64,000 bases of DNA from Phormidium tanganyikae FI6-MK23. GTDB taxonomy: Bacteria > Cyanobacteriota > Cyanobacteriia > Leptolyngbyales > Leptolyngbyaceae. The DNA is taken from positions 1 to 64,000 of the forward strand of contig JAHHHU010000020.1 of NCBI GenBank assembly GCA_019359175.1, written 5' to 3'. Under the pieces are notes generated by a model. The model was not told the origin of the DNA. It worked only from the letters and a program-made list of their open reading frames with translations, and searched no databases. Positions 1 to 64,000 of this stretch are shown here, piece by piece (position 1 is the stretch's first letter; each line of letters starts with the position of its first letter). A program made the translations under genes and the position numbers.

Positions 1-117
1 ACTCAACTGCAAACGAAAGTGGACACGCTGATTGCCGATTTAACCGCAGAAACCGTTGCTTCTGTAACTGGCTTTAGCTTTATCGTAGATGCACTATCTG
101 TCGCTGGTATTTTTTGA
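1..117 (+). CDS. 3' end of an unidentified protein (partial)
   Basis: An open frame enters from the left edge and stops at TGA 115-117, giving 38 residues ending in VDALSVAGIF. Only the C-terminus is visible. It has a short polar helix followed by a more hydrophobic tail, and I recognise no domain. The downstream gene hfq is on the opposite strand, so this gene converges with it. The frame could be chance, but it is open from the edge and its codons resemble the neighbours. Confidence 0.4.
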   Translation, partial: TQLQTKVDTLIADLTAETVASVTGFSFIVDALSVAGIF

Positions 118-194
118 TTTGGTATCACATTGATTCCACAAAAAACAGGAGCCAGATCTACCTCTAGCCCCCACTTCATTACAGAAACTCGAAT

Positions 195-410
195 CTAAAG
201 CTTAGGTTTGACAAAGACGATCGACTGTCTCCAAACGATCGTAGGTTGGTCATAGTGATCCATGATGCAGATACAATGAGGGTCTTGCCAGCGTACCTTT
301 CCAGTCAGCAAATCTCCGGTAGAGAGCTTCATTTCGATCTCTTTTTCTTCTCGGATAATCGTCTGAATCTGACGAGTGCTTGGCAATCCGGTATCTAGTT
401 CAGCAGTCAT
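195..410 (-). CDS. hfq: Hfq, cyanobacterial Sm-like RNA-binding protein
   Basis: The 71-residue protein is a short Sm-fold protein of the cyanobacterial Hfq type. It opens with ELDTGLPSTRQIQ and carries KLSTGDLLTGKVRWQDPHC, followed by IMDHYDQPTIVWRQSIVFVKP. Those are the two Sm motifs in the form seen in cyanobacteria, which differs from enterobacterial Hfq. Family knowledge: cyanobacterial Hfq forms a hexamer, binds RNA weakly, and is needed for type IV pilus motility through contact with the pilus ATPase PilB1. It is divergent from dapF, an arrangement common in cyanobacteria. The pilMNOQ operon lies elsewhere in this window. Length is normal and the gene looks intact. Confidence 0.92.
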   Translation of the reverse strand: MTAELDTGLPSTRQIQTIIREEKEIEMKLSTGDLLTGKVRWQDPHCICIMDHYDQPTIVWRQSIVFVKPKL

Positions 411-495
411 TGGGGAAAGTCCTCGATCGAAACCGTTCTAACCTACTAGAGTGCCTCAATTCCCCGAATCCTACACATTCTTGTAACTGATCATC

Positions 496-1341
496 ATGAC
501 GATTGAATTCACGAAATATCACGGATTGGGCAACGATTTTATTTTGATTGATAATCGCTCATCCGATCAGCCGCAACTCACCCCCGAAGATGCCGTGAAA
601 TGGTGCGATCGACATTTCGGCATCGGCGCGGACGGCGTGATCTTTGCGCTTCCCGGTCAAGACGGCACCGATTACACGATGCGAATTTTTAATTCAGATG
701 GCTCAGAGCCGGAAATGTGCGGTAACGGAATTCGCTGTTTAGGTCGGTTTCTCGCAGATCTAGAAGTCGCGGACACTGGAAAATCTAAGGCACAGTATCG
801 CATTCACACCCTAGCGGGCGTAATGATCCCGAAATTTGAATCTGATGGTCAAGTCACCGTCGATATGGGTGAACCGCATTTATTAGCCGCAGAAATTCCG
901 ACGACGATCGCTGATCCAGATCAAAAAGTGATCAATCAACCGTTAGAAGTTGCTGGACAGACTTGGAACGTTACTTGTGTCAGCATGGGCAATCCACACT
1001 GCATTACGTTTGTCGATGATGTCGCCGCGATCGAACTTGAAAAAATTGGCACGCTGTTTGAAAATCACTCCGTTTTCTCACAGCGCACCAACACCGAGTT
1101 TATTGAAATTGTGCGATCGGACTACCTCAAAATGCGAGTTTGGGAGCGGGGAGCCGGGATCACGCTTGCTTGCGGAACGGGGGCTTGTGCCTCGTTGGTC
1201 GCAGGAGTGCTAAATCAGAAGTGCGATCGACGTGCAACGATTGAACTACCCGGCGGCTGTCTCCAAATCGAATGGGCATCCGATAACCGAATCTACATGA
1301 CGGGAAGTGCGGAAAAAGTCTTCGTTGGGAGTCGAGACTAA
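496..1341 (+). CDS. dapF: Diaminopimelate epimerase DapF
   Basis: This cytosolic enzyme of the lysine and peptidoglycan pathway converts LL-diaminopimelate to the meso form without a cofactor. The 281-residue protein has the expected length and two pseudo-symmetric halves. Both catalytic cysteines are visible: Cys75 in the MCGNGIRC motif and Cys226 in the ACGTGACAS motif. The N-terminal [12 protein letters not shown] motif is also typical. ATG 496 gives the standard N-terminus. The gene is divergent from hfq and stands alone, followed by a hairpin at 1350-1390 that separates it from the convergent DUF4327 gene. Confidence 0.97.
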
Positions 1342-1349
1342 TTTTAGAG

Positions 1350-1390
1350 CGGGGATCAGGAGGAGCAATTCAAGAAGCGCCTGATTCCCG
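1350..1390. terminator. Hairpin between convergent dapF and DUF4327 genes
   Basis: CGGGGATCAGG (1350-1360) pairs with CCTGATTCCCG (1380-1390) as an 11-bp stem with one G-T wobble and a 19-nt loop. It sits in the short gap between two convergent genes, so it may stop transcription from both sides. No long T-run follows, so it is not a textbook intrinsic terminator. Confidence 0.5.
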
Positions 1391-1402
1391 ATCGAGCGTG
1401 TC

Positions 1403-1624
1403 CTAGTCGTTGTCCCAGCACTCCTGGCACATCAGATCGCCAATGCGATCGCGCAGCAGAAAATCATAACGCTCTAGCTCAGTTTCAAAGCGCATCCACT
1501 CACGAGCCGGAATATGCTTGCATAAGGTGTAAATCGGCTGATGTCGGCTGACAATGCCGCGATCGATAAGTTGACGTACCTCGTCTTGAATCATTCCAAG
1601 CGAGTACTGTGCAGTCTGAAGCAT
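1403..1624 (-). CDS. DUF4327 family protein
   Basis: The 73-residue protein matches the cyanobacterial DUF4327 family from memory. It has QYSLGMIQDEVRQLIDRGIV, then SRHQPIYTLCKHIPAREW, and ends FLLRDRIGDLMCQECWDND. The family has no established function. The composition suggests a small soluble mostly helical protein. The gene is monocistronic, convergent with dapF, and preceded by about 280 bases without a gene that probably hold its promoter and that of pdxA downstream signals. Confidence 0.8.
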   Translation of the reverse strand: MLQTAQYSLGMIQDEVRQLIDRGIVSRHQPIYTLCKHIPAREWMRFETELERYDFLLRDRIGDLMCQECWDND

Positions 1625-1907
1625 GGGTCTACCTTCCTGAGAAATCTGGGAATCGAAGATATCAACCTAACTGAAAAGAGCAATTCAAAGTCTCTGGCTG
1701 TCTATCTCCTCCAAACAGCGGAACTTTGTAGTGGGATATACTGAATTCTTCTTATTTTCTACCTCATTTTTGAGTCAAAAGCTTAAGAAGTGTTACCAAA
1801 GTCATCGAATCCTAACATTTTATCTATCTTAAATTTTGAGCGATCACCAGAAAGCTGTCTTCCCTCCTAGGTTTGACCAGTTACAGTCTGTGTCAATCAT
1901 TTAGGGG

Positions 1908-2939
1908 TTAAATTGCTCTGATAAGTGGGCGTGATGATCGTCGCTGTACCAGCTCGATCGCGAACTCGATCGCCGCTTTCATGCTGGTTGCATCCGCGAT
2001 TCCTTTCCCGGCAATGTCGAATGCCGTCCCGTGATCTGGAGAAGTCCGAACGAATGGAAGCCCGATCGATGTATTCACGGCACGATCGAACGCCATCAAT
2101 TTCACCGGGATTAAACCCTGATCGTGATATAGCGCGAGATAGGCATCATGTGCAGAAACCCGATCAGAACCAAACCAAGCTTGACCTGGTTTAACCCACA
2201 TCGTATCGGGAGGAAGTAGCCCATCGAGTTGAGCTTGAGGAAAACGCTGTCGCATCTCGTCAAGCCAAGGAGACAGCCCATCGATTTCTTCTCGTCCGAG
2301 TTGTCCTTGTTCGCCGCTGTGCGGGTTCAGTCCCGCGATCGCAATTCGAGGCTGAGTAATGCCAAACGCTTGATCAAGACACTCAATCAGTAATTCTACT
2401 TTGCAAGTCAATGCCTCCGGAGTGAGGGCCTCCGCCACTTGCCGAAGTGGAATATGCGTGGTTGCCAAAAGAGTCCGTAATGTCCATCCCGTGTGAGGCG
2501 ATCGCGCAACAAACATCATGCCAAATCGATCCACGCCTGCTTTTTCGGCTAAAAGCTCCGTCTGTCCTGGATAAACATGACCTGCGGCTTTCCAAGCGGA
2601 TTTCGCGATCGGAGCCGTCACAATTCCATCAAATTCCCCGCTTAAAGTTCGATCGATTGCCGTATCTAAATAGCGAAAACTCGCTTCACCGCTGATTGCA
2701 TCGCCTGTTCCCAAGGTGATTTCTCCTGGACTATCGAGATGCAAAATATTGAGATCCGCAGGATTGGCGAGATTCGGACAGGAAGGAATTAAGCGATCGT
2801 ACATTTCATCGAGATAAACGCGATTTCCAGCGATCGTAATCTCTGCGTTTTGCGTGACAGTCGGATCAGCAAGTGCTTTGAGAACGACCTCTGCGCCGAT
2901 TCCGGCAGGGTCGCCGAGTGTAATTACTAAACGAGTCAT
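1908..2939 (-). CDS. pdxA: 4-hydroxythreonine-4-phosphate dehydrogenase PdxA
   Basis: This enzyme oxidises 4-phospho-hydroxy-L-threonine in the DXP-dependent route to pyridoxal phosphate. I start it at the ATG at 2939 ([18 protein letters not shown]), giving 343 residues, which matches family length. A longer frame adds 25 residues unlike the family. Metal-binding histidines are visible in [19 protein letters not shown] and [11 protein letters not shown]. The C-terminus has the typical [16 protein letters not shown]. The gene is divergent from petM with about 130 bases between them, so the two promoters lie close together. Confidence 0.96.
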
Positions 2940-3071
2940 ACGGTGAAGAAGATAGTGATAGAAAACCCGTGACTGAACTGTTTTACAATGCGTAAGGACG
3001 GTTTCAAATCCCAAAGAATCCGGAATCTCGATAACCGAACTCGATCGCTGTTTAAGAGGAGAATTGACACA

Positions 3072-3176
3072 ATGGCTGGAGAAATTTTTAATACTGCAAT
3101 TCTGGCGTTCACCCTAATTTTGGTTGGGTTGTCGCTCGGCTTTTTGCTGCTGAAACTACAAGGTGGCGAAGAGTAA
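3072..3176 (+). CDS. petM: Cytochrome b6f complex subunit PetM
   Basis: PetM is a single-span subunit at the edge of the thylakoid cytochrome b6f complex. The 34-residue protein starts [20 protein letters not shown] and ends LLKLQGGEE, matching PetM in length and in the short GGEE tail. One transmembrane helix covers roughly residues 8-28. The start at ATG 3072 follows AGAGGAG at 3056-3062. A longer upstream in-frame extension has no resemblance to the family. The gene converges with the ArsR gene. Confidence 0.95.
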
Positions 3177-3209
3177 TGATGAGAAGCGAGAGTGGTGGAT
3201 TACTGTCCC

Positions 3210-3593
3210 TCACTCTTCTTCGTCTAAATGTTCAGCAACCTCGCGATAGAGATTGAAAACATGATGATCTTTGAGCGAGTAAAAGACGTTGCGCCCCTGC
3301 TTGCGATACCCGACCAAGCGCATCGATCTCAATGCCCGCAACTGATGAGAAACCGCAGATTCCGACATCTTGACCGCCGCTGCCAAATCACAGACACAAA
3401 GTTCTTGAACCGATAGCGCTGAGAGAATTCTCAGTCGGTTCGCATCACCCAACAAGCTAAAGAATTCCGCCATCCGCTGCGACTTTTCAACACTGAGAAG
3501 ATCACGATGCAGAGAGCGAATATTGTTTAAGTTTACGGGATGCTGAGTGCTGCACTGTTCAGCCGCAGGTGTCACAGGATTAGGGTTTGACAT
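3210..3593 (-). CDS. ArsR/SmtB-family metal-sensing repressor
   Basis: The 127-residue winged-helix protein is of the SmtB/ZiaR type, which leaves its operator when zinc binds. The DNA-recognition helix is in SESAVSHQLRALR. The alpha-5 metal site is complete: Asp109, His111, His122 and Glu125 have exactly the spacing of SmtB Asp104, His106, His117 and Glu120. The ELCVCDL motif (Cys66, Cys68) and Cys14/His18 near the N-terminus could form the alpha-3N site as well. Regulators of this family usually sit beside the transporter or metallothionein they control, but here the neighbours are petM (convergent) and ycf39 (divergent). The metal and the target are therefore inferred only from residues. 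Confidence 0.88.
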   Translation of the reverse strand: MSNPNPVTPAAEQCSTQHPVNLNNIRSLHRDLLSVEKSQRMAEFFSLLGDANRLRILSALSVQELCVCDLAAAVKMSESAVSHQLRALRSMRLVGYRKQGRNVFYSLKDHHVFNLYREVAEHLDEEE

Positions 3594-3677
3594 AAGAACT
3601 CAGAAACGGGAACTCAAAGCGTGCAACCTACCACGATCGCAGATAGTTTCAGCGTAGCGCACCGAACCCAGCAGAAT

Positions 3678-3712
3678 AATGAGAATTCTTAGTCTATTCA
3701 AAGAAACTCATT
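3678..3712. promoter_or_regulatory. Inverted repeat between arsR and ycf39
   Basis: AATGAG (3678-3683) and CTCATT (3707-3712) form an inverted repeat in the 253-bp divergent intergenic region, with partial further similarity inside the arms. It is placed where an ArsR-type operator could act on either gene, but it does not match the known SmtB operator core, and the arms are short. Confidence 0.25.
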
Positions 3713-3846
3713 ACATTCCTTAACCTACGCTACGATAAAGGGTGTTCGATTTCGGATCTCAAAACTTGATCGCGCTTGCTGTGATTTGAACCCGTGATTT
3801 CTGATAGAATCTACCGAAAAGTTAACAATTTGTCACATAACTCCTC

Positions 3847-4830
3847 ATGAGCCTATTGATTGTGGGTGCAACTGGCACCTTGGGAAGACAGGTTACTCGT
3901 CGCGCCCTAGATGAGGGATACAAGGTACGCTGTCTAGTCCGTAGTCCCAGAAAAGCCGCCTTTCTCAAAGAATGGGGAGCCGAACTCGTGACAGGAAACA
4001 TCTGCTATCCAGAGACGTTACCTGCGGCGCTAGAGGGTGTGACTGCGGTGATTGATGCTGCCACCGCACGAGCGACCGACTCGCTCAGTATCAAGCAGGT
4101 GGACTGGACAGGCAAAGTTAACTTGATTCAAGCAGCAAAAGCTGCGGGGGTCGATCGCTATATTTTCTTCTCGATCCTTGATTCTGAAAAGTTTCCTAAA
4201 GTCCCGCTGATGGAGATCAAAGCCTGCACAGAGAAGCTTCTAGCAGAATCAGGACTGAATTACACCATTCTGCGCCCTTGCGGTTTCTTACAGGGTTTAA
4301 TCGGACAGTACGCGATCCCAATTCTCGAAGGGCAAGGCGTTTGGGTCATGGGAGACACCGCGCCGACCGCCTACATGGATACGATCGACATTGCGAAATT
4401 CGCGGTGCAGTCGCTTAAAGTACCAGAATCGATCGGGAAAACGCTTCCCGTCGTTGGCTCTAAAGCTTGGAGTTCAGACGAAATCATCAAACTTTGCGAA
4501 CGACTTTCTGCAAAAGAAGCGCGGGTGACAAAAACCCCGATCGGCGTTGTACGAGCTTCTCGTAAATTTGCACAGTTCTTTCAGTGGACTTGGAATATTG
4601 CAGATCGACTAGCATTTACTGAAGTCGTTGCAACGGGCAGACCGCTCACTGCTTCAATGGATGAGACTTATCAAATTTTGGGTCTCGATCAGCAGGAGAT
4701 GACCACGCTGGAATCCTATATGCAGGAGTATTTCAGCCGCATCTTGAAGAAGCTTAAAGAAGTCGAATATGCCCAAGAGCAAGCCAAGAAAAAGAAAGAA
4801 CGCACAAAGAAGGCGTATCCTCGATTTTAA
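3847..4830 (+). CDS. ycf39: Ycf39-like NAD(P)-binding protein, photosystem II assembly
   Basis: Ycf39 is an atypical short-chain dehydrogenase that, with high-light-inducible proteins, helps deliver chlorophyll to new D1 in photosystem II assembly. The 327-residue protein has the Rossmann motif GATGTLGRQV at residues 7-16 and the family signature LIVGATGTLGRQVTRRALDE. It continues with LNYTILRPCGFLQGLIGQYA and lacks the classical YxxxK active site. The C-terminus is a lysine-rich coiled tail (KKLKEVEYAQEQAKKKKERT). No signal peptide is seen. The gene reads in the same direction as nadK, 47 bases upstream of the chosen nadK start. Confidence 0.93.
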   Translation: MSLLIVGATGTLGRQVTRRALDEGYKVRCLVRSPRKAAFLKEWGAELVTGNICYPETLPAALEGVTAVIDAATARATDSLSIKQVDWTGKVNLIQAAKAAGVDRYIFFSILDSEKFPKVPLMEIKACTEKLLAESGLNYTILRPCGFLQGLIGQYAIPILEGQGVWVMGDTAPTAYMDTIDIAKFAVQSLKVPESIGKTLPVVGSKAWSSDEIIKLCERLSAKEARVTKTPIGVVRASRKFAQFFQWTWNIADRLAFTEVVATGRPLTASMDETYQILGLDQQEMTTLESYMQEYFSRILKKLKEVEYAQEQAKKKKERTKKAYPRF

Positions 4831-4877
4831 GGTTAGATCAGTGTTTCTAATCAGTGTTGTTTCAAAGGGTTCTGCTT

Positions 4878-5792
4878 GTGCCGAAGGCTGGCATCATTTA
4901 CAACGATGGCAAAGAGCTTGCTTGTCAGGTCGCGACAGAACTGAAAGACAAGTTAGTTTCGCTTGGCTGGGATGTGGTACTCGCGTCCGGTGCAGGTGGA
5001 ATTTTGGGCTATGCCTCACCGGAAAGCCCGATTTGTCATACGCCGATCGATCGATTAGTTCCGCCCGGATTTGATGCAGAGGTGAAATTCGCGATCGTTC
5101 TCGGTGGCGATGGCACCGTTCTCTCTGCATTCCGTCAGGTCGCGCCGTGTCATATTCCGCTGTTGGCAGTCAATACGGGACATTTGGGTTTTTTGACTGA
5201 GGTATTGCTCGATCAGTTGCCCAGTGCGATCGAGTCAGTTTTGGCGGGTGAGTACGAGATTGAAGAACGGACAATGCTGCGGGTGCAGATTATTCGGGAT
5301 GATGCCATGCTTTGGGAGGCGCTTTGTCTCAATGAAGTGGTGCTTTATCGCGAACCGTTGACCAGTATGTGCCACTTTGAAATCGAGGTTGGACGGCATA
5401 CCCGTGTGGATATTGCCGCCGATGGGATTATTGTTTCGACTCCGACAGGCTCAACCGCTTATTCTCTATCTGCTGGAGGACCTGTGATCGTTCCGGGTGT
5501 TCCGGTGATGATTTTGGTGCCGATCTGTCCGCATTCTTTGGCCTCACGAGCGTTAGTTTTTACAAATAGTGAACCTGTCACGATTTATCCAGCGAATCCG
5601 AGTCGATTAGTGTTGACTGCGGATGGAAATGCGGGTTGTTATGTGTTTCCAAACGATCGCGTTTGTGTTCAAAAAGCTCCGTATCCCGCGCGATTCGTTC
5701 GATTGCGTCCCCCAGAATTTTTCCACGTTTTGAGAGAAAAGCTAGGTTGGGGTTTACCGCACGTTGCGAAACCGTCTTCGGACGAATGCTGA
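4878..5792 (+). CDS. nadK: NAD kinase
   Basis: NAD kinase phosphorylates NAD to NADP with ATP. The diacylglycerol-kinase-like fold is shown by [13 protein letters not shown] (GGDGT motif), by [13 protein letters not shown], by the NEVVLYR motif and by the glycine-rich [17 protein letters not shown] start at GTG 4878 ([11 protein letters not shown]), the N-terminus usual in cyanobacteria, with AAGGG 4865-4869 as ribosome site. A GTG at 4854 would add eight residues. This gives 304 residues. The acidic C-terminal extension is short. It is followed after 81 bases by an nblR-like regulator. Confidence 0.95.
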
Positions 5793-5873
5793 TGACTTTA
5801 TTTAAAAGTGGCACTTTCGCTAATTTATGCGTCTATGGTTAGGATGACGGCGTGAATTACAAGCGGGTCGATT

Positions 5874-6563
5874 ATGAGTCTTGCAGATGCTACTCCTTGC
5901 GTTCTGATTGTCGAAACTGATCAGGCATTGGCACATCATGTCAGCTTGGATTTACAAGCATCGGGCTACGACACGATCGTGGTTCATGATGCTCATACAG
6001 GATTGCGGCAAGCGATCGAGAAACATCCTGCGCTGATTGTGGTCGATCGATTACTTGAGGGCGATTCTGGCTTATCGTTTTGTCACAATCTCCGCACGAC
6101 CGGAACTCGAATTCCCGTTTTGCTCTTGATGGCGCGGGATACGGTTGATGATCGAGTTGCGTGTATCGAAGCGGGAGCCGATGACTATTTTCTCAAGCCT
6201 TATCGCAGCGAAGAATTTCTCAAACTTGTCCAGTTGTATCTCAAACCGGATGTACCCAGTTCTGAACAACTGCGGTTTGGGGATTTGGTGTTAGATTTAT
6301 CGACTCGGCAAGCGTTGCGAAATGGCAGAGCGATCGACTTAACGATGAAAGAGTTCGAGTTGCTCAAATATCTGATGGAGCATCCGCGCGAGGTGCTGAC
6401 ACGAGAGCAGATTCTAGAAAATGTCTGGGGTTATGATTTCGTCGGTGAATCGAATGTGATTGAAGTGTACATTCGATATCTGCGCTTGAAGATTGAAGAT
6501 GAAGGCGAAAAGCGTCTGATTCAAACGGTTCGCGGTGTTGGTTACGTTTTGAGAGAGTCATGA
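5874..6563 (+). CDS. nblR: OmpR-family response regulator, NblR-like
   Basis: The 229-residue protein has a receiver domain (residues 9-125) and an OmpR-type winged-helix DNA-binding domain (about 130-228, ending TVRGVGYVLRES). It resembles NblR, the regulator of phycobilisome breakdown under stress. The receiver is atypical: the usual acidic pair reads Glu14-Thr15-Asp16, the phospho-acceptor Asp58 and Lys108 are present, but the switch Thr/Ser is Met86 (LLLMARD). Family knowledge: NblR works without phosphorylation. The stop overlaps the DUF192 gene by 4 bases (ATGA), so the two are translationally coupled. The NblR name rests on remembered similarity; an RpaB-like relative is less likely. 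Confidence 0.75.
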   Translation: MSLADATPCVLIVETDQALAHHVSLDLQASGYDTIVVHDAHTGLRQAIEKHPALIVVDRLLEGDSGLSFCHNLRTTGTRIPVLLLMARDTVDDRVACIEAGADDYFLKPYRSEEFLKLVQLYLKPDVPSSEQLRFGDLVLDLSTRQALRNGRAIDLTMKEFELLKYLMEHPREVLTREQILENVWGYDFVGESNVIEVYIRYLRLKIEDEGEKRLIQTVRGVGYVLRES

Positions 6564-7087
6564 AATATCAAGCTGTGTGTCTGAGTTTAGGATTACTGCT
6601 GGCAAGCTGTTCTGCAATTGAGGCAAAATCAACGCCATCTTCCACCGTTGTTCAGCCTTCTGCTCCGGCAGCAATAACCCCTTCAAATTCCCGTATGGGT
6701 CAAATTTTGCCGCTAACCGCATCGTTTAATGTGGCGAATCAGGTGATCCGCCTAGAAGTCGCGAAAATGCCGGACGAACAAGCGATGGGCCTGATGTATC
6801 GCACGGGTTTGGCAGACGATCGCGGAATGCTATTTCCCTTCAATCCGCCTCGCCCGACCCAGTTTTGGATGAAAAACACGCTGATTCCGCTCGATATGCT
6901 GTTTTTGCGAAAAGGCAAAATTCGATCGATCACTGCAAATGTGCCACCCTGCCAAGCTGATCCTTGCCCAACTTATGGTTCTCCGACTGAAGATATCGAT
7001 CAAGTGATTGAGCTCAGAGCAGGTAGAGCCGCAGAACTGGGTTTGAAAGTAGGCGACTTCATCAGCATTCAGCCGATTCGCAATTGA
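6560..7087 (+). CDS. DUF192 family lipoprotein
   Basis: The 175-residue protein begins with a lipoprotein signal (hydrophobic MKYQAVCLSLGLLLASC with lipobox cysteine at residue 17) and a Ser/Pro/Thr-rich linker. The DUF192 domain covers about residues 55-172, with RLEVAKMPDEQAMGLMYRT, RGMLFPF, WMKNTLIPLDMLF and the C-terminal GLKVGDFISI. The family is widespread and its biochemical role is unknown. It overlaps the response regulator by 4 bases. It should be anchored on the periplasmic side. Confidence 0.9.
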   Translation: MKYQAVCLSLGLLLASCSAIEAKSTPSSTVVQPSAPAAITPSNSRMGQILPLTASFNVANQVIRLEVAKMPDEQAMGLMYRTGLADDRGMLFPFNPPRPTQFWMKNTLIPLDMLFLRKGKIRSITANVPPCQADPCPTYGSPTEDIDQVIELRAGRAAELGLKVGDFISIQPIRN

Positions 7088-7563
7088 GAACAGCTAACTA
7101 GAATCTGTTGAGTGCATACACTCAGCTTTCAATTGTTAACTTTTTTGGAAGATGATATTGACGTGCGATCGTATCGTCGCCTACACGTTGCTTTTGTCAA
7201 TATTTGTTATAAAACATTGACAAAAGCAACGATTATTAAGATTTTCATAATATTTAGGGATCAAACTTTGGATAGAGACAGCCTGAAAGAACAGTATCTA
7301 GACTAAACATCTTCAGCCTAATTACACAAGATGTTTGCCGCTTCTGCCTAGTTAAGAGGGAGCTTTTACAGCATAGAATTAGCCTGCGCCTTTCTCTCGG
7401 CTCAAGAATTTTTCAGGCGCAGCTTGTCATCTAAACCAAGATTTCTTTCGTTTTTAGCGTTGTAGTCCGCTTGTTGTAGTGGCTACTCACTCATCCCAAA
7501 CTCTTTTCGTCTACCCATAATTGGGTTCACTTGCAACCCTTTCCACTCGGAGGTGAATGCCTG
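7088..7563. other. Noncoding region with several inverted repeats
   Basis: No convincing gene lies here. A 64-codon frame (7112-7306) has a non-ATG start and contains one arm of a hairpin. Three inverted repeats stand out: 7186-7201 with 7216-7231 (16 bp), 7305-7313 with 7328-7336 (9 bp, AAACATCTT and AAGATGTTT), and 7384-7391 with 7415-7422 (8 bp, CTGCGCCT and AGGCGCAG). The 3' end holds the leader and ribosome site of the DUF2949 gene. A structured transcript or old repeat insertion are both possible. Confidence 0.5.
7186..7231. repeat. 16-bp perfect inverted repeat
   Basis: CGTTGCTTTTGTCAAT (7186-7201) is perfectly complementary to ATTGACAAAAGCAACG (7216-7231), with a 14-nt AT-rich spacer that can extend the stem by three more T-A pairs. 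No T-run follows on either strand, so it is not a standard terminator. It could be the folded part of a small RNA, a repeat element, or a protein-binding site. Confidence 0.8.
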
Positions 7564-7761
7564 ATGCTGACTGCAACTCACTCTAGATTTATCCGCTTTC
7601 TTCAAGAAGAGCTTTCGCTGTCTACGTCTTCGATCGCTCTTGCGTTGCGTTATCGCGAACAGAATCCCGGTCCATTGCCAATGATTCTCTGGCAGTATGG
7701 ATTAGTAACCCTTGATCAGCTTGACAGAATCTATAACTGGCTAGAATCCCCCGGAAGATAG
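7564..7761 (+). CDS. DUF2949 family protein
   Basis: The 65-residue protein, started at ATG 7564 with GGAGG at 7549-7553, has the cyanobacterial DUF2949 pattern: THSRFIRFLQEELSLSTSSI, ALALRYREQNPGPLPMILWQ, then YGLVTLDQLDRIYNWLE. It is a small soluble helical protein of unknown function. A TTG 11 codons upstream gives an N-terminus unlike the family. It precedes the exopolysaccharide gene cluster, 61 bases ahead of the first glycosyltransferase, but nothing links it functionally. Confidence 0.82.
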   Translation: MLTATHSRFIRFLQEELSLSTSSIALALRYREQNPGPLPMILWQYGLVTLDQLDRIYNWLESPGR

Positions 7762-7822
7762 ATTTTCTTGCGATCGAACACTTTCTAGAGTTGTGCGATC
7801 GTGAAGGTGTGAGGCTAGCGGT

Positions 7823-8971
7823 GTGAGACTTCTATTTCTGGATCAAACGGGCAAGTCTGGAGGGGCAGAACTCTGCTTGCTTGATGTGGCAACTGCCTAT
7901 CAGAATTTGTGCTTAGTCGGTCTGTTTGAAGATGGCGACTTCCGGCAACGCTTAGAAGAGCGAAAGATTCCGGTTCAGGTTTTGGCAGAAAAAGCGATTG
8001 CTGTGCGTAAGTCGAGTGGTGCGATCGCGGGATTATTCAGCCTCAGCCAGTTGTTACCTTTGATTACTCGCGTTGCAAATTTGAGCCGTCAATATGACGC
8101 GATTTACGCCAATACCCAAAAAGCGTTAGTCGTTGGCGCGAGCGCAAGCTTTCTTTCTCGTCGATCGCTCGTTTATCATCTGCACGATATTCTTTCGCCG
8201 GATCACTTTAGTCAGATAAATCGCCGTTTAGCCGTTTTGATGGCGAATCGAGCGAAATTAGTGATTGCAAATTCTCAGGCGAGTCGAGCCGCATTCATTG
8301 AAGCAGGCGGAAACCCAGAATTAGTTGAAGTGGTTTACAACGGATTCGAGCCTGACCAATACGCGGCTGAAATTGATGTTAGCGAGTTGCAATCGTCACT
8401 TGGGCTAGAAGGGCGCTTTGTCGTTGGACATTTCAGTCGCTTGTCGCCCTGGAAAGGACAGCACGTTTTACTCGAAGCTTTGCAATATTGCGATCAGACC
8501 GTCAGCGCGATTTTTGTTGGCGATGCTTTGTTCGGAGAGCAAGAATATGTCGAGCAATTACAGCAGCAAGTTGAGCGATTGGGATTGCACGATCGCGTAA
8601 AATTTCTCGGTTTTCGCACCGATGTAATTCCACTGATGAAACTTTGTAAGGTCGTCGCTCATACGTCGATCGCTGCTGAACCTTTTGGGCGGGTTATTGT
8701 TGAATCGATGCTTTGTGGCAAACCGACGATCGCAGCAAAAGCAGGCGCAGCACCGGAACTGATTGATCACGATGTTACCGGGTGGCTCACTTTACCGGAT
8801 GATTCAAAAGAATTGGCAACTACGATCGAACACTGTCGCCAATTCCCGACCGAAGCATCAAAAGTTGCCGCAGTTGCTCAACAGCAAGCCCGTCAAAAAT
8901 TCCAATTAGCTGAAACGAATGCTCAAATTCACCAGCATTTACACAGTCGGTTGGCGAAATCTTTCAGATGA
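7823..8971 (+). CDS. GT4-type glycosyltransferase
   Basis: The 382-residue GT-B protein transfers a sugar from a nucleotide-sugar donor to a growing glycan at the inner face of the cytoplasmic membrane. The N-terminal domain begins MRLLFLDQTGKSGGAE (glycine-rich acceptor loop). The C-terminal domain has GHFSRLSPWKGQHVLLEAL and the donor motif EPFGRVIVESMLCGKP, which carries the family E-x7-E. The start is GTG 7823. It is the first of three GT4 genes in one direction ending at an SLBB export gene, so an exopolysaccharide role is inferred. Substrates cannot be told. Confidence 0.9.
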   Translation: MRLLFLDQTGKSGGAELCLLDVATAYQNLCLVGLFEDGDFRQRLEERKIPVQVLAEKAIAVRKSSGAIAGLFSLSQLLPLITRVANLSRQYDAIYANTQKALVVGASASFLSRRSLVYHLHDILSPDHFSQINRRLAVLMANRAKLVIANSQASRAAFIEAGGNPELVEVVYNGFEPDQYAAEIDVSELQSSLGLEGRFVVGHFSRLSPWKGQHVLLEALQYCDQTVSAIFVGDALFGEQEYVEQLQQQVERLGLHDRVKFLGFRTDVIPLMKLCKVVAHTSIAAEPFGRVIVESMLCGKPTIAAKAGAAPELIDHDVTGWLTLPDDSKELATTIEHCRQFPTEASKVAAVAQQQARQKFQLAETNAQIHQHLHSRLAKSFR

Positions 8972-9100
8972 AATAGCCCGATCGACATATCGAATTCTTA
9001 CGGACAAATTCCTGTCTTCTAAACTACAGAGGGACGATTTTTTTTTGATCTTGCATCATGCTAAGGGTCTGTCTCTGCCCGAAAACATGACTGTCAGCCT

Positions 9101-10210
9101 ATGAATGTCAAACCTCTGATCAGCGTCTTTCTGCCTGCTTTAGCCGGGGGGGGAGCCGAACGCGCCATGCTGTATCTCGCGATCGGACTTGCAGAACGCG
9201 GGTGGCAAGTCGATTTGGTTCTAGCTGAAGCCAAAGGAGAGTATCTCGATCGCGTTCCACCGGAAGTTCGGCTAGTAGATTTGCAGGCAAAATTCCCCGT
9301 CTTGATTTCTAAAACGATCGCTCTACGTCGCTACCTAGAAAAAGAGCAACCCGCAATTTTATTCTCAGCGCTCGACATCTTAAGCTCGGCATATTGGGCA
9401 CGATCGGGCGTTTCAACTCGCATTGTAATGTGCGTTCAGACCTATTTATCCGAGCAGTTCAGAAGCCATCAAGGACAGACTTTTGGCAAATTACGATCGC
9501 GGATGGTGCGCTGGCTTTATCCAAAATCAGATGCGATCGTCGCCGCCTCTTGGGGAACGGCAAAGGATGTCGCAGAATTGGCGCAGCTTCCTTTAGATCG
9601 TATCCAAGTGATTTACAATCCTGTGGTCACACCAGAAGTTTTTCACAAAAGCGAAGAACCGCTAGAACATCCCTGGTTCAACCCTGGAGAACCGCCCGTT
9701 ATTTTAGGAATTGGGCGATTAGTGAGTCAGAAAGATTTTTCAACGTTAATCACTGCATTTGCAAAAGTGCGAGAACAGCGCCCCGTTCGGTTGATCATTT
9801 TGGGTGAAGGGGAAAAGCGATCGCAATTAGAAGAATTGATTCAAAGACTTGGACTTGAACAAGATGTCGCTTTGCCCGGATTTGCCGAAAATCCCTACGC
9901 TTATTTATCTAGAGCCGCGTTATTTGTCTTATCCTCCCGGTTTGAAGGATTCGGAAATGTGGTTGCAGAAGCGCTTGCATGTGGTGCGCCTGTCGTTTCC
10001 ACAGATTGTCCGAGTGGGCCCGCCGAAATTCTAGAATGCGGAAAATACGGTAGGCTAATTCCAGTCGCTGACTCAGATGCGATGACGATCGCCATCTTAG
10101 AAATGCTAGATACCCCGGTAGATCGTGCCGTTCTCAAACAGCGATCCCTGGAATTTGAGCGCGATCGCATCGTTGATCAATACGTGGCACTTGTAGAGAG
10201 CTTGTTATAG
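9101..10210 (+). CDS. GT4-type glycosyltransferase
   Basis: The 369-residue GT-B glycosyltransferase begins with VFLPALAGGGAERAMLYLA, the glycine-rich loop. Its C-terminal Rossmann domain has ILGIGRLVSQKDFSTLITAF, LIILGEGEKRSQLE and the donor-site motif EGFGNVVAEALACGAPVV (E-x7-E). It matches the common polymer-building GT4 transferases of the N-acetylgalactosaminyl-diphosphoundecaprenol type in pattern, but donor and acceptor cannot be fixed. ATG 9101 is preceded by 129 noncoding bases and followed after 5 bases by the next GT gene, so those two are clearly one transcript. Confidence 0.92.
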   Translation: MNVKPLISVFLPALAGGGAERAMLYLAIGLAERGWQVDLVLAEAKGEYLDRVPPEVRLVDLQAKFPVLISKTIALRRYLEKEQPAILFSALDILSSAYWARSGVSTRIVMCVQTYLSEQFRSHQGQTFGKLRSRMVRWLYPKSDAIVAASWGTAKDVAELAQLPLDRIQVIYNPVVTPEVFHKSEEPLEHPWFNPGEPPVILGIGRLVSQKDFSTLITAFAKVREQRPVRLIILGEGEKRSQLEELIQRLGLEQDVALPGFAENPYAYLSRAALFVLSSRFEGFGNVVAEALACGAPVVSTDCPSGPAEILECGKYGRLIPVADSDAMTIAILEMLDTPVDRAVLKQRSLEFERDRIVDQYVALVESLL

Positions 10211-10215
10211 CCGAG

Positions 10216-11298
10216 ATGCGAATTCTTCATGTCCTCAATCACGTTCAAGACATCGGCAACGGCATTGTCAACGCCGCGATCGATCTTGCCTGTTGTCAAG
10301 CACAAGCAGGATTTGAGGTCGCCATCGCGTCTAGCGGCGGTGAATATGAATCTTTAATGAAGCAATATCAGATCCGGCATTTTACGATTGCAATTCCTCG
10401 ATCGCCCTTGAAAGTGATAAATAATACTCAATTGTTTCGGGAGATCACGCAAGCATTTTCACCGGATGTTGTCCATACGCACATGGTAACTGGCGTAATT
10501 CTCGCAAAGCTATTGCGTGGAAACTCTAGCTACGTCCTGATTTCAACCGTTCACAATGAATGGCAATTTCACGCCACGCTGATGGGAATCGCCGATCGAG
10601 TCATTGCAGTCAGTCGATCCGTTGCTCGATCAATGCAACGTCGAGGCATCCCTGTACGGAAACTGCACGTCGTCGCCAATGGCACGATCGGCAGTCCGCG
10701 CCATCCCCCTCTCGATCGCATCAAACCCCTACCATTACAGCATCCTGCCATTACAACCGTTGCCGGACTATGCCATCGCAAAGGAATTCATGACTTACTT
10801 GAAGCCTTTGTGCAGATAGCTGACGAACATCCGACCGCCCATTTATATTTAGTAGGAAATGGTCCCCATCGCGCAGCGTTTGAGCGACAGGCGCAGAAAA
10901 GCCCTCACCGACAGCGGATTCACTTTGAGGGGTTTCAAACTGAGCCGCAACGCTATCTCCTTTCGACTGATGTTTTCGTTCTCGCATCGCGTCAAGAACC
11001 TTTTGGCTTGGCGCTCTCCGAGGCACGGGAGGCTGGATGTGCGATCGTGGCGAGCGACGTAGACGGCATCCCCGAAGTCCTCGACGGAGGAAACGCGGGA
11101 CAACTCGTTCGATCTGGAGATGTCGGAGCGCTCTCTGAGGCACTTTCAAGTTTGCTTCAGTGTCACGAAGACCTGGAAGCTTGGAAACTTCGCGCCCAGA
11201 CTAATTTAGACTGGCTGCGAGTGGAACGAGTGCATCAAGAAACGCTAGGGGTGTATCAGGCTGCGATCGTAGAAATGACTCGGACTGTTTGTGCATAG
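10216..11298 (+). CDS. GT4-type glycosyltransferase
   Basis: The 360-residue GT-B enzyme has the N-terminal ILHVLNHVQDIGNGIVNAA, a VVHTHMVTGVILAKLL segment and the C-terminal GLCHRKGIHDLLEAF, LVGNGPHRAAFE and EPFGLALSEAREAGCAIV motifs. The last holds the E-x7-E donor site. It starts 5 bases after the previous GT4 gene and ends where the SLBB gene begins (its ribosome site AGGAG 11297-11301 overlaps the stop). This tight packing supports a polysaccharide operon. Confidence 0.92.
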   Translation: MRILHVLNHVQDIGNGIVNAAIDLACCQAQAGFEVAIASSGGEYESLMKQYQIRHFTIAIPRSPLKVINNTQLFREITQAFSPDVVHTHMVTGVILAKLLRGNSSYVLISTVHNEWQFHATLMGIADRVIAVSRSVARSMQRRGIPVRKLHVVANGTIGSPRHPPLDRIKPLPLQHPAITTVAGLCHRKGIHDLLEAFVQIADEHPTAHLYLVGNGPHRAAFERQAQKSPHRQRIHFEGFQTEPQRYLLSTDVFVLASRQEPFGLALSEAREAGCAIVASDVDGIPEVLDGGNAGQLVRSGDVGALSEALSSLLQCHEDLEAWKLRAQTNLDWLRVERVHQETLGVYQAAIVEMTRTVCA

Positions 11299-11314
11299 GA
11301 GATTTAAGAAATCT

Positions 11315-12775
11315 ATGAATTTGAATTCAGCAGTTAGAAAGGTTCAGCCTAACCCGCTGATGATGGTAACGCTACTTGGATTGACCGCCCTTGCGGCTCC
11401 TGCGATGGCTCAAAGTTCAGGCAGTCGCTCTCAATCGCCTGCTGCTCCGAGTGCCGCGCCCGTTCGAGTGGATGAAGGCTACTTATTGGGTTCTGGCGAT
11501 CGAGTCCGACTCGATATTTTTGGCGTGCCAGAATACAGCGGTGAGTATCAAGTGATGTCGGACGGCTCGATCAATCTGCCGTTAGCGGGCAGTGTCTCAG
11601 TGCTAGGCTTAACGATGCGTCAAGCTTCTGATACGTTGGCACGTCGTTACAGCGAATATCTGACTCGTCCTGTGATTACTGTCAGTTTGCTTGCTGCACG
11701 CCCGATCCAGGTTGCCGTTTCTGGCGAAGTTTCGCGTCCCGGAACTTACACCACGACGCTTGGTGACACAGGGATTCCGACCCTGAGCCGCATGGTACAA
11801 ATGGCAGGCGGAATCAAACAATCGGCAGATCTTAAGCAGGTGGAAATCATTCGTCGTCGTCCGGGTGGCGGTGGAGTCCAAGCTTTTAGAGTCGATTTGG
11901 ACAAATTGTTGAAATCCGGTGATCTCTCTCAAGACGTGCAATTGCGAGACGGAGATAGCGTCGTCATTCCAGCAGCAACCGCACTGAATCTTTCTAACGC
12001 AAGCGAGTTATCGAATTCGAGTTTGGGCGCAAGCTTCGATCGACCCGTTAGCGTCATCGTTGCAGGTGAAGTCAATCGTCCGGGGCCGCAAACGGTTCGC
12101 GGAGAAACGATCGCACAAGCTGATCCAGGTGCAACTGGAGCCGCTCCTGGACAACCAAACGCAGTCACACAGCGTTTGAGAGCGCCGACGATCACAAGAG
12201 CGCTTCAGCAAGCAGGCGGCATCACACAGCGGGCGGACATCCGAGATATCGAAGTGAAGCGAACCGTCTCGAATGGCTCAGAGCAAGTAATCAAAGTCAA
12301 CTTGATGAGCTTGCTAAAAGAAGGCGACGGTAAGCAAGACATCATTTTGCAAGAAGGCGATCGTGTAATCGTCCCGATGGCAACAGCAGGTGTCAACGCA
12401 GAAGATGCGGCGATCATGGGTCGAGGCGTGATTTCGCCGGAACTGATCACCGTCAATGTCGTCGGTCAGGTCGAAAAACCGGGAGCAGTTCAAGTTGCGC
12501 CTTACACGACCATGAACCAAGCACTATTGGCGGCGGGTGGATTTGCGCGGGGGGCAAAGCGCAATCAAGTCGAATTTATCCGACTTCAGCCGAATGGTAC
12601 GGTCGATCGGCGTAACGTCGAAATCGATTTCTCGCGTGGAATTGACCAAGCGAAGAATCCGCCTTTGCAAGCAGGCGACACGATCGTCGTTCGGAAAACC
12701 GGCTTCCAGAGCTTCACCGAAGGCATTGGAACGGTCTTAGGCCCAGCGCTCGGTATTTTTGGGGTCTTCCGTTAA
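11315..12775 (+). CDS. SLBB-domain polysaccharide export protein (Wza-like)
   Basis: The protein has a signal peptide (hydrophobic stretch ending APAMAQ), then a Poly_export domain (LGSGDRVRLDIFGVPEYSG) and three SLBB-type repeats, each with a V-x-GEV-x-RPG core (VSGEVSRPGTY, VAGEVNRPGP, VVGQVEKPGAVQ). Such proteins form the outer-membrane or periplasmic conduit for exopolysaccharide. No lipobox cysteine is visible, unlike E. coli Wza, which is usual for cyanobacteria. I use ATG 11315 (486 residues) with AGGAG 11297-11301. A GTG at 11291 would overlap the preceding gene by 8 bases. It is paralogous to the gene at 61624 and is followed by a strong terminator. Confidence 0.92.
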   Translation: MNLNSAVRKVQPNPLMMVTLLGLTALAAPAMAQSSGSRSQSPAAPSAAPVRVDEGYLLGSGDRVRLDIFGVPEYSGEYQVMSDGSINLPLAGSVSVLGLTMRQASDTLARRYSEYLTRPVITVSLLAARPIQVAVSGEVSRPGTYTTTLGDTGIPTLSRMVQMAGGIKQSADLKQVEIIRRRPGGGGVQAFRVDLDKLLKSGDLSQDVQLRDGDSVVIPAATALNLSNASELSNSSLGASFDRPVSVIVAGEVNRPGPQTVRGETIAQADPGATGAAPGQPNAVTQRLRAPTITRALQQAGGITQRADIRDIEVKRTVSNGSEQVIKVNLMSLLKEGDGKQDIILQEGDRVIVPMATAGVNAEDAAIMGRGVISPELITVNVVGQVEKPGAVQVAPYTTMNQALLAAGGFARGAKRNQVEFIRLQPNGTVDRRNVEIDFSRGIDQAKNPPLQAGDTIVVRKTGFQSFTEGIGTVLGPALGIFGVFR

Positions 12776-12796
12776 TTTTCGGTGCTGTCCGATCCA

Positions 12797-12854
12797 AAAG
12801 GAATGAGGCTTGAGTACCATAAGGGAAGCCTCATTCCTTTTTTTGATTGATTTA
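12797..12854 (+). terminator. Intrinsic terminator of the exopolysaccharide operon
   Basis: AAAGGAATGAGGCTT (12797-12811) pairs perfectly with AAGCCTCATTCCTTT (12836-12850), giving a 15-bp stem followed by a T-run to 12854. It lies 21 bases after the SLBB stop codon. Confidence 0.93.
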
Positions 12855-13021
12855 TAAATCTAATCATTCAGTTAACGAGATTAAATCACTCTTTATTCTG
12901 AGACAAGAAGCAGAAGAACTCGGTAGACTGAACCAAAGCAAACTTTCTACTTCATTCTAGGGAGAATGGGTGAGTGAGTAATCACAGTCATACTGGTTGA
13001 TCGCGTAGGATGGTGAAGTAG

Positions 13022-14032
13022 ATGAGCGAGCTAGAACGCTGCTATCAATTACTCGGATTAGAGCCTGGGGCATCGCTCGAAGAGGTCAACCAGGCGTATA
13101 AAGATCTAGTGTTTATTTGGCATCCTGATCGTGTGCCAAAGGACAATCCTCGTTTGGTGCAGAAAGCGGAAGCCAAGATCAAGGAATTGAATCACGCGCG
13201 GGACACTTTGCGATCGCATTTCAAAAACGGTACGGCTGCCAAACCTGCTGAGGCTCAACCGAAACCTGCCTCGCAAACTTATTACCAGTCTTATTATTAT
13301 CGTCCACCAACTTCATCAACGAATGGAAACTCGTCGAGCGGTCGGCAATCAAACGGGCATTCAACGAACGGAAACGCAACGAACGGACATTCGAGCAGCG
13401 GGCATTCAACGAAGGGGAATTCAGAGAAACACTCCTCGAATTCACGCCCGAATTATCATACTTATCAGCCCTATCCCCGACCGAATTATTCCCAATCTTC
13501 CGAAGCGAATGGTCGATCGGATCAACCTCGATCGACCGATGCAAATCAGAAATCTGAGCCGCCGAAACCTCCTGACAATACTCAGAACTACTATCGTCAG
13601 TCGCATTACCGCGCCGAGTACCATCAACCACCAAAATCTCATGCACGTCCACAAACGCCGGATATGACCGGGAAAGATTTGAGTGGACAAAATTTAAAAG
13701 AGAAAGATCTCTCTGGCTATAACCTCAGTCGCGCGAATCTCTCTCATGCAGATTTGAGCGATACGTTTATGCACAAAGCAAATCTCGAAGGCGCGAAATT
13801 AGAAAAAGCAAATCTATTTCGGGCGAATTTGTTGCAGGCGAATTTGTGCGGGGCGGATTTGCGAGAGGCGAATTTGATTGGAGCGGACTTAAGCGGGGCG
13901 GATTTGCGCGGGGCAGATTTGCGTGGGGCAAAAGTGGGATTTGACGATCGTGTAATGGTCAAACTCACAGGAGCCAATCTTCAAGGCGCAATCATGCCCA
14001 ACGGCAAAATTCACGGGGCGCAAACTTCCTGA
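13022..14032 (+). CDS. J-domain protein fused to pentapeptide repeats
   Basis: The 336-residue protein starts with a J-domain (residues 4-66) that keeps the HPD motif at residues 34-36, so it should stimulate an Hsp70 partner. A low-complexity linker (about 75-215) rich in Asn, Gly, Ser, His and Pro follows, with many copies of NGNS, NGHS or SSGHS. The C-terminus (about 220-330) is a run of pentapeptide repeats such as LSGAD, LRGAD and FRANL, which fold as a right-handed beta-helix. Repeat expansion in the linker is visible in the DNA. The combination suggests a scaffold that presents a client to DnaK, but the client is unknown. Confidence 0.9.
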   Translation: MSELERCYQLLGLEPGASLEEVNQAYKDLVFIWHPDRVPKDNPRLVQKAEAKIKELNHARDTLRSHFKNGTAAKPAEAQPKPASQTYYQSYYYRPPTSSTNGNSSSGRQSNGHSTNGNATNGHSSSGHSTKGNSEKHSSNSRPNYHTYQPYPRPNYSQSSEANGRSDQPRSTDANQKSEPPKPPDNTQNYYRQSHYRAEYHQPPKSHARPQTPDMTGKDLSGQNLKEKDLSGYNLSRANLSHADLSDTFMHKANLEGAKLEKANLFRANLLQANLCGADLREANLIGADLSGADLRGADLRGAKVGFDDRVMVKLTGANLQGAIMPNGKIHGAQTS

Positions 14033-14286
14033 GTGCGTTAAAAGCCGCAATCTGCTGGAGCGATCGAGAATTTGGTATCGGCTTCTTATCCTTGCCGACG
14101 TAAGAGTAGTAGTAAGAATAGCCCTGCTTCAAATACGCTTTCGTATCTGGATTCGTGCAAACTCGTTCCTTGACGACTCCGCGAATAACTTCTGTGGTTT
14201 CGGAGTCGAAGTCAGTGACTGCTGACAGGCTTGCTTGACTCTGCGAATAAGAATAGAGTTGCAGCCAAGTAGAAGAATCGTTTCAT
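13992..14286 (-). pseudogene. Frameshifted small secreted protein (probable)
   Basis: The ATG at 14286 opens a good signal peptide (MKRFFYLAATLFLFA) but the frame stops after 24 codons. Another frame on the same strand then stays open for about 80 codons, reading SQASLSAVTDFDSETTEVIR and later NPDTKAYLKQGYSYYYSYVG, with protein-like composition and no start codon of its own. Joining the two near 14230 by a one-base frameshift restores one secreted protein. The 3' end overlaps the J-domain gene by 41 bases. I do not recognise the family. A sequencing error would look the same. Confidence 0.5.
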
Positions 14287-14326
14287 GGTTCTACACTCAC
14301 TAAAGTTGGATTGAGAAGCTTGAAAA

Positions 14327-15355
14327 TCACCATTTGAATTTACGCGATCGCAGTTGTCCCAGTTGTTCTCTCAGATAGTCTTGCTCTCTGGGTGCACTTA
14401 ATCTTTGAGCCACTGAAAAAGCTTGCTGATAATAGCCTTCTGCCATTGTTAGCTTGCCCGACTGCCGTTGATGCTGCGCCATCATTTTCAGCGAAGTTAG
14501 CATTTGCCAAGCGTCATTCTTCTCGGTTGCCATTGTTAAGCGCTGATCCAACATTTCGATAAAGCGATTTTCTTGTCCCATACCGCGATACGCCTGCATC
14601 AAGCCATCGAAAGCGCGAAACTGAGCGGATTGATCGCCACTTTGCTGTGCCAAAGTGATCGCTCGATCGTGGGCGCTAAATGCCGATCGAGCATCGCCGA
14701 TCGCTAAATATGCCGCCCCTAAATGATTCAGCGTGTTTGCGGCTCCGACCGGATCTTTTGCTTGATCCCGAAAATCGCGGGCTTGTTCAAGATAAGCGAT
14801 CGCAGTTCGATAATTGCCTTGTGCGTAAGTCGCCCAACCGAGATTACTCAGCGATAAACCTTGTCCAGAGCGGTCTTTGATGCTTTGTGCCAGTCTGAAG
14901 CCTTCTGAAAATGATTGAGCTGCTTCGCGAGTTTGACCGCGTTGCAGAATCACTTGCCCGATATTGTTGTAGCCGTAAATTTGGCGGATAGTGTTGTTTT
15001 GATCGCGGGCGATCCCCAAGCTGCGACGAAACGAATTCTCAGCATCATCTAGGCGACCGAGATTAATGTAGGTCATGCCGAGAAGATCGTAGACGCGCCC
15101 TTGTGCCGGAACTTCTCCGATACGGCGATAGAGATCGATCGCTTGTTGCCAATCCGAGATCGCTTGATCGGGCGATCCGGATTGTTGCGCTTGAATGCCT
15201 GATTGAACATAGCGATCGGCGGTTCCTCGTGTTGCGCCCTGAGTACCGTTATTGAACGGAACATTGAGCTGACGAGTGAGGCTGGATGCGAAGCTGGGAG
15301 TTCCCGTGAGCAGTAGAATTCCAGCGATCGACAGAGCGAGTTTGAGATTTGACAT
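14327..15355 (-). CDS. Secreted TPR protein
   Basis: The 342-residue protein has a signal peptide (SIAGILLLTGTPSFA) and at least six tetratricopeptide repeats between residues 45 and 330, for example VYDLLGMTYINLGRLDDAEN, YGYNNIGQVILQRG and LSLSNLGWATYAQGNYRTAI. TPR arrays bind other proteins, here presumably in the periplasm. Its ATG overlaps the stop of the upstream sigma-factor gene by one base, so both are translated together. Confidence 0.88.
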   Translation of the reverse strand: MSNLKLALSIAGILLLTGTPSFASSLTRQLNVPFNNGTQGATRGTADRYVQSGIQAQQSGSPDQAISDWQQAIDLYRRIGEVPAQGRVYDLLGMTYINLGRLDDAENSFRRSLGIARDQNNTIRQIYGYNNIGQVILQRGQTREAAQSFSEGFRLAQSIKDRSGQGLSLSNLGWATYAQGNYRTAIAYLEQARDFRDQAKDPVGAANTLNHLGAAYLAIGDARSAFSAHDRAITLAQQSGDQSAQFRAFDGLMQAYRGMGQENRFIEMLDQRLTMATEKNDAWQMLTSLKMMAQHQRQSGKLTMAEGYYQQAFSVAQRLSAPREQDYLREQLGQLRSRKFKW

Positions 15356-16050
15356 CAGAAAAATTCGAGTTCTTCTAGGCTTTGATCGAGAGCATCAGCC
15401 TCCGACTCGGAAACCGACCTCTGCTCTATAGAATTCCCACCTAGATAGATCGTTCTAATGTCTTCGGGTAAAAGTTTCTCCAACGATCGATAGCCTTCCT
15501 GCAACTGGGCTTTCACTTCTTCCGGACTAAATTGTTCCCCTTCTGCTTGCAAATACGCAGCAATTCGCGTTTCGCCCCAGTGAAACGTTTGCGCCATTAC
15601 TACCATCAATCGAGTCGTGGGCGGCAACTGTTCCAAAGCTCGATCGAGATAACACCAAAACGGCGGAGATGCTGATCGAATCTCGTAATGAATTTCTTCA
15701 ACCGGGGGCAGTTCAGCTTCATTGATTCCCGATGCTGTGACCGCTAACAGCCAAGTTTGAAAGGTCGAACCGCTTTGACTAAACGCGCGTAAATCGACTC
15801 CCGCTAATTCGTGAAAAACGTGCCGCCAAATTAACGCCAGCAAATACTCAGACTGAACTGGAGATTTTGCTGATCGCGAAATCAGCGAATACACGATCGG
15901 ACTGTAGCGACAAAACAGCGCCGTGAAGAACTGCCCCGAATCAGGATAGCGCTGAAACAGCGTCAGTAATTCTTGGTCGCTGTGATGAAACAACGCTTTA
16001 ATGATCGGGTGATGTGCCTCTGGAAAGGTTGGTATCGCGACAGCTTTCAT
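15355..16050 (-). CDS. Sigma-70-like (ECF-type) factor, divergent
   Basis: From the ATG at 16050 (MKAVAIPTFPEAHHP) the protein has 231 residues. It has an ECF-like layout: a helical region 2 (LFCRYSPIVYSLISRSA, LLALIWRHVFHEL), a variable linker and a region 4-like segment (LDRALEQLPPTTRLMVVMAQ, AYLQAEGEQFSPEEVKAQLQ). The region 4 helix-turn-helix is unusually long and acidic, so DNA binding is not certain. It is coupled by a one-base overlap to a secreted TPR protein. No anti-sigma gene is visible. A longer frame upstream has no family likeness. Confidence 0.7.
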   Translation of the reverse strand: MKAVAIPTFPEAHHPIIKALFHHSDQELLTLFQRYPDSGQFFTALFCRYSPIVYSLISRSAKSPVQSEYLLALIWRHVFHELAGVDLRAFSQSGSTFQTWLLAVTASGINEAELPPVEEIHYEIRSASPPFWCYLDRALEQLPPTTRLMVVMAQTFHWGETRIAAYLQAEGEQFSPEEVKAQLQEGYRSLEKLLPEDIRTIYLGGNSIEQRSVSESEADALDQSLEELEFF

Positions 16051-16228
16051 AAGTAGTGCCAAGGTCGGGTTAACCAATATATACAGGTTTAGGGGAAAAT
16101 GGCACATTTTTTCCGCATTTGAGCCGGAAACGTTGTGATTTCCTAAAGCTTGCGGATGCCCCCGCTTTGGTGTTGATAGAATAAATAGACTTCTTTTAGC
16201 CAGCCCGTTGCGTTAGTTATTTTTATAT

Positions 16229-16747
16229 ATGGATAGCTTGTTTTCTACCCAAGGCATCATGGTCATGCTGCTCGGCGCGTATGCCGTTGCGATGTGGCTT
16301 TTCCTGACGAGTGCGCCCAAAGTTCACACGGTGATGGTTTCCGATCTTGAAAGTGCCCGCGACTTTTATGGTGGAATGCTGAAGTTGGCGGTTGCTGAGG
16401 TTCCGTTGCACTATTACTATAACTACGAACAGTCGCTCGGAACGGCGGGTGTGAATCCGATGTATCTATCGGGTTCGATGGGCAGCACGACCGCACGCGG
16501 CAATGGTAACGATGGTTTGTGGTATCAACTGAAGAAAAATACTCAGCTTCATGTAATTTCTGGTGCGACGCTGGGCGAAAAAGATCGTCAACGTCATGTG
16601 TGCTTCGATCGAGATTGTTTGGATCAAATTCTGCTTCGCGTTCAGTCTCGCGGAATCAAACATAAAATCCGTCGCGAAAAGCCGCTGAATTTTCTAGTGA
16701 AAGACTTTACGGGACAAGTGGTAGAACTTGCGGAAGTGGTGAACTAA
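16229..16747 (+). CDS. Membrane-anchored VOC/glyoxalase-like protein
   Basis: The 172-residue protein has an N-terminal transmembrane segment (MVMLLGAYAVAMWLFLTSA) followed by a vicinal-oxygen-chelate-like domain beginning KVHTVMVSDLESARDFYGGM. The C-terminal half has RHVCFDRDCLDQILLRVQSR and LNFLVKDFTGQVVELAEV. The beta-alpha-beta-beta-beta pattern is that of glyoxalase/bleomycin-resistance proteins. The activity is unknown and the metal ligands are not evident. It is a single gene closed by a clear terminator. Confidence 0.75.
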   Translation: MDSLFSTQGIMVMLLGAYAVAMWLFLTSAPKVHTVMVSDLESARDFYGGMLKLAVAEVPLHYYYNYEQSLGTAGVNPMYLSGSMGSTTARGNGNDGLWYQLKKNTQLHVISGATLGEKDRQRHVCFDRDCLDQILLRVQSRGIKHKIRREKPLNFLVKDFTGQVVELAEVVN

Positions 16748-16765
16748 AGGTTCGATCGTATTTTG

Positions 16766-16804
16766 AAACGAGGAGTTGGGCTTAGTCTTGCTCCTCGTTT
16801 TGCT
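16766..16804 (+). terminator. Intrinsic terminator after the VOC gene
   Basis: AAACGAGGAG (16766-16775) pairs with CTCCTCGTTT (16791-16800), a 10-bp stem with a 15-nt loop, and T-rich sequence follows. It could also serve the convergent Uma2 gene less efficiently through the A-run on the other side. Confidence 0.85.
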
Positions 16805-16840
16805 TTTATTCTGCTGAAAATACCTGTTGAACCGTTAGTG

Positions 16841-17431
16841 CTAATTCTGGAAATGTGGGGAAAGAGTGAGATCGCTTCCTCGAAATTGCCGAACCTCATA
16901 TTCTCCGTCGATTAATTCATAAATTGATAAAGTCGGCTGTTTAGGATTGCCAATGAATCTTCTACCCCCCAAAGCAGCGTAATTGACAATCCAATACTCT
17001 TGAATGCCTAGCGCTTCATAATCTGCCAATTTCGTGAGATAGTCATCACGCCAATTTGTGCTGACCACTTCAACGATCAGCCGAATTGTTGCGCCGTTTT
17101 CGATTAGTGATGATTTCTCCCAACGTGATTCATTTGCCAGTGCAGTATTGTCTAAAACAATGATGTCGGGTTCATATGCTGAATCACCGTCTAAAGAGCG
17201 AACAACGCATTCTTTAGGAATCACAAAAGGAAATTTTGCTTGACGGATAACTGAACCTAAATCAAAGGTCAAATTGCCTGCAACAATAGAATGCTTGCCT
17301 CTAGGTTTCGGCATTTCAATAATCACTCCTCGGCGCAGTTCATAATGAAGTTCTGAGTTCTCTGGATACCAATCGATGAACTCATCAAGACTGACAGGTT
17401 TCTTTAGCGCTTGAATCATGACAGTTTCCAA
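16841..17431 (-). CDS. Uma2 family (DUF820) putative endonuclease
   Basis: The 196-residue protein belongs to the Uma2/DUF820 family, abundant in cyanobacteria, with a PD-(D/E)xK nuclease-like core. Visible features are LHYELRRGVIIEMPKPRGKH, AYEPDIIVLDN (the PD-containing strand) and IRLIVEVVSTNWRDDYLTKL (E-x-V strand and following helix), ending with YWIVNYAALG. No activity has been firmly established for most members. It is a single gene, unrelated in sequence detail to the second Uma2 gene at 30316. Confidence 0.88.
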   Translation of the reverse strand: METVMIQALKKPVSLDEFIDWYPENSELHYELRRGVIIEMPKPRGKHSIVAGNLTFDLGSVIRQAKFPFVIPKECVVRSLDGDSAYEPDIIVLDNTALANESRWEKSSLIENGATIRLIVEVVSTNWRDDYLTKLADYEALGIQEYWIVNYAALGGRRFIGNPKQPTLSIYELIDGEYEVRQFRGSDLTLSPHFQN

Positions 17432-17453
17432 TTTCGCCCTTCTCAGTTTAAAA

Positions 17454-17477
17454 GAAAAATAGCTCCCTTGCGGGAGC
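17454..17477 (-). terminator. Minus-strand intrinsic terminator
   Basis: On the minus strand GCTCCC-GCAA-GGGAGC (17477-17462) is followed by ATTTTTC, a compact terminator. It lies between the end of the beta-lactamase-fold gene (17843) and the Uma2 start (17431), so it most likely stops read-through from the former. Confidence 0.75.
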
Positions 17478-17666
17478 CGAGTTATGGTGATTTGACTCTA
17501 GGACACATCGTAATTTTGACGGGATTTGGGCTGGAAATCTGTATCGAAGATTGCTCAAATTCATCTAGAGGCGCAGGATTTTGCTTGATCGTATATGTTG
17601 ACTCGTATCACAGACGGAAAAAGCTCGATCGGGCATTCTAGAAAAGCAGTTTAACCACAACGATTC

Positions 17667-17846
17667 ATGATTCGACTCAACCAAATGATGATGGGCTTCT
17701 CCGTTGGGGTCGGTTGCTTGATTCTCGGCATTCAGAATACACCGAAACTTTGGCATCAATTTCAACTGTGGCAGCATTCGGGCGTGGTGTGTGAGCAGAT
17801 GACCGAAGACGGAAAAGCGATCGTCTACGGAAAAGATTGCCGTTAG
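17667..17846 (+). CDS. Small membrane-associated protein, unknown
   Basis: ATG 17667 to TAG 17844-17846 encodes 59 residues. Residues 7-21 (MMMGFSVGVGCLILG) form one hydrophobic span, and the rest is polar with two cysteines (VVCEQMTEDGKAIVYGKDCR). The two-Cys tail on one side of a single helix suggests an exported or inner-membrane microprotein. It overlaps the 3' end of the convergent beta-lactamase-fold gene by 4 bases. I do not recognise a family. Confidence 0.6.
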   Translation: MIRLNQMMMGFSVGVGCLILGIQNTPKLWHQFQLWQHSGVVCEQMTEDGKAIVYGKDCR

Positions 17847-18778
17847 ATTTCTCTCATCGCTTCATTAATTTGCTGAGTGACAAACGGCAGAATCGCTTCA
17901 TTGTCGCTGTGTGATTTGCCTTCGGTGAAGATGACGAGCAAATAGGGCTGTAAGTCGGGCAATTCAACATAAGCCGCATCGTGGCGAACTCGGCTCATCA
18001 ATCCCGCTTTTGACCAGATTTTGGCGACTTGGGGAACGCCGCCACCGATAAAGCCAACGACTTGATTTTCAGGATCGGCTTCGAGATCGGCGGGATTTAA
18101 CGATCGCTTCATCAATTCCATCATCGACTGCGATCGCTCTGGTGTCACTGCAACGCCGCCTACAATACTATGCAATAACTTTGCTGCCGCGTTCGTCGTT
18201 AACATATTGCGATTGTCAAAATTCTCGCCGTAAAAGGCTCGCTCTCTTCCATACGGGCCGTCACACCACGTTTTTTGATTCACATTGATCGTGGTGAGTT
18301 CTGACCAGTTGAGCGATTGGAAATAGCGGTTTATGATGTTGCGCTGATATTTCCAGGTTTCAAATGGGGCGGGGGGAAGTTCGGGCCCGCCTGTAGTGCC
18401 GCTCAAGACATCTACGACCAGTCCAGTTGCATCATTGCTGGAATCGGCAATCATATCGCGAATCGCTCGATCGAGTTCTGCCGAAGGTGGAATCATGCCG
18501 CGTTCTAACCATTCGTGGGCGGCGACTAAGTAAAATAGTTTGACCACGCTGGCGGGATAGATATCCTCAACAGCTCGGTAGGCAAAGCCTCTCGGCAATC
18601 GCTGCCAAAATTCTTCTGGACGGATTGCGCCGCCAGTATTGACGAACACGGGCGAGTCATACACAATCCAAGTCATTGCAATTTGATTCGGGGCGAGTGT
18701 GGGAAACTCTGCCCAAGTCGATTGCAAGACTCGATCGCCCAAAGTTTCTAATTGTTCGTCTTTGTGAAAAAATGTCAT
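17843..18778 (-). CDS. Class A beta-lactamase-fold serine hydrolase
   Basis: The 311-residue protein keeps the three active-site elements of the class A fold: S-x-x-K at Ser77-Lys80 (PASVVKLF), S-x-N at Ser113-Asn115 (DSSNDATG) and a K-x-G strand at Lys257-Gly259 (IWSKAGLMS). It lacks a recognisable signal peptide, starting MTFFHKDEQLETLGDRV, which is odd for an enzyme acting on cell wall or antibiotic. It may be a cytoplasmic esterase or amidase rather than a true lactamase. It is divergent from the NlpC/P60 gene, 22 bases apart, so the two probably share a regulatory region. Confidence 0.85.
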   Translation of the reverse strand: MTFFHKDEQLETLGDRVLQSTWAEFPTLAPNQIAMTWIVYDSPVFVNTGGAIRPEEFWQRLPRGFAYRAVEDIYPASVVKLFYLVAAHEWLERGMIPPSAELDRAIRDMIADSSNDATGLVVDVLSGTTGGPELPPAPFETWKYQRNIINRYFQSLNWSELTTINVNQKTWCDGPYGRERAFYGENFDNRNMLTTNAAAKLLHSIVGGVAVTPERSQSMMELMKRSLNPADLEADPENQVVGFIGGGVPQVAKIWSKAGLMSRVRHDAAYVELPDLQPYLLVIFTEGKSHSDNEAILPFVTQQINEAMREI

Positions 18779-18800
18779 AGCTCAGTGAAACCTCCGTCTT

Positions 18801-19457
18801 ATGCAATATCGCACGATCGCGAATCTCAATCTCTACGATTCACCCGATTTAAATCGATTGGCAACTCAAGCGGCAGTGGGTCGATATATTAAAATTCTCT
18901 CAGATTCACCGATCGAGGGGATGACTTGTGAAGATGATTATTCGGGATGGCTTGATCCGAGTGATTTGAAGTTTTTAGAGAAGACAGAAACGCCATATCA
19001 AGTATCGATTTGGACAGCGGCAGAGATTCGCGATCGTATTCCTGAAATCATTGCGTTTACTCAAGCGGCGATGTCGGTTCCAAACGAATATCTCTGGGGT
19101 GGAACGGTTGCACCGAACTATGATTGTTCGGGATTGATGCAGGCAGCATTTGCGTCGGTTGGGATTCGGTTGCCAAGAGATGCCTATCAGCAAGAAGCAT
19201 TTTTACAGCCTGTTGAGGAATTGATTCCGGGCGATTTAGTGTTTTTTGGCACGCCTGAGAAAGCAACTCATGTAGGGCTTTATTTGGGTGACGATCGCTA
19301 CATTCATAGTTCTGGAAAAGAGTTGGGGCGGAATGGGATTGGAATTAATCAGCTTTCGGCAGAGGGCGATCGGGTGAGCCGAGATTACTTTGCGCTGTAT
19401 CGGGGAGCAGGGAGAGCGATCTCCAGCTATATTTCCCGGCAATACGATACAGACTAA
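18801..19457 (+). CDS. NlpC/P60 peptidoglycan endopeptidase
   Basis: The 218-residue protein has an N-terminal SH3b-like domain (about 1-65) and a C-terminal NlpC/P60 cysteine peptidase domain (about 80-210). The catalytic triad is Cys109 (NYDCSG), His157 (ATHVGLYL) and His169 (YIHSSG). The layout matches the cyanobacterial gamma-D-glutamyl-L-diamino acid endopeptidases characterised in Anabaena and Nostoc, which cut stem peptides during recycling. No signal peptide is visible, consistent with a cytoplasmic recycling role. It starts 22 bases from the divergent beta-lactamase-fold gene. Confidence 0.93.
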   Translation: MQYRTIANLNLYDSPDLNRLATQAAVGRYIKILSDSPIEGMTCEDDYSGWLDPSDLKFLEKTETPYQVSIWTAAEIRDRIPEIIAFTQAAMSVPNEYLWGGTVAPNYDCSGLMQAAFASVGIRLPRDAYQQEAFLQPVEELIPGDLVFFGTPEKATHVGLYLGDDRYIHSSGKELGRNGIGINQLSAEGDRVSRDYFALYRGAGRAISSYISRQYDTD

Positions 19458-19524
19458 CGATTTTCCCTCAACAATATTATTTAATTCCATTGAAGAACAG
19501 GCAAAATTGAGCATAATGATTACG

Positions 19525-19996
19525 ATCACTTCCGAGTCTGGAAGCTAACCCGGTGCTATCAACTTCGAGTTTTTGAGAACAAGACAATGAGTGATATTGC
19601 GAAAGACGATGTACGCGACCGACTCGGTAATATTGATTGATAGAAACTGGAACTCGATCGCTACAGTTAGCGATTTGGGATATCGAAGGGCAAACCAAAT
19701 TTAAGTCGATTTCATCCAGCTATCTTCAAGGTGCAAAGGGTACAATTATTGTCGGTGATACGACTCAGCCAGAAACCCTCGAACAGCTTACAAACTATAC
19801 ACAGCAATTTTTATCGATTAACCCAGATAGTTACATTGCGATCGCGCTCAACAAAGCAGATCTAATTGATGCAGATATCTTAGAAACAGCTTTAGCGCGT
19901 TACAGTGAGGCACATACTATCTATCCAACTTCTGCCAAAACAGGTGAGAATGTCGATCGATTATTTCAGGAACTCGCTTATCAATTGATTGTGTAA
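19525..19996 (+). pseudogene. Decayed Rab-like small GTPase
   Basis: From 19637 the frame encodes a clear GTPase C-terminal part: SLQLAIWDIEGQTKFKSI (G3), YLQGAKGTIIVGDTTQPETL, ALNKADL (G4, NKAD) and YPTSAKTGENV (G5). The N-terminus with the P-loop (GxxxxGKS/T) is missing. Upstream, out of frame, LRVFENKTMSD resembles the RRFVENKFSD segment normally found just after a P-loop, so the 5' part appears to remain in degraded form (from about 19525). Without a P-loop the product cannot bind nucleotide normally. It lies just before, and 3 bases from, the alpha/beta hydrolase. Confidence 0.72.
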
Positions 19997-19999
19997 AAA

Positions 20000-21145
20000 A
20001 TGATTGTTCAAATTCTGATTATTTTATTCAGCTTAGTGAGTTTCTTTGTTTCACTTTGGGTTGTGGTTCCTGCGCCGATTTTTTCACTGTTGCCGCTGAG
20101 TGTTGGCGCACCGGAGATTAGTTATTGGCTGATTGTGACGAATACGATCGCGGCTTTGCTTGCTTTGTTTCGCCTCAAATTCTTGCCGATCTTGATCGGA
20201 ATGCTATTTGCTCTCAGTTTAAGCTTGCTTCCTGCTGCACAATTTCCGGCAACAGCACAACGAGCAACAACTGCAATGAAATCGAGCTTGGGAGACATCC
20301 GCGTTTTACCAAGCTTTAGACCTGCACCCTTTGTCCTACTCGATGCGTTTCGAGGAATTCCTAATCCTGAAGTTCGCCACACTCTCAACATTCCCGTTGC
20401 AAATCCCGATAACGTGCCGCTCACAATGAATGTGTATCGCCCAATGCAGGCGGGAACCAATCCAGCGATCGTCATGATCTATGGAGGAGCTTGGAGAACT
20501 GGAACTCCGAATGCAAATGAACAATTTAGTCAATATATCGCAGCACAAGGTTATACCGTTTTAGCGATCGACTATCGACACGCCCCGCAGTATAAGTTTC
20601 CAACTCAGATCGAAGATATCAAAACAGCAATGAAGTTCATCCAGCAACACGCGGATGAATATGAAGTAAATCTCGATCGTATGGCAATCATGGGACGATC
20701 CGCAGGAGGACATTTAGCAATGTTAACGGCCTATGCGATCGATGCTTTTCCCTTTCGAGCAGTGGTCAATTACTACAGTCCCGTTGAGCTAACTGAAGGA
20801 TATAACAATCCGCCATTTCCCGATCCGATCAACAGTCGCGAAGTGTTGCGGGCTTTTCTCGGCGGAACTCCGGTAGAGCTTTCAGATCTGTATCGTCAAG
20901 CTTCGCCCTATCAAAAAGTACGATCGAATCTTCCGCCGACATTGCTAATCTACGGAAGTCGCGATCATATCGTGCAGTCTAAATTTGGTCGCAGTCTATC
21001 TGAGAAATTGGTTCAGAATAGTAATACTGCGGTATTCATTGAAATTCCTTGGGCAGAACACGCATTTGATGCGGTTTTTAATGGTGTTAGTAATCAGCTA
21101 TCGCTTTACTATACCGAACGCTTTCTCGCATCAATGCTCAAGTGA
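20000..21145 (+). CDS. Alpha/beta hydrolase (esterase/lipase family, BD-FAE-like)
   Basis: The 381-residue protein has an N-terminal membrane region (three hydrophobic segments within residues 1-75), followed by an alpha/beta hydrolase domain. The oxyanion motif is IYGGAWRTG (HGG-like), the nucleophile elbow is MGRSAGGHLAML (G-x-S-x-G), and the likely acid and base are in YGSRDHIVQ and WAEHAFDAVF. This is the hormone-sensitive-lipase/carboxylesterase type. The membrane region suggests a membrane-tethered esterase. It starts 3 bases after the decayed GTPase, so the two once formed an operon. Confidence 0.88.
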   Translation: MIVQILIILFSLVSFFVSLWVVVPAPIFSLLPLSVGAPEISYWLIVTNTIAALLALFRLKFLPILIGMLFALSLSLLPAAQFPATAQRATTAMKSSLGDIRVLPSFRPAPFVLLDAFRGIPNPEVRHTLNIPVANPDNVPLTMNVYRPMQAGTNPAIVMIYGGAWRTGTPNANEQFSQYIAAQGYTVLAIDYRHAPQYKFPTQIEDIKTAMKFIQQHADEYEVNLDRMAIMGRSAGGHLAMLTAYAIDAFPFRAVVNYYSPVELTEGYNNPPFPDPINSREVLRAFLGGTPVELSDLYRQASPYQKVRSNLPPTLLIYGSRDHIVQSKFGRSLSEKLVQNSNTAVFIEIPWAEHAFDAVFNGVSNQLSLYYTERFLASMLK

Positions 21146-21189
21146 TCACGGTTTTATAGCCTTTCAAAATGGTGGATTCAACCTGAATT

Positions 21190-21440
21190 TGACAAGCTTT
21201 TTCGCTTCGGTATCCGTGGGTTCAGCCCCCTAAATCCCCCATTCTGGAGGACTTTGAGAGTTGGACGGAACTGACTTGAGAAACAAACTTGTAGCTATCA
21301 AATGACAGAAGTGTTGTCTCAGAAACTCATCCACGCAATCAAATTTGTCTCCATCAGTTCAAAATCCCCCAGAATGGGGGATTTAGGGGGCGCAAGCCGC
21401 TCTCAACGAAGCGACAAGCTTCATCGAACTGACATTATCT
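21190..21440. repeat. MITE-like element with inverted CCCCCTAAATCCCCC arms
   Basis: The gap between two convergent genes is almost filled by an imperfect long inverted repeat. The left arm runs from about 21193 to 21250, with the core CCCCCTAAATCCCCC at 21226-21240. The right arm runs from about 21361 to 21420 in the reverse orientation, with GGGGGATTTAGGGGG at 21376-21390. The arms share an outer AAGCTT...TCGCTTCG segment. The right end carries CGAACTGACATTA (21425-21437), also found at the end of the repeat at 26411. No gene lies inside. It matches a repeat type common in cyanobacteria. Confidence 0.75.
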
Positions 21441-21453
21441 AACGTCAAGTCCC

Positions 21454-22959
21454 TTATTGAATGTGCTTCAACAACTCTAAGTGCTTGCTAATAGGCGCGA
21501 TCGTATTTGCCACAATCATTCCACTTGCGGCAACCGCAGGCAATCCAATTCCCGGAAATGTCGAATCACCACAGCACAGCAAGCCTGAAATCGGAGTTAT
21601 AGCACTGGGAAACAATCCATCCGTTGCGCGAATCGCTGCTCCATAAGTTCCACGGTATCGACGCAAAAAGCGTTCGTGTGTCAGCGGCGTTCCGACTAAA
21701 GATAGTTCTGTTCTCGATCGAACATCTGGTATCACTCGTTCTAAAGCTTTCCACATCACCTCAGCACGTTGTTGTTTCAGTTGCGGATAAGCTTCGCACT
21801 GCTCCCAAAGTTCATAAGGCTCATTTCCAGGGGTGTAAACGTGAATTGTATGCTTTCCTGCGGGTGCAAGGGACGGATCAAGCAGCGATGGAATTGAGAT
21901 CAAAACCACATTTTGAGGTGCAGTGATGCCTAAGCTCCAATCGTTTACGACAATATGATGACAAGCAATCGAGTCTAAGCCTTGACCATCAATGCCTAAA
22001 TGCAAGTGCATAAAGCTCTCACAAGTGGGAGTCGCTTGGCGCTTTGTGTGAAATCGTTTGGGGAAAGAATCAACGAGTTTAAGCGTGTCCCAGATCGAAG
22101 CATTTGAAACCACATAGCGCAATCGCAGTTCTTCGCCGTTTCGTAATCGAACTCCAATCGCCTTTTGATTCTCAACTAATACCTTCTCAACATGAGCATT
22201 GAGCCTCAGTTTGCCGCCTCGTTTCTCTAAGCCACGAACTAACGCATCTACGATCGCACCACTGCCACCCGCTGGATAATCTAGCTGTACATTCGGGCGA
22301 TACCAATCTGCGAACATAAATGCAACTTCAGCAGCATTCGTACTATCAGCGGGCAATCCTGACAATAGAAAGCACAACAAATCTAACCAATTGCGAATGA
22401 ATGGATCAGTGATCACTTGATCCATCACGGGCGAAAATGCTCCGGTGAGTTTGGAGAACCCGATCGCATTTTGTAGCATCGACGGTAGGAACTGTCCCAC
22501 ACTCAGGAGCGCACCAAAATCGTATCGCACCGCAGCGGGAGGAAGCGCGATCGCAGCTTTCGCCAAGGGTGCCATCACTTCCTGCAATCGTCGCCATTCT
22601 GCAACCGCTGTTTCTCCGCGTAGCTGCTGCAACACTTCACAAAACTGTGAGGCTCCCACTTGCGTATCGAACGTGCCTTCTGGCAGACAACAGCCCCAAG
22701 TATCGTAGTTGAGCCACTGGATGTCTTCGTCGATCGCGTCTAAAACTTGCCTCAGCGGATTGGGAGACGGACTGTAAGACATCCCCGAATACAGCGAAGG
22801 GCCAGAATCGAACTTAAACCCGTTGCGCTCAAATCCGTGGGCGGCTCCTCCAGCGATCGCATGACTTTCGCACACCACAACCTTAAAGCCATACTGTGCC
22901 AAAATTGCTGCGCAGCTCAATCCCCCAATTCCGCTCCCGATTACGATGACATCAATCAT
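21454..22959 (-). CDS. CRTISO-like FAD-dependent oxidoreductase
   Basis: The 501-residue protein belongs to the phytoene desaturase/carotene isomerase superfamily. It starts with the dinucleotide-binding motif VIVIGSGIGGLSCAAILAQY (residues 4-23), followed by GGAAHGFERNGFKFDSGPSL. Later come LDYPAGGSGAIVDALVRGLE and the C-terminal FAD motif GLLCCGDSTFPGIGLPAVAA. The length equals CrtH-type isomerases, but parts differ enough that it may act on another polyene or quinone substrate. It is a single gene facing the alpha/beta hydrolase and divergent from pilM across a 575-bp gap. Confidence 0.8.
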   Translation of the reverse strand: MIDVIVIGSGIGGLSCAAILAQYGFKVVVCESHAIAGGAAHGFERNGFKFDSGPSLYSGMSYSPSPNPLRQVLDAIDEDIQWLNYDTWGCCLPEGTFDTQVGASQFCEVLQQLRGETAVAEWRRLQEVMAPLAKAAIALPPAAVRYDFGALLSVGQFLPSMLQNAIGFSKLTGAFSPVMDQVITDPFIRNWLDLLCFLLSGLPADSTNAAEVAFMFADWYRPNVQLDYPAGGSGAIVDALVRGLEKRGGKLRLNAHVEKVLVENQKAIGVRLRNGEELRLRYVVSNASIWDTLKLVDSFPKRFHTKRQATPTCESFMHLHLGIDGQGLDSIACHHIVVNDWSLGITAPQNVVLISIPSLLDPSLAPAGKHTIHVYTPGNEPYELWEQCEAYPQLKQQRAEVMWKALERVIPDVRSRTELSLVGTPLTHERFLRRYRGTYGAAIRATDGLFPSAITPISGLLCCGDSTFPGIGLPAVAASGMIVANTIAPISKHLELLKHIQ

Positions 22960-23534
22960 TTCAGAATCTGCATTTTCTAAGTAGCCAGATCTAAATACTA
23001 AACTCTAAATACTAAACAACAGTGGATACCAAATAACTGTGGGTCGGGCATCTTGCCCGGTTGCTGTCAATCTCAAACTCTCTCTTACAAAATTGATCGT
23101 GCCGTTTCTCAAATCGCGTGTAGTATGCACAAGTAGGCGTGTCATTTCTTACATTGAGGAAGCTTCCGTAGCGATACTTAGTTGAGCGAATTACACCTGG
23201 AAAATTGCAATTTATAGTCAAAAAAATTACATCAAATTGAGCAATTTAGAGTGATTTCTCCCTGAAATTCGCTCATTTTCAGTTGCTCAAACTTTCCAAT
23301 AACAGGGATTTTAGAGATCTTTCAACTTTCTTGAAACGAGTTGTTCATTCTTGTAAAAACCTGGGCAGTCTAAGTTCGTTACACCAGAGACGGATCTCGA
23401 TCGATTCTCATTACAGTAGCAGGTTTCCTTGTTACTTTGCGTGTGATTACCCAAGCTTCTCCGAACCTCAGCAAGACTGCAATTCTCGATTGCAGAAACC
23501 TGTTACTCATTCACTCATAGCGGGCTAACAAACA
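22960..23534. other. 575-bp intergenic region before pilM
   Basis: No convincing gene is present. A short palindrome, CGGGCA-TCT-TGCCCG at 23045-23059, is embedded in GGGTCGGGCATCTTGCCCGG, a repeat seen in other cyanobacterial genomes. The rest is AT-richer and presumably holds promoters for the oxidoreductase and for the pilMNOQ operon. Confidence 0.6.
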
Positions 23535-24623
23535 GTGGTTGACATCAAGAGTTTATTCTCAAAAAAATCAAGGGGGGTTGGCATTGAGTTAGCCGCCGAT
23601 CGCCTGAATATTGCGGTACTTCGCAAACAAGGGCAAGGATTTCGGCTCGGCACTTATGCCACGGTTCCCGTTCCTGAAGGCGTATTTCACGAAGGGCAAA
23701 TTACCGATCCGCCCGCGATGGCAGAGATTATTCAATCTGCGTTAGCCGAACACAAAATTAAAGTGAAACAGGTGGCAACAGCGGTTCCGGGTGGACGCGA
23801 TACGGTGACTCGGATCATTCCTGTTCCAGCCGAACTCGACGATCGAGAATTGCGCGAAATGGTTCTTAATCAAGAAGCGGGGCTGTATCTGCCGTTTCCA
23901 CGCGAGGAAGCGGATGTCGATTACCAAAAGCTCGGTCTATTTGTGGATGAAGACGGAATCGAGAAAGTTCAGGTTCTGCTTGTTGCAACGCGCAAAGAAG
24001 TGACGGATACCTACTTGAATACGTTTCAGCAAGCGGGTTTGCAGGTCGATGTGCTGGAAGTTAGCAGTTTCTCGCTGATTCGGACGATTCGAGAGCAGTT
24101 GAGACAGTTTGCACCGCAAGAAGCAGTTGCGATCGTCGATATCGAGTTTGAAAGCACTGAAATTTCGATTACGGTCGATGGCGTTCCTCAGTTTTCGCGA
24201 ACTGTGCCGATTGGGACGTACCAAATTCAGTCGGCACTCTCTAGAGCAATGAATTTGCCCCCGTCGCGCAACATTGATTTACTGCAAGGAATGACCATCC
24301 CGACCGCAGATTCTAACCGTCCGGGCGGAAATCCGGGAGCGGCGGCAATGCTTCGGGTACTGGGCGAACTCGGTGACGAACTGCGGCGATCGGTTGATTT
24401 CTACCTGAATCAAGGTGAGAACTTGGAAGTTGCTCAATTGATGCTAGCGGGGCCAGGAGCCGCGATCGGGCAGTTGGATGAATTTTTTACCCAGCGGCTG
24501 AGTCTGCCTTGTAGCTTGGTTGATCCGGTTTCTGCGCTGTCGCTTGGTGGGGATGAGATTCCATCGAATGTGCGCCCCGGTCTGGGTGTGGTACTCGGTT
24601 TAGGACTGCGGGAGGCGTGGTAA
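23535..24623 (+). CDS. pilM: Type IV pilus assembly protein PilM
   Basis: PilM is an actin-like cytoplasmic protein that binds the N-terminus of PilN and links the pilus motor to the PilN-PilO ring. The 362-residue protein starts at GTG 23535 (VVDIKSLFSKKSRGVGIELA) and has the ATPase phosphate motifs GVGIELAADRLNIAVL and VAIVDIEFESTEISI, with GAAIGQLDEFFTQRL near the C-terminus. It begins the operon pilM-pilN-pilO-pilQ. pilN starts at the base after its stop codon. Confidence 0.96.
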   Translation: MVDIKSLFSKKSRGVGIELAADRLNIAVLRKQGQGFRLGTYATVPVPEGVFHEGQITDPPAMAEIIQSALAEHKIKVKQVATAVPGGRDTVTRIIPVPAELDDRELREMVLNQEAGLYLPFPREEADVDYQKLGLFVDEDGIEKVQVLLVATRKEVTDTYLNTFQQAGLQVDVLEVSSFSLIRTIREQLRQFAPQEAVAIVDIEFESTEISITVDGVPQFSRTVPIGTYQIQSALSRAMNLPPSRNIDLLQGMTIPTADSNRPGGNPGAAAMLRVLGELGDELRRSVDFYLNQGENLEVAQLMLAGPGAAIGQLDEFFTQRLSLPCSLVDPVSALSLGGDEIPSNVRPGLGVVLGLGLREAW

Positions 24624-25490
24624 ATGTACAGTTTAGATGTCAATTTTCTCAACGATCGATCCAACATTAAGCCCGATAAGCGGCACGGTGGTGGAGCAAA
24701 ACCAACTCTTTCACCCGACGATCGCCGTCCGTTGTATTTGGGGTTTGCGGCGCTGATCTTTTTCCCGGTGTTGGCAGGTGCACTCTGGGGCATTTTCACC
24801 CTGCGAAACGGGGATCTAGAGCGGCAGCAGGCAGATCTCGATACTCAGCTTGGCAACTTAGAAGCTGAGAAAAAGAACTTATCAAGCATTCAAGCCGAGG
24901 CGAAACTGGCAACCGAAGAAGCTCAAGCGCTGGCGACGGTATTTAACCAGATCAAGCCTTGGTCAGCGATGACGCAAGATATTCGAGATCGCTTGCCGTC
25001 GAGTGTTCAGCTTGCTTCGATTACGCAGCAGAAAGTCGATTTGGCGGCTCCTGCGGCGGGTGCGGCTCCAGCAGCGGGGGCGACTCCTCCCGTTTCAGGA
25101 CGCATCGAAATTAAGGGAATTGCGAATTCGATGAATGATGTCAACGATTTTATGTTGACGCTTCAGCAGTCGAACTTCTTGAGAGCCGACCAGACCAAAG
25201 TGATCAGCGCGGAGTTGGGTGAGGAGAAGACGCTACAGCTACCGGAATTCCCGGGAACGAAGCGAGAAATGGGTGAGTTCAAAGCGCCTCGCCTGCCGAG
25301 AAAGGTTTCTTTCGCGATTTCAACGGCGATCAACGACGTGCCTGCTTCTGAACTGATTCGAGAACTCGATCGTAAAGGGGCGGTGGGTCTGGTGACTCGG
25401 ATCGAAGCTTTGAAAGAACGCGGTGTGATTTCGGAATCGGCAGCGAAACCGAAAGCGCCCACTCAAACGGACGGAGCGAAAAAACCATGA
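24624..25490 (+). CDS. pilN: Type IV pilus assembly protein PilN
   Basis: PilN is an inner-membrane protein whose cytoplasmic N-terminus binds PilM and whose periplasmic domain pairs with PilO. The 288-residue protein has MYSLDVNFLNDR at the N-terminus (the PilM-binding motif in its cyanobacterial form), one transmembrane helix (about 38-60), a coiled coil (about 62-110) and a ferredoxin-like periplasmic domain. An Ala/Pro-rich loop (AAPAAGAAPAAGATPPV) and a C-terminal Lys/Pro-rich tail are local additions. Its stop overlaps pilO by 4 bases. Confidence 0.95.
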   Translation: MYSLDVNFLNDRSNIKPDKRHGGGAKPTLSPDDRRPLYLGFAALIFFPVLAGALWGIFTLRNGDLERQQADLDTQLGNLEAEKKNLSSIQAEAKLATEEAQALATVFNQIKPWSAMTQDIRDRLPSSVQLASITQQKVDLAAPAAGAAPAAGATPPVSGRIEIKGIANSMNDVNDFMLTLQQSNFLRADQTKVISAELGEEKTLQLPEFPGTKREMGEFKAPRLPRKVSFAISTAINDVPASELIRELDRKGAVGLVTRIEALKERGVISESAAKPKAPTQTDGAKKP

Positions 25491-26362
25491 CGGCTGATTT
25501 TATTCCTGATTCAGAGTTTGAGAATACCCCAAACTATCCCACGGCGTTTGGGATCACCTTTACGCCTGCCATTAGTGGGGTGTTGTTGGGTCTTGCGGGG
25601 ATTGCTGGAGCAGGCGCGATCGCAGCTTATCTGGTCATGCCTGCATTAGAAGCGAATCAAGCTTTAGATGCGAAGGTGAAAGAGAAAACCGAGCAGCTTC
25701 AACAACAAGGCGCGATTCGCAAACAGATTCAAGATGCGAAGGATCAGTTAGCGCAAGCGAAACAGAAACGCGATCAGGTCTATGGATTGTTTGCAAATGA
25801 GAAAACGCTGAATACGTTGTTGTTTGATCTCAATCAATTGATCGAACGAAACAACGCAGGGTTACTAGCTGCAAGAAATACGAAGCTTAATGCTTGTCCG
25901 GTTTATGTGCAGCGAGTGTTCGGAACGCAGCAGGGCGCACAGGAGTTTCAAGATCGCTTTGGTCAATTGGTGGCTGAGGCGAAGCTGAAGAAGTTCAAGC
26001 CTGACGAGAAGGGAGCCGCTGTGATCAGTGATGGTTCGCTCGGTGCGCCGATCAACAACAAGCTGAAGCGACAAACGATCGATATCGAGATTCGCGGCAA
26101 CTTTAACCAAACGCAGTCGATTTTTAGAACGATCGAGCGTCTGCAACCGTTGCTTTTGGTGCGTAACTTAGACGTCAAAGTGATCGACAACAAAGTTTCT
26201 GAAGGCTTGTACGAGATTCAGCCGGATGGCACGATTCGCTATCTGACAAATTGCCAACCGGACAATCAGATCACGGCGACGTTTCAAATGGATGCGCTTT
26301 TGCCGTTGAGTGAAGTCGATCGTAAAGCGATTCAAGCTGTTCCGCCACCTGAGAAGAAATAG
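25487..26362 (+). CDS. pilO: Type IV pilus assembly protein PilO
   Basis: The 291-residue protein has a short cytoplasmic N-terminus, one transmembrane helix (about 24-48), a coiled coil (KVKEKTEQLQQQGAIRKQ onward) and a periplasmic domain ending with an acidic loop, as expected for PilO, the partner of PilN in the alignment complex. Two cysteines (LNACPVYV and YLTNCQPD) could form a periplasmic disulfide. Overlap of 4 bases with pilN shows translational coupling. A 165-bp gap with a strong hairpin separates it from pilQ. Confidence 0.94.
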   Translation: MTADFIPDSEFENTPNYPTAFGITFTPAISGVLLGLAGIAGAGAIAAYLVMPALEANQALDAKVKEKTEQLQQQGAIRKQIQDAKDQLAQAKQKRDQVYGLFANEKTLNTLLFDLNQLIERNNAGLLAARNTKLNACPVYVQRVFGTQQGAQEFQDRFGQLVAEAKLKKFKPDEKGAAVISDGSLGAPINNKLKRQTIDIEIRGNFNQTQSIFRTIERLQPLLLVRNLDVKVIDNKVSEGLYEIQPDGTIRYLTNCQPDNQITATFQMDALLPLSEVDRKAIQAVPPPEKK

Positions 26363-26410
26363 TGTAGCCGTAGTTCGATCGTTTTTTCGCTGCGTTGAGA
26401 GCGGATAGCT

Positions 26411-26448
26411 GCCCCCTAAATCCCCCATAAATGGGGGATTTAGGGGGC
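26411..26448. repeat. Perfect 18-bp palindrome between pilO and pilQ
   Basis: GCCCCCTAAATCCCCCAT (26411-26428) and its exact complement (26431-26448) are separated by AA. The core is the same as in the repeat at 21190-21440, and the flanks match too: TTGAGAGCGG just before it, and CGAACTGACATTA at 26483-26495, as in the other copy. It is therefore a mobile-repeat copy lying inside the pil operon. On RNA it would fold into a very strong hairpin without a T-run. Confidence 0.9.
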
Positions 26449-26536
26449 GACCCGGATTCATCATCGTAGCGAACCACTGTTGTCGAACTGACATTAACCC
26501 TGTAGTTCCTTATTCCCCCTAAGAGGAGTGTTATCC

Positions 26537-29134
26537 GTGAAAGAGCTTCGAGCAATCAGTTTAATGACTGCCGCGACCCTTGCCCTGATCAGTCATCAGC
26601 CCGCATCTGCAAACCCGACTCAAGTGACCAATGTCAAAGTGAATCCGAATGGTTCGGGCTTTGATGTGGTGCTAGAAACGCAGGGCGGCAAAGCGCCTCA
26701 AGTCTTTAACGTCAATCGTGGCAATACTTGGAATGCGTATGTGTTCAATGCCCAGATCAGTCAACCGTTTCGTCAGAACAATCCGGCTCCAGGAATTTCG
26801 CAAATTTCGGTGATTCCGTCGGGTGCGAATGGGGTGCAGGTGACGGTTGTGGGAACGAGTGCAACCCCGATCGGGCAAATTGCTAGCCGCAATGCTCAAG
26901 GGGTAATCTTTAATGTGTCGGGTGCGGGTGGCGGAAGCTCTCCGAATGCGGCGACGAATGTTCCGCCTGTCCCGATTGCGGTTGCTCAGGCGACTCCTTC
27001 GGCTTCGTTGCCGATGTCTCCCGTGGCTCAGATGCCGAATTCGACTACGCCGATCGCGCCGTTTGTACCGAGCGCTCAAGTGCCGAATCAAGGACAGCCG
27101 ACTGTTCCCGTTGCTCCGACTCCACCTTTAATGAGAAGAGCCGTTGCGCCTCCGGTGGGTGATCAAGCAGTTTCGCAGATTGATACCTCAGCAACAACGA
27201 TCGACTTAGGCACAAACGAACGGATTCCGCGTTTGGTGTTGAGAGATGCGCCTGTGCGAGAAGTACTATCGCTCTTAGCTCGTGCAGCAAACTTGAACTT
27301 AGCCTATAGTGAGTCCGGTGCAAGTGGAGCCGCACCTGCCGCTGGACAGGCTGCTAAAGCGAATGGGCCAACCATTTCTTTAGATATTCAGAACGAATCA
27401 GTTCAAGATGTGTTCAACTATGTGCTGAGAGTTGCTTGTCTCCCCGTGGCGAGTAGCGCGGGCGGTGCAGGCGGCGCGGGTAGTGGTGCTTGTGCTTCTC
27501 TAGATGTGAATCGTGTTGGACGAACGATCTTTGTCGGTCCTCGCCTGCCTGACGATGCCCGCAACATCATTTCTCGAACCATCCGTCTGAATCAGGTTTC
27601 AGTTGCAGATGCTTCTGGTTTTTTGACGACTCAAGGGGCAGAAACACAGCGACCATTTGAGCAGATTGAAGTTCAGACGATCGGTGAAGGTGCGGCAGCT
27701 AGAACGATCGAAACAAGAACCCCCACGATTCTGTCACTCAGAGCAACTGAAGGCACTGCACCCTTAATTTTGCGAGGATTATCGGTATCATCGAATGATA
27801 GGCTAAATTCAATCACACTTACAGGCGCACCTCGTAAAGTTGAGATTGCGACTCGCCTTTTGGGTCAATTGGATGCCCGTCGTCGGCAAGTTTCCATCAA
27901 TGTCAAAATCGTTGACGTGAACCTGTTGAAGACAGAGGACTTCAACACCAGTTTCTCATTTGGCATCGGCAACAATTTCTTTAACGTCGATCGAGGCGCA
28001 GCCGTTTTCAACTTTGGGCAATACCGACCGCCAACAGCGGGAGAAACTGGAGGGAACCTAGCAGGTCGTCCGATCATTGACAATCCTTACCAGGGCGGTA
28101 ATATCTTCCTTAATCCAAGCGGGAGTGTAAATTTTCCAGGCACTGCATCTGGAACAAGAACTATTCTGAACGATGGCGTAAACAATATTTTTAGACGCAC
28201 AGAAACCCCTCCTCCCAACTCAATTGGAACAGGAAGCTTTCCATCTGCGACCCCTGGGGTTTCGTCGAATCCATTGCAACCTGGAATTACAGACTATACT
28301 CTCGCAACTCCAAGCGTTGAAACGACGACAATTACCGCAGGAACCCCAGGCACTCCAGCCACTCCAGATCGATTGATTCCAACTGGAAATGGCAATTTCA
28401 CATTTGTTCCAGGTACTCCAGCTACTCCAGGCACAAGAGATACGGTTACATCAAACTTTGTGCAGGGCACAGCAGGCACGATTACTAGAAACCTGCCGAG
28501 TTTCTTTCAGTTTCCAACCCAGTTTCTAGCGCGGCTACAATCGCAAGTCACAAGTGGCAATGCAAAGATTCTTGCTTCTCCGACTGTTGTTGTTCAGGAT
28601 GGAGAGAAGTCCTCGGTTCGACTAACGCAGGAGGTGTTCAGCGGATTTAGAAGGAACACACAAGTGAATGGAACGCAAAGCACTGATGTCAGCGAACCAA
28701 TCATCCGCGAAGCAGGACTAACCCTAAATCTTATAGTCGATCGCATTGATGACAATGGCTTTGTCACATTGCGAGTTAATCCGGTCATCTCTGCACCTTC
28801 TAATGCAGTGAACACACCTCAAGGGCCAATCACGCTGATTAGTGGACGAAGTGTAGAGTCTGGTGCAATTCGAGTGCGCGATGGACAAACGCTGATCCTA
28901 TCTGGAATCATTCAAGAAACCGATCGCGCTTCCGTAACGAAAGTACCAATCTTAGGTGATCTGCCATTGCTTGGAGCATTGTTTAGAAGCACCAACCGCA
29001 ACAACACCCGCCAAGAAGTCGTTGTGATGATCACGCCGCAAATTATGGATGATGGCGATCAATCCAATTTCGGGTATGGCTATGTTCCGGGCAAAGAAAC
29101 TCGCCAGTTCTTGCAACAGCAAGAGAATCGCTAA
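26537..29134 (+). CDS. pilQ: Type IV pilus secretin PilQ
   Basis: PilQ forms the outer-membrane pore for the pilus. The 865-residue protein has a signal peptide (ALISHQPASA), an AMIN domain (about 25-130) for peptidoglycan binding, a Pro/Ala-rich linker, an STN-like segment (PRLVLRDAPVREVLSLLARA), NolW-type N-domains and a C-terminal secretin domain (IRVRDGQTLILSGIIQETD, VPILGDLPLLGALFRST). I start at GTG 26537, 8 bases after GAGGAG 26523-26528; a GTG at 26528 is possible. An inserted Thr/Pro/Gly-rich stretch (about 500-660, with GTPGTPATP and VPGTPATPGT) interrupts the region before the secretin core. A terminator follows. Confidence 0.95.
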   Translation: MKELRAISLMTAATLALISHQPASANPTQVTNVKVNPNGSGFDVVLETQGGKAPQVFNVNRGNTWNAYVFNAQISQPFRQNNPAPGISQISVIPSGANGVQVTVVGTSATPIGQIASRNAQGVIFNVSGAGGGSSPNAATNVPPVPIAVAQATPSASLPMSPVAQMPNSTTPIAPFVPSAQVPNQGQPTVPVAPTPPLMRRAVAPPVGDQAVSQIDTSATTIDLGTNERIPRLVLRDAPVREVLSLLARAANLNLAYSESGASGAAPAAGQAAKANGPTISLDIQNESVQDVFNYVLRVACLPVASSAGGAGGAGSGACASLDVNRVGRTIFVGPRLPDDARNIISRTIRLNQVSVADASGFLTTQGAETQRPFEQIEVQTIGEGAAARTIETRTPTILSLRATEGTAPLILRGLSVSSNDRLNSITLTGAPRKVEIATRLLGQLDARRRQVSINVKIVDVNLLKTEDFNTSFSFGIGNNFFNVDRGAAVFNFGQYRPPTAGETGGNLAGRPIIDNPYQGGNIFLNPSGSVNFPGTASGTRTILNDGVNNIFRRTETPPPNSIGTGSFPSATPGVSSNPLQPGITDYTLATPSVETTTITAGTPGTPATPDRLIPTGNGNFTFVPGTPATPGTRDTVTSNFVQGTAGTITRNLPSFFQFPTQFLARLQSQVTSGNAKILASPTVVVQDGEKSSVRLTQEVFSGFRRNTQVNGTQSTDVSEPIIREAGLTLNLIVDRIDDNGFVTLRVNPVISAPSNAVNTPQGPITLISGRSVESGAIRVRDGQTLILSGIIQETDRASVTKVPILGDLPLLGALFRSTNRNNTRQEVVVMITPQIMDDGDQSNFGYGYVPGKETRQFLQQQENR

Positions 29135-29159
29135 CGCAAACACGCTCTAAATCCAAATT

Positions 29160-29190
29160 GCCAGAGTTCTTCTTGAATTCTGGCTTTTTT
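29160..29190 (+). terminator. Intrinsic terminator of pilMNOQ
   Basis: GCCAGAGTTC (29160-29169) pairs with GAATTCTGGC (29175-29184) with one G-T wobble, followed by TTTTTT (29185-29190). It lies 25 bases after the pilQ stop. Confidence 0.88.
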
Positions 29191-29239
29191 ATTGCAAGGC
29201 TTCGGGATGAATCACGGCGATGTTAGACGCGATCGCGAA
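29190..29239 (-). pseudogene. 3' remnant of a PIN-domain toxin gene
   Basis: On the minus strand this 50-bp piece reads FAIASNIAVIHPEALQ then stop. The C-terminus of the PIN gene at 29545 reads FAIASNITVIHPQTLM then stop. The DNA of the two is about 85 percent identical by eye over 40 bases. Only the last 16 codons remain here. It was probably left by duplication or by replacement of an older toxin gene, with the 85-codon gene now lying between the two copies. Confidence 0.6.
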
Positions 29240-29275
29240 TCTAAGCGAAAATAGAGATGATACGATCGCGCTCAG

Positions 29276-29533
29276 ATGGTAAACCTCATGTCAGAAGTTC
29301 TTACCCTAGAAGAAATGAAGCATCGATACTACGGTGAATGGCTCATCGTTGCCTGCACCGAGCTCGACGACCAAATGAACCCAATTCGCGGAGAAGTCGT
29401 TGCTCATTCCCACGATCGCGACACGATTTACGACGCGATCGCAAACCATCGCCATCAATACGTCGCACAACAAAACCTGCCTCGTACACTAGCGATCGAA
29501 TATGTTGGCAATATTTCTACAGCAATTCTGTGA
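29276..29533 (+). CDS. Small conserved-looking protein, unknown (antitoxin-sized)
   Basis: The 85-residue frame contains EVLTLEEMKHRYYGEWLIVA, then CTELDDQMNPIRGEVVAHSH and DRDTIYDAIANHR. The sequence is typical of short soluble proteins found beside toxin-antitoxin patches in cyanobacteria, with a pattern like DUF5678 proteins, but I cannot assign a function. An internal ATG at 29288 (MSEVLTLEEMK) may be the real start; no strong ribosome site decides between them. It lies between two PIN toxin 3' ends on the opposite strand. Confidence 0.65.
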   Translation: MVNLMSEVLTLEEMKHRYYGEWLIVACTELDDQMNPIRGEVVAHSHDRDTIYDAIANHRHQYVAQQNLPRTLAIEYVGNISTAIL

Positions 29534-29544
29534 AAGACAAAGCT

Positions 29545-29987
29545 TTACATCAAGGTTTGGGGATGAATTACGGTGATGTTAGACGCGATCGCAAAATCAT
29601 TCGGATTCAGCGTCAGTAGATGATCAACACCGTGAGTCAGCATGATAGCAATGAGGCGAATATCATGAGATCGCTTTCCTTTGATGCTACTGATTGAGAC
29701 TAACTCTAGCCAAGTTGGAAAAATTCCAAGCGGTCTTCGAGCAATGGAAATCGATCGAGCAATTGCTCTACGGAAGCTTTCGCTTGCTCTGTACTCCAAC
29801 CAAAGCCATTCACTCTTGCAGGACAGGTTGCAACCACCCAAAACTCGATCAGAACTTGTGAAGTAATGACACACTGATGACCTTGCGCCGTTAAGTTAAA
29901 GACTGCATCAGTGGCAAGGTCGTACTGAATATCAAATGGATTAGACAATCGTAAAACGATATTTGTATCGAGTAGATATCGTGTCAT
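29545..29987 (-). pseudogene. PIN-domain toxin with a frameshift
   Basis: The 5' part (from ATG 29987) encodes YLLDTNIVLRLSNPFDIQYD and VLIEFWVVATCPARVNG, with the first PIN acidic residues. It then runs out of frame near 29725 and stops. The next frame continues the family pattern without a gap: IFPTWLELVSISSIKGKRSH, DIRLIAIMLTHGVDHLLTLN and PNDFAIASN. The total length (443 bases) is one base short of a whole number of codons. The break lies at a run of five T. PIN toxins cut RNA. Its antitoxin gene overlaps the start by 4 bases. If real, the toxin is inactivated. Confidence 0.8.
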
Positions 29988-30229
29988 TCGCCGTAAATAC
30001 TTTCTCGATCCAATGCTTCATCTGGTAAACTGCCACCTGTTTTGGGAAATTGTTGAGTCCATTCCCGAAAGTCTTTCAGCCATTCTTCTTGTGTGGCTGT
30101 CTCCCAAAATCGCTTAGGCTTCTGAGACTGCTCAGATTGAACTTGAATCGCAGCGATAAAGCTTTCAACTTGCTTCAATTGGTCTTCGCTCAACTGTTCA
30201 ATTTCTTGCTTTACTTTTTCTCTTAGCAT
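29984..30229 (-). CDS. Probable antitoxin of the PIN toxin
   Basis: Started at the ATG at 30229 (MLREKVKQEIEQLSEDQLKQ), the 81-residue protein has an amphipathic N-terminal helix, VESFIAAIQVQ, and an acidic/aromatic C-terminus (FWETATQEEWLKDFREWTQQ). That is the usual plan of antitoxins that wrap a PIN toxin. It ends 4 bases into the PIN gene, the normal antitoxin-first order. The DNA-binding type is not clear. A longer frame to 30319 has no ribosome site. It should persist even though the toxin frame is broken. Confidence 0.7.
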   Translation of the reverse strand: MLREKVKQEIEQLSEDQLKQVESFIAAIQVQSEQSQKPKRFWETATQEEWLKDFREWTQQFPKTGGSLPDEALDRESIYGE

Positions 30230-30315
30230 CGCTTTGTAAAATTCTATTCTTTCATCATAAGCGATCGCGAATCTAGGTAAAATAATCCAATCGCACTTGC
30301 AATCATCGATCGCAC

Positions 30316-30894
30316 TCACTCAACCACTTCAGGACTAAGATTAATATCTTCATAAAGTAGGTCGATCGAGAACTTCAGATCCACACTTGTTAGATGAATC
30401 TCATCCCCTTGACTGTAGGATGTGAGTTCCCATTTCTTATTTTCATTGAGTCGGAAAACATCAACATTCACCGCATCAGAGCTAATCAAAACATACTCTT
30501 TCAGGCTTTCGAGCTTTCGATACTGAGCAAACTTATTCCCACGATCGTAAGCCTCAGTCGTAGGCGAAAGCACCTCAGCAATCAAGCAAGGATATTGCAC
30601 AAACTTCAACGCAGTACGATCTCGCTGATCACAAGACACATTTACATCAGGATAGAAAAAAGGGCCATTTTCTGTAACTCCGACCTTTGCATCAGAATTA
30701 AGAACCTGACACCCACGACCCCGTAAGTGAGATTTTAGAAGCGATACAAAATTAACCGCGATAGCACTATGAGGAATCGTTCCGCCTGTCATCGCATAGA
30801 CTTCGCCTTCCGCATATTCGTAGCGAATCTCTTGTCGTTCTTCCCATTCAAGATACTCTTGCGGGCTAAAAGAAAATTTAGAACTAGCAACCAT
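30316..30894 (-). CDS. Uma2 family (DUF820) putative endonuclease
   Basis: The 192-residue protein has the family pattern FSPQEYLEWEERQEIRYEYA, EGEVYAMTGGTIPHSAIAVN, NGPFFYPDVNVSCD (PD strand) and YPCLIAEVLSPTTEAYDRGN (E-x-V strand and helix). These correspond to the PD-(D/E)xK core. It lies directly upstream of the antitoxin/PIN pair on the same strand, 86 bases away. Such genes multiply in cyanobacteria and are often found in accessory patches like this one. Function unknown. Confidence 0.88.
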   Translation of the reverse strand: MVASSKFSFSPQEYLEWEERQEIRYEYAEGEVYAMTGGTIPHSAIAVNFVSLLKSHLRGRGCQVLNSDAKVGVTENGPFFYPDVNVSCDQRDRTALKFVQYPCLIAEVLSPTTEAYDRGNKFAQYRKLESLKEYVLISSDAVNVDVFRLNENKKWELTSYSQGDEIHLTSVDLKFSIDLLYEDINLSPEVVE

Positions 30895-30976
30895 ACGATT
30901 TTTTAGAGAAGTTCGATGTTCTTACTCTAGCGGCTTTCACTTCTTGGTACGCTGAAGAAACAAAACACTTCTAATA

Positions 30977-31612
30977 ATGGGCTTACAAGTCAAAATCTGC
31001 GGCATTACCAAATTAGATCAAGCGATCGCAATTCAGCAATCTGGTGCAACTGCGATCGGCTTTATCTGTGTTCCCAAAACTCCCCGCTACATTGAAGCCA
31101 CTAACATTCGAGCCATCACTGATCAGCTATCCATTGATCGCGTCGGTGTGTTCCTCAATGCCTCGATCGACACCATCCAAGAAACCATTGCGATCGCCAA
31201 TCTCAACGTTGTTCAACTCCACGGCAACGAATCGCCAGCATTTTGCCAAGAAGTCCGATCGCTCAATGTCAAGCTGATCAAAGCACTCCGAATCCGATCG
31301 CAAGCTGATCTCAAATGCTCGGTCGACTATCAATCCCAAGTCGATGTTCTCCTACTCGATGCGTATCATCCAGAACAAGCAGGCGGAACCGGATTAACGA
31401 TCGATTGGACAATGCTCAAACAGTTTCGCCCTACCTGCGATTGGTGGCTAGCAGGCGGACTTACCCCAAACAACGTCACTAATGCACTGAGCTTAGTTAC
31501 ACCCGACGGCATTGACCTATCAAGCGGATTAGAAAACGCCCCAGGCGATAAAAACCTGGAGCGTGTGCAAAGTCTATTCAATCAACTCAAGGACTACCAG
31601 AACGAAGGCTGA
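30977..31612 (+). CDS. trpF: Phosphoribosylanthranilate isomerase TrpF
   Basis: TrpF converts phosphoribosylanthranilate to the carboxyphenylamino-deoxyribulose phosphate in tryptophan synthesis. The 211-residue TIM barrel has the catalytic cysteine in [14 protein letters not shown], the substrate motif VQLHGNESP, the acid Asp in [20 protein letters not shown] and the phosphate-binding [12 protein letters not shown] and [16 protein letters not shown]. The gene is alone in this orientation, and its last 19 bases overlap the 3' end of the convergent folE. Confidence 0.97.
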
Positions 31613-32271
31613 TGGCGAATCAAATTCAGATACTCCTCACGAGTCTTCTGATCATCTTGAAACACACCCACCATCGCACTCGTCACCGTCCAAGATCCAG
31701 GCTTCTGCACCCCACGCATCACCATACACATATGCGAAGCCTCCATCACCACTGCCACCCCACGCGGCTGAAGCACTTCCTGCAATGCCTCCGCCACCTG
31801 ACGAGTCAATCGCTCCTGCACCTGTAACCGTCGCGAATACATCTCCACAATTCGCGCCAGCTTACTCAAGCCCACGACCTTCTCGTTTGGAATATAGGCA
31901 ACGTGCGCCCGACCCATAAACGGCAGCATATGATGCTCACACAAGCTAAAGAAATTGATGTCGCGCACCAACACCATCTCATTGTGCCCTTCATCAAAAA
32001 TCGCCCCATTCACCAACTCTTCGAGCGACTGGTTATACCCGCTGGTTAAGAACCGCATCGAATCCGCTACCCGCTTCGGAGTCTTCAGCAAGCCTTCGCG
32101 TTCGGGATCTTCTCCCACCCCGACGAGCATTGTTCGCACCGCGTCCATCATCTGTTCGCGCGTTTCTTCACTCGGCGGATTAATCTTCGCTTCTTGACCG
32201 TTCTGCGTATTGCGATCGGGTCTTGATTCTAAATTTTTCGCGCTGAATCCATTCGGAGAGGCAATAGTCAT
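31594..32271 (-). CDS. folE: GTP cyclohydrolase I FolE
   Basis: FolE makes dihydroneopterin triphosphate from GTP, the entry to folate and pterin synthesis. From the ATG at 32271 ([13 protein letters not shown]) the protein has 225 residues. The zinc and active-site residues are in [20 protein letters not shown] and [20 protein letters not shown]. The N-terminal 35 residues are variable, as usual. A longer upstream frame is not supported. The gene converges with trpF and is followed upstream by the SDR gene on the same strand, 54 bases away. Confidence 0.96.
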
Positions 32272-32324
32272 GATTGTTGCAAAGTTAAGTGTGCAAAAAA
32301 AAGCGTCTAACCAGAAAACTCGAA

Positions 32325-33050
32325 TCAGAACGTCCCCGCATTTGGCATGAGAATCATCTCTTCTACCACCGCGCGATCGTTCATCGTCGCAGCCTGTAGG
32401 ATCACGTCTGCCACAATGTCTGGGGTCAACATGGCGGCGCGATCGAAGTCTGCCTGCACCGTCTCGGTATCCCAAATGGGGGTATTAACCGACCCCGGTG
32501 AAAGGGTTACAACCCGAATTCCGTGCGCCCGTTCCTCAGCGGCGAGGGTTTTCGAGAGTGCTAGTATCCCAAACTTGCTGACGCAGTACGCGCCCCAGTC
32601 GGGAAAGGTTTGATGGGCGGCGATCGAGGCGATATTGATAATCGTGCCGCGCTTTTGAGTCCGCATTCCCGGCAAGATTGCTTGAATGCACTGAAAGACA
32701 CTGGTGAGGTTGAGGTCAATCACGCGCTGCCAATCGCTTAGTGGCATTTCTGCCAGTCCACCCGTGTATCCCATGCCTGCGTTGTTGACAAGAATGTCGA
32801 TCGTGCCAACCTGAGAAACGAGGGTTTCAATTTGCGCTCGCACTTGATCAACATTTGCTAAGTCAAAGGCGCAGGTCTGGACATCGACCCCGAACGATAG
32901 CGCTTCTTGAGCGACCGCATCTAATTTCGCTTGGGAACGACTGACTAAGACCAGATCAATTCCCGCTTTGGCAAAAGCGATCGCTGTTGCCTGTCCAATT
33001 CCGCTGCTCGCCCCGGTAATCAGGGCACGTCGATCGATGGAGGAAGTCAT
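32325..33050 (-). CDS. Short-chain dehydrogenase/reductase
   Basis: The 241-residue classical SDR keeps the cofactor motif TGASSGIG (residues 12-19), the NNAG motif at 89-92, Ser142 and the YxxxK pair Tyr155/Lys159. This resembles the 3-ketoacyl-reductase and sepiapterin-reductase types, but the substrate cannot be read. Being next to folE, a pterin-related role is possible, though only by context. The start at 33050 ([17 protein letters not shown]) is preferred over an upstream one. It shares its strand with folE and may be transcribed with it. Confidence 0.9.
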
Positions 33051-33284
33051 GAATCCTCGATGAGAAAAACTCAGTAGGGGCAAAAAATCTGGTCTGAATC
33101 GCTAGTCCGTTCACGATTGAGCCTAGCGATCAAATCTGGAGCGGAGAACCAAAAAAGCTTGAGTAAGAAGATTTGGCAGGGAGTTGAAAAATGAGCAGAG
33201 GGTTTAACAAATCGTTACGTTCGTTACTAATTATATCCTGCTGCGACACGATTTTGGGGATTATGTCGATCTGCGCCGCAGTTT

Positions 33285-34280
33285 CTAGAGGGGTGTAGAC
33301 AGCCCGGCTTCAGTAAATACGCCGATGTTACGAAACTTCTGGTAGCGTCGATCGCGTCTCTGCTGCGGAGTCAATTGATCCAATTCGCTCAAATTCCGCA
33401 ATATTGCCGCTTTCAAAGTTTCCGCTGCTTCTAACGGATGGCTGTGCGCTCCGCCGATCGGTTCTGGCAACACTTCATCCGCAATCCCCAATTCTTTCAA
33501 ATCGGGAGCGGTAATTTTTAATGCTTCTGCTGCCTGAGCCGCTTTGGTCGAATCTCGCCACAAAATCGTGGCGCAAGTTTCGGGAGGTGCAACGCTGTAG
33601 ACCGCGTGTTCAAACATCAGCAATCGTTCCCCGACTCCGATCGCTAACGCGCCACCCGATCCGCCTTCTCCGATCACGCTGCAAATAATCGGCACTTCAA
33701 ACGAAAACATTTCGCGCAAATTGTACGCGATCGCTTCTCCCTGTCCGAACTGTTCTGCTTCAAGTCCTGCCCAGGCCGCAGGCGTATCGATAAAGGTCAA
33801 AATCGGCATTCCAAAACGATCGGCGTGTTCCATCAGCCGAATCGCTTTCCGATACCCACTCGGTGATGCCTGCCCAAAGTTGCGCTGAATATTGTCTTTG
33901 GTGTTGCGTCCCTTCTGCTGACCCAACATCACCACGGGACGACCTTCAATTCGCCCCACACCCCCAACGATCGCTGGATCATCATGACCGCCACGATCGC
34001 CATGTAGCTCCATCCATTCATCACTGAGCGCCTGAATATAATCGAGCGTGCTAGGGCGACGAGGATGACGCGCAACTTGAAGCCGCTGTCCGGGAGTCAA
34101 CCCGCTAAAAATCTCTTTACGAAGCTCGATCGCGCGTTCTTCGAGTAGCGCAATCTGATCAGACAAATCGACTTCGTTTTCCTCTGCCAACTCCCGAACT
34201 TGAGTAATTCGGGCTTCGAGTTCAGCGAGGGGCTTTTCAAAATCGAGCAAAATTGGACGACGATCGACAGAATTCGGCAT
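33285..34280 (-). CDS. accA: Acetyl-CoA carboxylase carboxyltransferase subunit alpha AccA
   Basis: AccA with AccD transfers the carboxyl group from biotin to acetyl-CoA, the first step of fatty acid synthesis. The 331-residue protein has the expected length and motifs: [20 protein letters not shown] at the N-terminus, [20 protein letters not shown], the oxyanion-forming [20 protein letters not shown] and [18 protein letters not shown]. It is a single gene upstream of the rpo block terminator on the same strand. Confidence 0.97.
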
Positions 34281-34421
34281 GAAGCACCACTCCTAAGACT
34301 GAGGAGATGTGATTTTTTCCTTGGTCTTCTAGATTAGCGGATTGTCGTCATCAACCACTAGCAAAATTCAAAAACTACTGAATTGCGATCGGAATGTAGC
34401 AAAGGGAAATTAGATCATCAA

Positions 34422-34454
34422 GAAAAAACCTCTCAGATTAGTTCTGAGAGGTTT
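34422..34454 (-). terminator. Intrinsic terminator of the rpoC2 transcript
   Basis: On the minus strand AAACCTCTCAGA and TCTGAGAGGTTT form a 12-bp perfect stem with a short loop, followed directly by TTTTT. It starts 21 bases after the rpoC2 stop codon. Confidence 0.93.
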
Positions 34455-34474
34455 CAAATTATCGATGTCTGACC

Positions 34475-37400
34475 CTACAGATCGTCATCCATATCATCAG
34501 CAATCAAATCATCGTCATCATCAATAATCGGCGAGAACACCGAATCAGAATCGCCATCATCACTACTGCCAAAGCTCTCAAAGCTGAAACTTGGACGCTC
34601 TTCCATTGTTTCTAAGCCATAAGAACGAGCAGTTCGATCGTCAAGAACGACATCTGAGAAATCAGTATCCTCATCAAAGACCGTCGGATCGTAAACCGGA
34701 TCAATGTCGGGGCTACCCATTTCTTCGTAAGCATTGAAGCCCGTTCCTGCCGGAATCAGACGACCAATAATCACGTTTTCTTTCAGACCGCGCAGCCAAT
34801 CGGATTTGCCTTCGATCGCAGCTTCTGTCAGTACCCGTGTGGTTTCTTGGAAACTCGCGGCTGAGATGAAACTATCCGTGTTCAAGGATGCTTTCGTAAT
34901 CCCAAGTAACACAGGTTCGTATTGAGCAGGCGCACCACCCGTAATCGACATGGCATCATTCACCTGTTCAATCTGGTAGATTTCCACCAGCTCACCCGGT
35001 AGCATCGTCGTATCGCCACCATCTTCGACCCGCGCTTTCGAGGTCATCTGACGCACCACTACTTCGATGTGTTTGTCAGAAATATCAATCCCTTGAGACT
35101 GATACACCGATTGCACTTCGTTCACGAGGAACGTTTGCACCTCACGCAAGCTGAACAAGGACGCATCGTGCAGGCTACCTTCCTCAAGCTTTGCTTTGAA
35201 CATGACTTCAAGCAGTTCGTGAGGATTCGCCGGACCATCGGTGAGCCGTTCTCCGGCTGCGACTTCCTGACCATCTGAGATGATTACGTTTTGTCCAGGA
35301 CCGATCGGGTATTCGGTGATTAAACCTTCTCGATCAACGATCTTGACTTCGACCGAATCATCATCGTCATAAACGACTTGAGCCGTTCCCGCCCGACGAG
35401 CGAGAATACACCCTTCTTTCGGTTTCCGCGCTTCGAGCAGTTCCTCAATTCTCGGTAGACCTTGAATAATGTCTCCGGTCTTGGTGCGCTCGAAAATCAG
35501 CAGTACGAGATTGTCGCCCCGTTGTACCAAGTCGCCATCATCCACGTGCAAGACCGCACCCGGAGAGACTCGATACGGACGAGCAATCCGCAACGTGACT
35601 TGATTGCCTTCGACGCTGAGAACCTGCCCTGATTCTTCAAGCGAAACCTTCGAGCCGATATCCGTCCCCGCAATCAGCAGTTCGCCTGCTTTGGCGGTCG
35701 GGTTGTTCGCTTCGAGCGTCACCGTATCCGCTTCACGCACGACGAGAATGCGTCGGATCGATTCCGCTCCTTGGCGAATCCCTTGTACTTCACCCGCTTC
35801 TTTACACTGAATCTTCGTTCGAGCAATGACAGCTCCCGCCGTAATCTGATCGCCATCTTTGACCATGACTTCAGTTTGAGTTCTGCCCTGCGTCACGTCT
35901 GCCGAAATGTCTCGCCGAATCACCAATGCTTCGAGAATCACAAGCTGTAAACGCAGGACTTCTGGATCGGTTTCGTCGGGAATCAGTTCGATGTCGGCGG
36001 CAAGTTGAGCATCTTGATCGACTTCGAGAACAAGCTGAGTCCGCAGCAGTTCCAGACCTTCGACCGATTTGACGCGCTCCCCATCCTTGTAAGGCAAACG
36101 CTGAACGGCTCTGAGTCGGATTGCCCGTCCAGAATCTTCTTTGGTCGAATCTTGGCTTGGTACAGACGGCTCATCCGGCACTGTGAACTCTGTTACCGGA
36201 CGCAGCAGAATTGCTGGTCCTTCGGGTGTTTCAACATATTCGGCGTACCGCAGTTCATCCGCGACGAGTCCCGGCATTACCTGTTGTCCAGGATTGACCA
36301 GTGTGGCTTCTCGCGTGATCACCTCATCCAAGCTATCAATCATGTGAAGATCGCCCGGTTTGATCACGACTTCGCGCAGAATGTCGTTTTTCTGGGTGAC
36401 TTCGATCACGCCGTTGCTTTGGCAGAAGATGTCTTTTACAACTTCCGTCCCTGCTTCAACGTACTGACCGTCTTCGACCATCAGCAGTGAGATGTCTTTG
36501 TTGACTTCGTGCGCTTCTTCAGGAACCCAAAGCAGCGTTCCGCCCTTGACCACTTCGTAACCGAGCTTAGCTTTGCCTTTTTTGCCCACTTCCACGCCAG
36601 AGTATTTGATAATACCTCCGGTCTGGGTGTGATAGCGATCGTCTCTCAGTTCCGCAACGACTTGCCCGTTTGTCACCTGGGTTCCAGGAGTCGCTTTGAG
36701 CAAGAAGTTTTGATTGCTGGTGGTTTCGAGAATGTATTGGTCGCGCCCTTGGTGCGTTTCAGCCCGAACTCGCGCTTGATCCAACATCACCGAAGCGGTA
36801 ATGATTTGAATCTCACGTCCGCCTTTGCTGTTTTCAGTGGGAATTTCGGAGATCCGAACGACACCACCGTTTTCGGTGACGAGTTTGGTTTCTGCGATCG
36901 TTCCACCCGCTTCAACTTGATCGCCGTTTTTAACGATCGGTTCAGCCCCTGGCGGTAAGTTATACACTTCACCGGACAGCACCCACATCAAACCGCCTCT
37001 TTGTGCGGTGCGAGTGGTATTGCCTTGACGGTCTTTTTTCTCTTCAGGGACAACATCCGCGAATCGGACTTCTCCCGCGAGATCCGATGCCACGTCTTTC
37101 GACGCTTTTTCGGTTGTTTTCCGTCCCCGTCCAGTCAGCGGAACTTCTGCCAAAATCTGACCCGTTTTGACTTTCATTCCGTCTCTCACCATCAAGGTCG
37201 CACCTTGCGACACGGTGAAATCTTGCTGCTGTCCAGATCCTTCGAGCGTGACTTTGATTTCTGAGCCAGCCGATTCGACAATCAACGCATCTTCGCCGTG
37301 ACGAGTCCGGTAGGGACGAGTTTTCAGCCGCTTCGGAACGCGAGCCGTACCATCGAAATTGGCTTTTTCTTGTCGCGCCATTTCTCCGGTAAACACCCCA

Positions 37401-38458
37401 CCTGTGTGGAATGTCCGCATCGTTAGCTGGGTTCCGGGTTCACCGATCGATTGCGCCGCGATAATTCCCACCGCTTCACCGATATCGACCATGTGTGCGT
37501 GCGCCAAGCTCCAGCCGTAGCAGTGCTGACAGACGGATCGAGCCGATTCGCAGGTTAAAGGCGATCGCGCAACAACTTGTTCGACTTTCTTTTTACCAAT
37601 GATCTGAGTGATGTCATTAGAAAACGCTTCGTTGCGCTTGATGATCACTTCTCCAGTTTCGGGATCAAGCACATCTTGAGCCGCAACGCGACCGAGGAGG
37701 CGATTTTTCAGCGGGATGAGAACGCGATCGCCGTCCATCATTGGACGCACGGGAATGCCGCGCTCAGTTCCACAGTCGAGTTCACGAATGATCACGTCTT
37801 GCGACACATCGACCAATCGACGGGTTAAGTATCCAGAGTCAGCGGTTCTAAGCGCCGTGTCTACTAGCCCCTTACGCGCACCGTAAGACGAAATAATGTA
37901 TTCGGTAACGGTTAAACCTTCCCGGAAGTTGGTTTTAATCGGCAAGTCAATGATTTCCCCTTGCGGGTTTGCCATCAAGCCGCGCATTCCCACTAACTGC
38001 CGAACCTGCGAGATGTTTCCCCGTGCGCCGGAGAACGCCATCATATAGACCGAGTTCAGCGGGTTGTTGGCGCGGAAGTGCTTAACCACTTCGTCTTTGA
38101 GTTCTTCGCTGGTTCCGTTCCAAGTATCAATTACCTTTTGGAACCGTTCAACCTCAGTGATTTCGCCGCGAGTATATTTCTCCTCGGTATCGCGAATCAT
38201 TTCGGTTGCAGCATCTAAGAGCTTCCGCTTCGTCGGTGGAATTTGGAGGTCATCGACGCTGATCGAGACTCCTGCGCGCGTCGCATATCGGAAGCCAAGA
38301 TCTTTGATCAAGTCTGCCATTTGTGCAGTGCGGGCAGTGCCGTAATTGGTAAATGCCCACGCGATCAAGTTTGTGAGTTCTTTTTTATTGATAACCTGAT
38401 TACGAAAAACTTGCTTTTCTGAGTTCTGCTCTGCCATGCTGTGCCCCATTTGTGCCAT
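34475..38458 (-). CDS. rpoC2: RNA polymerase beta' subunit, C-terminal part RpoC2
   Basis: In cyanobacteria the beta' subunit is split, and RpoC2 carries the trigger loop and the downstream jaw. The trigger-loop region reads [20 protein letters not shown]. The protein is about 1327 residues from ATG 38458, with the very large insertion (SI3) typical of cyanobacteria and chloroplasts between the two halves of the trigger loop. The end is acidic ([15 protein letters not shown]). The exact start is uncertain: ATGs at 38458 and 38437 ([10 protein letters not shown]) and a TTG at 38485 are all possible. It follows rpoC1 closely and closes the rpo operon at the terminator. Confidence 0.95.
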
Positions 38459-38513
38459 GAGTTGTGTGTTAGGGGTTCGGGACAAGAGTGATTTCCCTTG
38501 CCCCTATGCCCTT

Positions 38514-40379
38514 CTAGCCCGCTAACGCATCAATCACCGTCTTGTTGTAGATAATCCGCCCTGGTGTGGTTTTGATGTATTGAGAAATCAAACTGCCGTC
38601 TGTATCTTCTCGTCGCCGAGAGGATTCGTAGATTTTGGTGACGATGCCTTCTGTTTCTTGCTGTTCGATCAAGTCGCCCAAGCCGCCTTCGACTTCACCA
38701 TCGAATCTCACCCAAACATAAGAGTGCAAATCGACTTGCTGCTGTTCGTATGCGGTGATTGCATCATCCAAACTAGAGAAGTAGCGTCCTTCGACTTGGC
38801 TTGCATCTGGATTGTCTGCGGTCAAGTAGTAGCAGCCCAAGACCATATCTTGGCTAGGCGTAATGATTGGGCGACCCGTTGCAGGCGAAAGAATGTTATT
38901 CGATGCCAGCATTAACAATCGCGCTTCTGCCTGAGCTTCGAGCGAGAGAGGGACGTGAACCGCCATTTGGTCTCCGTCAAAGTCAGCGTTAAACGCCGGA
39001 CAGACGAGCGGATGCAGTTGAATCGCACGACCGTCTACCAGAATCGGTTCAAACGCTTGAATCCCTAATCGGTGCAGCGTCGGAGCGCGGTTGAGGAATA
39101 CAGGGTGTCCTTCGATCACCTCTTGGAGAACGTCCCAAACTTGCGGATCATTGCGCTGAATCAGTTTCTTCGCGGCTTTGATGTTGTTGACTAAGCCTTG
39201 ACGAATCAGGCGATGGATCACGAACGGTTGGAAAAGCTCGATCGCCATTTCTCGCGGCAGTCCACACTGATGAATCTTCAGTTTCGGACCGACGACGATT
39301 ACCGATCGTCCAGAGTAGTCAACCCGCTTACCCAGAAGGTTCTGACGGAATCGACCTTGTTTCCCTTCGATAATGTCAGAGAGCGATTTCAACGGGCGAT
39401 TATTCGCACCAACCACCGTTCGACCGCGACGACCGTTATCGATCAGCGCATCGACCGCTTCTTGCAGCATCCGCTTTTCGTTCCGCACGATGATTTCCGG
39501 TGCGAGAATTTCTTGCAGACGCGCGAGACGGTTGTTGCGGTTGATCACGCGACGATACAAATCGTTCAAGTCAGAGGTCGCGAATCGTCCACCGTCGAGT
39601 TGCACCATCGGACGCAAATCTGGCGGAATCACAGGAATCACATCCAAGACCATCCAATCGGGAAGCGAACCTGTTGCGATGAAGTTATCCAACACCCGCA
39701 GACGTTTGATCAACTTGGCGCGTTTTTGTCCTTTAGAAACCGCAATTTCTTCGCGCAGTCTCTCCGCTTCTTCGTCCAAATTGATGTCTTGTAAAAGCTG
39801 CTTCAACGCTTCCGCACCGATGCCCACTTCTACGCCTGTGAGTTGCGAATCTTCGCTATACAGTTCATCCTCGATTTCAATCCACTGATCTTCTGTTAAC
39901 AATTGCTTGTAGGTCAGATTTTCAGCGTTTCCAGCATTCAGAACCACATAAGCGTTGAAGTAAACAATCTGCTCCACATCGCGCAATGGCATATCGAGCA
40001 AAATCGCCATGTAGCTCGGAATCCCTTTGAGATACCAAACGTGAGCAACCGGAGCTGCGAGTTTGATATACCCCATGCGGTGACGACGAACGCGCGATTC
40101 GGTTACTTCAACTCCGCAACGTTCACACACAATTCCGCGATGGCGTACCCGCTTGTATTTCCCGCAGTGACATTCCCAATCCTTTGCAGGTCCAAAAATC
40201 CGCTCGCAAAACAAGCCATCCATTTCGGGCTTGAGTGTGCGGTAGTTAATCGTTTCTGGCTTGGTGACTTCTCCAACGACTTGCCCATTCGGTAAAGTCC
40301 GTTCTCCCCATTGGCGAATGCGCTCCGGAGATGCCAGACCGATTTTCACATAGTCAAACCGCTGTTCTAGCTTTGGCAT
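38514..40379 (-). CDS. rpoC1: RNA polymerase beta' N-terminal part (gamma subunit) RpoC1
   Basis: RpoC1 supplies the catalytic magnesium site of RNA polymerase. The 621-residue protein has the zinc ribbon ([20 protein letters not shown]), the bridge to the active site [20 protein letters not shown] with the three catalytic aspartates, and [20 protein letters not shown]. It starts [20 protein letters not shown], matching the family. It lies between rpoB and rpoC2 in the usual cyanobacterial order. Confidence 0.97.
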
Positions 40380-40445
40380 CGTGTTGTCCTTGAGTGTAGA
40401 GAAAGAAGGGTGAGCGGTGAATCTACTTCACCGCTCCGACTTTGG

Positions 40446-43400
40446 TTAGTCTTCGTCGTCTTCGAGTGATTCACGCGAGATCGATTCGTAGGTCGGTCGA
40501 GACGGAGCGCGACGGCTGTTGACATCTGCCATCAAGTCGACTTCCATATCGCGGCTGCTGCCGTCATCCTTGGTTTCGACTTTGTGAACAGCGACATCAA
40601 GACAGAGCGACTGCAACTCGCGCATCAACACCTTGAACGATTCGGGTGTTCCCGGTCGTGGAATCGCTTTACCTTTGACGATCGCATTTAGCGCTTCGTT
40701 TCGTCCCTGCATATCGTCGGATTTCACGGTCAGCAATTCCTGAAGTGTATAAGCGGCTCCAAATGCTTCGAGCGCCCACACTTCCATTTCTCCGAATCGC
40801 TGTCCGCCCTGCTGCGCTTTTCCACCCAGCGGTTGCTGTGTGACGAGCGAGTAAGGTCCGGTCGATCGTGCGTGGATTTTGTCGTCTACCAAGTGAACCA
40901 GTTTCAGCATATAAGCCTTACCGATCGTAATGGGTCGATCGAATGCCTCGCCTGTCCGTCCGTCGTAAACCTGGATTTTGCCTGGATCGTCTGGGTTGTA
41001 CAGCCAGTAACCATCCGCAGTTGCTTTAATCCGCGAGTCCTGTGCTTCTTGGAGTTTGCCATGCACCGATTCGCGCGATTTTTCTTCCCCGTGCATTTCA
41101 TCGAACGGCACGATCTTGAATCTCGCGTCTAAGCATTGTGCTGCCCAGCCCAAGAGACATTCGTAAACCTGTCCGACGTTCATCCGGCTCGGTACACCCA
41201 GCGGATTCAAGACGATATCGATCGGAGTGCCATCGGGAAGGTAGGGCATATCTTCGATCGGTAAGATCCGCGAGATAATTCCTTTGTTTCCGTGTCGTCC
41301 CGCCATCTTGTCGCCGACTTGGATCTTCCGTTTCTGAGCGACATACACACGGACAACCATGTTTGCGCCCGGAGGAAGTTCGTCGCCTTGTTCGCGAGTA
41401 AATACCCGGACATCAACGATCCGACCTTTTTCCCCGTTTGGAACGCGCAGCGAGTTATCTCGCACGTCACGAGCCTTTTCGCCAAAGATCGCTCTCAAGA
41501 GTTTTTCTTCAGGTGGCTGATCCGATTCACCTTTCGGCGTAACCTTACCGACGAGAATATCGCCCGCTTCGACATACGCACCGATGCGAATGATGCCGTT
41601 TTCATCCAACTGACGCAGAGAATCTTCCCCAACGTTCGGGATTTCACGAGTAATTTCTTCAGGTCCTAACTTCGTCTGACGCGCTTCGATCTCGTATTTC
41701 TCAATGTGGATCGAGGTATAAACGTCGTCAAACACAAGCCGTTCGCTGATGAGAATTGCGTCCTCGTAGTTGTAGCCTTCCCACGGCATATAAGCCACGA
41801 GAATGTTTTGACCGAGTGCGAGTTCGCCGCGTTCCGTTGCAGAACCATCCGCGAGAATTTCACCTGCGACGACCTTATCGCCCACGAATACGATCGGGCG
41901 TTGGTTCAAACAGGTATCTTGGTTCGATCTCTGATATTTCTGAACCTGATATTCGATCTCTTTATTCGTCTGCGCGTCTCGAACTTTGATCGAATTTGCA
42001 TCGACATAGCTCACTTCACCATTACAACGGCTGACGATCACCATCCCAGAGTCACGCGCCGCTTGTGCTTCCAATCCAGTTCCCACTAACGGGCGCTCTG
42101 GACGCAACAGCGGAACAGCTTGACGCTGCATATTCGATCCCATCAGTGCGCGGTTCGCGTCATCGTGTTCGAGGAACGGAATCAGCGAAGTCGCAACCGA
42201 GATGATCTGTACCGGAGAAACTGCGACGTAATCGACTTCTTCAGGCGTTGCGGTCGTGAAATCTTGGCGATAGCGAACTGCGATCGATTCCCCGATGATG
42301 TTGTTATCTTCATCGGTGTTAATATCACCCGCTGCTACCCGCAAATCGTCTTCTTCGTCCGCAGTCATGTAGACAGCAGGGATGTCTTTCCGAACGCGAC
42401 CGTTTTCCACCTTGTAATAAGGCGTTGCGATAAATCCATACGGATTCACCCGCGCGTGAGTTGCCAACGAACCGATCAAACCTGCGTTCGGACCTTCAGG
42501 AGTTTCGATCGGGCAAATTCGCCCATAGTGCGACGGGTGAATGTCGCGAACCGCGAAACCTGCACGTTCACGAGTCAAACCGCCCGGACCTAATGCACTG
42601 ATCCGGCGTTTGTGCGTCAACTCAGCCAACGGATTCGTTTGATCCATGAACTGCGACAACTGCGATGAACCGAAGAACTCTTTGATCGCAGCGACCAACG
42701 GTTTCGGGTTCACGAGCGATGCAGGTGTGAGCGAATCCGCATCAGAAACAGTCATCCGTTCCCGAATGATTCTTTCTAAACGGTTTAGACCGACGCGAAC
42801 TTGGTTTTGGAGCAGTTCACCGACAGAACGAACGCGACGATTTCCTAAGTGGTCAATATCGTCGATCATGCCGATATCGAACTCTAGGTTAATCAGATAG
42901 TCGATCGCCGAAAGAATATCCTGCGGTGTAAGAACGCGAGTCGTTTCGGGTACATTCAAGCGGAGTTTCTTGTTCAGCTTGTAGCGTCCCACTTTGCCCA
43001 AGTCGTAGCGTTTGGGATCAAAGAATCGAGATTCTAGAAGTTGTGCCCCACCTGAAACCGTCGGAGGTTCACCCGGACGCAATTTCCGGTAAAGCTCCAT
43101 CAGCGCTTCTTCTTCGCCGTACTGACCTTCTTTCTCGATCGTCTTCTGGAAGTACTCCGGATGACGCAGCGAATCAAAGATCTCGTTATCAGTCAGACCC
43201 AATGCTTTAAGCAGCACTTGAGCCGAGAGTTTCCGAGTCTTATCGATCCGTACCCAAACGAGGTCGTTCTTGTCGGTTTCAAATTTCAGCCAAGCACCAC
43301 GGTTCGGAATCAAACTCGCGTTGTAAGTCCGACGACCGTTTTTATCGGTTTCTGATTTGTAATACACGCCAGGGCTACGGACGATCTGGTTGACGATCAC

Positions 43401-43766
43401 CCGCTCTGCACCGTTGATGATGAACGTTCCGCGATCGGTCATCAGCGGCAAGTCACCGATAAACACTTCCTGTTCTTTGATTTCCCCAGTCTCTTTATTA
43501 ATCAGGCGAGTCGGGACATACATTTGAACGGCGTAAGTGCTATCCCGGCGTTTTGCTTCATCGACGTCGTACTTCGGACGCTTCAGCTTGAAGTTTTTTC
43601 CGATGAAGTGAAGTTCTAACTTCCCGGTATAGTCAGTAATAGGCGAAAAACTATCGAGTTCTTCGATCAAGCCTTCTTCGAGGAACCAGCGGAAGCTTGC
43701 CCGCTGAATTTCAACCAAATCCGGCAATACGAAAGCGGGGGTGGTGTAGGTCTGCTGCTCAGTCAT
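40446..43766 (-). CDS. rpoB: RNA polymerase beta subunit RpoB
   Basis: The 1106-residue beta subunit starts at the ATG at 43766 ([20 protein letters not shown]) behind an AGAGGAG ribosome site on the minus strand. A frame nine codons longer lacks that site. Key motifs include the rifampicin-region [40 protein letters not shown], and [20 protein letters not shown]. Length fits cyanobacterial RpoB, shorter than E. coli. About 380 noncoding bases separate it from tatD, so the rpo genes probably have their own promoter. Confidence 0.97.
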
Positions 43767-44146
43767 GCGTCTCCTCTGAAGGGTCGCGCGCAATTTCGCG
43801 AATCCCAGATTTTACGGTAATTGCAAAAATATGTCAATGCAAAAAGTTTGGGCTTCTCAAGAATCCCAAAATAACAAAATATTCAATTGGGGGAACGGAG
43901 TAGTAGCCAGTTGAGCCTCCAAGGTTTCCAATGAAGGTTGAAACGAAAAAGGTGAGCCACGGAGCCTTGATTCGTTGGCAAAACAAGTTTGCTCTGAAGG
44001 TCAACTCCTCAAAATTGAGATGTTGAAGGGGTCAACAGGTCGGTCAAAATTTAGCCTAGTGATCTTTGCACTCTTCTCATTATGGCGCAAGTTTTTCGTT
44101 TTGTGTCTTGACGATCTCGCGAATTTGTGTGATCCGAGTTTTTATC
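43767..44146. other. 380-bp leader/promoter region of rpoB
   Basis: No gene is supported here. The plus-strand frames in it are shadows or chance. The minus strand should carry the rpoB promoter and leader. AT-rich pieces near 43800-43890 and several short GA-rich tracts are present. I see no strong hairpin. Confidence 0.5.
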
Positions 44147-44950
44147 TCAGACCTCTACAAGTTCGGGAACCGTCAAACCAAACAGTTGACAAGCATTTTG
44201 AGTCGTCTGTGTTGCCAGTTGCTCTAGCGGAATGTCGCGTAAAGCTGCCACCTGACGCGCGACATACTGAACGTAGGAAGGCTCGTTCCGCCGTTCGCCG
44301 CGCTTTGGAACTGGGGCAAGAAAAGGGCAATCGGTTTCGATTAAAATGCGATCGCTCGGAACGAGTTGAGCAGATTCATGAATTTGCTTCGCGTTCTTAA
44401 ACGTCACCGTCCCGCTAAAGCTAATATAAAACCCCAAATCGAGAAACCATCGAGTTTCCTCTGGAGTACCGCCCCAGCAGTGCATCACACCTTTTACTGA
44501 TCCTTGATCCTGCCAAAACTGTTTCAATACCTGCGCCATTGTTTCAGCCGCATCTCGACAGTGAATGATCACAGGCAAATCCAGTTGTTTCGCGATCGCT
44601 AACTGCGCCCGAAACGCTTCAATTTGCTGATCCCAATTCTCTGCCTTGAAAAAGTCCAAGCCCATTTCTCCGATCGCCACAACTCGCCGATCCGATTGCG
44701 CGAGAGCCAGAATTTCCGAAACCGAATCCGCTGACCACTTTTCCTTAACATCTAAAGGGTGGAGTCCCACCGCAAAGAAGAGTTCGGGAAAGCGATCGGC
44801 TAAATCTCGAATCTCATCAAACTCTGACGGTTCCACGCAGGAATGAACGAGCCGAACCACGCCAGCTTCACGCCAGCGCAATGCAATCTCATCCAAGTCT
44901 GGCTTGAAGGCATCGAAATTGATATGGACATGAGTATCGATCAGTTGCAT
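44147..44950 (-). CDS. TatD-family metal-dependent hydrolase
   Basis: The 267-residue protein is a TatD/YcfH-type amidohydrolase-fold nuclease. The metal-binding residues are in [13 protein letters not shown] (His7, His9), in [13 protein letters not shown] (Glu), [25 protein letters not shown] and [13 protein letters not shown]. Members act as 3'-5' exonucleases, and in many cyanobacteria the gene sits between rpsT and rpoB, as here. It starts 3 bases after rpsT stops, so these two are co-transcribed. Confidence 0.95.
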
Positions 44951-44953
44951 TCT

Positions 44954-45349
<396 letters not shown>

Positions 45350-45464
45350 TTAAGCTAGATAAAGAGACAAAGAAGCTCCCCATTTCGGGCGCTAGATCGT
45401 TAGAATCATTCAAACCCTGCATCATCTCGGACGGGTTCTTTTACGACTGACACTTCCTAACTCC

Positions 45465-46775
45465 ATGCTGCGAATTATCACTCAGTGGGCTGAGGCAACA
45501 TCTGAACTGCGGCGCATTTGCGATCGCACTCATGACGACCAAGTTGTACATAAAGAAGCGACAGTCCGGGAGGTACTGCAAGCTGTAAAACGCCAGGGCG
45601 ATCGCGCCTTGCTCGCATACACACTAGAGTTTGACCAACAAGATTTAAAACCTGAAGAACTAAAAGTAAGTGCGCGTGAGCTTGAAGATGCGTACCATCA
45701 AGTTTCGGGTGAACTCCTTTCAGCGATTCGGTTAGCGCGTCAGCAGATTGAAGCCTTTCACCGTCAGCGCGTCCCTAAAAGCTGGGTGCATTTTGGCGAT
45801 GATGAAATCGTGTTAGGAAAACGGTACACGCCTGTCGATCGAGCAGGTTTATACGTTCCGGGTGGAAAAGCCTGCTATCCGAGTACAGTTCTGATGAATG
45901 CGGTTCCCGCGATCGTGGCTCAAGTGCCGAGAATTGTCATGGTGACACCGCCCGGAAAAGACAAAGTGATTAATCCAGCAGTTCTGGTTGCGGCGCAAGA
46001 AGCAGGCTTAACGGAAATTTATCGGGTTGGGGGAGCGCAAGCGATCGGAGGATTGGCGTATGGAACCGAGACGATCCCGAAAGTTGATGTGATCACGGGT
46101 CCCGGCAATATTTATGTGACCTTAGCGAAAAAGCTCGTCTATGGAACGGTTGGAATCGATTCGCTGGCAGGACCTTCAGAAGTGTTGGTAATCGCCGATC
46201 ACACGGCAAATCCGACTCATGTCGCTGCGGATATGCTTGCCCAAGCAGAACATGATGCGATGGCGGCGGCGATTTTGATTACCACGGATTCGGTCTTGGC
46301 GCGTAAGGTCGTCGATGAAGTGGAACAGCAGCTAGTCGATCATCCGCGTCGAATTTTGACGGAAAAGGCGATCGCGCATTACGGCATCGTGATTGTGGTC
46401 GATTCGCTTGAAGCTGCGGCAGAACTCTCGAACGAATTTGCACCAGAGCATTTAGAACTCGAAGTCGCTGATCCGTGGGAATTGCTGCAAAATATTCGAC
46501 ACGCAGGCGCAATTTTCTTAGGCGATTCGACTCCAGAAGCGGTGGGCGATTATCTTGCGGGGCCGAATCACACGCTTCCGACTTCGGGATCGGCTCGATA
46601 TGCGTCACCGCTTGGTGTTGAGACGTTCTTGAAGCACTCTAGCCTGATTCAATATTCGCCGATCGCACTTCAAAAAGTCGCGAGTGCTGTGGATATTCTC
46701 GCCACTGCAGAAGGGCTACATTCTCACGCGAATTCTGTGCGAGTTCGGATGAACGATCTAGAAGGCGAAGAGTAA
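45465..46775 (+). CDS. hisD: Histidinol dehydrogenase HisD
   Basis: HisD oxidises histidinol to histidine in two NAD-dependent steps with zinc. The 436-residue protein has the family length. Motifs include YVPGGKACYPSTVLMNAVPA, VGGAQAIGGLAYGTETIPKV, DVITGPGNIYVTLAKKLVYG, MLAQAEHDAMAAAILITT (zinc region) and NEFAPEHLELEV with the catalytic Glu-His, ending with the GPNHTLPTSGSARY motif. It is alone, divergent from rpsT. Confidence 0.97.
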   Translation: MLRIITQWAEATSELRRICDRTHDDQVVHKEATVREVLQAVKRQGDRALLAYTLEFDQQDLKPEELKVSARELEDAYHQVSGELLSAIRLARQQIEAFHRQRVPKSWVHFGDDEIVLGKRYTPVDRAGLYVPGGKACYPSTVLMNAVPAIVAQVPRIVMVTPPGKDKVINPAVLVAAQEAGLTEIYRVGGAQAIGGLAYGTETIPKVDVITGPGNIYVTLAKKLVYGTVGIDSLAGPSEVLVIADHTANPTHVAADMLAQAEHDAMAAAILITTDSVLARKVVDEVEQQLVDHPRRILTEKAIAHYGIVIVVDSLEAAAELSNEFAPEHLELEVADPWELLQNIRHAGAIFLGDSTPEAVGDYLAGPNHTLPTSGSARYASPLGVETFLKHSSLIQYSPIALQKVASAVDILATAEGLHSHANSVRVRMNDLEGEE

Positions 46776-46841
46776 GTCTTTGCCAGCATTAAGAACCTTG
46801 ATCTAAGCTGAGAGTAGCTCTTAGGTTTGGCAGGAAGAACA

Positions 46842-47498
46842 ATGTTTTCGCCTCGATTGTCTCCAGATGCCATTTTATTTAATGATCGTACAGATGCCGC
46901 TCAACAACTGGCTCAAATCGTTCTGAAGGAAGCGCAATCGCTTGATGCTTCCTTCGTCGTTTATGCTTTGCCGCGTGGGGGAGTCGGGATTGGAGTCGCG
47001 ATCGCCGAAGCTCTCGATTGTCCGCTCGATATTTTAGTCGCTAAAAAAATTACTCGGCTCCAAGATCCAGAACTCGCGATCGGAGCCGTGACTGCGGATG
47101 GGCACATTCTACGAGCGTCAAATTCAAGACTGCTCGATTGGCAAGAAGCGGTAGAGCGTGCCCAGACCAAAGCAAAAGAACAACTTGAGCAATTTCACGA
47201 TCGTCCAAACGTGACTGCTACAGGCAAAATTGCGCTATTAGTCGATGACGGCATTGCAACGGGAATGACGATTTCAGTGGCAGCGAAAGCACTACGAGAA
47301 CAGCAACCGCAAGAAATTTGGATTTGTGCGCCCGTTGCTCCTGCGGTCTTGGTCAAACGCTTGTATGATTATGGCGATCGCGTGTTGGTACTAGCGGCTC
47401 CGGAGCCTTTTCTAAGTGTCAGTCGATTTTATCGATCGTTTCCGCAAGTCGAGATGGAAAGTGCGATCGCGGACTTGAAAAAAACCTTGCAAAACTGA
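46842..47498 (+). CDS. Phosphoribosyltransferase-like protein
   Basis: The 218-residue type I PRTase-fold protein carries the PRPP loop LLVDDGIATGMTISVAAKAL. It also has YALPRGGVGIGVAIAEALDC and KKITRLQDPELAIGAVTADG, the pattern of the family often found with erythromycin-esterase or dienelactone hydrolase domains. ATG 46842 follows AGGAAG at 46832-46837. Substrate is unknown; true nucleotide salvage is uncertain. It is followed by a small membrane protein 13 bases on. Confidence 0.85.
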   Translation: MFSPRLSPDAILFNDRTDAAQQLAQIVLKEAQSLDASFVVYALPRGGVGIGVAIAEALDCPLDILVAKKITRLQDPELAIGAVTADGHILRASNSRLLDWQEAVERAQTKAKEQLEQFHDRPNVTATGKIALLVDDGIATGMTISVAAKALREQQPQEIWICAPVAPAVLVKRLYDYGDRVLVLAAPEPFLSVSRFYRSFPQVEMESAIADLKKTLQN

Positions 47499-47511
47499 TA
47501 AAGGTAGAGTG

Positions 47512-47838
47512 ATGACAGGTTTTTTGGCGCGGGGAAGAACTATGCGGCGGTGGCGGAGTTTTTGGCACACGATCGAGTTTATGAGCCAGGAGAATCCTCC
47601 TCAACTGATTGAAACGCTGATGTTGGCACTGTCAATGGTGTTGTTTAGCGTGTGGATTGGGCAGGAGCAGTTGGCGTTTTTGCTGCTGGGGTTGGTGCTG
47701 ACGGTAGGGGCTTGCGCGTCGATTTTGGTGCGTGAAGCGTTAATTCCGGCGATTCGTCCGCGTCCGACTCAGGTAATGGCAACGCTGCTGATGCTAGTGA
47801 GTCTTTACGGGTTTGCAGATTTGCTGTTCGTGCGTTGA
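47512..47838 (+). CDS. Small membrane protein, unknown
   Basis: The 108-residue protein has a basic N-terminus (RGRTMRRWRSFWHT) followed by two or three hydrophobic helices (LMLALSMVLFSVWIGQE, LAFLLLGLVLTVGACASILV and TQVMATLLMLVSLYGFADLL). I do not recognise the family. It is close behind the phosphoribosyltransferase gene and its 3' end overlaps the convergent glycosyltransferase gene by 34 bases. The start could be the GTG at 47509 or the ATG at 47512. Confidence 0.7.
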   Translation: MTGFLARGRTMRRWRSFWHTIEFMSQENPPQLIETLMLALSMVLFSVWIGQEQLAFLLLGLVLTVGACASILVREALIPAIRPRPTQVMATLLMLVSLYGFADLLFVR

Positions 47839-48986
47839 ATTTCGCGATACGTAGTAATCATTTGTTGGGCGATCGCGTTCCAACTGTAGTGTTTCTGTGC
47901 ATGAATTTGAGCGTTTTTGCCGCGTCGGAGTTGTTCGGCTCGATCGCAAATCGCTTCTTTCAAAGTTTGAGTTAATCTCTCGACATCGCACGTACAGATC
48001 CAACCGGATTGAGATCGCTCGATTTCTTGCCAAATGTGAACCTGATCCGAAATGACCACAGGCGTTCCAACGCTCATCGCTTCCGCGACTGCAATCCCGA
48101 AGTTTTCGTAGTACGAGGGCAGGACAAATAAATCAGCGGTTTTGAGTAAGGCAGTTTTCTCGCTTCCGGTGATGAATCCGACGATCGAGGTTTTGTCTTT
48201 GAGAGAAGAAGATTGGATGCGATCGCGAATTGCAGCTTCATAACTTGGATCTTGAGGGTTTCCACCTGCGAGAACGAAATGAAACTCTCGATCGAGAGTT
48301 TCCAAAGCAGGAAGAAGCAAATCTAAGCCTTTCTTGGGATCGATTCTCGACATAAAGAGGAGAATTGGTTTATCCGTCGGAATGCTAAGTTTCTCGCGGA
48401 TTGAAATCGATTCAGAAGGCGGCAAACTGACACCGAGCGGGATTACCAAATCGCGAGTGACGGTGTTGAATCGCTCTGAAGTTTTAGCTTCTTGATCGCT
48501 GGTGAAATGAACGGCGGCGGCTCTCGACAGGTTTGGGCGTTCGAGTACAGCAGCATAAAGCCGTTTAAGATGACGTTTCTTTTGAAGATCAGCAGGATCG
48601 AGCGTTCCGAGTGGGCGAAGAATATAGGGGAGTTGACGCGATCGAGCAATCGCAGCAGAACAGGAACTCACCGGGGAAAACAGCGCGTGAATGTGAGCGA
48701 CATCGTAGTTTTGAGCGTTGTTCGATAGCCACTGGAGAAGGTCGATCGAGAATTTGTAGCGACGGAACGGAGAGCAGCGAAAGTAGAGAATTTTGTAGCC
48801 ATTTTGTGCGATCGGAATTCCCAAAGGAACATCTAAAGGCGCTTGTCCAACATCACCATTTGAATCGGTTGTCGCGATCGTAACTTCGATTCCCGCTTCT
48901 GCTAATGCGCTCGATAGTCCTAATACCATTTGGCTCGGCCCGCCATAAACCAGTGAGATCGATGGCACGATTTGTAAGATTTTCAT
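47805..48986 (-). CDS. GT4-type glycosyltransferase
   Basis: The 393-residue GT-B transferase begins MKILQIVPSISLVYGGPSQM, with the glycine-rich acceptor loop. Its donor domain has LLFMSRIDPKKGLDLLLPAL, and ENFGIAVAEAMSVGTPVVIS with the E-x7-E motif. It is the last gene of the minus-strand chain kinase-GT2-GT4-GT4 and starts 4 bases after the previous GT4 ends. The substrate is unknown; a surface glycan is likely from context. Confidence 0.92.
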   Translation of the reverse strand: MKILQIVPSISLVYGGPSQMVLGLSSALAEAGIEVTIATTDSNGDVGQAPLDVPLGIPIAQNGYKILYFRCSPFRRYKFSIDLLQWLSNNAQNYDVAHIHALFSPVSSCSAAIARSRQLPYILRPLGTLDPADLQKKRHLKRLYAAVLERPNLSRAAAVHFTSDQEAKTSERFNTVTRDLVIPLGVSLPPSESISIREKLSIPTDKPILLFMSRIDPKKGLDLLLPALETLDREFHFVLAGGNPQDPSYEAAIRDRIQSSSLKDKTSIVGFITGSEKTALLKTADLFVLPSYYENFGIAVAEAMSVGTPVVISDQVHIWQEIERSQSGWICTCDVERLTQTLKEAICDRAEQLRRGKNAQIHAQKHYSWNAIAQQMITTYREIQRTNSKSANP

Positions 48987-48990
48987 TGTT

Positions 48991-50154
48991 TTAGAGCAAT
49001 CGATAAAATTCCAAAAGTTCCTTTGCCAATGCTCGATTCGTATATTTCGCGATCGCTCTTTGATACCCCCGCTGTCCTAATTCCTCAGCAAAACCGCGAT
49101 CGTCGATTAATTGCTTGAGTCGATCGCTCAGTTCCTCAACATTCCCCTCTGGAAACACTAATCCCACTTCCCCAATCACATTCGGAATCTCGCCGGAATC
49201 TGATCCAATCACGGGAACCTGGCACGCCATCGCCTCGATTAACACATGACCGAATTGTTCTTTCCATCCAGCAGATGTGAGCGTTTTGAATTGATAGGTT
49301 GTTTCGGATGGCAAAACGAGCGTATTCATTAAATTGATATAGCGATAAACATCAGCATGAGGAACGCTTTCTATCCAAATTAAACGATCGCTAAATCCAA
49401 ATTGTTCGGCTTGTTCTTGAAGTTCTGCTTTGAGTTCGCCGCGTCCGAGTAGAAGAAGTTTCCAGTTACGATCGCGAATCTTCTCCAATGCTTTGATCAA
49501 GGTAAGAATTCCTTTCTCTGGCACAAATCGCCCGACAAATCCTACGACAAAATCACCGAGTTGAATCCCAAGTTTTGCAGCAAGCTCTGGCTGAGATTGG
49601 GGACAAAAGAGCGAATCATCGACACCCAACTGAGGCATGATGCTCATCTTTCCGGTGAATCCACGATCGCGCAAAATCTTCTCTCCGTCTTGGTTGCCCA
49701 CGACGATTCCATCAGTATTTTTGAGGCTGTAAGCTTCAAGAAGCGAAATTGGAAATTTCAATTTGTAAGGCAAATTCCACCAAGTAAAGAAGAGATTCTT
49801 CGCTTTTAATCCAAGTAAATGATTTAGCGTAATCAATTGAGCATATGCCAATGATTTTGAGCCTTGTTCTACTTGGATGATATTCGGACGAAACTCTTTT
49901 AGTAACGAGATTAGATCGGCTCCAAACGTGAGTAGCGCTTGATTGTTTTGGCTGAAGTTAGAAACGGGAACGACTCGAAACGAGCCTTCTTCGCGATATT
50001 GAGTCTCGATTGTATCTTTCATCACGCCGCCCGGTTTCCATCGCTTGGGAACCACGATCGTTACTTCGATTCCCGGTTCTAAGTTCACTAAGGCTCTAAG
50101 CTTTTCGCAGTTGAGATCAACAATATACGAATGGCTGGCAACGAGAATTCTCAT
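48991..50154 (-). CDS. GT4-type glycosyltransferase (complete copy)
   Basis: The 387-residue GT-B enzyme starts MRILVASHSYIVDLNCEKLR and has VGFVGRFVPEKGILTLIKAL and QFGHVLIEAMACQVPVIGSD, with an E-x7-E donor motif. Its ATG overlaps the stop of the GT2 gene by 4 bases. The first 96 codons are duplicated, with about 95 percent identity by eye, in the broken copy at 52641. This copy is intact and probably the working one. Confidence 0.93.
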   Translation of the reverse strand: MRILVASHSYIVDLNCEKLRALVNLEPGIEVTIVVPKRWKPGGVMKDTIETQYREEGSFRVVPVSNFSQNNQALLTFGADLISLLKEFRPNIIQVEQGSKSLAYAQLITLNHLLGLKAKNLFFTWWNLPYKLKFPISLLEAYSLKNTDGIVVGNQDGEKILRDRGFTGKMSIMPQLGVDDSLFCPQSQPELAAKLGIQLGDFVVGFVGRFVPEKGILTLIKALEKIRDRNWKLLLLGRGELKAELQEQAEQFGFSDRLIWIESVPHADVYRYINLMNTLVLPSETTYQFKTLTSAGWKEQFGHVLIEAMACQVPVIGSDSGEIPNVIGEVGLVFPEGNVEELSDRLKQLIDDRGFAEELGQRGYQRAIAKYTNRALAKELLEFYRLL

Positions 50155-50859
50155 CGTTTCACCTCGTCTTGTTGCGTATTTGCCTTCAAACAGAAATCGG
50201 ATTCTTCGCGGACTGCGCTGCCTCGAAACCGCTCATCAAACCAGATGCCATATTTCTCAAACACCTCGCGGCGATAAGACATATTGCAGCCTCGCGCACT
50301 TAAAACCTGTTGCGGTTTCACAGTATGCACAAGGTTTAAGTGATACCAAGCAATCCCCGGATCGTGCGCTTCGGGTGGCAAGTCTTGAATTTCTAATCCT
50401 GATGCAAAATCGGCCAACTTCATTCGATCAAACACTCGACCTGCAACTGCTCCGACCTCGGATCGCTGATAGTTTTTCGCGTGTGCCGCCAAATATCCTG
50501 GCTCTAACTGCACATCGTCATCGATGAACAAAAGAATTTCACCGCTTGATCGACGAACCGCATAGTTTCTCGCCCCCGGCAAACTCGCCCAGTCGAGCTT
50601 AAACCATTGAATCTTTCCAACCTGTGCCAAGTCTTCTAGAAACTGCTGAATATCCGGTTCATGCACAGGCGTTTGATCGACTACCAGGACTTCGTAGCTC
50701 GGATAGTCTTGCTTTAGAACATCGATGAGTGTCTCTCGGAGCGGTTCTTCTCGCCCATAGGTCGGAATGACCACAGAGATAAATGGCTGAGTCATGATGC
50801 CAGAGGAAACAACGCCGTTAGTGTTCCCAGAGACTCGGACTCTAAACCTTAGACAAAAG
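49866..50859. repeat. Duplicated segment, copy A
   Basis: This 994-bp segment matches 52690-54011 in the same orientation. It covers the 5' quarter of the GT4 gene, the GT2 gene and the last five codons plus stop of the histidine kinase. The GT2 part is almost identical, with one difference noticed. The GT4 part has more changes. Copy A lacks 333 bp inside GT2 and has 5 bp that copy B lacks, which accounts exactly for the length difference of 328 bp. Confidence 0.9.
50151..50795 (-). CDS. GT2 glycosyltransferase with internal in-frame deletion
   Basis: The 214-residue protein starts MTQPFISVVIPTYGREEPLR and keeps the GT-A core with the D-x-D site at Asp92-Asp94 (LLFIDDDVQLEPGY). It is the same gene as 52970-53947, but after DFCLK it jumps straight to NTQQDEVK, so 111 codons are gone and the frame is kept. 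The missing part holds the end of the catalytic domain and the hydrophobic C-terminal segment. Activity is doubtful. Its stop still overlaps the GT4 start by 4 bases, so it may now serve mainly to couple translation. Confidence 0.88.
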   Translation of the reverse strand: MTQPFISVVIPTYGREEPLRETLIDVLKQDYPSYEVLVVDQTPVHEPDIQQFLEDLAQVGKIQWFKLDWASLPGARNYAVRRSSGEILLFIDDDVQLEPGYLAAHAKNYQRSEVGAVAGRVFDRMKLADFASGLEIQDLPPEAHDPGIAWYHLNLVHTVKPQQVLSARGCNMSYRREVFEKYGIWFDERFRGSAVREESDFCLKANTQQDEVKR

Positions 50860-52419
50860 AGGAATTTCGATGAAAAACGCTGTTCCTTCAGTTTGGCTCG
50901 ACGTAAAGTAGAGCTTGCCTTGATGGTATTCCGTGACAATCTGATGACTAATTGACAGTCCTAAGCCTTTACCTTTACCAACCGGTTTTGTGGTGAAAAA
51001 CGGATCAAACAGCTTGGATTGAATCTCTGGATCAATGACATCCCCATTATTTGAAATCGTAATGCGTGCCCATCTTCTGTCAATCACCTCGGTCTGAATC
51101 TGAATCATTGGGGATTTAGGTTTTGCTTGTCCGATCGCTTCGATCGCATTCGACAAAACACTATAAAACACTTGATTCAATTGACCTGGGCAGCATTCAA
51201 TCTCAGGTAAATCACCGTAGGTTTTTACTAACTGAATCTCGATCGGATGCAGTACGCTCTTCAGGCGATGCTTTACTAGCAAAATCGTACTTTCAATTCC
51301 TGAGCGCAAGTCCACAGTTTTGCGTTCTGACTCATCTAAGCGCGAAAAAGTCCGTAGCCCGATTACCGTTTCTTCAATGCGCTCTGTTCCTAATAGCATC
51401 GATCGTAGTATTTTCTGTAAATCTTCTATGATGAAAGGAAAATCGATGCGATCAATTTCAGCTTGAATCATCGCGGGAGGAGTCGGCGTATTCTGCTGGT
51501 ATAGCTCAATTAGACGTAACAAATCCTCGGCGTACTGTGCTACATACGTGAGATTTCCTTGAATAAAACTGTTTGGATTATTGATCTCATGCGCTACTCC
51601 CGCGACCAATTGCCCTAGGCTGGACAACTTCTCGGCTTGAATAAAGCATTGCGTCTGGTGTTCAATAAAACGCTGGGCTTGATGTAGTTTCTCCATCGCT
51701 TCAGTCAAGTCCTGATTTTTCTGATGTAGCGCAGATTCGGCAACTTGTCGATCACGCAAATACAATCGCAAAATCTGAAGCACAATTAACCAGGTTGGCA
51801 CTAGGAGTAAAATACTCATCACCATGATTATCAAACACCACTGGAGCGAGGTTTGATAATCCTTGGATTGCGCTTGAAGCTGTTGCTGAATGCTGAGATT
51901 TCTTTGAGCAACACCTGACGCGTAAATTTCTTTCTGAGTTTTGTAGGCTGGACTCGTCAAGAGCGTGAGCGCTTTTTGTGTCTGATTTTGCTCTACAAGC
52001 TGAAACGACTGTAATTCAAGCGCAATTAACGCTTGGTTAGCGGCATCAACCTGCTTTGCGTCCTGAGTCGAATAAATGTGAGGGGCAAGGTTGATGGATT
52101 CTTGAATCACCGCATCGAGTTCTGGGACAAATTTCTCATAGCGTTGCTGCCACGCTCGATCACCTGTTGCCGCGTTCATGAGAGCAGACATCGTGAGGAC
52201 TTCATCAAGATGAGTGGCGCGATCGCTGAGATGCTGTAATTGCTGCTCTTGCTGACGCAGCCGATTGAAGTCCTGGTAAGTGCGCCAATTCATTCCAATC
52301 TGAGGGACAAATAGCAAGATCGTTAATGTGACTGCGATAACGATCGTATGAGAGGGATGCTGAAGCAGTCTGGATCTCCAACGTTGCGGGAGCTGGTGTA
52401 TGGGAAAATGCCTAATCAT
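50842..52419 (-). CDS. Membrane sensor histidine kinase
   Basis: The 525-residue kinase has TM1 (about 25-42), a roughly 150-residue helical extracytoplasmic domain, TM2 (about 193-216), a coiled coil, and a HisKA domain with His277 in GVAHEINNPNSF. The HATPase domain has Asn424 in the N-box (SVLSNAIEAI), ISNNGD as the G1 box, FDPFFTTKPV and GKGKGLGLSI as F and G2 boxes. All catalytic boxes are present. The sensor resembles four-helix-bundle ligand domains. No response regulator is adjacent. It is transcribed with the GT genes behind it; its last five codons lie in the duplicated segment. Confidence 0.93.
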   Translation of the reverse strand: MIRHFPIHQLPQRWRSRLLQHPSHTIVIAVTLTILLFVPQIGMNWRTYQDFNRLRQQEQQLQHLSDRATHLDEVLTMSALMNAATGDRAWQQRYEKFVPELDAVIQESINLAPHIYSTQDAKQVDAANQALIALELQSFQLVEQNQTQKALTLLTSPAYKTQKEIYASGVAQRNLSIQQQLQAQSKDYQTSLQWCLIIMVMSILLLVPTWLIVLQILRLYLRDRQVAESALHQKNQDLTEAMEKLHQAQRFIEHQTQCFIQAEKLSSLGQLVAGVAHEINNPNSFIQGNLTYVAQYAEDLLRLIELYQQNTPTPPAMIQAEIDRIDFPFIIEDLQKILRSMLLGTERIEETVIGLRTFSRLDESERKTVDLRSGIESTILLVKHRLKSVLHPIEIQLVKTYGDLPEIECCPGQLNQVFYSVLSNAIEAIGQAKPKSPMIQIQTEVIDRRWARITISNNGDVIDPEIQSKLFDPFFTTKPVGKGKGLGLSISHQIVTEYHQGKLYFTSSQTEGTAFFIEIPLLSKV

Positions 52420-52540
52420 TCGATACGCAGTTGCTTTGAGAGTTTTTCAGCTTATTGGCTAGGTTTCCCAAAGCAGGTCTTTGGCTTTGTAGGAGGGAAG
52501 GAGGATGTGCAGGCTGAATTCTTAGGGCTAATCGAGATAA

Positions 52541-52660
52541 GCAAACATTTTTGCTAGAAAAATCACGGCATTCGCTACAACAACCACGGCGTTCGTTATG
52601 ACAAGCGGAATTTTTGCCACAACGATCGAGATTTTCGTCATCACAAACAGGATTTCATCG
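52541..52660. repeat. Degenerate 21-bp tandem array 1
   Basis: Five units of exactly 21 bp run from 52541 to 52645, with a weak sixth. Each has TTCG or TTTG at unit positions 10-13, and the first bases of units two and three are ATCACGGCATTCG and ACCACGGCGTTCG. The array lies between the kinase start and the broken GT4 copy. It is in the same orientation and register as array 2. Confidence 0.75.
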
Positions 52661-52973
52661 CTTTCGTTTCTTCTTCTTCGGATCTTCCAGTTCTACTTGA
52701 ATGATATTCGGACGAAACTCTTTTAATAGCGAGATTAGATCGGCTCGTGAGTAGCCCTTGATTGTTTTGGCTGAAGTTAGAAACGGGAACGACTCGAAAC
52801 GAGCCTTCTTCGCGATATTGAGTCTCGATCGTATCTTTCATCACGCCGCCCGGTTTCCATCGCTTGGGAACCACGATCGTTACTTCGATTCCTGGCTCTA
52901 AGTTCGCTAAGGCTCTAAGTTTTTCGCAGTTGAGATCAACGATATACGAATGGCTGGCAACGAGAATTCTCAT
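52641..52973 (-). pseudogene. Broken 5' fragment of a GT4 gene
   Basis: The first 72 codons repeat the GT4 gene at 48991-50154 almost exactly (MRILVASHSYIVDLNCEKLR onward). A 5-bp deletion near 52746 then shifts the frame. The homology ends at about 52690, where the sequence runs into array 1. In the original frame the tail would read LEDPKKKKRKR and stop. The rest of the GT4 gene is absent. It still overlaps the GT2 stop by 4 bases. It is a remnant and very unlikely to function. Confidence 0.92.
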
Positions 52974-54011
52974 AGTTTCACCTCGTCTTGTTGCGTGTAG
53001 ATTTGTCCGTCGTTCCAGAGAGAGCGAATCACTGTTGCGATCGCACTCAAAAAGCCCAACGTATAAAACCCGAATCGCGTCACGATTTTGATCAGGGAAC
53101 CGCTTTTATGACAAGGCGGACGACCCAGCACATGACAATCAAACAATCGGAAAAAGAATCGCGCCGCCTGCGAAATTGTGAGATTGTTCAAGCCCATTAA
53201 AAAGTGATTGTGATAGAACGTCATCTGATATTTCAACGATTTGGTGCTGATATCGTGACAGCCGCCCGTCTCTTCTCCCAAATGCACTAATGAAGCTTCT
53301 GGGTCATACCAAACAATCAATCCTGTCTTTCTCAGTTTCAAACAGAAATCGGATTCTTCGCGGACTGCACTGCCTCGAAACCGCTCATCAAACCAGATGC
53401 CATATTTCTCAAACACCTCGCGGCGATAAGACATATTGCAGCCTCGCGCACTTAAAACCTGTTGCGGTTTCACAGTATGCACAAGGTTTAAGTGATACCA
53501 AGCAATCCCCGGATCGTGCGCTTCGGGTGGCAAGTCTTGAATTTCTAATCCTGATGCAAAATCGGCCAACTTCATTCGATCAAACACTCGACCTGCAACT
53601 GCTCCGACCTCGGATCGCTGATAGTTTTTCGCGTGTGCCGCCAAATATCCTGGCTCTAACTGCACATCGTCATCGATGAACAAAAGAATTTCACCGCTTG
53701 ATCGACGAACCGCATAGTTTCTCGCCCCCGGCAAACTCGCCCAGTCGAGCTTAAACCATTGAATCTTTCCAACCTGTGCCAAGTCTTCTAGAAACTGCTG
53801 AATATCCGGTTCATGCACAGGCGTTTGATCGACTACCAGGACTTCGTAGCTCGGATAGTCTTGCTTTAGAACATCGATGAGTGTCTCTCGGAGCGGTTCT
53901 TCTCGCCCATAGGTCGGAATGACCACAGAGATAAATGGCTGAGTCATGATGCCAGAGGAAACAACGCCGTTAGTGTTCCCAGAGACTCGGACTCTAAACC
54001 TTAGACAAAAG
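52690..54011. repeat. Duplicated segment, copy B
   Basis: This 1322-bp segment matches 49866-50859 in direct orientation. It holds the GT4 fragment, the complete GT2 gene and, at its right end, the last five codons of the kinase gene without the rest of it. Immediately after it, GGGCTAATTCAAGAT (54010-54024) resembles GGGCTAATCGAGAT (52525-52538), which in copy A lies upstream of the kinase. This suggests that the kinase was deleted from copy B. Confidence 0.85.
52970..53947 (-). CDS. GT2 family glycosyltransferase (complete copy)
   Basis: The 325-residue protein starts MTQPFISVVIPTYGREEPLR and has a GT-A fold with Asp92-Asp94 (D-x-D), ARGCNMSYRREVFEKYGIWF as acceptor-side motif and VREESDFCLKLRKTGL. 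Its C-terminus has a hydrophobic stretch (TRFGFYTLGFLSAIATVIR) that may hold it at the membrane. It is the full-length version of the shortened gene at 50151-50795 and probably the only active copy. Downstream is only the broken GT4 fragment, so it may complement the remaining GT4 in trans. Confidence 0.92.
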   Translation of the reverse strand: MTQPFISVVIPTYGREEPLRETLIDVLKQDYPSYEVLVVDQTPVHEPDIQQFLEDLAQVGKIQWFKLDWASLPGARNYAVRRSSGEILLFIDDDVQLEPGYLAAHAKNYQRSEVGAVAGRVFDRMKLADFASGLEIQDLPPEAHDPGIAWYHLNLVHTVKPQQVLSARGCNMSYRREVFEKYGIWFDERFRGSAVREESDFCLKLRKTGLIVWYDPEASLVHLGEETGGCHDISTKSLKYQMTFYHNHFLMGLNNLTISQAARFFFRLFDCHVLGRPPCHKSGSLIKIVTRFGFYTLGFLSAIATVIRSLWNDGQIYTQQDEVKL

Positions 54012-54069
54012 GGCTAATTCAAGATGATGCGATCGTGTTGTGAAGGGACGACGCTATCAATTCAAATAA

Positions 54070-54258
54070 GAAAGTGTTTTCACTGAGAAAATCAGGACGT
54101 TCGTAGTGAAGATTTCGACGTTCGCGGTATCGGTTGCGGTTTTCACGAAGAAAGTCGTAACAGTCGTGGTGAGGATTGCGACGTCCGTGGTGAATGGTGC
54201 GATCGTTGCCGTATCGAATCTAAGGTTCGCGGTAACGGCGATGAAATTGGTAAGGACA
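54070..54258. repeat. Degenerate 21-bp tandem array 2
   Basis: Nine contiguous 21-bp units fill 54070-54258 with no gap. Typical unit beginnings are ATCAGGACGTTCGTAG, ATTTCGACGTTCGCGG and ATTGCGACGTCCGTGG. Because 21 is a multiple of 3, open frames persist on both strands. The plus strand gives heptads such as IRTFVVK and ISTFAVS; the minus strand gives FTTNVLI and FTTDVAI. I do not call either frame a gene. It shares orientation and register with array 1. Confidence 0.85.
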
Positions 54259-54305
54259 AATTGCGATATTTCTGATGACACTCAAAGTTTTCGCCGCGTT
54301 TAGTC

Positions 54306-54378
54306 ACTCGTGACTGTCGGGATACTGTTGGCTAGGCTTCAATCGCCTCGATCGCAAACAGTATCCTGGCAGTCCGAG
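54306..54378. repeat. Strong hairpin between array 2 and the next gene
   Basis: GACTGTCGGGATACTGTT (54312-54329) pairs with AACAGTATCCTGGCAGTC (54357-54374) at 16 of 18 positions, and four more pairs (CTCG/CGAG) extend it outside. The loop is 27 nt. It lies just behind the 3' end of the minus-strand gene at 54397 but no T-run follows, so it could be a processing or protective structure, or a repeat. Confidence 0.75.
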
Positions 54379-54396
54379 CAACGAGAGCGAAACGTC

Positions 54397-55008
54397 CTAA
54401 CGATTCGTCGGTTGCTCCGCAGTTCGGGGATATTGAACATCCACGAATCCGAGTTCAAGTAACTGCTGATACGCCTGTTTACCCAAATCGCGGGTCGGTT
54501 GCTGGCTTCGGATAATTTGCACCAGAAGCGGCACAGCTAGCTCAGATTGGTTCATTGCTCGATGCACCAAAGCTAGGCGATAGGTAGCTTGATCGCGCAT
54601 TTCCGCTGTTTCTAAAGCTTTTTTGCGCTGGCTGTCTGCGACGCGGGTATCAATTCCAGAAAAACTGGTTGCCAAATCTTGGTAGAAGTTAGACAACTGA
54701 TTGAACACTTGACGCGCATCTTGCAGTTTTTTCAGAGCTAACGGCATATTTTGCGCTTTTACGGCTTGATCAGCTTCATTCATCAGCCGCTGTCCACCCT
54801 GCAAACTCAATAAACCATCACCCTGAACTGCCGTTGGACGCACCACATTTGGATCGGTGGGATCGATCGGACGCGCTTGACCCGATCCAGGCGCGGGTTT
54901 GGGCGTTTGAGCCTGAACAGACGGTGTTGCGAACATCACACCTGCAAGCATTGAGAGCGAAAGAATGCCAGAGATGGAAAGAGGTTGAATCGTTCTCAGA
55001 TGAGCCAT
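54397..55008 (-). CDS. Secreted helical repeat protein, unknown
   Basis: From ATG 55008 (MAHLRTIQPLSISGILSLSM) the protein has 203 residues, with a signal peptide ending near PSVQAQT, a Pro-rich segment and then helical hairpins (LMNEADQAVKAQNMPLALKK, YRLALVHRAMNQSELAVPLL, LGKQAYQQLLELGF) that look like degenerate TPR units. A periplasmic binding or scaffold role is likely, but no function is known. It lies downstream of the ATP-grasp gene on the same strand, 116 bases away. Confidence 0.8.
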   Translation of the reverse strand: MAHLRTIQPLSISGILSLSMLAGVMFATPSVQAQTPKPAPGSGQARPIDPTDPNVVRPTAVQGDGLLSLQGGQRLMNEADQAVKAQNMPLALKKLQDARQVFNQLSNFYQDLATSFSGIDTRVADSQRKKALETAEMRDQATYRLALVHRAMNQSELAVPLLVQIIRSQQPTRDLGKQAYQQLLELGFVDVQYPRTAEQPTNR

Positions 55009-55124
55009 GAATAATTGCAGAATGCTATAGGACAACTTGGAACCCTCGGATCTTATCATTGTGAGATCCATTTTCAGGTGAAGCCGATCGATTCGTTTTT
55101 GTTCCTCAGAAGTTAAACCGGAAG

Positions 55125-56378
55125 TTAAACCGAAATGCCGATCGGACACCAATAAGAGTAATCATCGGTAATTTTGCCTTCTGAAACCCGAAGCCCAACT
55201 CCAGCGGGAACAAAGTGAGTTCCATCGTTAAACAGCCAAGTACTCCACAAAGCAGTCATCGATCGATGATCAATTTCAATCGTTGGAAACTCAAGCAATT
55301 CTTGATAGACATAATCTTGGTCGGTGTACCAAGGATCTTGGTTAGAACTTTGAACGCCAACTTCTCCAGAAATCATCGAGAAACAGCCTTCTCCTTGTCG
55401 TCCTAAAACGGGTTTTGCAAAGTAAGTGTCACCCATTTCATCGGAGGTTTGAGCCGTTTTTGGAAAGAAATCAAATACGGTTTCTGCAAGCTCTGGCGTG
55501 AAGAAATCTAAGCCTAAATCGGAAACTAAAGCAAAAATGCTTTTCGGTTGGAGCGCGAAAGCAGATGCAAAATTAACGATCGCAATTCTTCGTTTCAAGA
55601 TCAATTCTTCCAGGGCATCCCAAAGCTTTGCACTATTGGAATCGCGATCGTGAATTGCCCATTCGAGCGGATACCACATAAATAAAATGTCGATCGCTTC
55701 TCCAGTTTTCTCACGGAACAAGTATTGATGATCTTTGATGCGGAGTTCATCGATCGGAAACACGCATCGGTTTTCAGCAACAAATTGATTTAACCAGCGC
55801 ATCGTTCCCAGATCTTCTAAGTTGTTCAGCGTGGTTAATCCGATTTGGCATTGTTCGATCGGTTTTCTGATCCAATCTGCGGCGCGTTGAAGTTGCTGGC
55901 TCATCGAATAGCTGAGAACGGACTTCAGCCCAATTTCGGGTGGCTTCATACCAAAATGTTCTGCAACTTTGGCATTTCCTTCGATACATTCAAACCAGAA
56001 GCTCGGCGTTTGTACGTTCGCTTCGATCACTTTATAAACGCCTGTTGTTTCATTCCAGCACCAATCGAGCCGCATACAAAACGGTGCTAATCGATCGAAC
56101 TTAATCACCCGAATCGTTTCTTCTGGAAACCCATATTCGAGCAAAGTTTCGGCATCAAATTCGCGCACAACCGACCAAAGATACGTCAGCACTTTTCCGA
56201 CTCGTTCCGCCGCTCGCTTTAAGTTCGCAATTTGGCTTTCTGTCGTCGGATGACAGTGATACAGCGCGTAGGGATTTGGAGTCGCTGAAGTTCCATTGAC
56301 AGACGCGAGATTGTACCAAGGCATCTGAATCTGACGGAAAAAGCGATCTCGATCGACTCCTTCAAACGGATTATTCAT
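55125..56378 (-). CDS. Glutathionylspermidine synthase-like ATP-grasp enzyme
   Basis: The 417-residue protein belongs to the glutathionylspermidine synthase (GspS/YgiC) ligase family, which joins a carboxylate and an amine with ATP. Features are FCMRLDWCWNETTGVYKVIE, EANVQTPSFWFECIEGNA, AKPVLGRQGEGCFSMI (ATP-grasp glycine loop) and LWSTWLFNDGTHFVPAGVGL. It lacks the amidase domain of E. coli Gsp. The real substrates of YgiC-like members are unknown. It overlaps a Gly/Ser-rich lipoprotein gene upstream by 4 bases, an arrangement like ygiB-ygiC in proteobacteria. Confidence 0.9.
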   Translation of the reverse strand: MNNPFEGVDRDRFFRQIQMPWYNLASVNGTSATPNPYALYHCHPTTESQIANLKRAAERVGKVLTYLWSVVREFDAETLLEYGFPEETIRVIKFDRLAPFCMRLDWCWNETTGVYKVIEANVQTPSFWFECIEGNAKVAEHFGMKPPEIGLKSVLSYSMSQQLQRAADWIRKPIEQCQIGLTTLNNLEDLGTMRWLNQFVAENRCVFPIDELRIKDHQYLFREKTGEAIDILFMWYPLEWAIHDRDSNSAKLWDALEELILKRRIAIVNFASAFALQPKSIFALVSDLGLDFFTPELAETVFDFFPKTAQTSDEMGDTYFAKPVLGRQGEGCFSMISGEVGVQSSNQDPWYTDQDYVYQELLEFPTIEIDHRSMTALWSTWLFNDGTHFVPAGVGLRVSEGKITDDYSYWCPIGISV

Positions 56379-56650
56379 CCTCCCGCACGACCTCCGCCAA
56401 AACTGCCGAACCCGCTGCGACCCGACGATCGCCCTGAAACTCCGGTTCCTTCAGAACCACCCGATGATCGACCACCCGCTCCGTAATAGCCTGAACCGCC
56501 AGAACTTCCACCCGACGAACAATTTTGCGGAATTCGTCCTTGGGCATCCGGTTTGCACTGGGTTGAAGAAGACGTACACCCTGAGAGCGGCAGGAGTATC
56601 ATGGTTGACACTGCCAGGCTAAAGAGCAATTGAAAACGATTGAATTTCAT
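56375..56650 (-). CDS. Gly/Ser-rich small lipoprotein
   Basis: The 91-residue protein has a lipoprotein signal with the lipobox LSGC at residues 22-25, a short Cys-containing segment (STQCKPDAQGRIPQNC) and a Gly/Ser/Arg-rich tail with SSGGSSGGSG and GRSSGRSGFGS. Its stop overlaps the ATP-grasp gene by 4 bases. Enterobacterial YgiB, partner of YgiC, is likewise a lipoprotein, so a paired role is plausible, perhaps as substrate or envelope anchor. The link is an inference. Confidence 0.75.
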   Translation of the reverse strand: MKFNRFQLLFSLAVSTMILLPLSGCTSSSTQCKPDAQGRIPQNCSSGGSSGGSGYYGAGGRSSGGSEGTGVSGRSSGRSGFGSFGGGRAGG

Positions 56651-56799
56651 AACTACCGTCCATTACTGACGGGCACATACTAAAGAGATACATCACCGTT
56701 TCAAGGTTCCCGCACGTTGGATGTTAAAAAGAATGAAGCACCATCCGAAACCGGGCAGAATGCAGTTGAAATCGAGTTAGGAAACGTTGGAGCATTGCC

Positions 56800-58893
56800 A
56801 TGACGAACCCCTCACAGTCCCAAGGAAACGCCAGCATTCCCGATGAGAATCGCGGCAAAATTCTCCAGCGTGGCGGTGGAGAATTGCTAGTCGAAAAACT
56901 TGACGATCGCTTTGCGGTCAACGCGACTTCCAAACAAGAAGCTTGGGACATTGTAAACAAAGCTCCCGTACAAATTAACCCCGGTGCAGCACCGCCCCAA
57001 CTCACAGAATTTATCGTCGATCCGGCTCAGAAAGACCAAGTGCTGAATCAAGTCCGGGCAGATGAGCAAGTGAACTACGCAAGTCACGTTTACCAAATCA
57101 AAGACAATCCTGGATCAAAGCTCTATGTAACGAATCAAATTACGATTCAGTTTGATCCAACGCTGAAAGGTGAAGTGATCCAATCGATCGCGCAAGAATT
57201 CGCCCTAGAGCAAATTAAACAAGTCATAGGAATTCCCAACACCTTCGTTTTTCAACTCACCGCAAACTCAACTGAAAATCCGCTCAAAATCACAAATCGA
57301 TTGATTACTCGATCGGAGATTCTCACCGCAGAACCCAATATCATTGTTCGACAGCAAGGATACTATCGCCCCAAAGATCCGCTCTACACGAAACAGTGGC
57401 ATCTCAATCACACAGGCGGACAGGATTTAGTATCGGGATCGCACGTCTTCGCAGAGCAAGCTTGGGACATTACGAAAGGCAGTCGATCGATTGTCGTCGC
57501 GATCATGGATGATGCCGTTGATTTGAATCATCCCGACTTTCAAGGATTGGGAAAAATCGTTGCGCCAAGAGACTTTAAGGGCAAAGACTTCGATCCCGAT
57601 CCAGACGACGCAGGCGAAGATCATGGAACTTCTTGTGCGGGGGTGGCTGTTGCAGAAGAAAACGGATTCGGTGTAGTAGGAGCGGCTCCGGGCTGTGCAT
57701 TGATGCCGATTCGGACGACTGGATTTTTGGATGACCAAACGATCGAAGATTTGTTTGGCTGGGCAGTCGATCGAGGAGCCTCGGTCATTTCGTGCAGTTG
57801 GGGGCCGAGTGCGGTCAACTATCCGCTTTCCTTGCGACAACGAGCCGCAATCAACCGCGCAGCGACCCAAGGACGCGACGGAAAAGGATGCGTAATTCTA
57901 TTCGCGGCGGGAAATGCGAACCGTCCAACCAATGGAGCCATCAACGAATCAGGATGGCGAAACAATGCGATCAGCGGCAATACCACTTGGCTAGGTGGCT
58001 TTACCGTTCACCCAGACGTGATCACCGTTTCCGCCTCGACCAGTTTGAACAAAAAATCAGCCTACAGCAATTGGGGAGCCGAAGTCGCTATCTGTGCGCC
58101 GAGCAACAATGCTCCTCCCGGCATGGGACTCCCAGGAATCGGCTACGTTGCGACACCGCCAGAAGTCCGAGTCGCACTCCGAGGACTGGGAATTGTGACC
58201 GCCGATCGACGGGGTAACGATGGCTATGATACGGGCGATTTTACTTACGGCTTTGGCGGCACATCGAGCGCTTGTCCTTTAGCAGCAGGCGTTGCGGCGT
58301 TAGTCTTATCGGCTAACCCAGATCTAACCGCCCAAGAAGTTCGGCAAATCCTCCAGCAAACCGCAGATAAAATCGTCGATCCTGATCCTGATCCACAGTT
58401 TGGATTTCGTAAAGGAACATACGATGCGAATGGCAGATGTGATTGGTTTGGTTATGGGAAAGTGAATGCAGCAAAAGCAACTCAAGCTGCGATCGCGAGA
58501 AGAGTAACGCTATCAGTTGCTCGATCGATATCTGGAGAAAACAGCAATATGCTGATGATTCCCGACAATAATCCATCTGGCATTGTGAGCGAAATCCAAA
58601 TCAACGATTCTGTAACGATCAAAGATATCCAAGTTAGCGTCAACATCACACACGACTTTCTCGGTGATATCGAAGTGAGTCTGATCTCACCTTCGGGACG
58701 AGTCACTTTACTGCAAGGTCGATCACTTGGACGACAAACGGCTTTGAATCGATCGTATTCTCTACAAACAACACCCACGCTAAGAAGAATGCTAGGACAA
58801 TCCGCACAGGGACGCTGGCAACTGAAAGTAGTAGACGCGATCGCGAATGACACCGGAATGATCAATAGCTGGAAATTAGCGATCGGGGTTTAA
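56800..58893 (+). CDS. Subtilisin-like protease with C-terminal P-domain
   Basis: The 697-residue S8 peptidase has the catalytic triad Asp237 (VVAIMDDAVD), His275 (GEDHGTSCAG) and Ser489 (FGGTSSACP), with the oxyanion Asn372 (FAAGNAN). The C-terminal 120 residues form a proprotein-convertase P-domain (ISGENSNMLMIPDNNPSG, HDFLGDIEVSLISPSG). The first 190 residues are unusual, starting MTNPSQSQGNASIPDENRGK, with no signal peptide, and contain a subtilase-propeptide-like segment (TNQITIQFDPTLKGEVIQSI). It may be exported by a route without a classical signal. Related cyanobacterial proteases (PrcA type) are calcium-dependent. Confidence 0.92.
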   Translation: MTNPSQSQGNASIPDENRGKILQRGGGELLVEKLDDRFAVNATSKQEAWDIVNKAPVQINPGAAPPQLTEFIVDPAQKDQVLNQVRADEQVNYASHVYQIKDNPGSKLYVTNQITIQFDPTLKGEVIQSIAQEFALEQIKQVIGIPNTFVFQLTANSTENPLKITNRLITRSEILTAEPNIIVRQQGYYRPKDPLYTKQWHLNHTGGQDLVSGSHVFAEQAWDITKGSRSIVVAIMDDAVDLNHPDFQGLGKIVAPRDFKGKDFDPDPDDAGEDHGTSCAGVAVAEENGFGVVGAAPGCALMPIRTTGFLDDQTIEDLFGWAVDRGASVISCSWGPSAVNYPLSLRQRAAINRAATQGRDGKGCVILFAAGNANRPTNGAINESGWRNNAISGNTTWLGGFTVHPDVITVSASTSLNKKSAYSNWGAEVAICAPSNNAPPGMGLPGIGYVATPPEVRVALRGLGIVTADRRGNDGYDTGDFTYGFGGTSSACPLAAGVAALVLSANPDLTAQEVRQILQQTADKIVDPDPDPQFGFRKGTYDANGRCDWFGYGKVNAAKATQAAIARRVTLSVARSISGENSNMLMIPDNNPSGIVSEIQINDSVTIKDIQVSVNITHDFLGDIEVSLISPSGRVTLLQGRSLGRQTALNRSYSLQTTPTLRRMLGQSAQGRWQLKVVDAIANDTGMINSWKLAIGV

Positions 58894-58926
58894 ATTAGAA
58901 TTGAAATGTCATTCTAGGAGCGGAAT

Positions 58927-59196
58927 ATGCAAGGTTTAATGCCGCTTGACGGTGAAGAAATTGCGAGACGCGCTGAAAGCCTGTACATCGATCGCATTCG
59001 CCAAGCAGTAGAGCGAGAAGAAAACATCGGTAAGATGGTCATCATTGACATTGAGACGGGCGAATATGCTGTTGATCAGACAGGCTTAGAAGCGGCGAAG
59101 CATTTGCGTGAAAAGAATCCAGATGGGCATTTCTTTGGAATCCGAATCGGATATAAAGTTGCAGCTTCGATCGGGGGCGTGATGGAGCGGGACTAA
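58927..59196 (+). CDS. Small soluble protein, unknown
   Basis: The 89-residue protein contains MPLDGEEIARRAESLYIDRI, NIGKMVIIDIETGEYAVDQT and HFFGIRIGYKVAASIGG. It looks like a helix followed by a small beta fold and is of a type common in cyanobacteria, often near TA-like genes. Function unknown. It follows the protease by 33 bases with GGAG just upstream, and precedes the S1-domain gene by 36 bases on the same strand. Confidence 0.75.
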   Translation: MQGLMPLDGEEIARRAESLYIDRIRQAVEREENIGKMVIIDIETGEYAVDQTGLEAAKHLREKNPDGHFFGIRIGYKVAASIGGVMERD

Positions 59197-59232
59197 ATTG
59201 ATATCCCAAAGTTCTAAAGCTGAAGCAACGCA

Positions 59233-59556
59233 ATGAGTGATCAATTTTGGAATCAGGTTAAATCAAAGTATCGGTTCGGCGAACTGGTTCGCGGCAAGGT
59301 TGAGCATCATGCCCCATTTGGGATTTTTGTAGATTTAGGTGATGAGGCTGTAAGAGGGATTGTTCAGATTACCGATTTTGTGGATAGTGGAGACATGACA
59401 CCGGAGATGTATCTAGATATTGGTTCACCGATCGGGGCTGTGGTTGTGGGGTATACCGAAGACGATCGCAATCAAGTTTGGTTGAGTGTGAAACCGAGCG
59501 TGTTACAAAAAGCCTTGGTTCATCTCAAAGTTCCAGCATCGAGTGAACGATCGTGA
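59233..59556 (+). CDS. S1-domain RNA-binding protein
   Basis: The 107-residue protein carries one S1 RNA-binding fold: FGELVRGKVEHHAPFGIFVD, LGDEAVRGIVQITDFV, then GAVVVGYTEDDRNQVWLSVK. These are the five beta-strands of an OB fold. It resembles small stand-alone S1 proteins of unknown role in cyanobacteria. It converges with the glycosylase gene, leaving only 5 bases between stop codons. Confidence 0.85.
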   Translation: MSDQFWNQVKSKYRFGELVRGKVEHHAPFGIFVDLGDEAVRGIVQITDFVDSGDMTPEMYLDIGSPIGAVVVGYTEDDRNQVWLSVKPSVLQKALVHLKVPASSERS

Positions 59557-59561
59557 TTTCT

Positions 59562-60173
59562 CTAAACAATCTCCAAGCTTCGCCATAAGTACCAACTTGC
59601 GATCGTAGAATACGGTTTCCAAGCTTGTCCGAGTTGTAGAACCGTTTTGCGATCGGGTAGTTCATCCAAGCCGTAAACGCGACGAATTCCCGATCGAATT
59701 CCTAAATCATCGACAGGCAAAACGTCCCAGCGATGCAGCCGAAAAATTAGCAACATCTGAACTGTCCAACGTCCAATCCCTTTAATTTTCGTTAGCGTTT
59801 GAATAATTGTTTCATCGTCTAGCGTTTCTAATTCCCCTAGCGTTGGTAAACCGATTAATATATTTTGCGCTAGGTCTTTCACGTAAATGATTTTCTGCCG
59901 TGACAATCCAACTCCGCGCAGCATTTCATCTGGCGTATTCAAAATCGCTTCTGCAGTCATCCCTTTCTCGTAAAGTTGTAGAAAACGATGATAAATTGCA
60001 GTCGCAGATTTAGTCGAAAGCTGTTGATAGATAATCGATCGAGCAAGTGAATCCAACAGACCTCCTGGATGCTGAACTTGATCAAGCGTACAAACTCCAA
60101 CTTGATCCATCACTGCACCGAGTTTGGGATCAGCAGCTTTTAGGGTTTGCGTTGCGATCGCATAATTATTCAT
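59562..60173 (-). CDS. AlkA-like DNA-3-methyladenine glycosylase
   Basis: The 203-residue protein is an HhH-GPD DNA glycosylase that removes alkylated bases. The helix-hairpin-helix (IKGIGRWTVQM, about 130-140) and the catalytic Asp156 in VLPVDDLGIR are present. SIIYQQLSTKSATAIYHRFL is the usual helix before it. It lacks the N-terminal domain of E. coli AlkA, like yeast Mag1. I start at ATG 60173 (MNNYAIATQTLKAADPKL), overlapping the upstream gene's stop by 8 bases. Confidence 0.92.
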   Translation of the reverse strand: MNNYAIATQTLKAADPKLGAVMDQVGVCTLDQVQHPGGLLDSLARSIIYQQLSTKSATAIYHRFLQLYEKGMTAEAILNTPDEMLRGVGLSRQKIIYVKDLAQNILIGLPTLGELETLDDETIIQTLTKIKGIGRWTVQMLLIFRLHRWDVLPVDDLGIRSGIRRVYGLDELPDRKTVLQLGQAWKPYSTIASWYLWRSLEIV

Positions 60174-61071
60174 GCACAACAATAGCGGATTTGATGGCCC
60201 TGGAAACGGGTTGCCCCGCTTTGTCCACTTTGCCATAGAACGTTTGATCTTGATAGACCAACACCGAAGACGAACCACCGTCGAGATTTAACGCTTGCTC
60301 TACTCCAAGCCGCTGCATAAAACTCACCATCGCTTGCACCGACATTCCAGAATTTTGGGGCGCATCTGGTTTTTGCGCTGCCATCACCAACACGACGGAA
60401 CCATCGCTCGTAATTCCGATCGCACTTCTCGCATTGCGCTGATTCACTCCGATCGAGTCCCGCCCGACATTTGGATCGACAAAGCCTTCCTCGATCGCAG
60501 TAAATCTCGGTAAAAGCTGGGGCCCGCCCCCGATCGCATCGACCAACTTACAGCCCGATGGAATCGCTGCCGAACGAGGCGCGATCGCAGATTCAATCTT
60601 CTCGCCGCACTGATAAGTCCGAAATTCAGATCGGTCTAGAATCTTCGGCAAATAGGGTTGGAGATCCGGATTTTTTAGCAGTCGATCGTTCTTTTTCGGA
60701 TTGCCCACAACTTTATTGTTTTGCGTAACATACGAAGTCGTTTTCTCGTTTTTGGGATCGAAAAACCCGCCATTGAGAACCGCGATCGCGTTCTGGGGTT
60801 TGCCAAATTGCTCAATCGTTTCAACCGAGGGAGAAAGCGCGATCGACACTTTAAATCGACTTTGCGGCGGAATCGTCACCGTATGCACATCGCTGCTTGG
60901 CAAAGAATATCGCTGGTACTTCGGCAAATCTGAGACCGGAGAAGGAGAAGCGATCGCTTTTGGGGTAGATTCTGACGAAACTTTCGCCGTAGGAATCAAA
61001 GAATAGACCAACCACAACCCCAAGCCGCCACTCGCAAACAAGGCAAAACTTGCGATCCACAATCTTTTCAC
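60166..61071 (-). CDS. Phosphodiester glycosidase (NAGPA/DUF2233) family protein
   Basis: The 301-residue protein has an N-terminal signal anchor (ASFALFASGGLGLWLVYSLI) and a NAGPA-type domain: AIAVLNGGFFDPKNEKTTSY, IGGGPQLLPRFTAIEEGFVD, SAIGITSDGSVVLVMAAQKP and ALNLDGGSSSVLVY. Members remove sugar groups by phosphodiester cleavage, or have unknown wall-related roles. It should face the periplasm. The next gene, the glycosylase, starts 8 bases before its stop. Confidence 0.88.
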   Translation of the reverse strand: MKRLWIASFALFASGGLGLWLVYSLIPTAKVSSESTPKAIASPSPVSDLPKYQRYSLPSSDVHTVTIPPQSRFKVSIALSPSVETIEQFGKPQNAIAVLNGGFFDPKNEKTTSYVTQNNKVVGNPKKNDRLLKNPDLQPYLPKILDRSEFRTYQCGEKIESAIAPRSAAIPSGCKLVDAIGGGPQLLPRFTAIEEGFVDPNVGRDSIGVNQRNARSAIGITSDGSVVLVMAAQKPDAPQNSGMSVQAMVSFMQRLGVEQALNLDGGSSSVLVYQDQTFYGKVDKAGQPVSRAIKSAIVVHE

Positions 61072-61623
61072 GATCGAACTCCTGATGATGGCGAGACTTC
61101 ACAACAACTTCACAACAATTTGAGTTATACGACCTCGATCGCAGCGCAATTTAGGTCGTATTCTTCACCATCTCTTCATTAGAGCGCGAATTCCAGGAGA
61201 CGGAATAGAAAAGCCAGGTCTATCTACAGAAACGAGATTTTTGCCGTAATTATACGGGACCGATTCCCAGTTTTGCTGGATAGCTGTACAGAGTTTTATC
61301 TAGAGCCTCCGTGTTTCTGCTGTTTTATACTGAGAATCAAGGTTCCGATCTCAGTATGTCAAACATTCTCAGCCGTAAGAACGGTTATTTCTCTGGAAAA
61401 AGCATAAGTTAACAGCAGAGAACAACCCTGATAAAGGCCGTGTTCACACTGATTATTTCGCGAAACTTCTATGTTGTTTTTGCAACATCAACGATTTTGT
61501 CCTGATTCCTCCGGAAGATTACCGTATCAGTAGTCGTGTGCATCTAAACAGCACAGAAACCACCTGCGCTTCTCTTTGAACCCCGCACTCTCCATAGAAC
61601 AGAGTCCAACCCCCTGTGAGCTT
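61072..61623. other. 550-bp intergenic region before the SLBB-SLH gene
   Basis: No gene is supported. It contains an inverted repeat, ATACGACCT (61127-61135) with AGGTCGTAT (61153-61161), and direct repeats of ACTTCACAACA near 61096-61110. The long leader suggests regulated expression of the export gene. I see no terminator. Confidence 0.55.
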
Positions 61624-63756
61624 ATGAAGTTGAAGTTAACACCGACTCGTGTATCACTCCTCGCTTTGAGTGCTTTTGCAGCAGTCGTGGCTCAAGAGTT
61701 AGCCCGCTCTGATGCAAGAACTCCTACCGCGACATCGCCTGACAAGACCAACGCGAAAACCAATCGCATCCCTCCTTCCACATCCTTGCCGAATACGATC
61801 GCGCTTTCGCAACCCGAAAGCCTGTTTTCCTCTGCTACAGTTCCCACGGTTCAAAATCCAGCCGGAATGATCAAGCCAGAGATGCCGACCGTCGCGACCA
61901 GCCAATCGATCGCTCCGCCGCCCCCTCCAAAAATTGCGGCATCACAACCTAACCTGCGCGTGGTCGATGTGAACCAATTGCCGATCGACGCGATCATCGA
62001 GCAAACGCTGAAACTTCCACCGCCACCCCCTACGATCGCGGTCAGTCGCGCGACTGAAGCTACCCCGCCGAAAGTAGATGCAAAAGCTTCCACCGCATTC
62101 AAAGACGTGCAGGGACATCGTGCCCAAGCTAGCATCACGGCACTGATGCAACAGGGAATCATGAAAGGCTACGGCGACGGGACATTCCGCCCGAATGCGC
62201 CGATCACAGAGGATCAGTTCAAGAGCATCACGAAAAAGGCAGCGAACCAATCCAGCACTCTTGCCAGTCTGCAACGTCCAAAAGATATTGTGACGCGGGC
62301 GGATGCGGCGACTTATATTCATCGACAGTTACTGAGAGCAGGCGAGATCGACAAATCGAAATCGATCGCCAGAACGTCCGCTCCGTTACCCACCTTAGTG
62401 AGCAGCAATCCGGCTCAACTGGTCAGCAGCACCGCTCAGAGCCGCCCATTGCCACCCGCCACTCCTCCAGCATTGGAAGCAACGTCATTCTCTAACCCCG
62501 AAGCGGATGCAGCAGATACCGACTCCTACACTTTGGGAGCAGGCGATCGCATCCGAGTCGATATTTTCAATGTGCCAGAGTACAGCAAAGATTATCAAGT
62601 ATTGGTGAATGGCACTCTCAGTCTCTACCGTGTGGGAAGCCTCTCGGTTTCAGGACTAACGATTCGTCAGGCACAAAGCGCGATCGCGGCAAAATACGCG
62701 CGAGTCCTCAAAGAACCCGGTGTCGATGTCAGCTTGACAACGGCACGCCCCTTAAACGTCGCGATCGCAGGTGAAGTCGGGAAGCCCGGAACCTATACGC
62801 TGACCTTTGGCGAAGGTGGAAAATTTCCCACCGTGACAAAGCTGATTCGGGAAGCAGGCGGCATGAATCGATCGGCAGATGCGCGTCAAGTGATTGTGCG
62901 CCGCCCTCAGAGATCGGGAGCCGATCAGCAAATTCGCCTCAATATGTGGGAACTGTTCAGCACCGGGAACATTCGACAAGACCTGACCCTGCGCGATGGT
63001 GATTCGATTTTCATTCCCGCCGCGAGTTCCGTTAATCTCGCGGAAGCGACCCAGATGACTGATGCGAACTTCAGCGTTAGTGCCACTCAACCCGTCAGTA
63101 TCGCGGTCGTCGGTGAAGTTGCTCGCCCCGGGCCTTACACGCTCAAAGAGCAAACTCCCACCCTTTCTGGTGCAATTCGAGAAGCAGGCGGAATCAAACA
63201 GCTTGCCAATCTCAAAGAAGTGAAAGTCCGTCGCAACACCCGCAACGGGACTGCTCAAACGATCAGCGTCGATTTGTGGCAACTGCTCAAATCCGGCGAT
63301 CTCAATCAAGATCTCGTCTTACAGCAAGGCGATCGCATCGAGATCCCAACCGCTCTAGCGCTCAATCCGGCTGAAGCAAGACAACTCGGAGATGCCAGCT
63401 TTGCGCCTTCTTCGGTCAAGATTACGATCGTGGGCGAAGTCACGAAACCCGGTCAAGTCGAGGTTCCGATGAATACCCCACTGAATCAAGCTCTCCTTTC
63501 AGCAGGTGGATTCACGCGCCAAGCAAATCGTCGTCGAGTGGAATTGGTTCGACTCAATCCCAATGGCTCTGTCACCCGTCGTGATGTAACGATCGATCTG
63601 TCGCGGAGCGTTGATGAGCAAGGCAATCCACTCCTGCAAAATGGCGATGTTCTCGTCGTTGATCGTAACGGACTCGCGAAAACAGGCGACACGCTCAATA
63701 ACGTCTTAGGCCCCGTCCTTCAGGTTCTGCCTTTCCGATTCCTATTCGGATTGTAA
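61624..63756 (+). CDS. SLBB polysaccharide export protein with an SLH domain
   Basis: Starting at ATG 61624 (MKLKLTPTRVSLLALSAFAA), the 710-residue protein has a signal peptide, a Pro/Ser-rich region, one SLH-like domain (about 145-205, AFKDVQGHRAQASITALMQQ, GIMKGYGDGTFRPNAPITED) and then the Poly_export domain (LGAGDRIRVDIFNVPEYSKD) with three SLBB units (IAGEVGKPGTY, VVGEVARPGPY, IVGEVTKPGQVEV). The SLH domain probably ties it to peptidoglycan-linked glycan. It is a paralogue of the gene at 11315, which lacks the SLH part. A TTG 48 bases upstream is a less likely start. Confidence 0.93.
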   Translation: MKLKLTPTRVSLLALSAFAAVVAQELARSDARTPTATSPDKTNAKTNRIPPSTSLPNTIALSQPESLFSSATVPTVQNPAGMIKPEMPTVATSQSIAPPPPPKIAASQPNLRVVDVNQLPIDAIIEQTLKLPPPPPTIAVSRATEATPPKVDAKASTAFKDVQGHRAQASITALMQQGIMKGYGDGTFRPNAPITEDQFKSITKKAANQSSTLASLQRPKDIVTRADAATYIHRQLLRAGEIDKSKSIARTSAPLPTLVSSNPAQLVSSTAQSRPLPPATPPALEATSFSNPEADAADTDSYTLGAGDRIRVDIFNVPEYSKDYQVLVNGTLSLYRVGSLSVSGLTIRQAQSAIAAKYARVLKEPGVDVSLTTARPLNVAIAGEVGKPGTYTLTFGEGGKFPTVTKLIREAGGMNRSADARQVIVRRPQRSGADQQIRLNMWELFSTGNIRQDLTLRDGDSIFIPAASSVNLAEATQMTDANFSVSATQPVSIAVVGEVARPGPYTLKEQTPTLSGAIREAGGIKQLANLKEVKVRRNTRNGTAQTISVDLWQLLKSGDLNQDLVLQQGDRIEIPTALALNPAEARQLGDASFAPSSVKITIVGEVTKPGQVEVPMNTPLNQALLSAGGFTRQANRRRVELVRLNPNGSVTRRDVTIDLSRSVDEQGNPLLQNGDVLVVDRNGLAKTGDTLNNVLGPVLQVLPFRFLFGL

Positions 63757-63851
63757 GGTTTGCTGCTTAGATCTTCTGTCACCTGTGAAGCCGTTGTTCT
63801 TCTAGCACTTTCTCGGCTCTTTTTGCTCTCGATTCTTCTTTAGGTGCTTCC

Positions 63852-64000
63852 ATGGAAAACCAGATCAAATCTCCGCTCTCCGCTCCCGAAAAAAACGGCA
63901 AAGTTCCCCATCCTTTAGAGTATGTGTTGGCAAGTGACACCCACGACACCGAAGAAGATTCGGGGAAATTCTTTGCAGCCCTGCGACGGAGAGCGGCACT
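63852..64000 (+). CDS. Probable polysaccharide tyrosine autokinase, N-terminus (partial)
   Basis: ATG 63852 opens a frame that runs off the right edge (49 codons seen). It starts MENQIKSPLSAPEKNGKVPH and continues LEYVLASDTHDTEEDSGKFF then ALRRRAA. This resembles the cytoplasmic N-terminus of Wzc/BY-kinase proteins that control chain length and follow Wza-like genes. The identification rests mainly on position behind the export gene; the kinase motifs are outside the window. Confidence 0.55.
   Translation, partial: MENQIKSPLSAPEKNGKVPHPLEYVLASDTHDTEEDSGKFFAALRRRAA

Follow-up and report, generated by a model that had tools for sequence, protein, structure and literature searches.

The question raised by this locus is what two degenerate tandem arrays with a 21-bp period might be, lying as they do on either side of a second copy of a hormogonium polysaccharide gene cassette. 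A preliminary description of the DNA had offered three ideas, namely recombination substrates that drove the duplication, a decayed repeat protein, or a protein-binding array. The window, by which we mean the whole 64,000-nucleotide stretch that was analysed, corresponds to contig C16 in a draft genome of 5.74 Mb; it carries split rpoC1/rpoC2 genes, a cyanobacterial trait, as well as 47 copies (0.9 expected) of the octamer GCGATCGC, known as HIP1. A 15-bp periodicity at 13670-13990 reads as ordinary pentapeptide repeats. Copy A of the cassette comprises an intact hpsO (48991-50154, minus strand; NCBIfam HpsO, 715 bits, cut-off 575) and a shortened hpsN (50151-50795, minus strand), of which only residues 1-205 match copy B. 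Beyond it lies a sensor histidine kinase gene (50842-52419, minus strand; an ORF with HATPase_c), whose 5' side faces array 1 (52549-52653, unstranded; five 21-bp units). Copy B consists of an hpsO fragment (52641-52973, minus strand), joined to tail DNA of another gene and out of that gene's frame, and an intact hpsN (52970-53947, minus strand; 325 aa; NCBIfam HpsN, 605.7 bits, cut-off 425); both genes specify hormogonium polysaccharide glycosyltransferases. The reading frame of the fragment enters array 1 by 13 bases, and the fused tail in its own frame reads ...EDPKKKKRKR and then stops. Array 2 (54078-54266, unstranded; nine 21-bp units of the same family) begins approximately 130 bp upstream of the start of hpsN copy B. 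The hpsN/hpsO copies are 95-100% identical, and homology of copy B spans 52690 to 54011, with the arrays approximately 36 and 66 bases beyond its ends and thus on both sides of it, as first reported. We also identified an imperfect inverted repeat just upstream of hpsN (GGGAACACTAACGGCGTTGTTTCC on the minus strand; 53957-53980, and 50805-50828 at copy A), which is kept with small changes in all eight genomes of the genus and is likely an operator or promoter element.

Both arrays are confirmed as real 21-bp repeats of five and nine units, with the bounds given above when set in unit register. Position identity at a lag of 21 is 0.55 in array 1 and 0.45 in array 2. The best period-21 scores (each over 84 comparisons) are 52 and 43, against maxima of 41 and 40 in 2000 dinucleotide shuffles of the respective intergenic stretches, such that no shuffle matched either array; when all periods from 10 to 60 were allowed, the observed score was reached by 0 and 2 of 2000 shuffles, respectively. 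Because 60 shuffles of the whole window peaked at 45 over all periods, array 2 is not outstanding window-wide by self-similarity alone. It is secured by a core motif built only from 14 arrays of relatives, for which array 1 (38.6) and array 2 (30.6) are the first and second places in the window, followed by 13.1 at the next place and 16.7 in the reversed window. With the family motif the two score 39.1 and 33.6, above the maximum of 17.9 in reversed sequence, and each has at least four cores spaced 20-22 bp apart. Tandem Repeats Finder, a check suggested at the outset, picked up just two units of array 1 and missed array 2 altogether. The arrays share period and orientation, as had been claimed, but not register, their offset being 1529 = 72 x 21 + 17; moreover, the proposed conserved centre GACGTTCG occurs twice in array 2 and is absent from array 1.

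What the two arrays have in common is a core of the form TTCG...GAA, and the unit as a whole is an 11-bp odd palindrome, TTCGTNACGAA (degenerate), followed by a 10-bp spacer that differs between arrays. In eight arrays found without any palindrome pattern, mirror complementarity is 0.546 at core position 6, compared with 0.388 at the next best centre and a median of 0.249. This per-unit dyad score is independent of array orientation, whereas the symmetric secondary preferences of the pooled motif were discounted because mixed array orientations produce such symmetry. Neighbouring units agree better in the core than in the spacer (difference 0.302 vs 0.487), with the core difference lower in 22/22 arrays including both in the window, a set in which every register was set on the core and to which 14 arrays were admitted through the palindrome pattern (some of them also matching the plain model R1). 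The eight pattern-free arrays give 0.399 vs 0.558, the core being lower in all eight, and the 11-base block that varies least in them coincides exactly with the core.

Core-to-core distances cluster at two helical turns. Among 159 spacings in 28 regions, 117 equal 21, a count favoured by the 21-base register in which 22 of the regions had been cut, and 15 equal 42 or 84. Eleven are one base short of a multiple (20, 41, 62), and six are codon-compatible without being multiples of 21 (24, 39, 60, 66), several of these at array edges. Arrays with a 41-bp period occur in G002 and G006, two genomes of the genus; the latter has 82/84 matches at 41, and its cores of type TTTGTTACAAA alternate with GTCGTTAGGAA. 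Such a period breaks the reading frame and keeps approximately four helical turns. The arrays carry a dyad-symmetric site at whole helical turns.

The arrays belong to a larger family. The preliminary description had tied its case to further arrays in the genome and a period-21 signal above shuffles, and both were found: the genome holds at least seven arrays, the window pair among them, with others on contigs C10, C1, C3, C23 and C4. Twenty 20-kb stretches, 400 kb in all, were sampled, and the C4 array (38.8) was the one clear case among them; the highest non-array stretch scored 18.7 and reversed sequence at most 17.9. The proposed search of relatives likewise yielded arrays in the genus and beyond. 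A pattern of three core units, allowing 3 mismatches at most, matched 12 of 42 genomes of the family, including 7/8 of the genus, and its reversed counterpart matched one, G050. The reversed pattern occurs eight times per strand in G050, where another 21-bp repeat may exist. Counting as clear only G009 and G048 outside the genus, and leaving aside matches in G018, G041 and G049, the array family extends from the genus to no fewer than two related genera. At 2 mismatches the core pattern matched 6 of 291 genomes of the class, 5 of them inside the family, which bounds the spread only roughly because the window's own genome is missed. The sole match among 257 class genomes outside the family (G107) was rejected as a coding heptad coiled coil. 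An exact pattern run over genome contigs was too strict to inform on distribution (two records of other phyla), and a plasmid collection gave two weak Acinetobacter matches (E 0.2).

The array on contig C10 (L002:1393-1740; counterparts in L044 and L076) is 85% identical to array 2 over 80 bp, at a different locus. Corresponding arrays with similar flanks are present in G005, in G006 and in a genome of another genus, G048; in these the units follow the same order with one gap of exactly one unit (21 bases). Identity among these orthologues is 0.616 in the core, 0.539 in the spacer and 0.58-0.61 in flanking intergenic DNA, and the gene on the far side differs in G006. The array sits between a divergent gene that resembles an AAA-type ATPase by sequence and a small conserved gene (MPRAQRTSRILDKG...), and the flanking stretches beyond it are well conserved, other genus included. 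The repeats of a further array of the genus, G005:C31, are almost perfect, and the units of its counterpart in G007 are different. In the window's genome, degenerate arrays with different motifs and periods of 41 and 42 bp also lie at L145:2511 (C7:122511) and L155:6312 (C77:206312); no ORF of 100 codons covers the first, and only the edges of two cover the second. Phased arrays may be commoner in this genome than the TTCGTNACGAA family alone. Other candidates proved coding or unrelated and were dismissed. These were L006, which by sequence resembles a coiled-coil gene, L004, and three sites of period 21 among the sampled stretches (two in L149 and one in L138) that fall inside ORFs of 142-487 codons.

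The arrays are intergenic. By approximate gene calls, this holds for 28 arrays except for two edge overlaps with strong calls (the C4 array and the G005 array before the kinase) and weak ORF calls at four; six arrays have one side on which no gene is called within the stretch analysed, and the calls missed the hpsO fragment that runs into array 1. At least one gene 5' end faces 24/28 arrays; the other four are flanked by convergent genes, which rules out promoter function as a general role.

An array at the hpsN/kinase locus is present in 8/8 genomes of the genus, with scores from 21.9 to 43.5, two of which are weak. All eight genomes have an hpsN match; at E up to 1e-70, seven have one copy and the window's genome two. 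The kinase has full-length matches (69-78% identity) in G002, G005 and G007, where an array lies upstream of it (38.7, and more weakly 21.9 and 24.7, respectively) and follows a gene ending in DPKKKKKRKR or DPKKKKKRRR, similar to the tail DNA joined to the hpsO fragment in the window. In G003 (33.0), G004 (43.5) and G006 (34.3) the array precedes hpsN with no kinase between. G001 has its array (39.7) approximately 2.2 kb from hpsN, beyond an intervening gene whose tail appears to remain in G004 and in the window. Among the relatives, two distinct arrangements can be told apart: either the kinase stands before hpsN and is itself preceded by the array, or the array stands before hpsN with no kinase between. 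Both occur in the window.

These comparisons bear on the idea that the arrays drove the hpsN/hpsO duplication, which we rejected: seven relatives with a single hpsN have an array at the same locus, and when array 2 served as a BLAST query on its own genome, array 1 was not among the matches at E up to 10, despite the 95-100% identity of the gene copies. Since all eight genomes have an array here and the window shows both arrangements, the arrays are older residents of the locus. It is more likely, we infer, that the gene copies arose by recombination between the two arrangements.

We hypothesize that the arrays are a non-coding intergenic platform bound cooperatively by a putative dimeric DNA-binding protein, a reading to which we give a probability of roughly 0.45. 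Each array would act as a row of mirror-symmetric sites of the degenerate TTCGTNACGAA type, one per two helical turns, each recognized weakly by the dimer. Because the sites share one face of the helix, many dimers could bind side by side in a cooperative manner, and the bound dimers might assemble, over 100-250 bp, into a filament or a bent complex, thereby shaping the local DNA or tuning its neighbours (hpsN and the histidine kinase gene). Single sites could then decay, and units turn over by slippage, while the phased row persists. The dyad core, two-turn phase, one-base spacing errors and persistence at the locus fit a cooperative platform for a dimeric protein; the protein, its cooperativity and any effect on genes are inferences. 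Of the three ideas in the preliminary description, the protein-binding array is the one best supported by these sequence comparisons; its interpretation is partly supported overall, in that the arrays look more like a putative protein docking strip than a gene or the cause of the duplication. The platform reading has its limits: the arrays share ancestry and are for that reason not independent evidence, a five-pair palindrome could by our own arithmetic arise by chance at some centre of one ancestral unit with a probability of approximately 0.04, the C10 orthologues are no better kept than flanking intergenic DNA, the kinase-side arrays of G005 and G007 are weak, and some arrays lie between convergent genes. 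More tentatively, the family might represent an undescribed, lineage-specific architectural element in which weak palindromes spaced at two turns nucleate cooperative filaments of the putative dimer. It is similarly speculative that, at intergenic sites such as the hps locus, the row of such an element persists while its units are continually replaced.

The main alternative, possible if less probable, is a lineage-specific minisatellite family, whereby an ancestral array was copied to intergenic sites and then expanded and decayed by slippage, with no present function. Copying is suggested by the 80 bp shared between array 2 and the C10 array at different loci. The homogenization of units within arrays whose spacers differ from one array to another, the near-perfect G005:C31 array with its differing G007 counterpart, the arrays between convergent genes and the conservation of orthologous arrays at no more than the level of flanking intergenic DNA all speak for such a history. 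It accounts less readily for the lower variability of the core (22/22 arrays, and 8/8 of those found pattern-free), for spacing deviations that more often fall one base short than stay codon-compatible (11 vs 6), and for an array at one locus in 8/8 species despite unit turnover and changes in neighbouring genes. Under this alternative, the core would be better kept only because it seeds or survives slippage.

Intrinsic curvature or flexibility, in which bending of the helix by TT...AA steps in phase would influence supercoiling or transcription with no dedicated sequence-specific protein, is unlikely. AA/TT power at 10.5 bp in 19 arrays is approximately five times that of base shuffles (0.796 vs 0.152 +/- 0.034), and the least variable core positions in the eight pattern-free arrays are T2, A10 and A11; phased-AT signals are also described in cyanobacterial genomes, in the available part of that account (PMC4132750). 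However, any 21-bp repeat has 10.5 bp among its harmonics, and power is also elevated at the 7-bp harmonic (0.597); moreover, the inner core CGTNACG is conserved too, which bending alone does not need.

It is very unlikely that the arrays encode a small protein of repeated heptads (FVTNVAI, for example) or are what is left of one after decay. The frame starting at the core is open in 13/26 arrays and its counterpart on the other strand in 15/26, but these two core-set frames are open more often than others and the core holds no stop in them. No frame is open in all 26, and six arrays have none, including the C10 counterparts in G005 and G048 (frame labels are approximate for arrays with 41-bp spacing). 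The short weak ORFs that a simple coding model called over 4/28 arrays score 10-16. Third positions are slightly less conserved among the C10 orthologues (0.537 vs 0.619), yet the codon-periodic substitution pattern expected of a decayed repeat protein is not clear in the spacers, where mismatches by codon position are 0.475, 0.475 and 0.507. In the core they are 0.268, 0.283 and 0.437, where the palindrome centre and edge fall on third positions. Furthermore, an 88-codon open frame in G004 has its first ATG, GTG or TTG at codon 53, inside the repeats; the 41-bp period of G002 and G006 breaks the frame; and Pfam gave no match for two array-2 ORFs.

Least likely of all, at a very small chance, is that transcribed arrays act in UTRs as chains of hairpins (ACGAA-spacer-TTCGT): the fold of the better strand reaches z below -2 in 9/26 arrays (strongly so in some, such as G009:C103 at -6.2 and C4 at -5.5; single folds gave -2.0 for array 2 and -2.3 for the C10 array) and core positions 1 and 11 covary (z 4.4), but both strands stay above -2 in 17/26 arrays, mean z is -1.2 over 52 strands, the other four dyad pairs lack clear covariation (z -0.9 to 1.9), the cross-spacer hairpin arms covary only at their outermost pair (z 2.7), Rfam gave no match at gathering score in the window, and folding of four arrays (five folds) and then of 26 revealed no general signal.

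Intergenic tandem repeats in bacteria are usually regarded as products of slippage. The long tandemly repeated repetitive (LTRR) sequences of Anabaena/Nostoc PCC 7120, reportedly described by Masepohl in 1996, have a 37-bp unit. In the accessible text of one account they resemble the present arrays in being tandem, intergenic and from a filamentous cyanobacterium, and differ by description in belonging to another lineage and in the hairpins suggested for them, folding not being general here (PMC2408588). The TAACTGA heptamer repeats of Beggiatoaceae and some cyanobacteria are likewise tandem, intergenic and proposed to bind a regulator; they have a 7-bp unit, in the principal genome of that study mostly sit immediately ahead of start codons, and are presented without mention of palindromes in the available part of that text (PMC4679880). 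REP-like palindromes and small dispersed repeats are short, extragenic and present in many copies per genome, and REPs, as far as the accessible descriptions go, are palindromes of 20-40 bp, in contrast to an 11-bp odd palindrome at fixed two-turn spacing (PMC3733652, PMC3116915). PARCELs share tandem repetition and dyad symmetry and frequently have both strands open to translation, but in the portion of their description available they are coding, with a 75-bp unit (25 aa); here the period is 21, the arrays are not coding and the two array-2 ORFs match no Pfam family (PMC2996958). The phased-AT 'structural code' of cyanobacteria also places A/T steps in helical phase, and is described in the accessible text as genome-wide, near 11 bp and mostly in coding regions of highly periodic species (PMC4132750), whereas the window arrays are individual intergenic elements, tandem in structure and built on a specific core. 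None of these systems, by the available parts of their descriptions, pairs an odd palindrome with a period fixed at two turns. A literature search, mostly outside whose reach lay subscription papers, found no earlier description of the arrays, and papers containing exact core strings appear unrelated by title and the start of the abstract.

A degenerate family has retained its dyad core and helical phase while unit identity in the window arrays has dropped to approximately 45-55%, and eight species still have an array by the same genes. Should a protein read the phase, the arrays would constitute a chromatin-like or regulatory platform in filamentous cyanobacteria, beside a hormogonium polysaccharide locus; if none does, they would provide a clean natural case of the copying, expansion and decay of a bacterial minisatellite.
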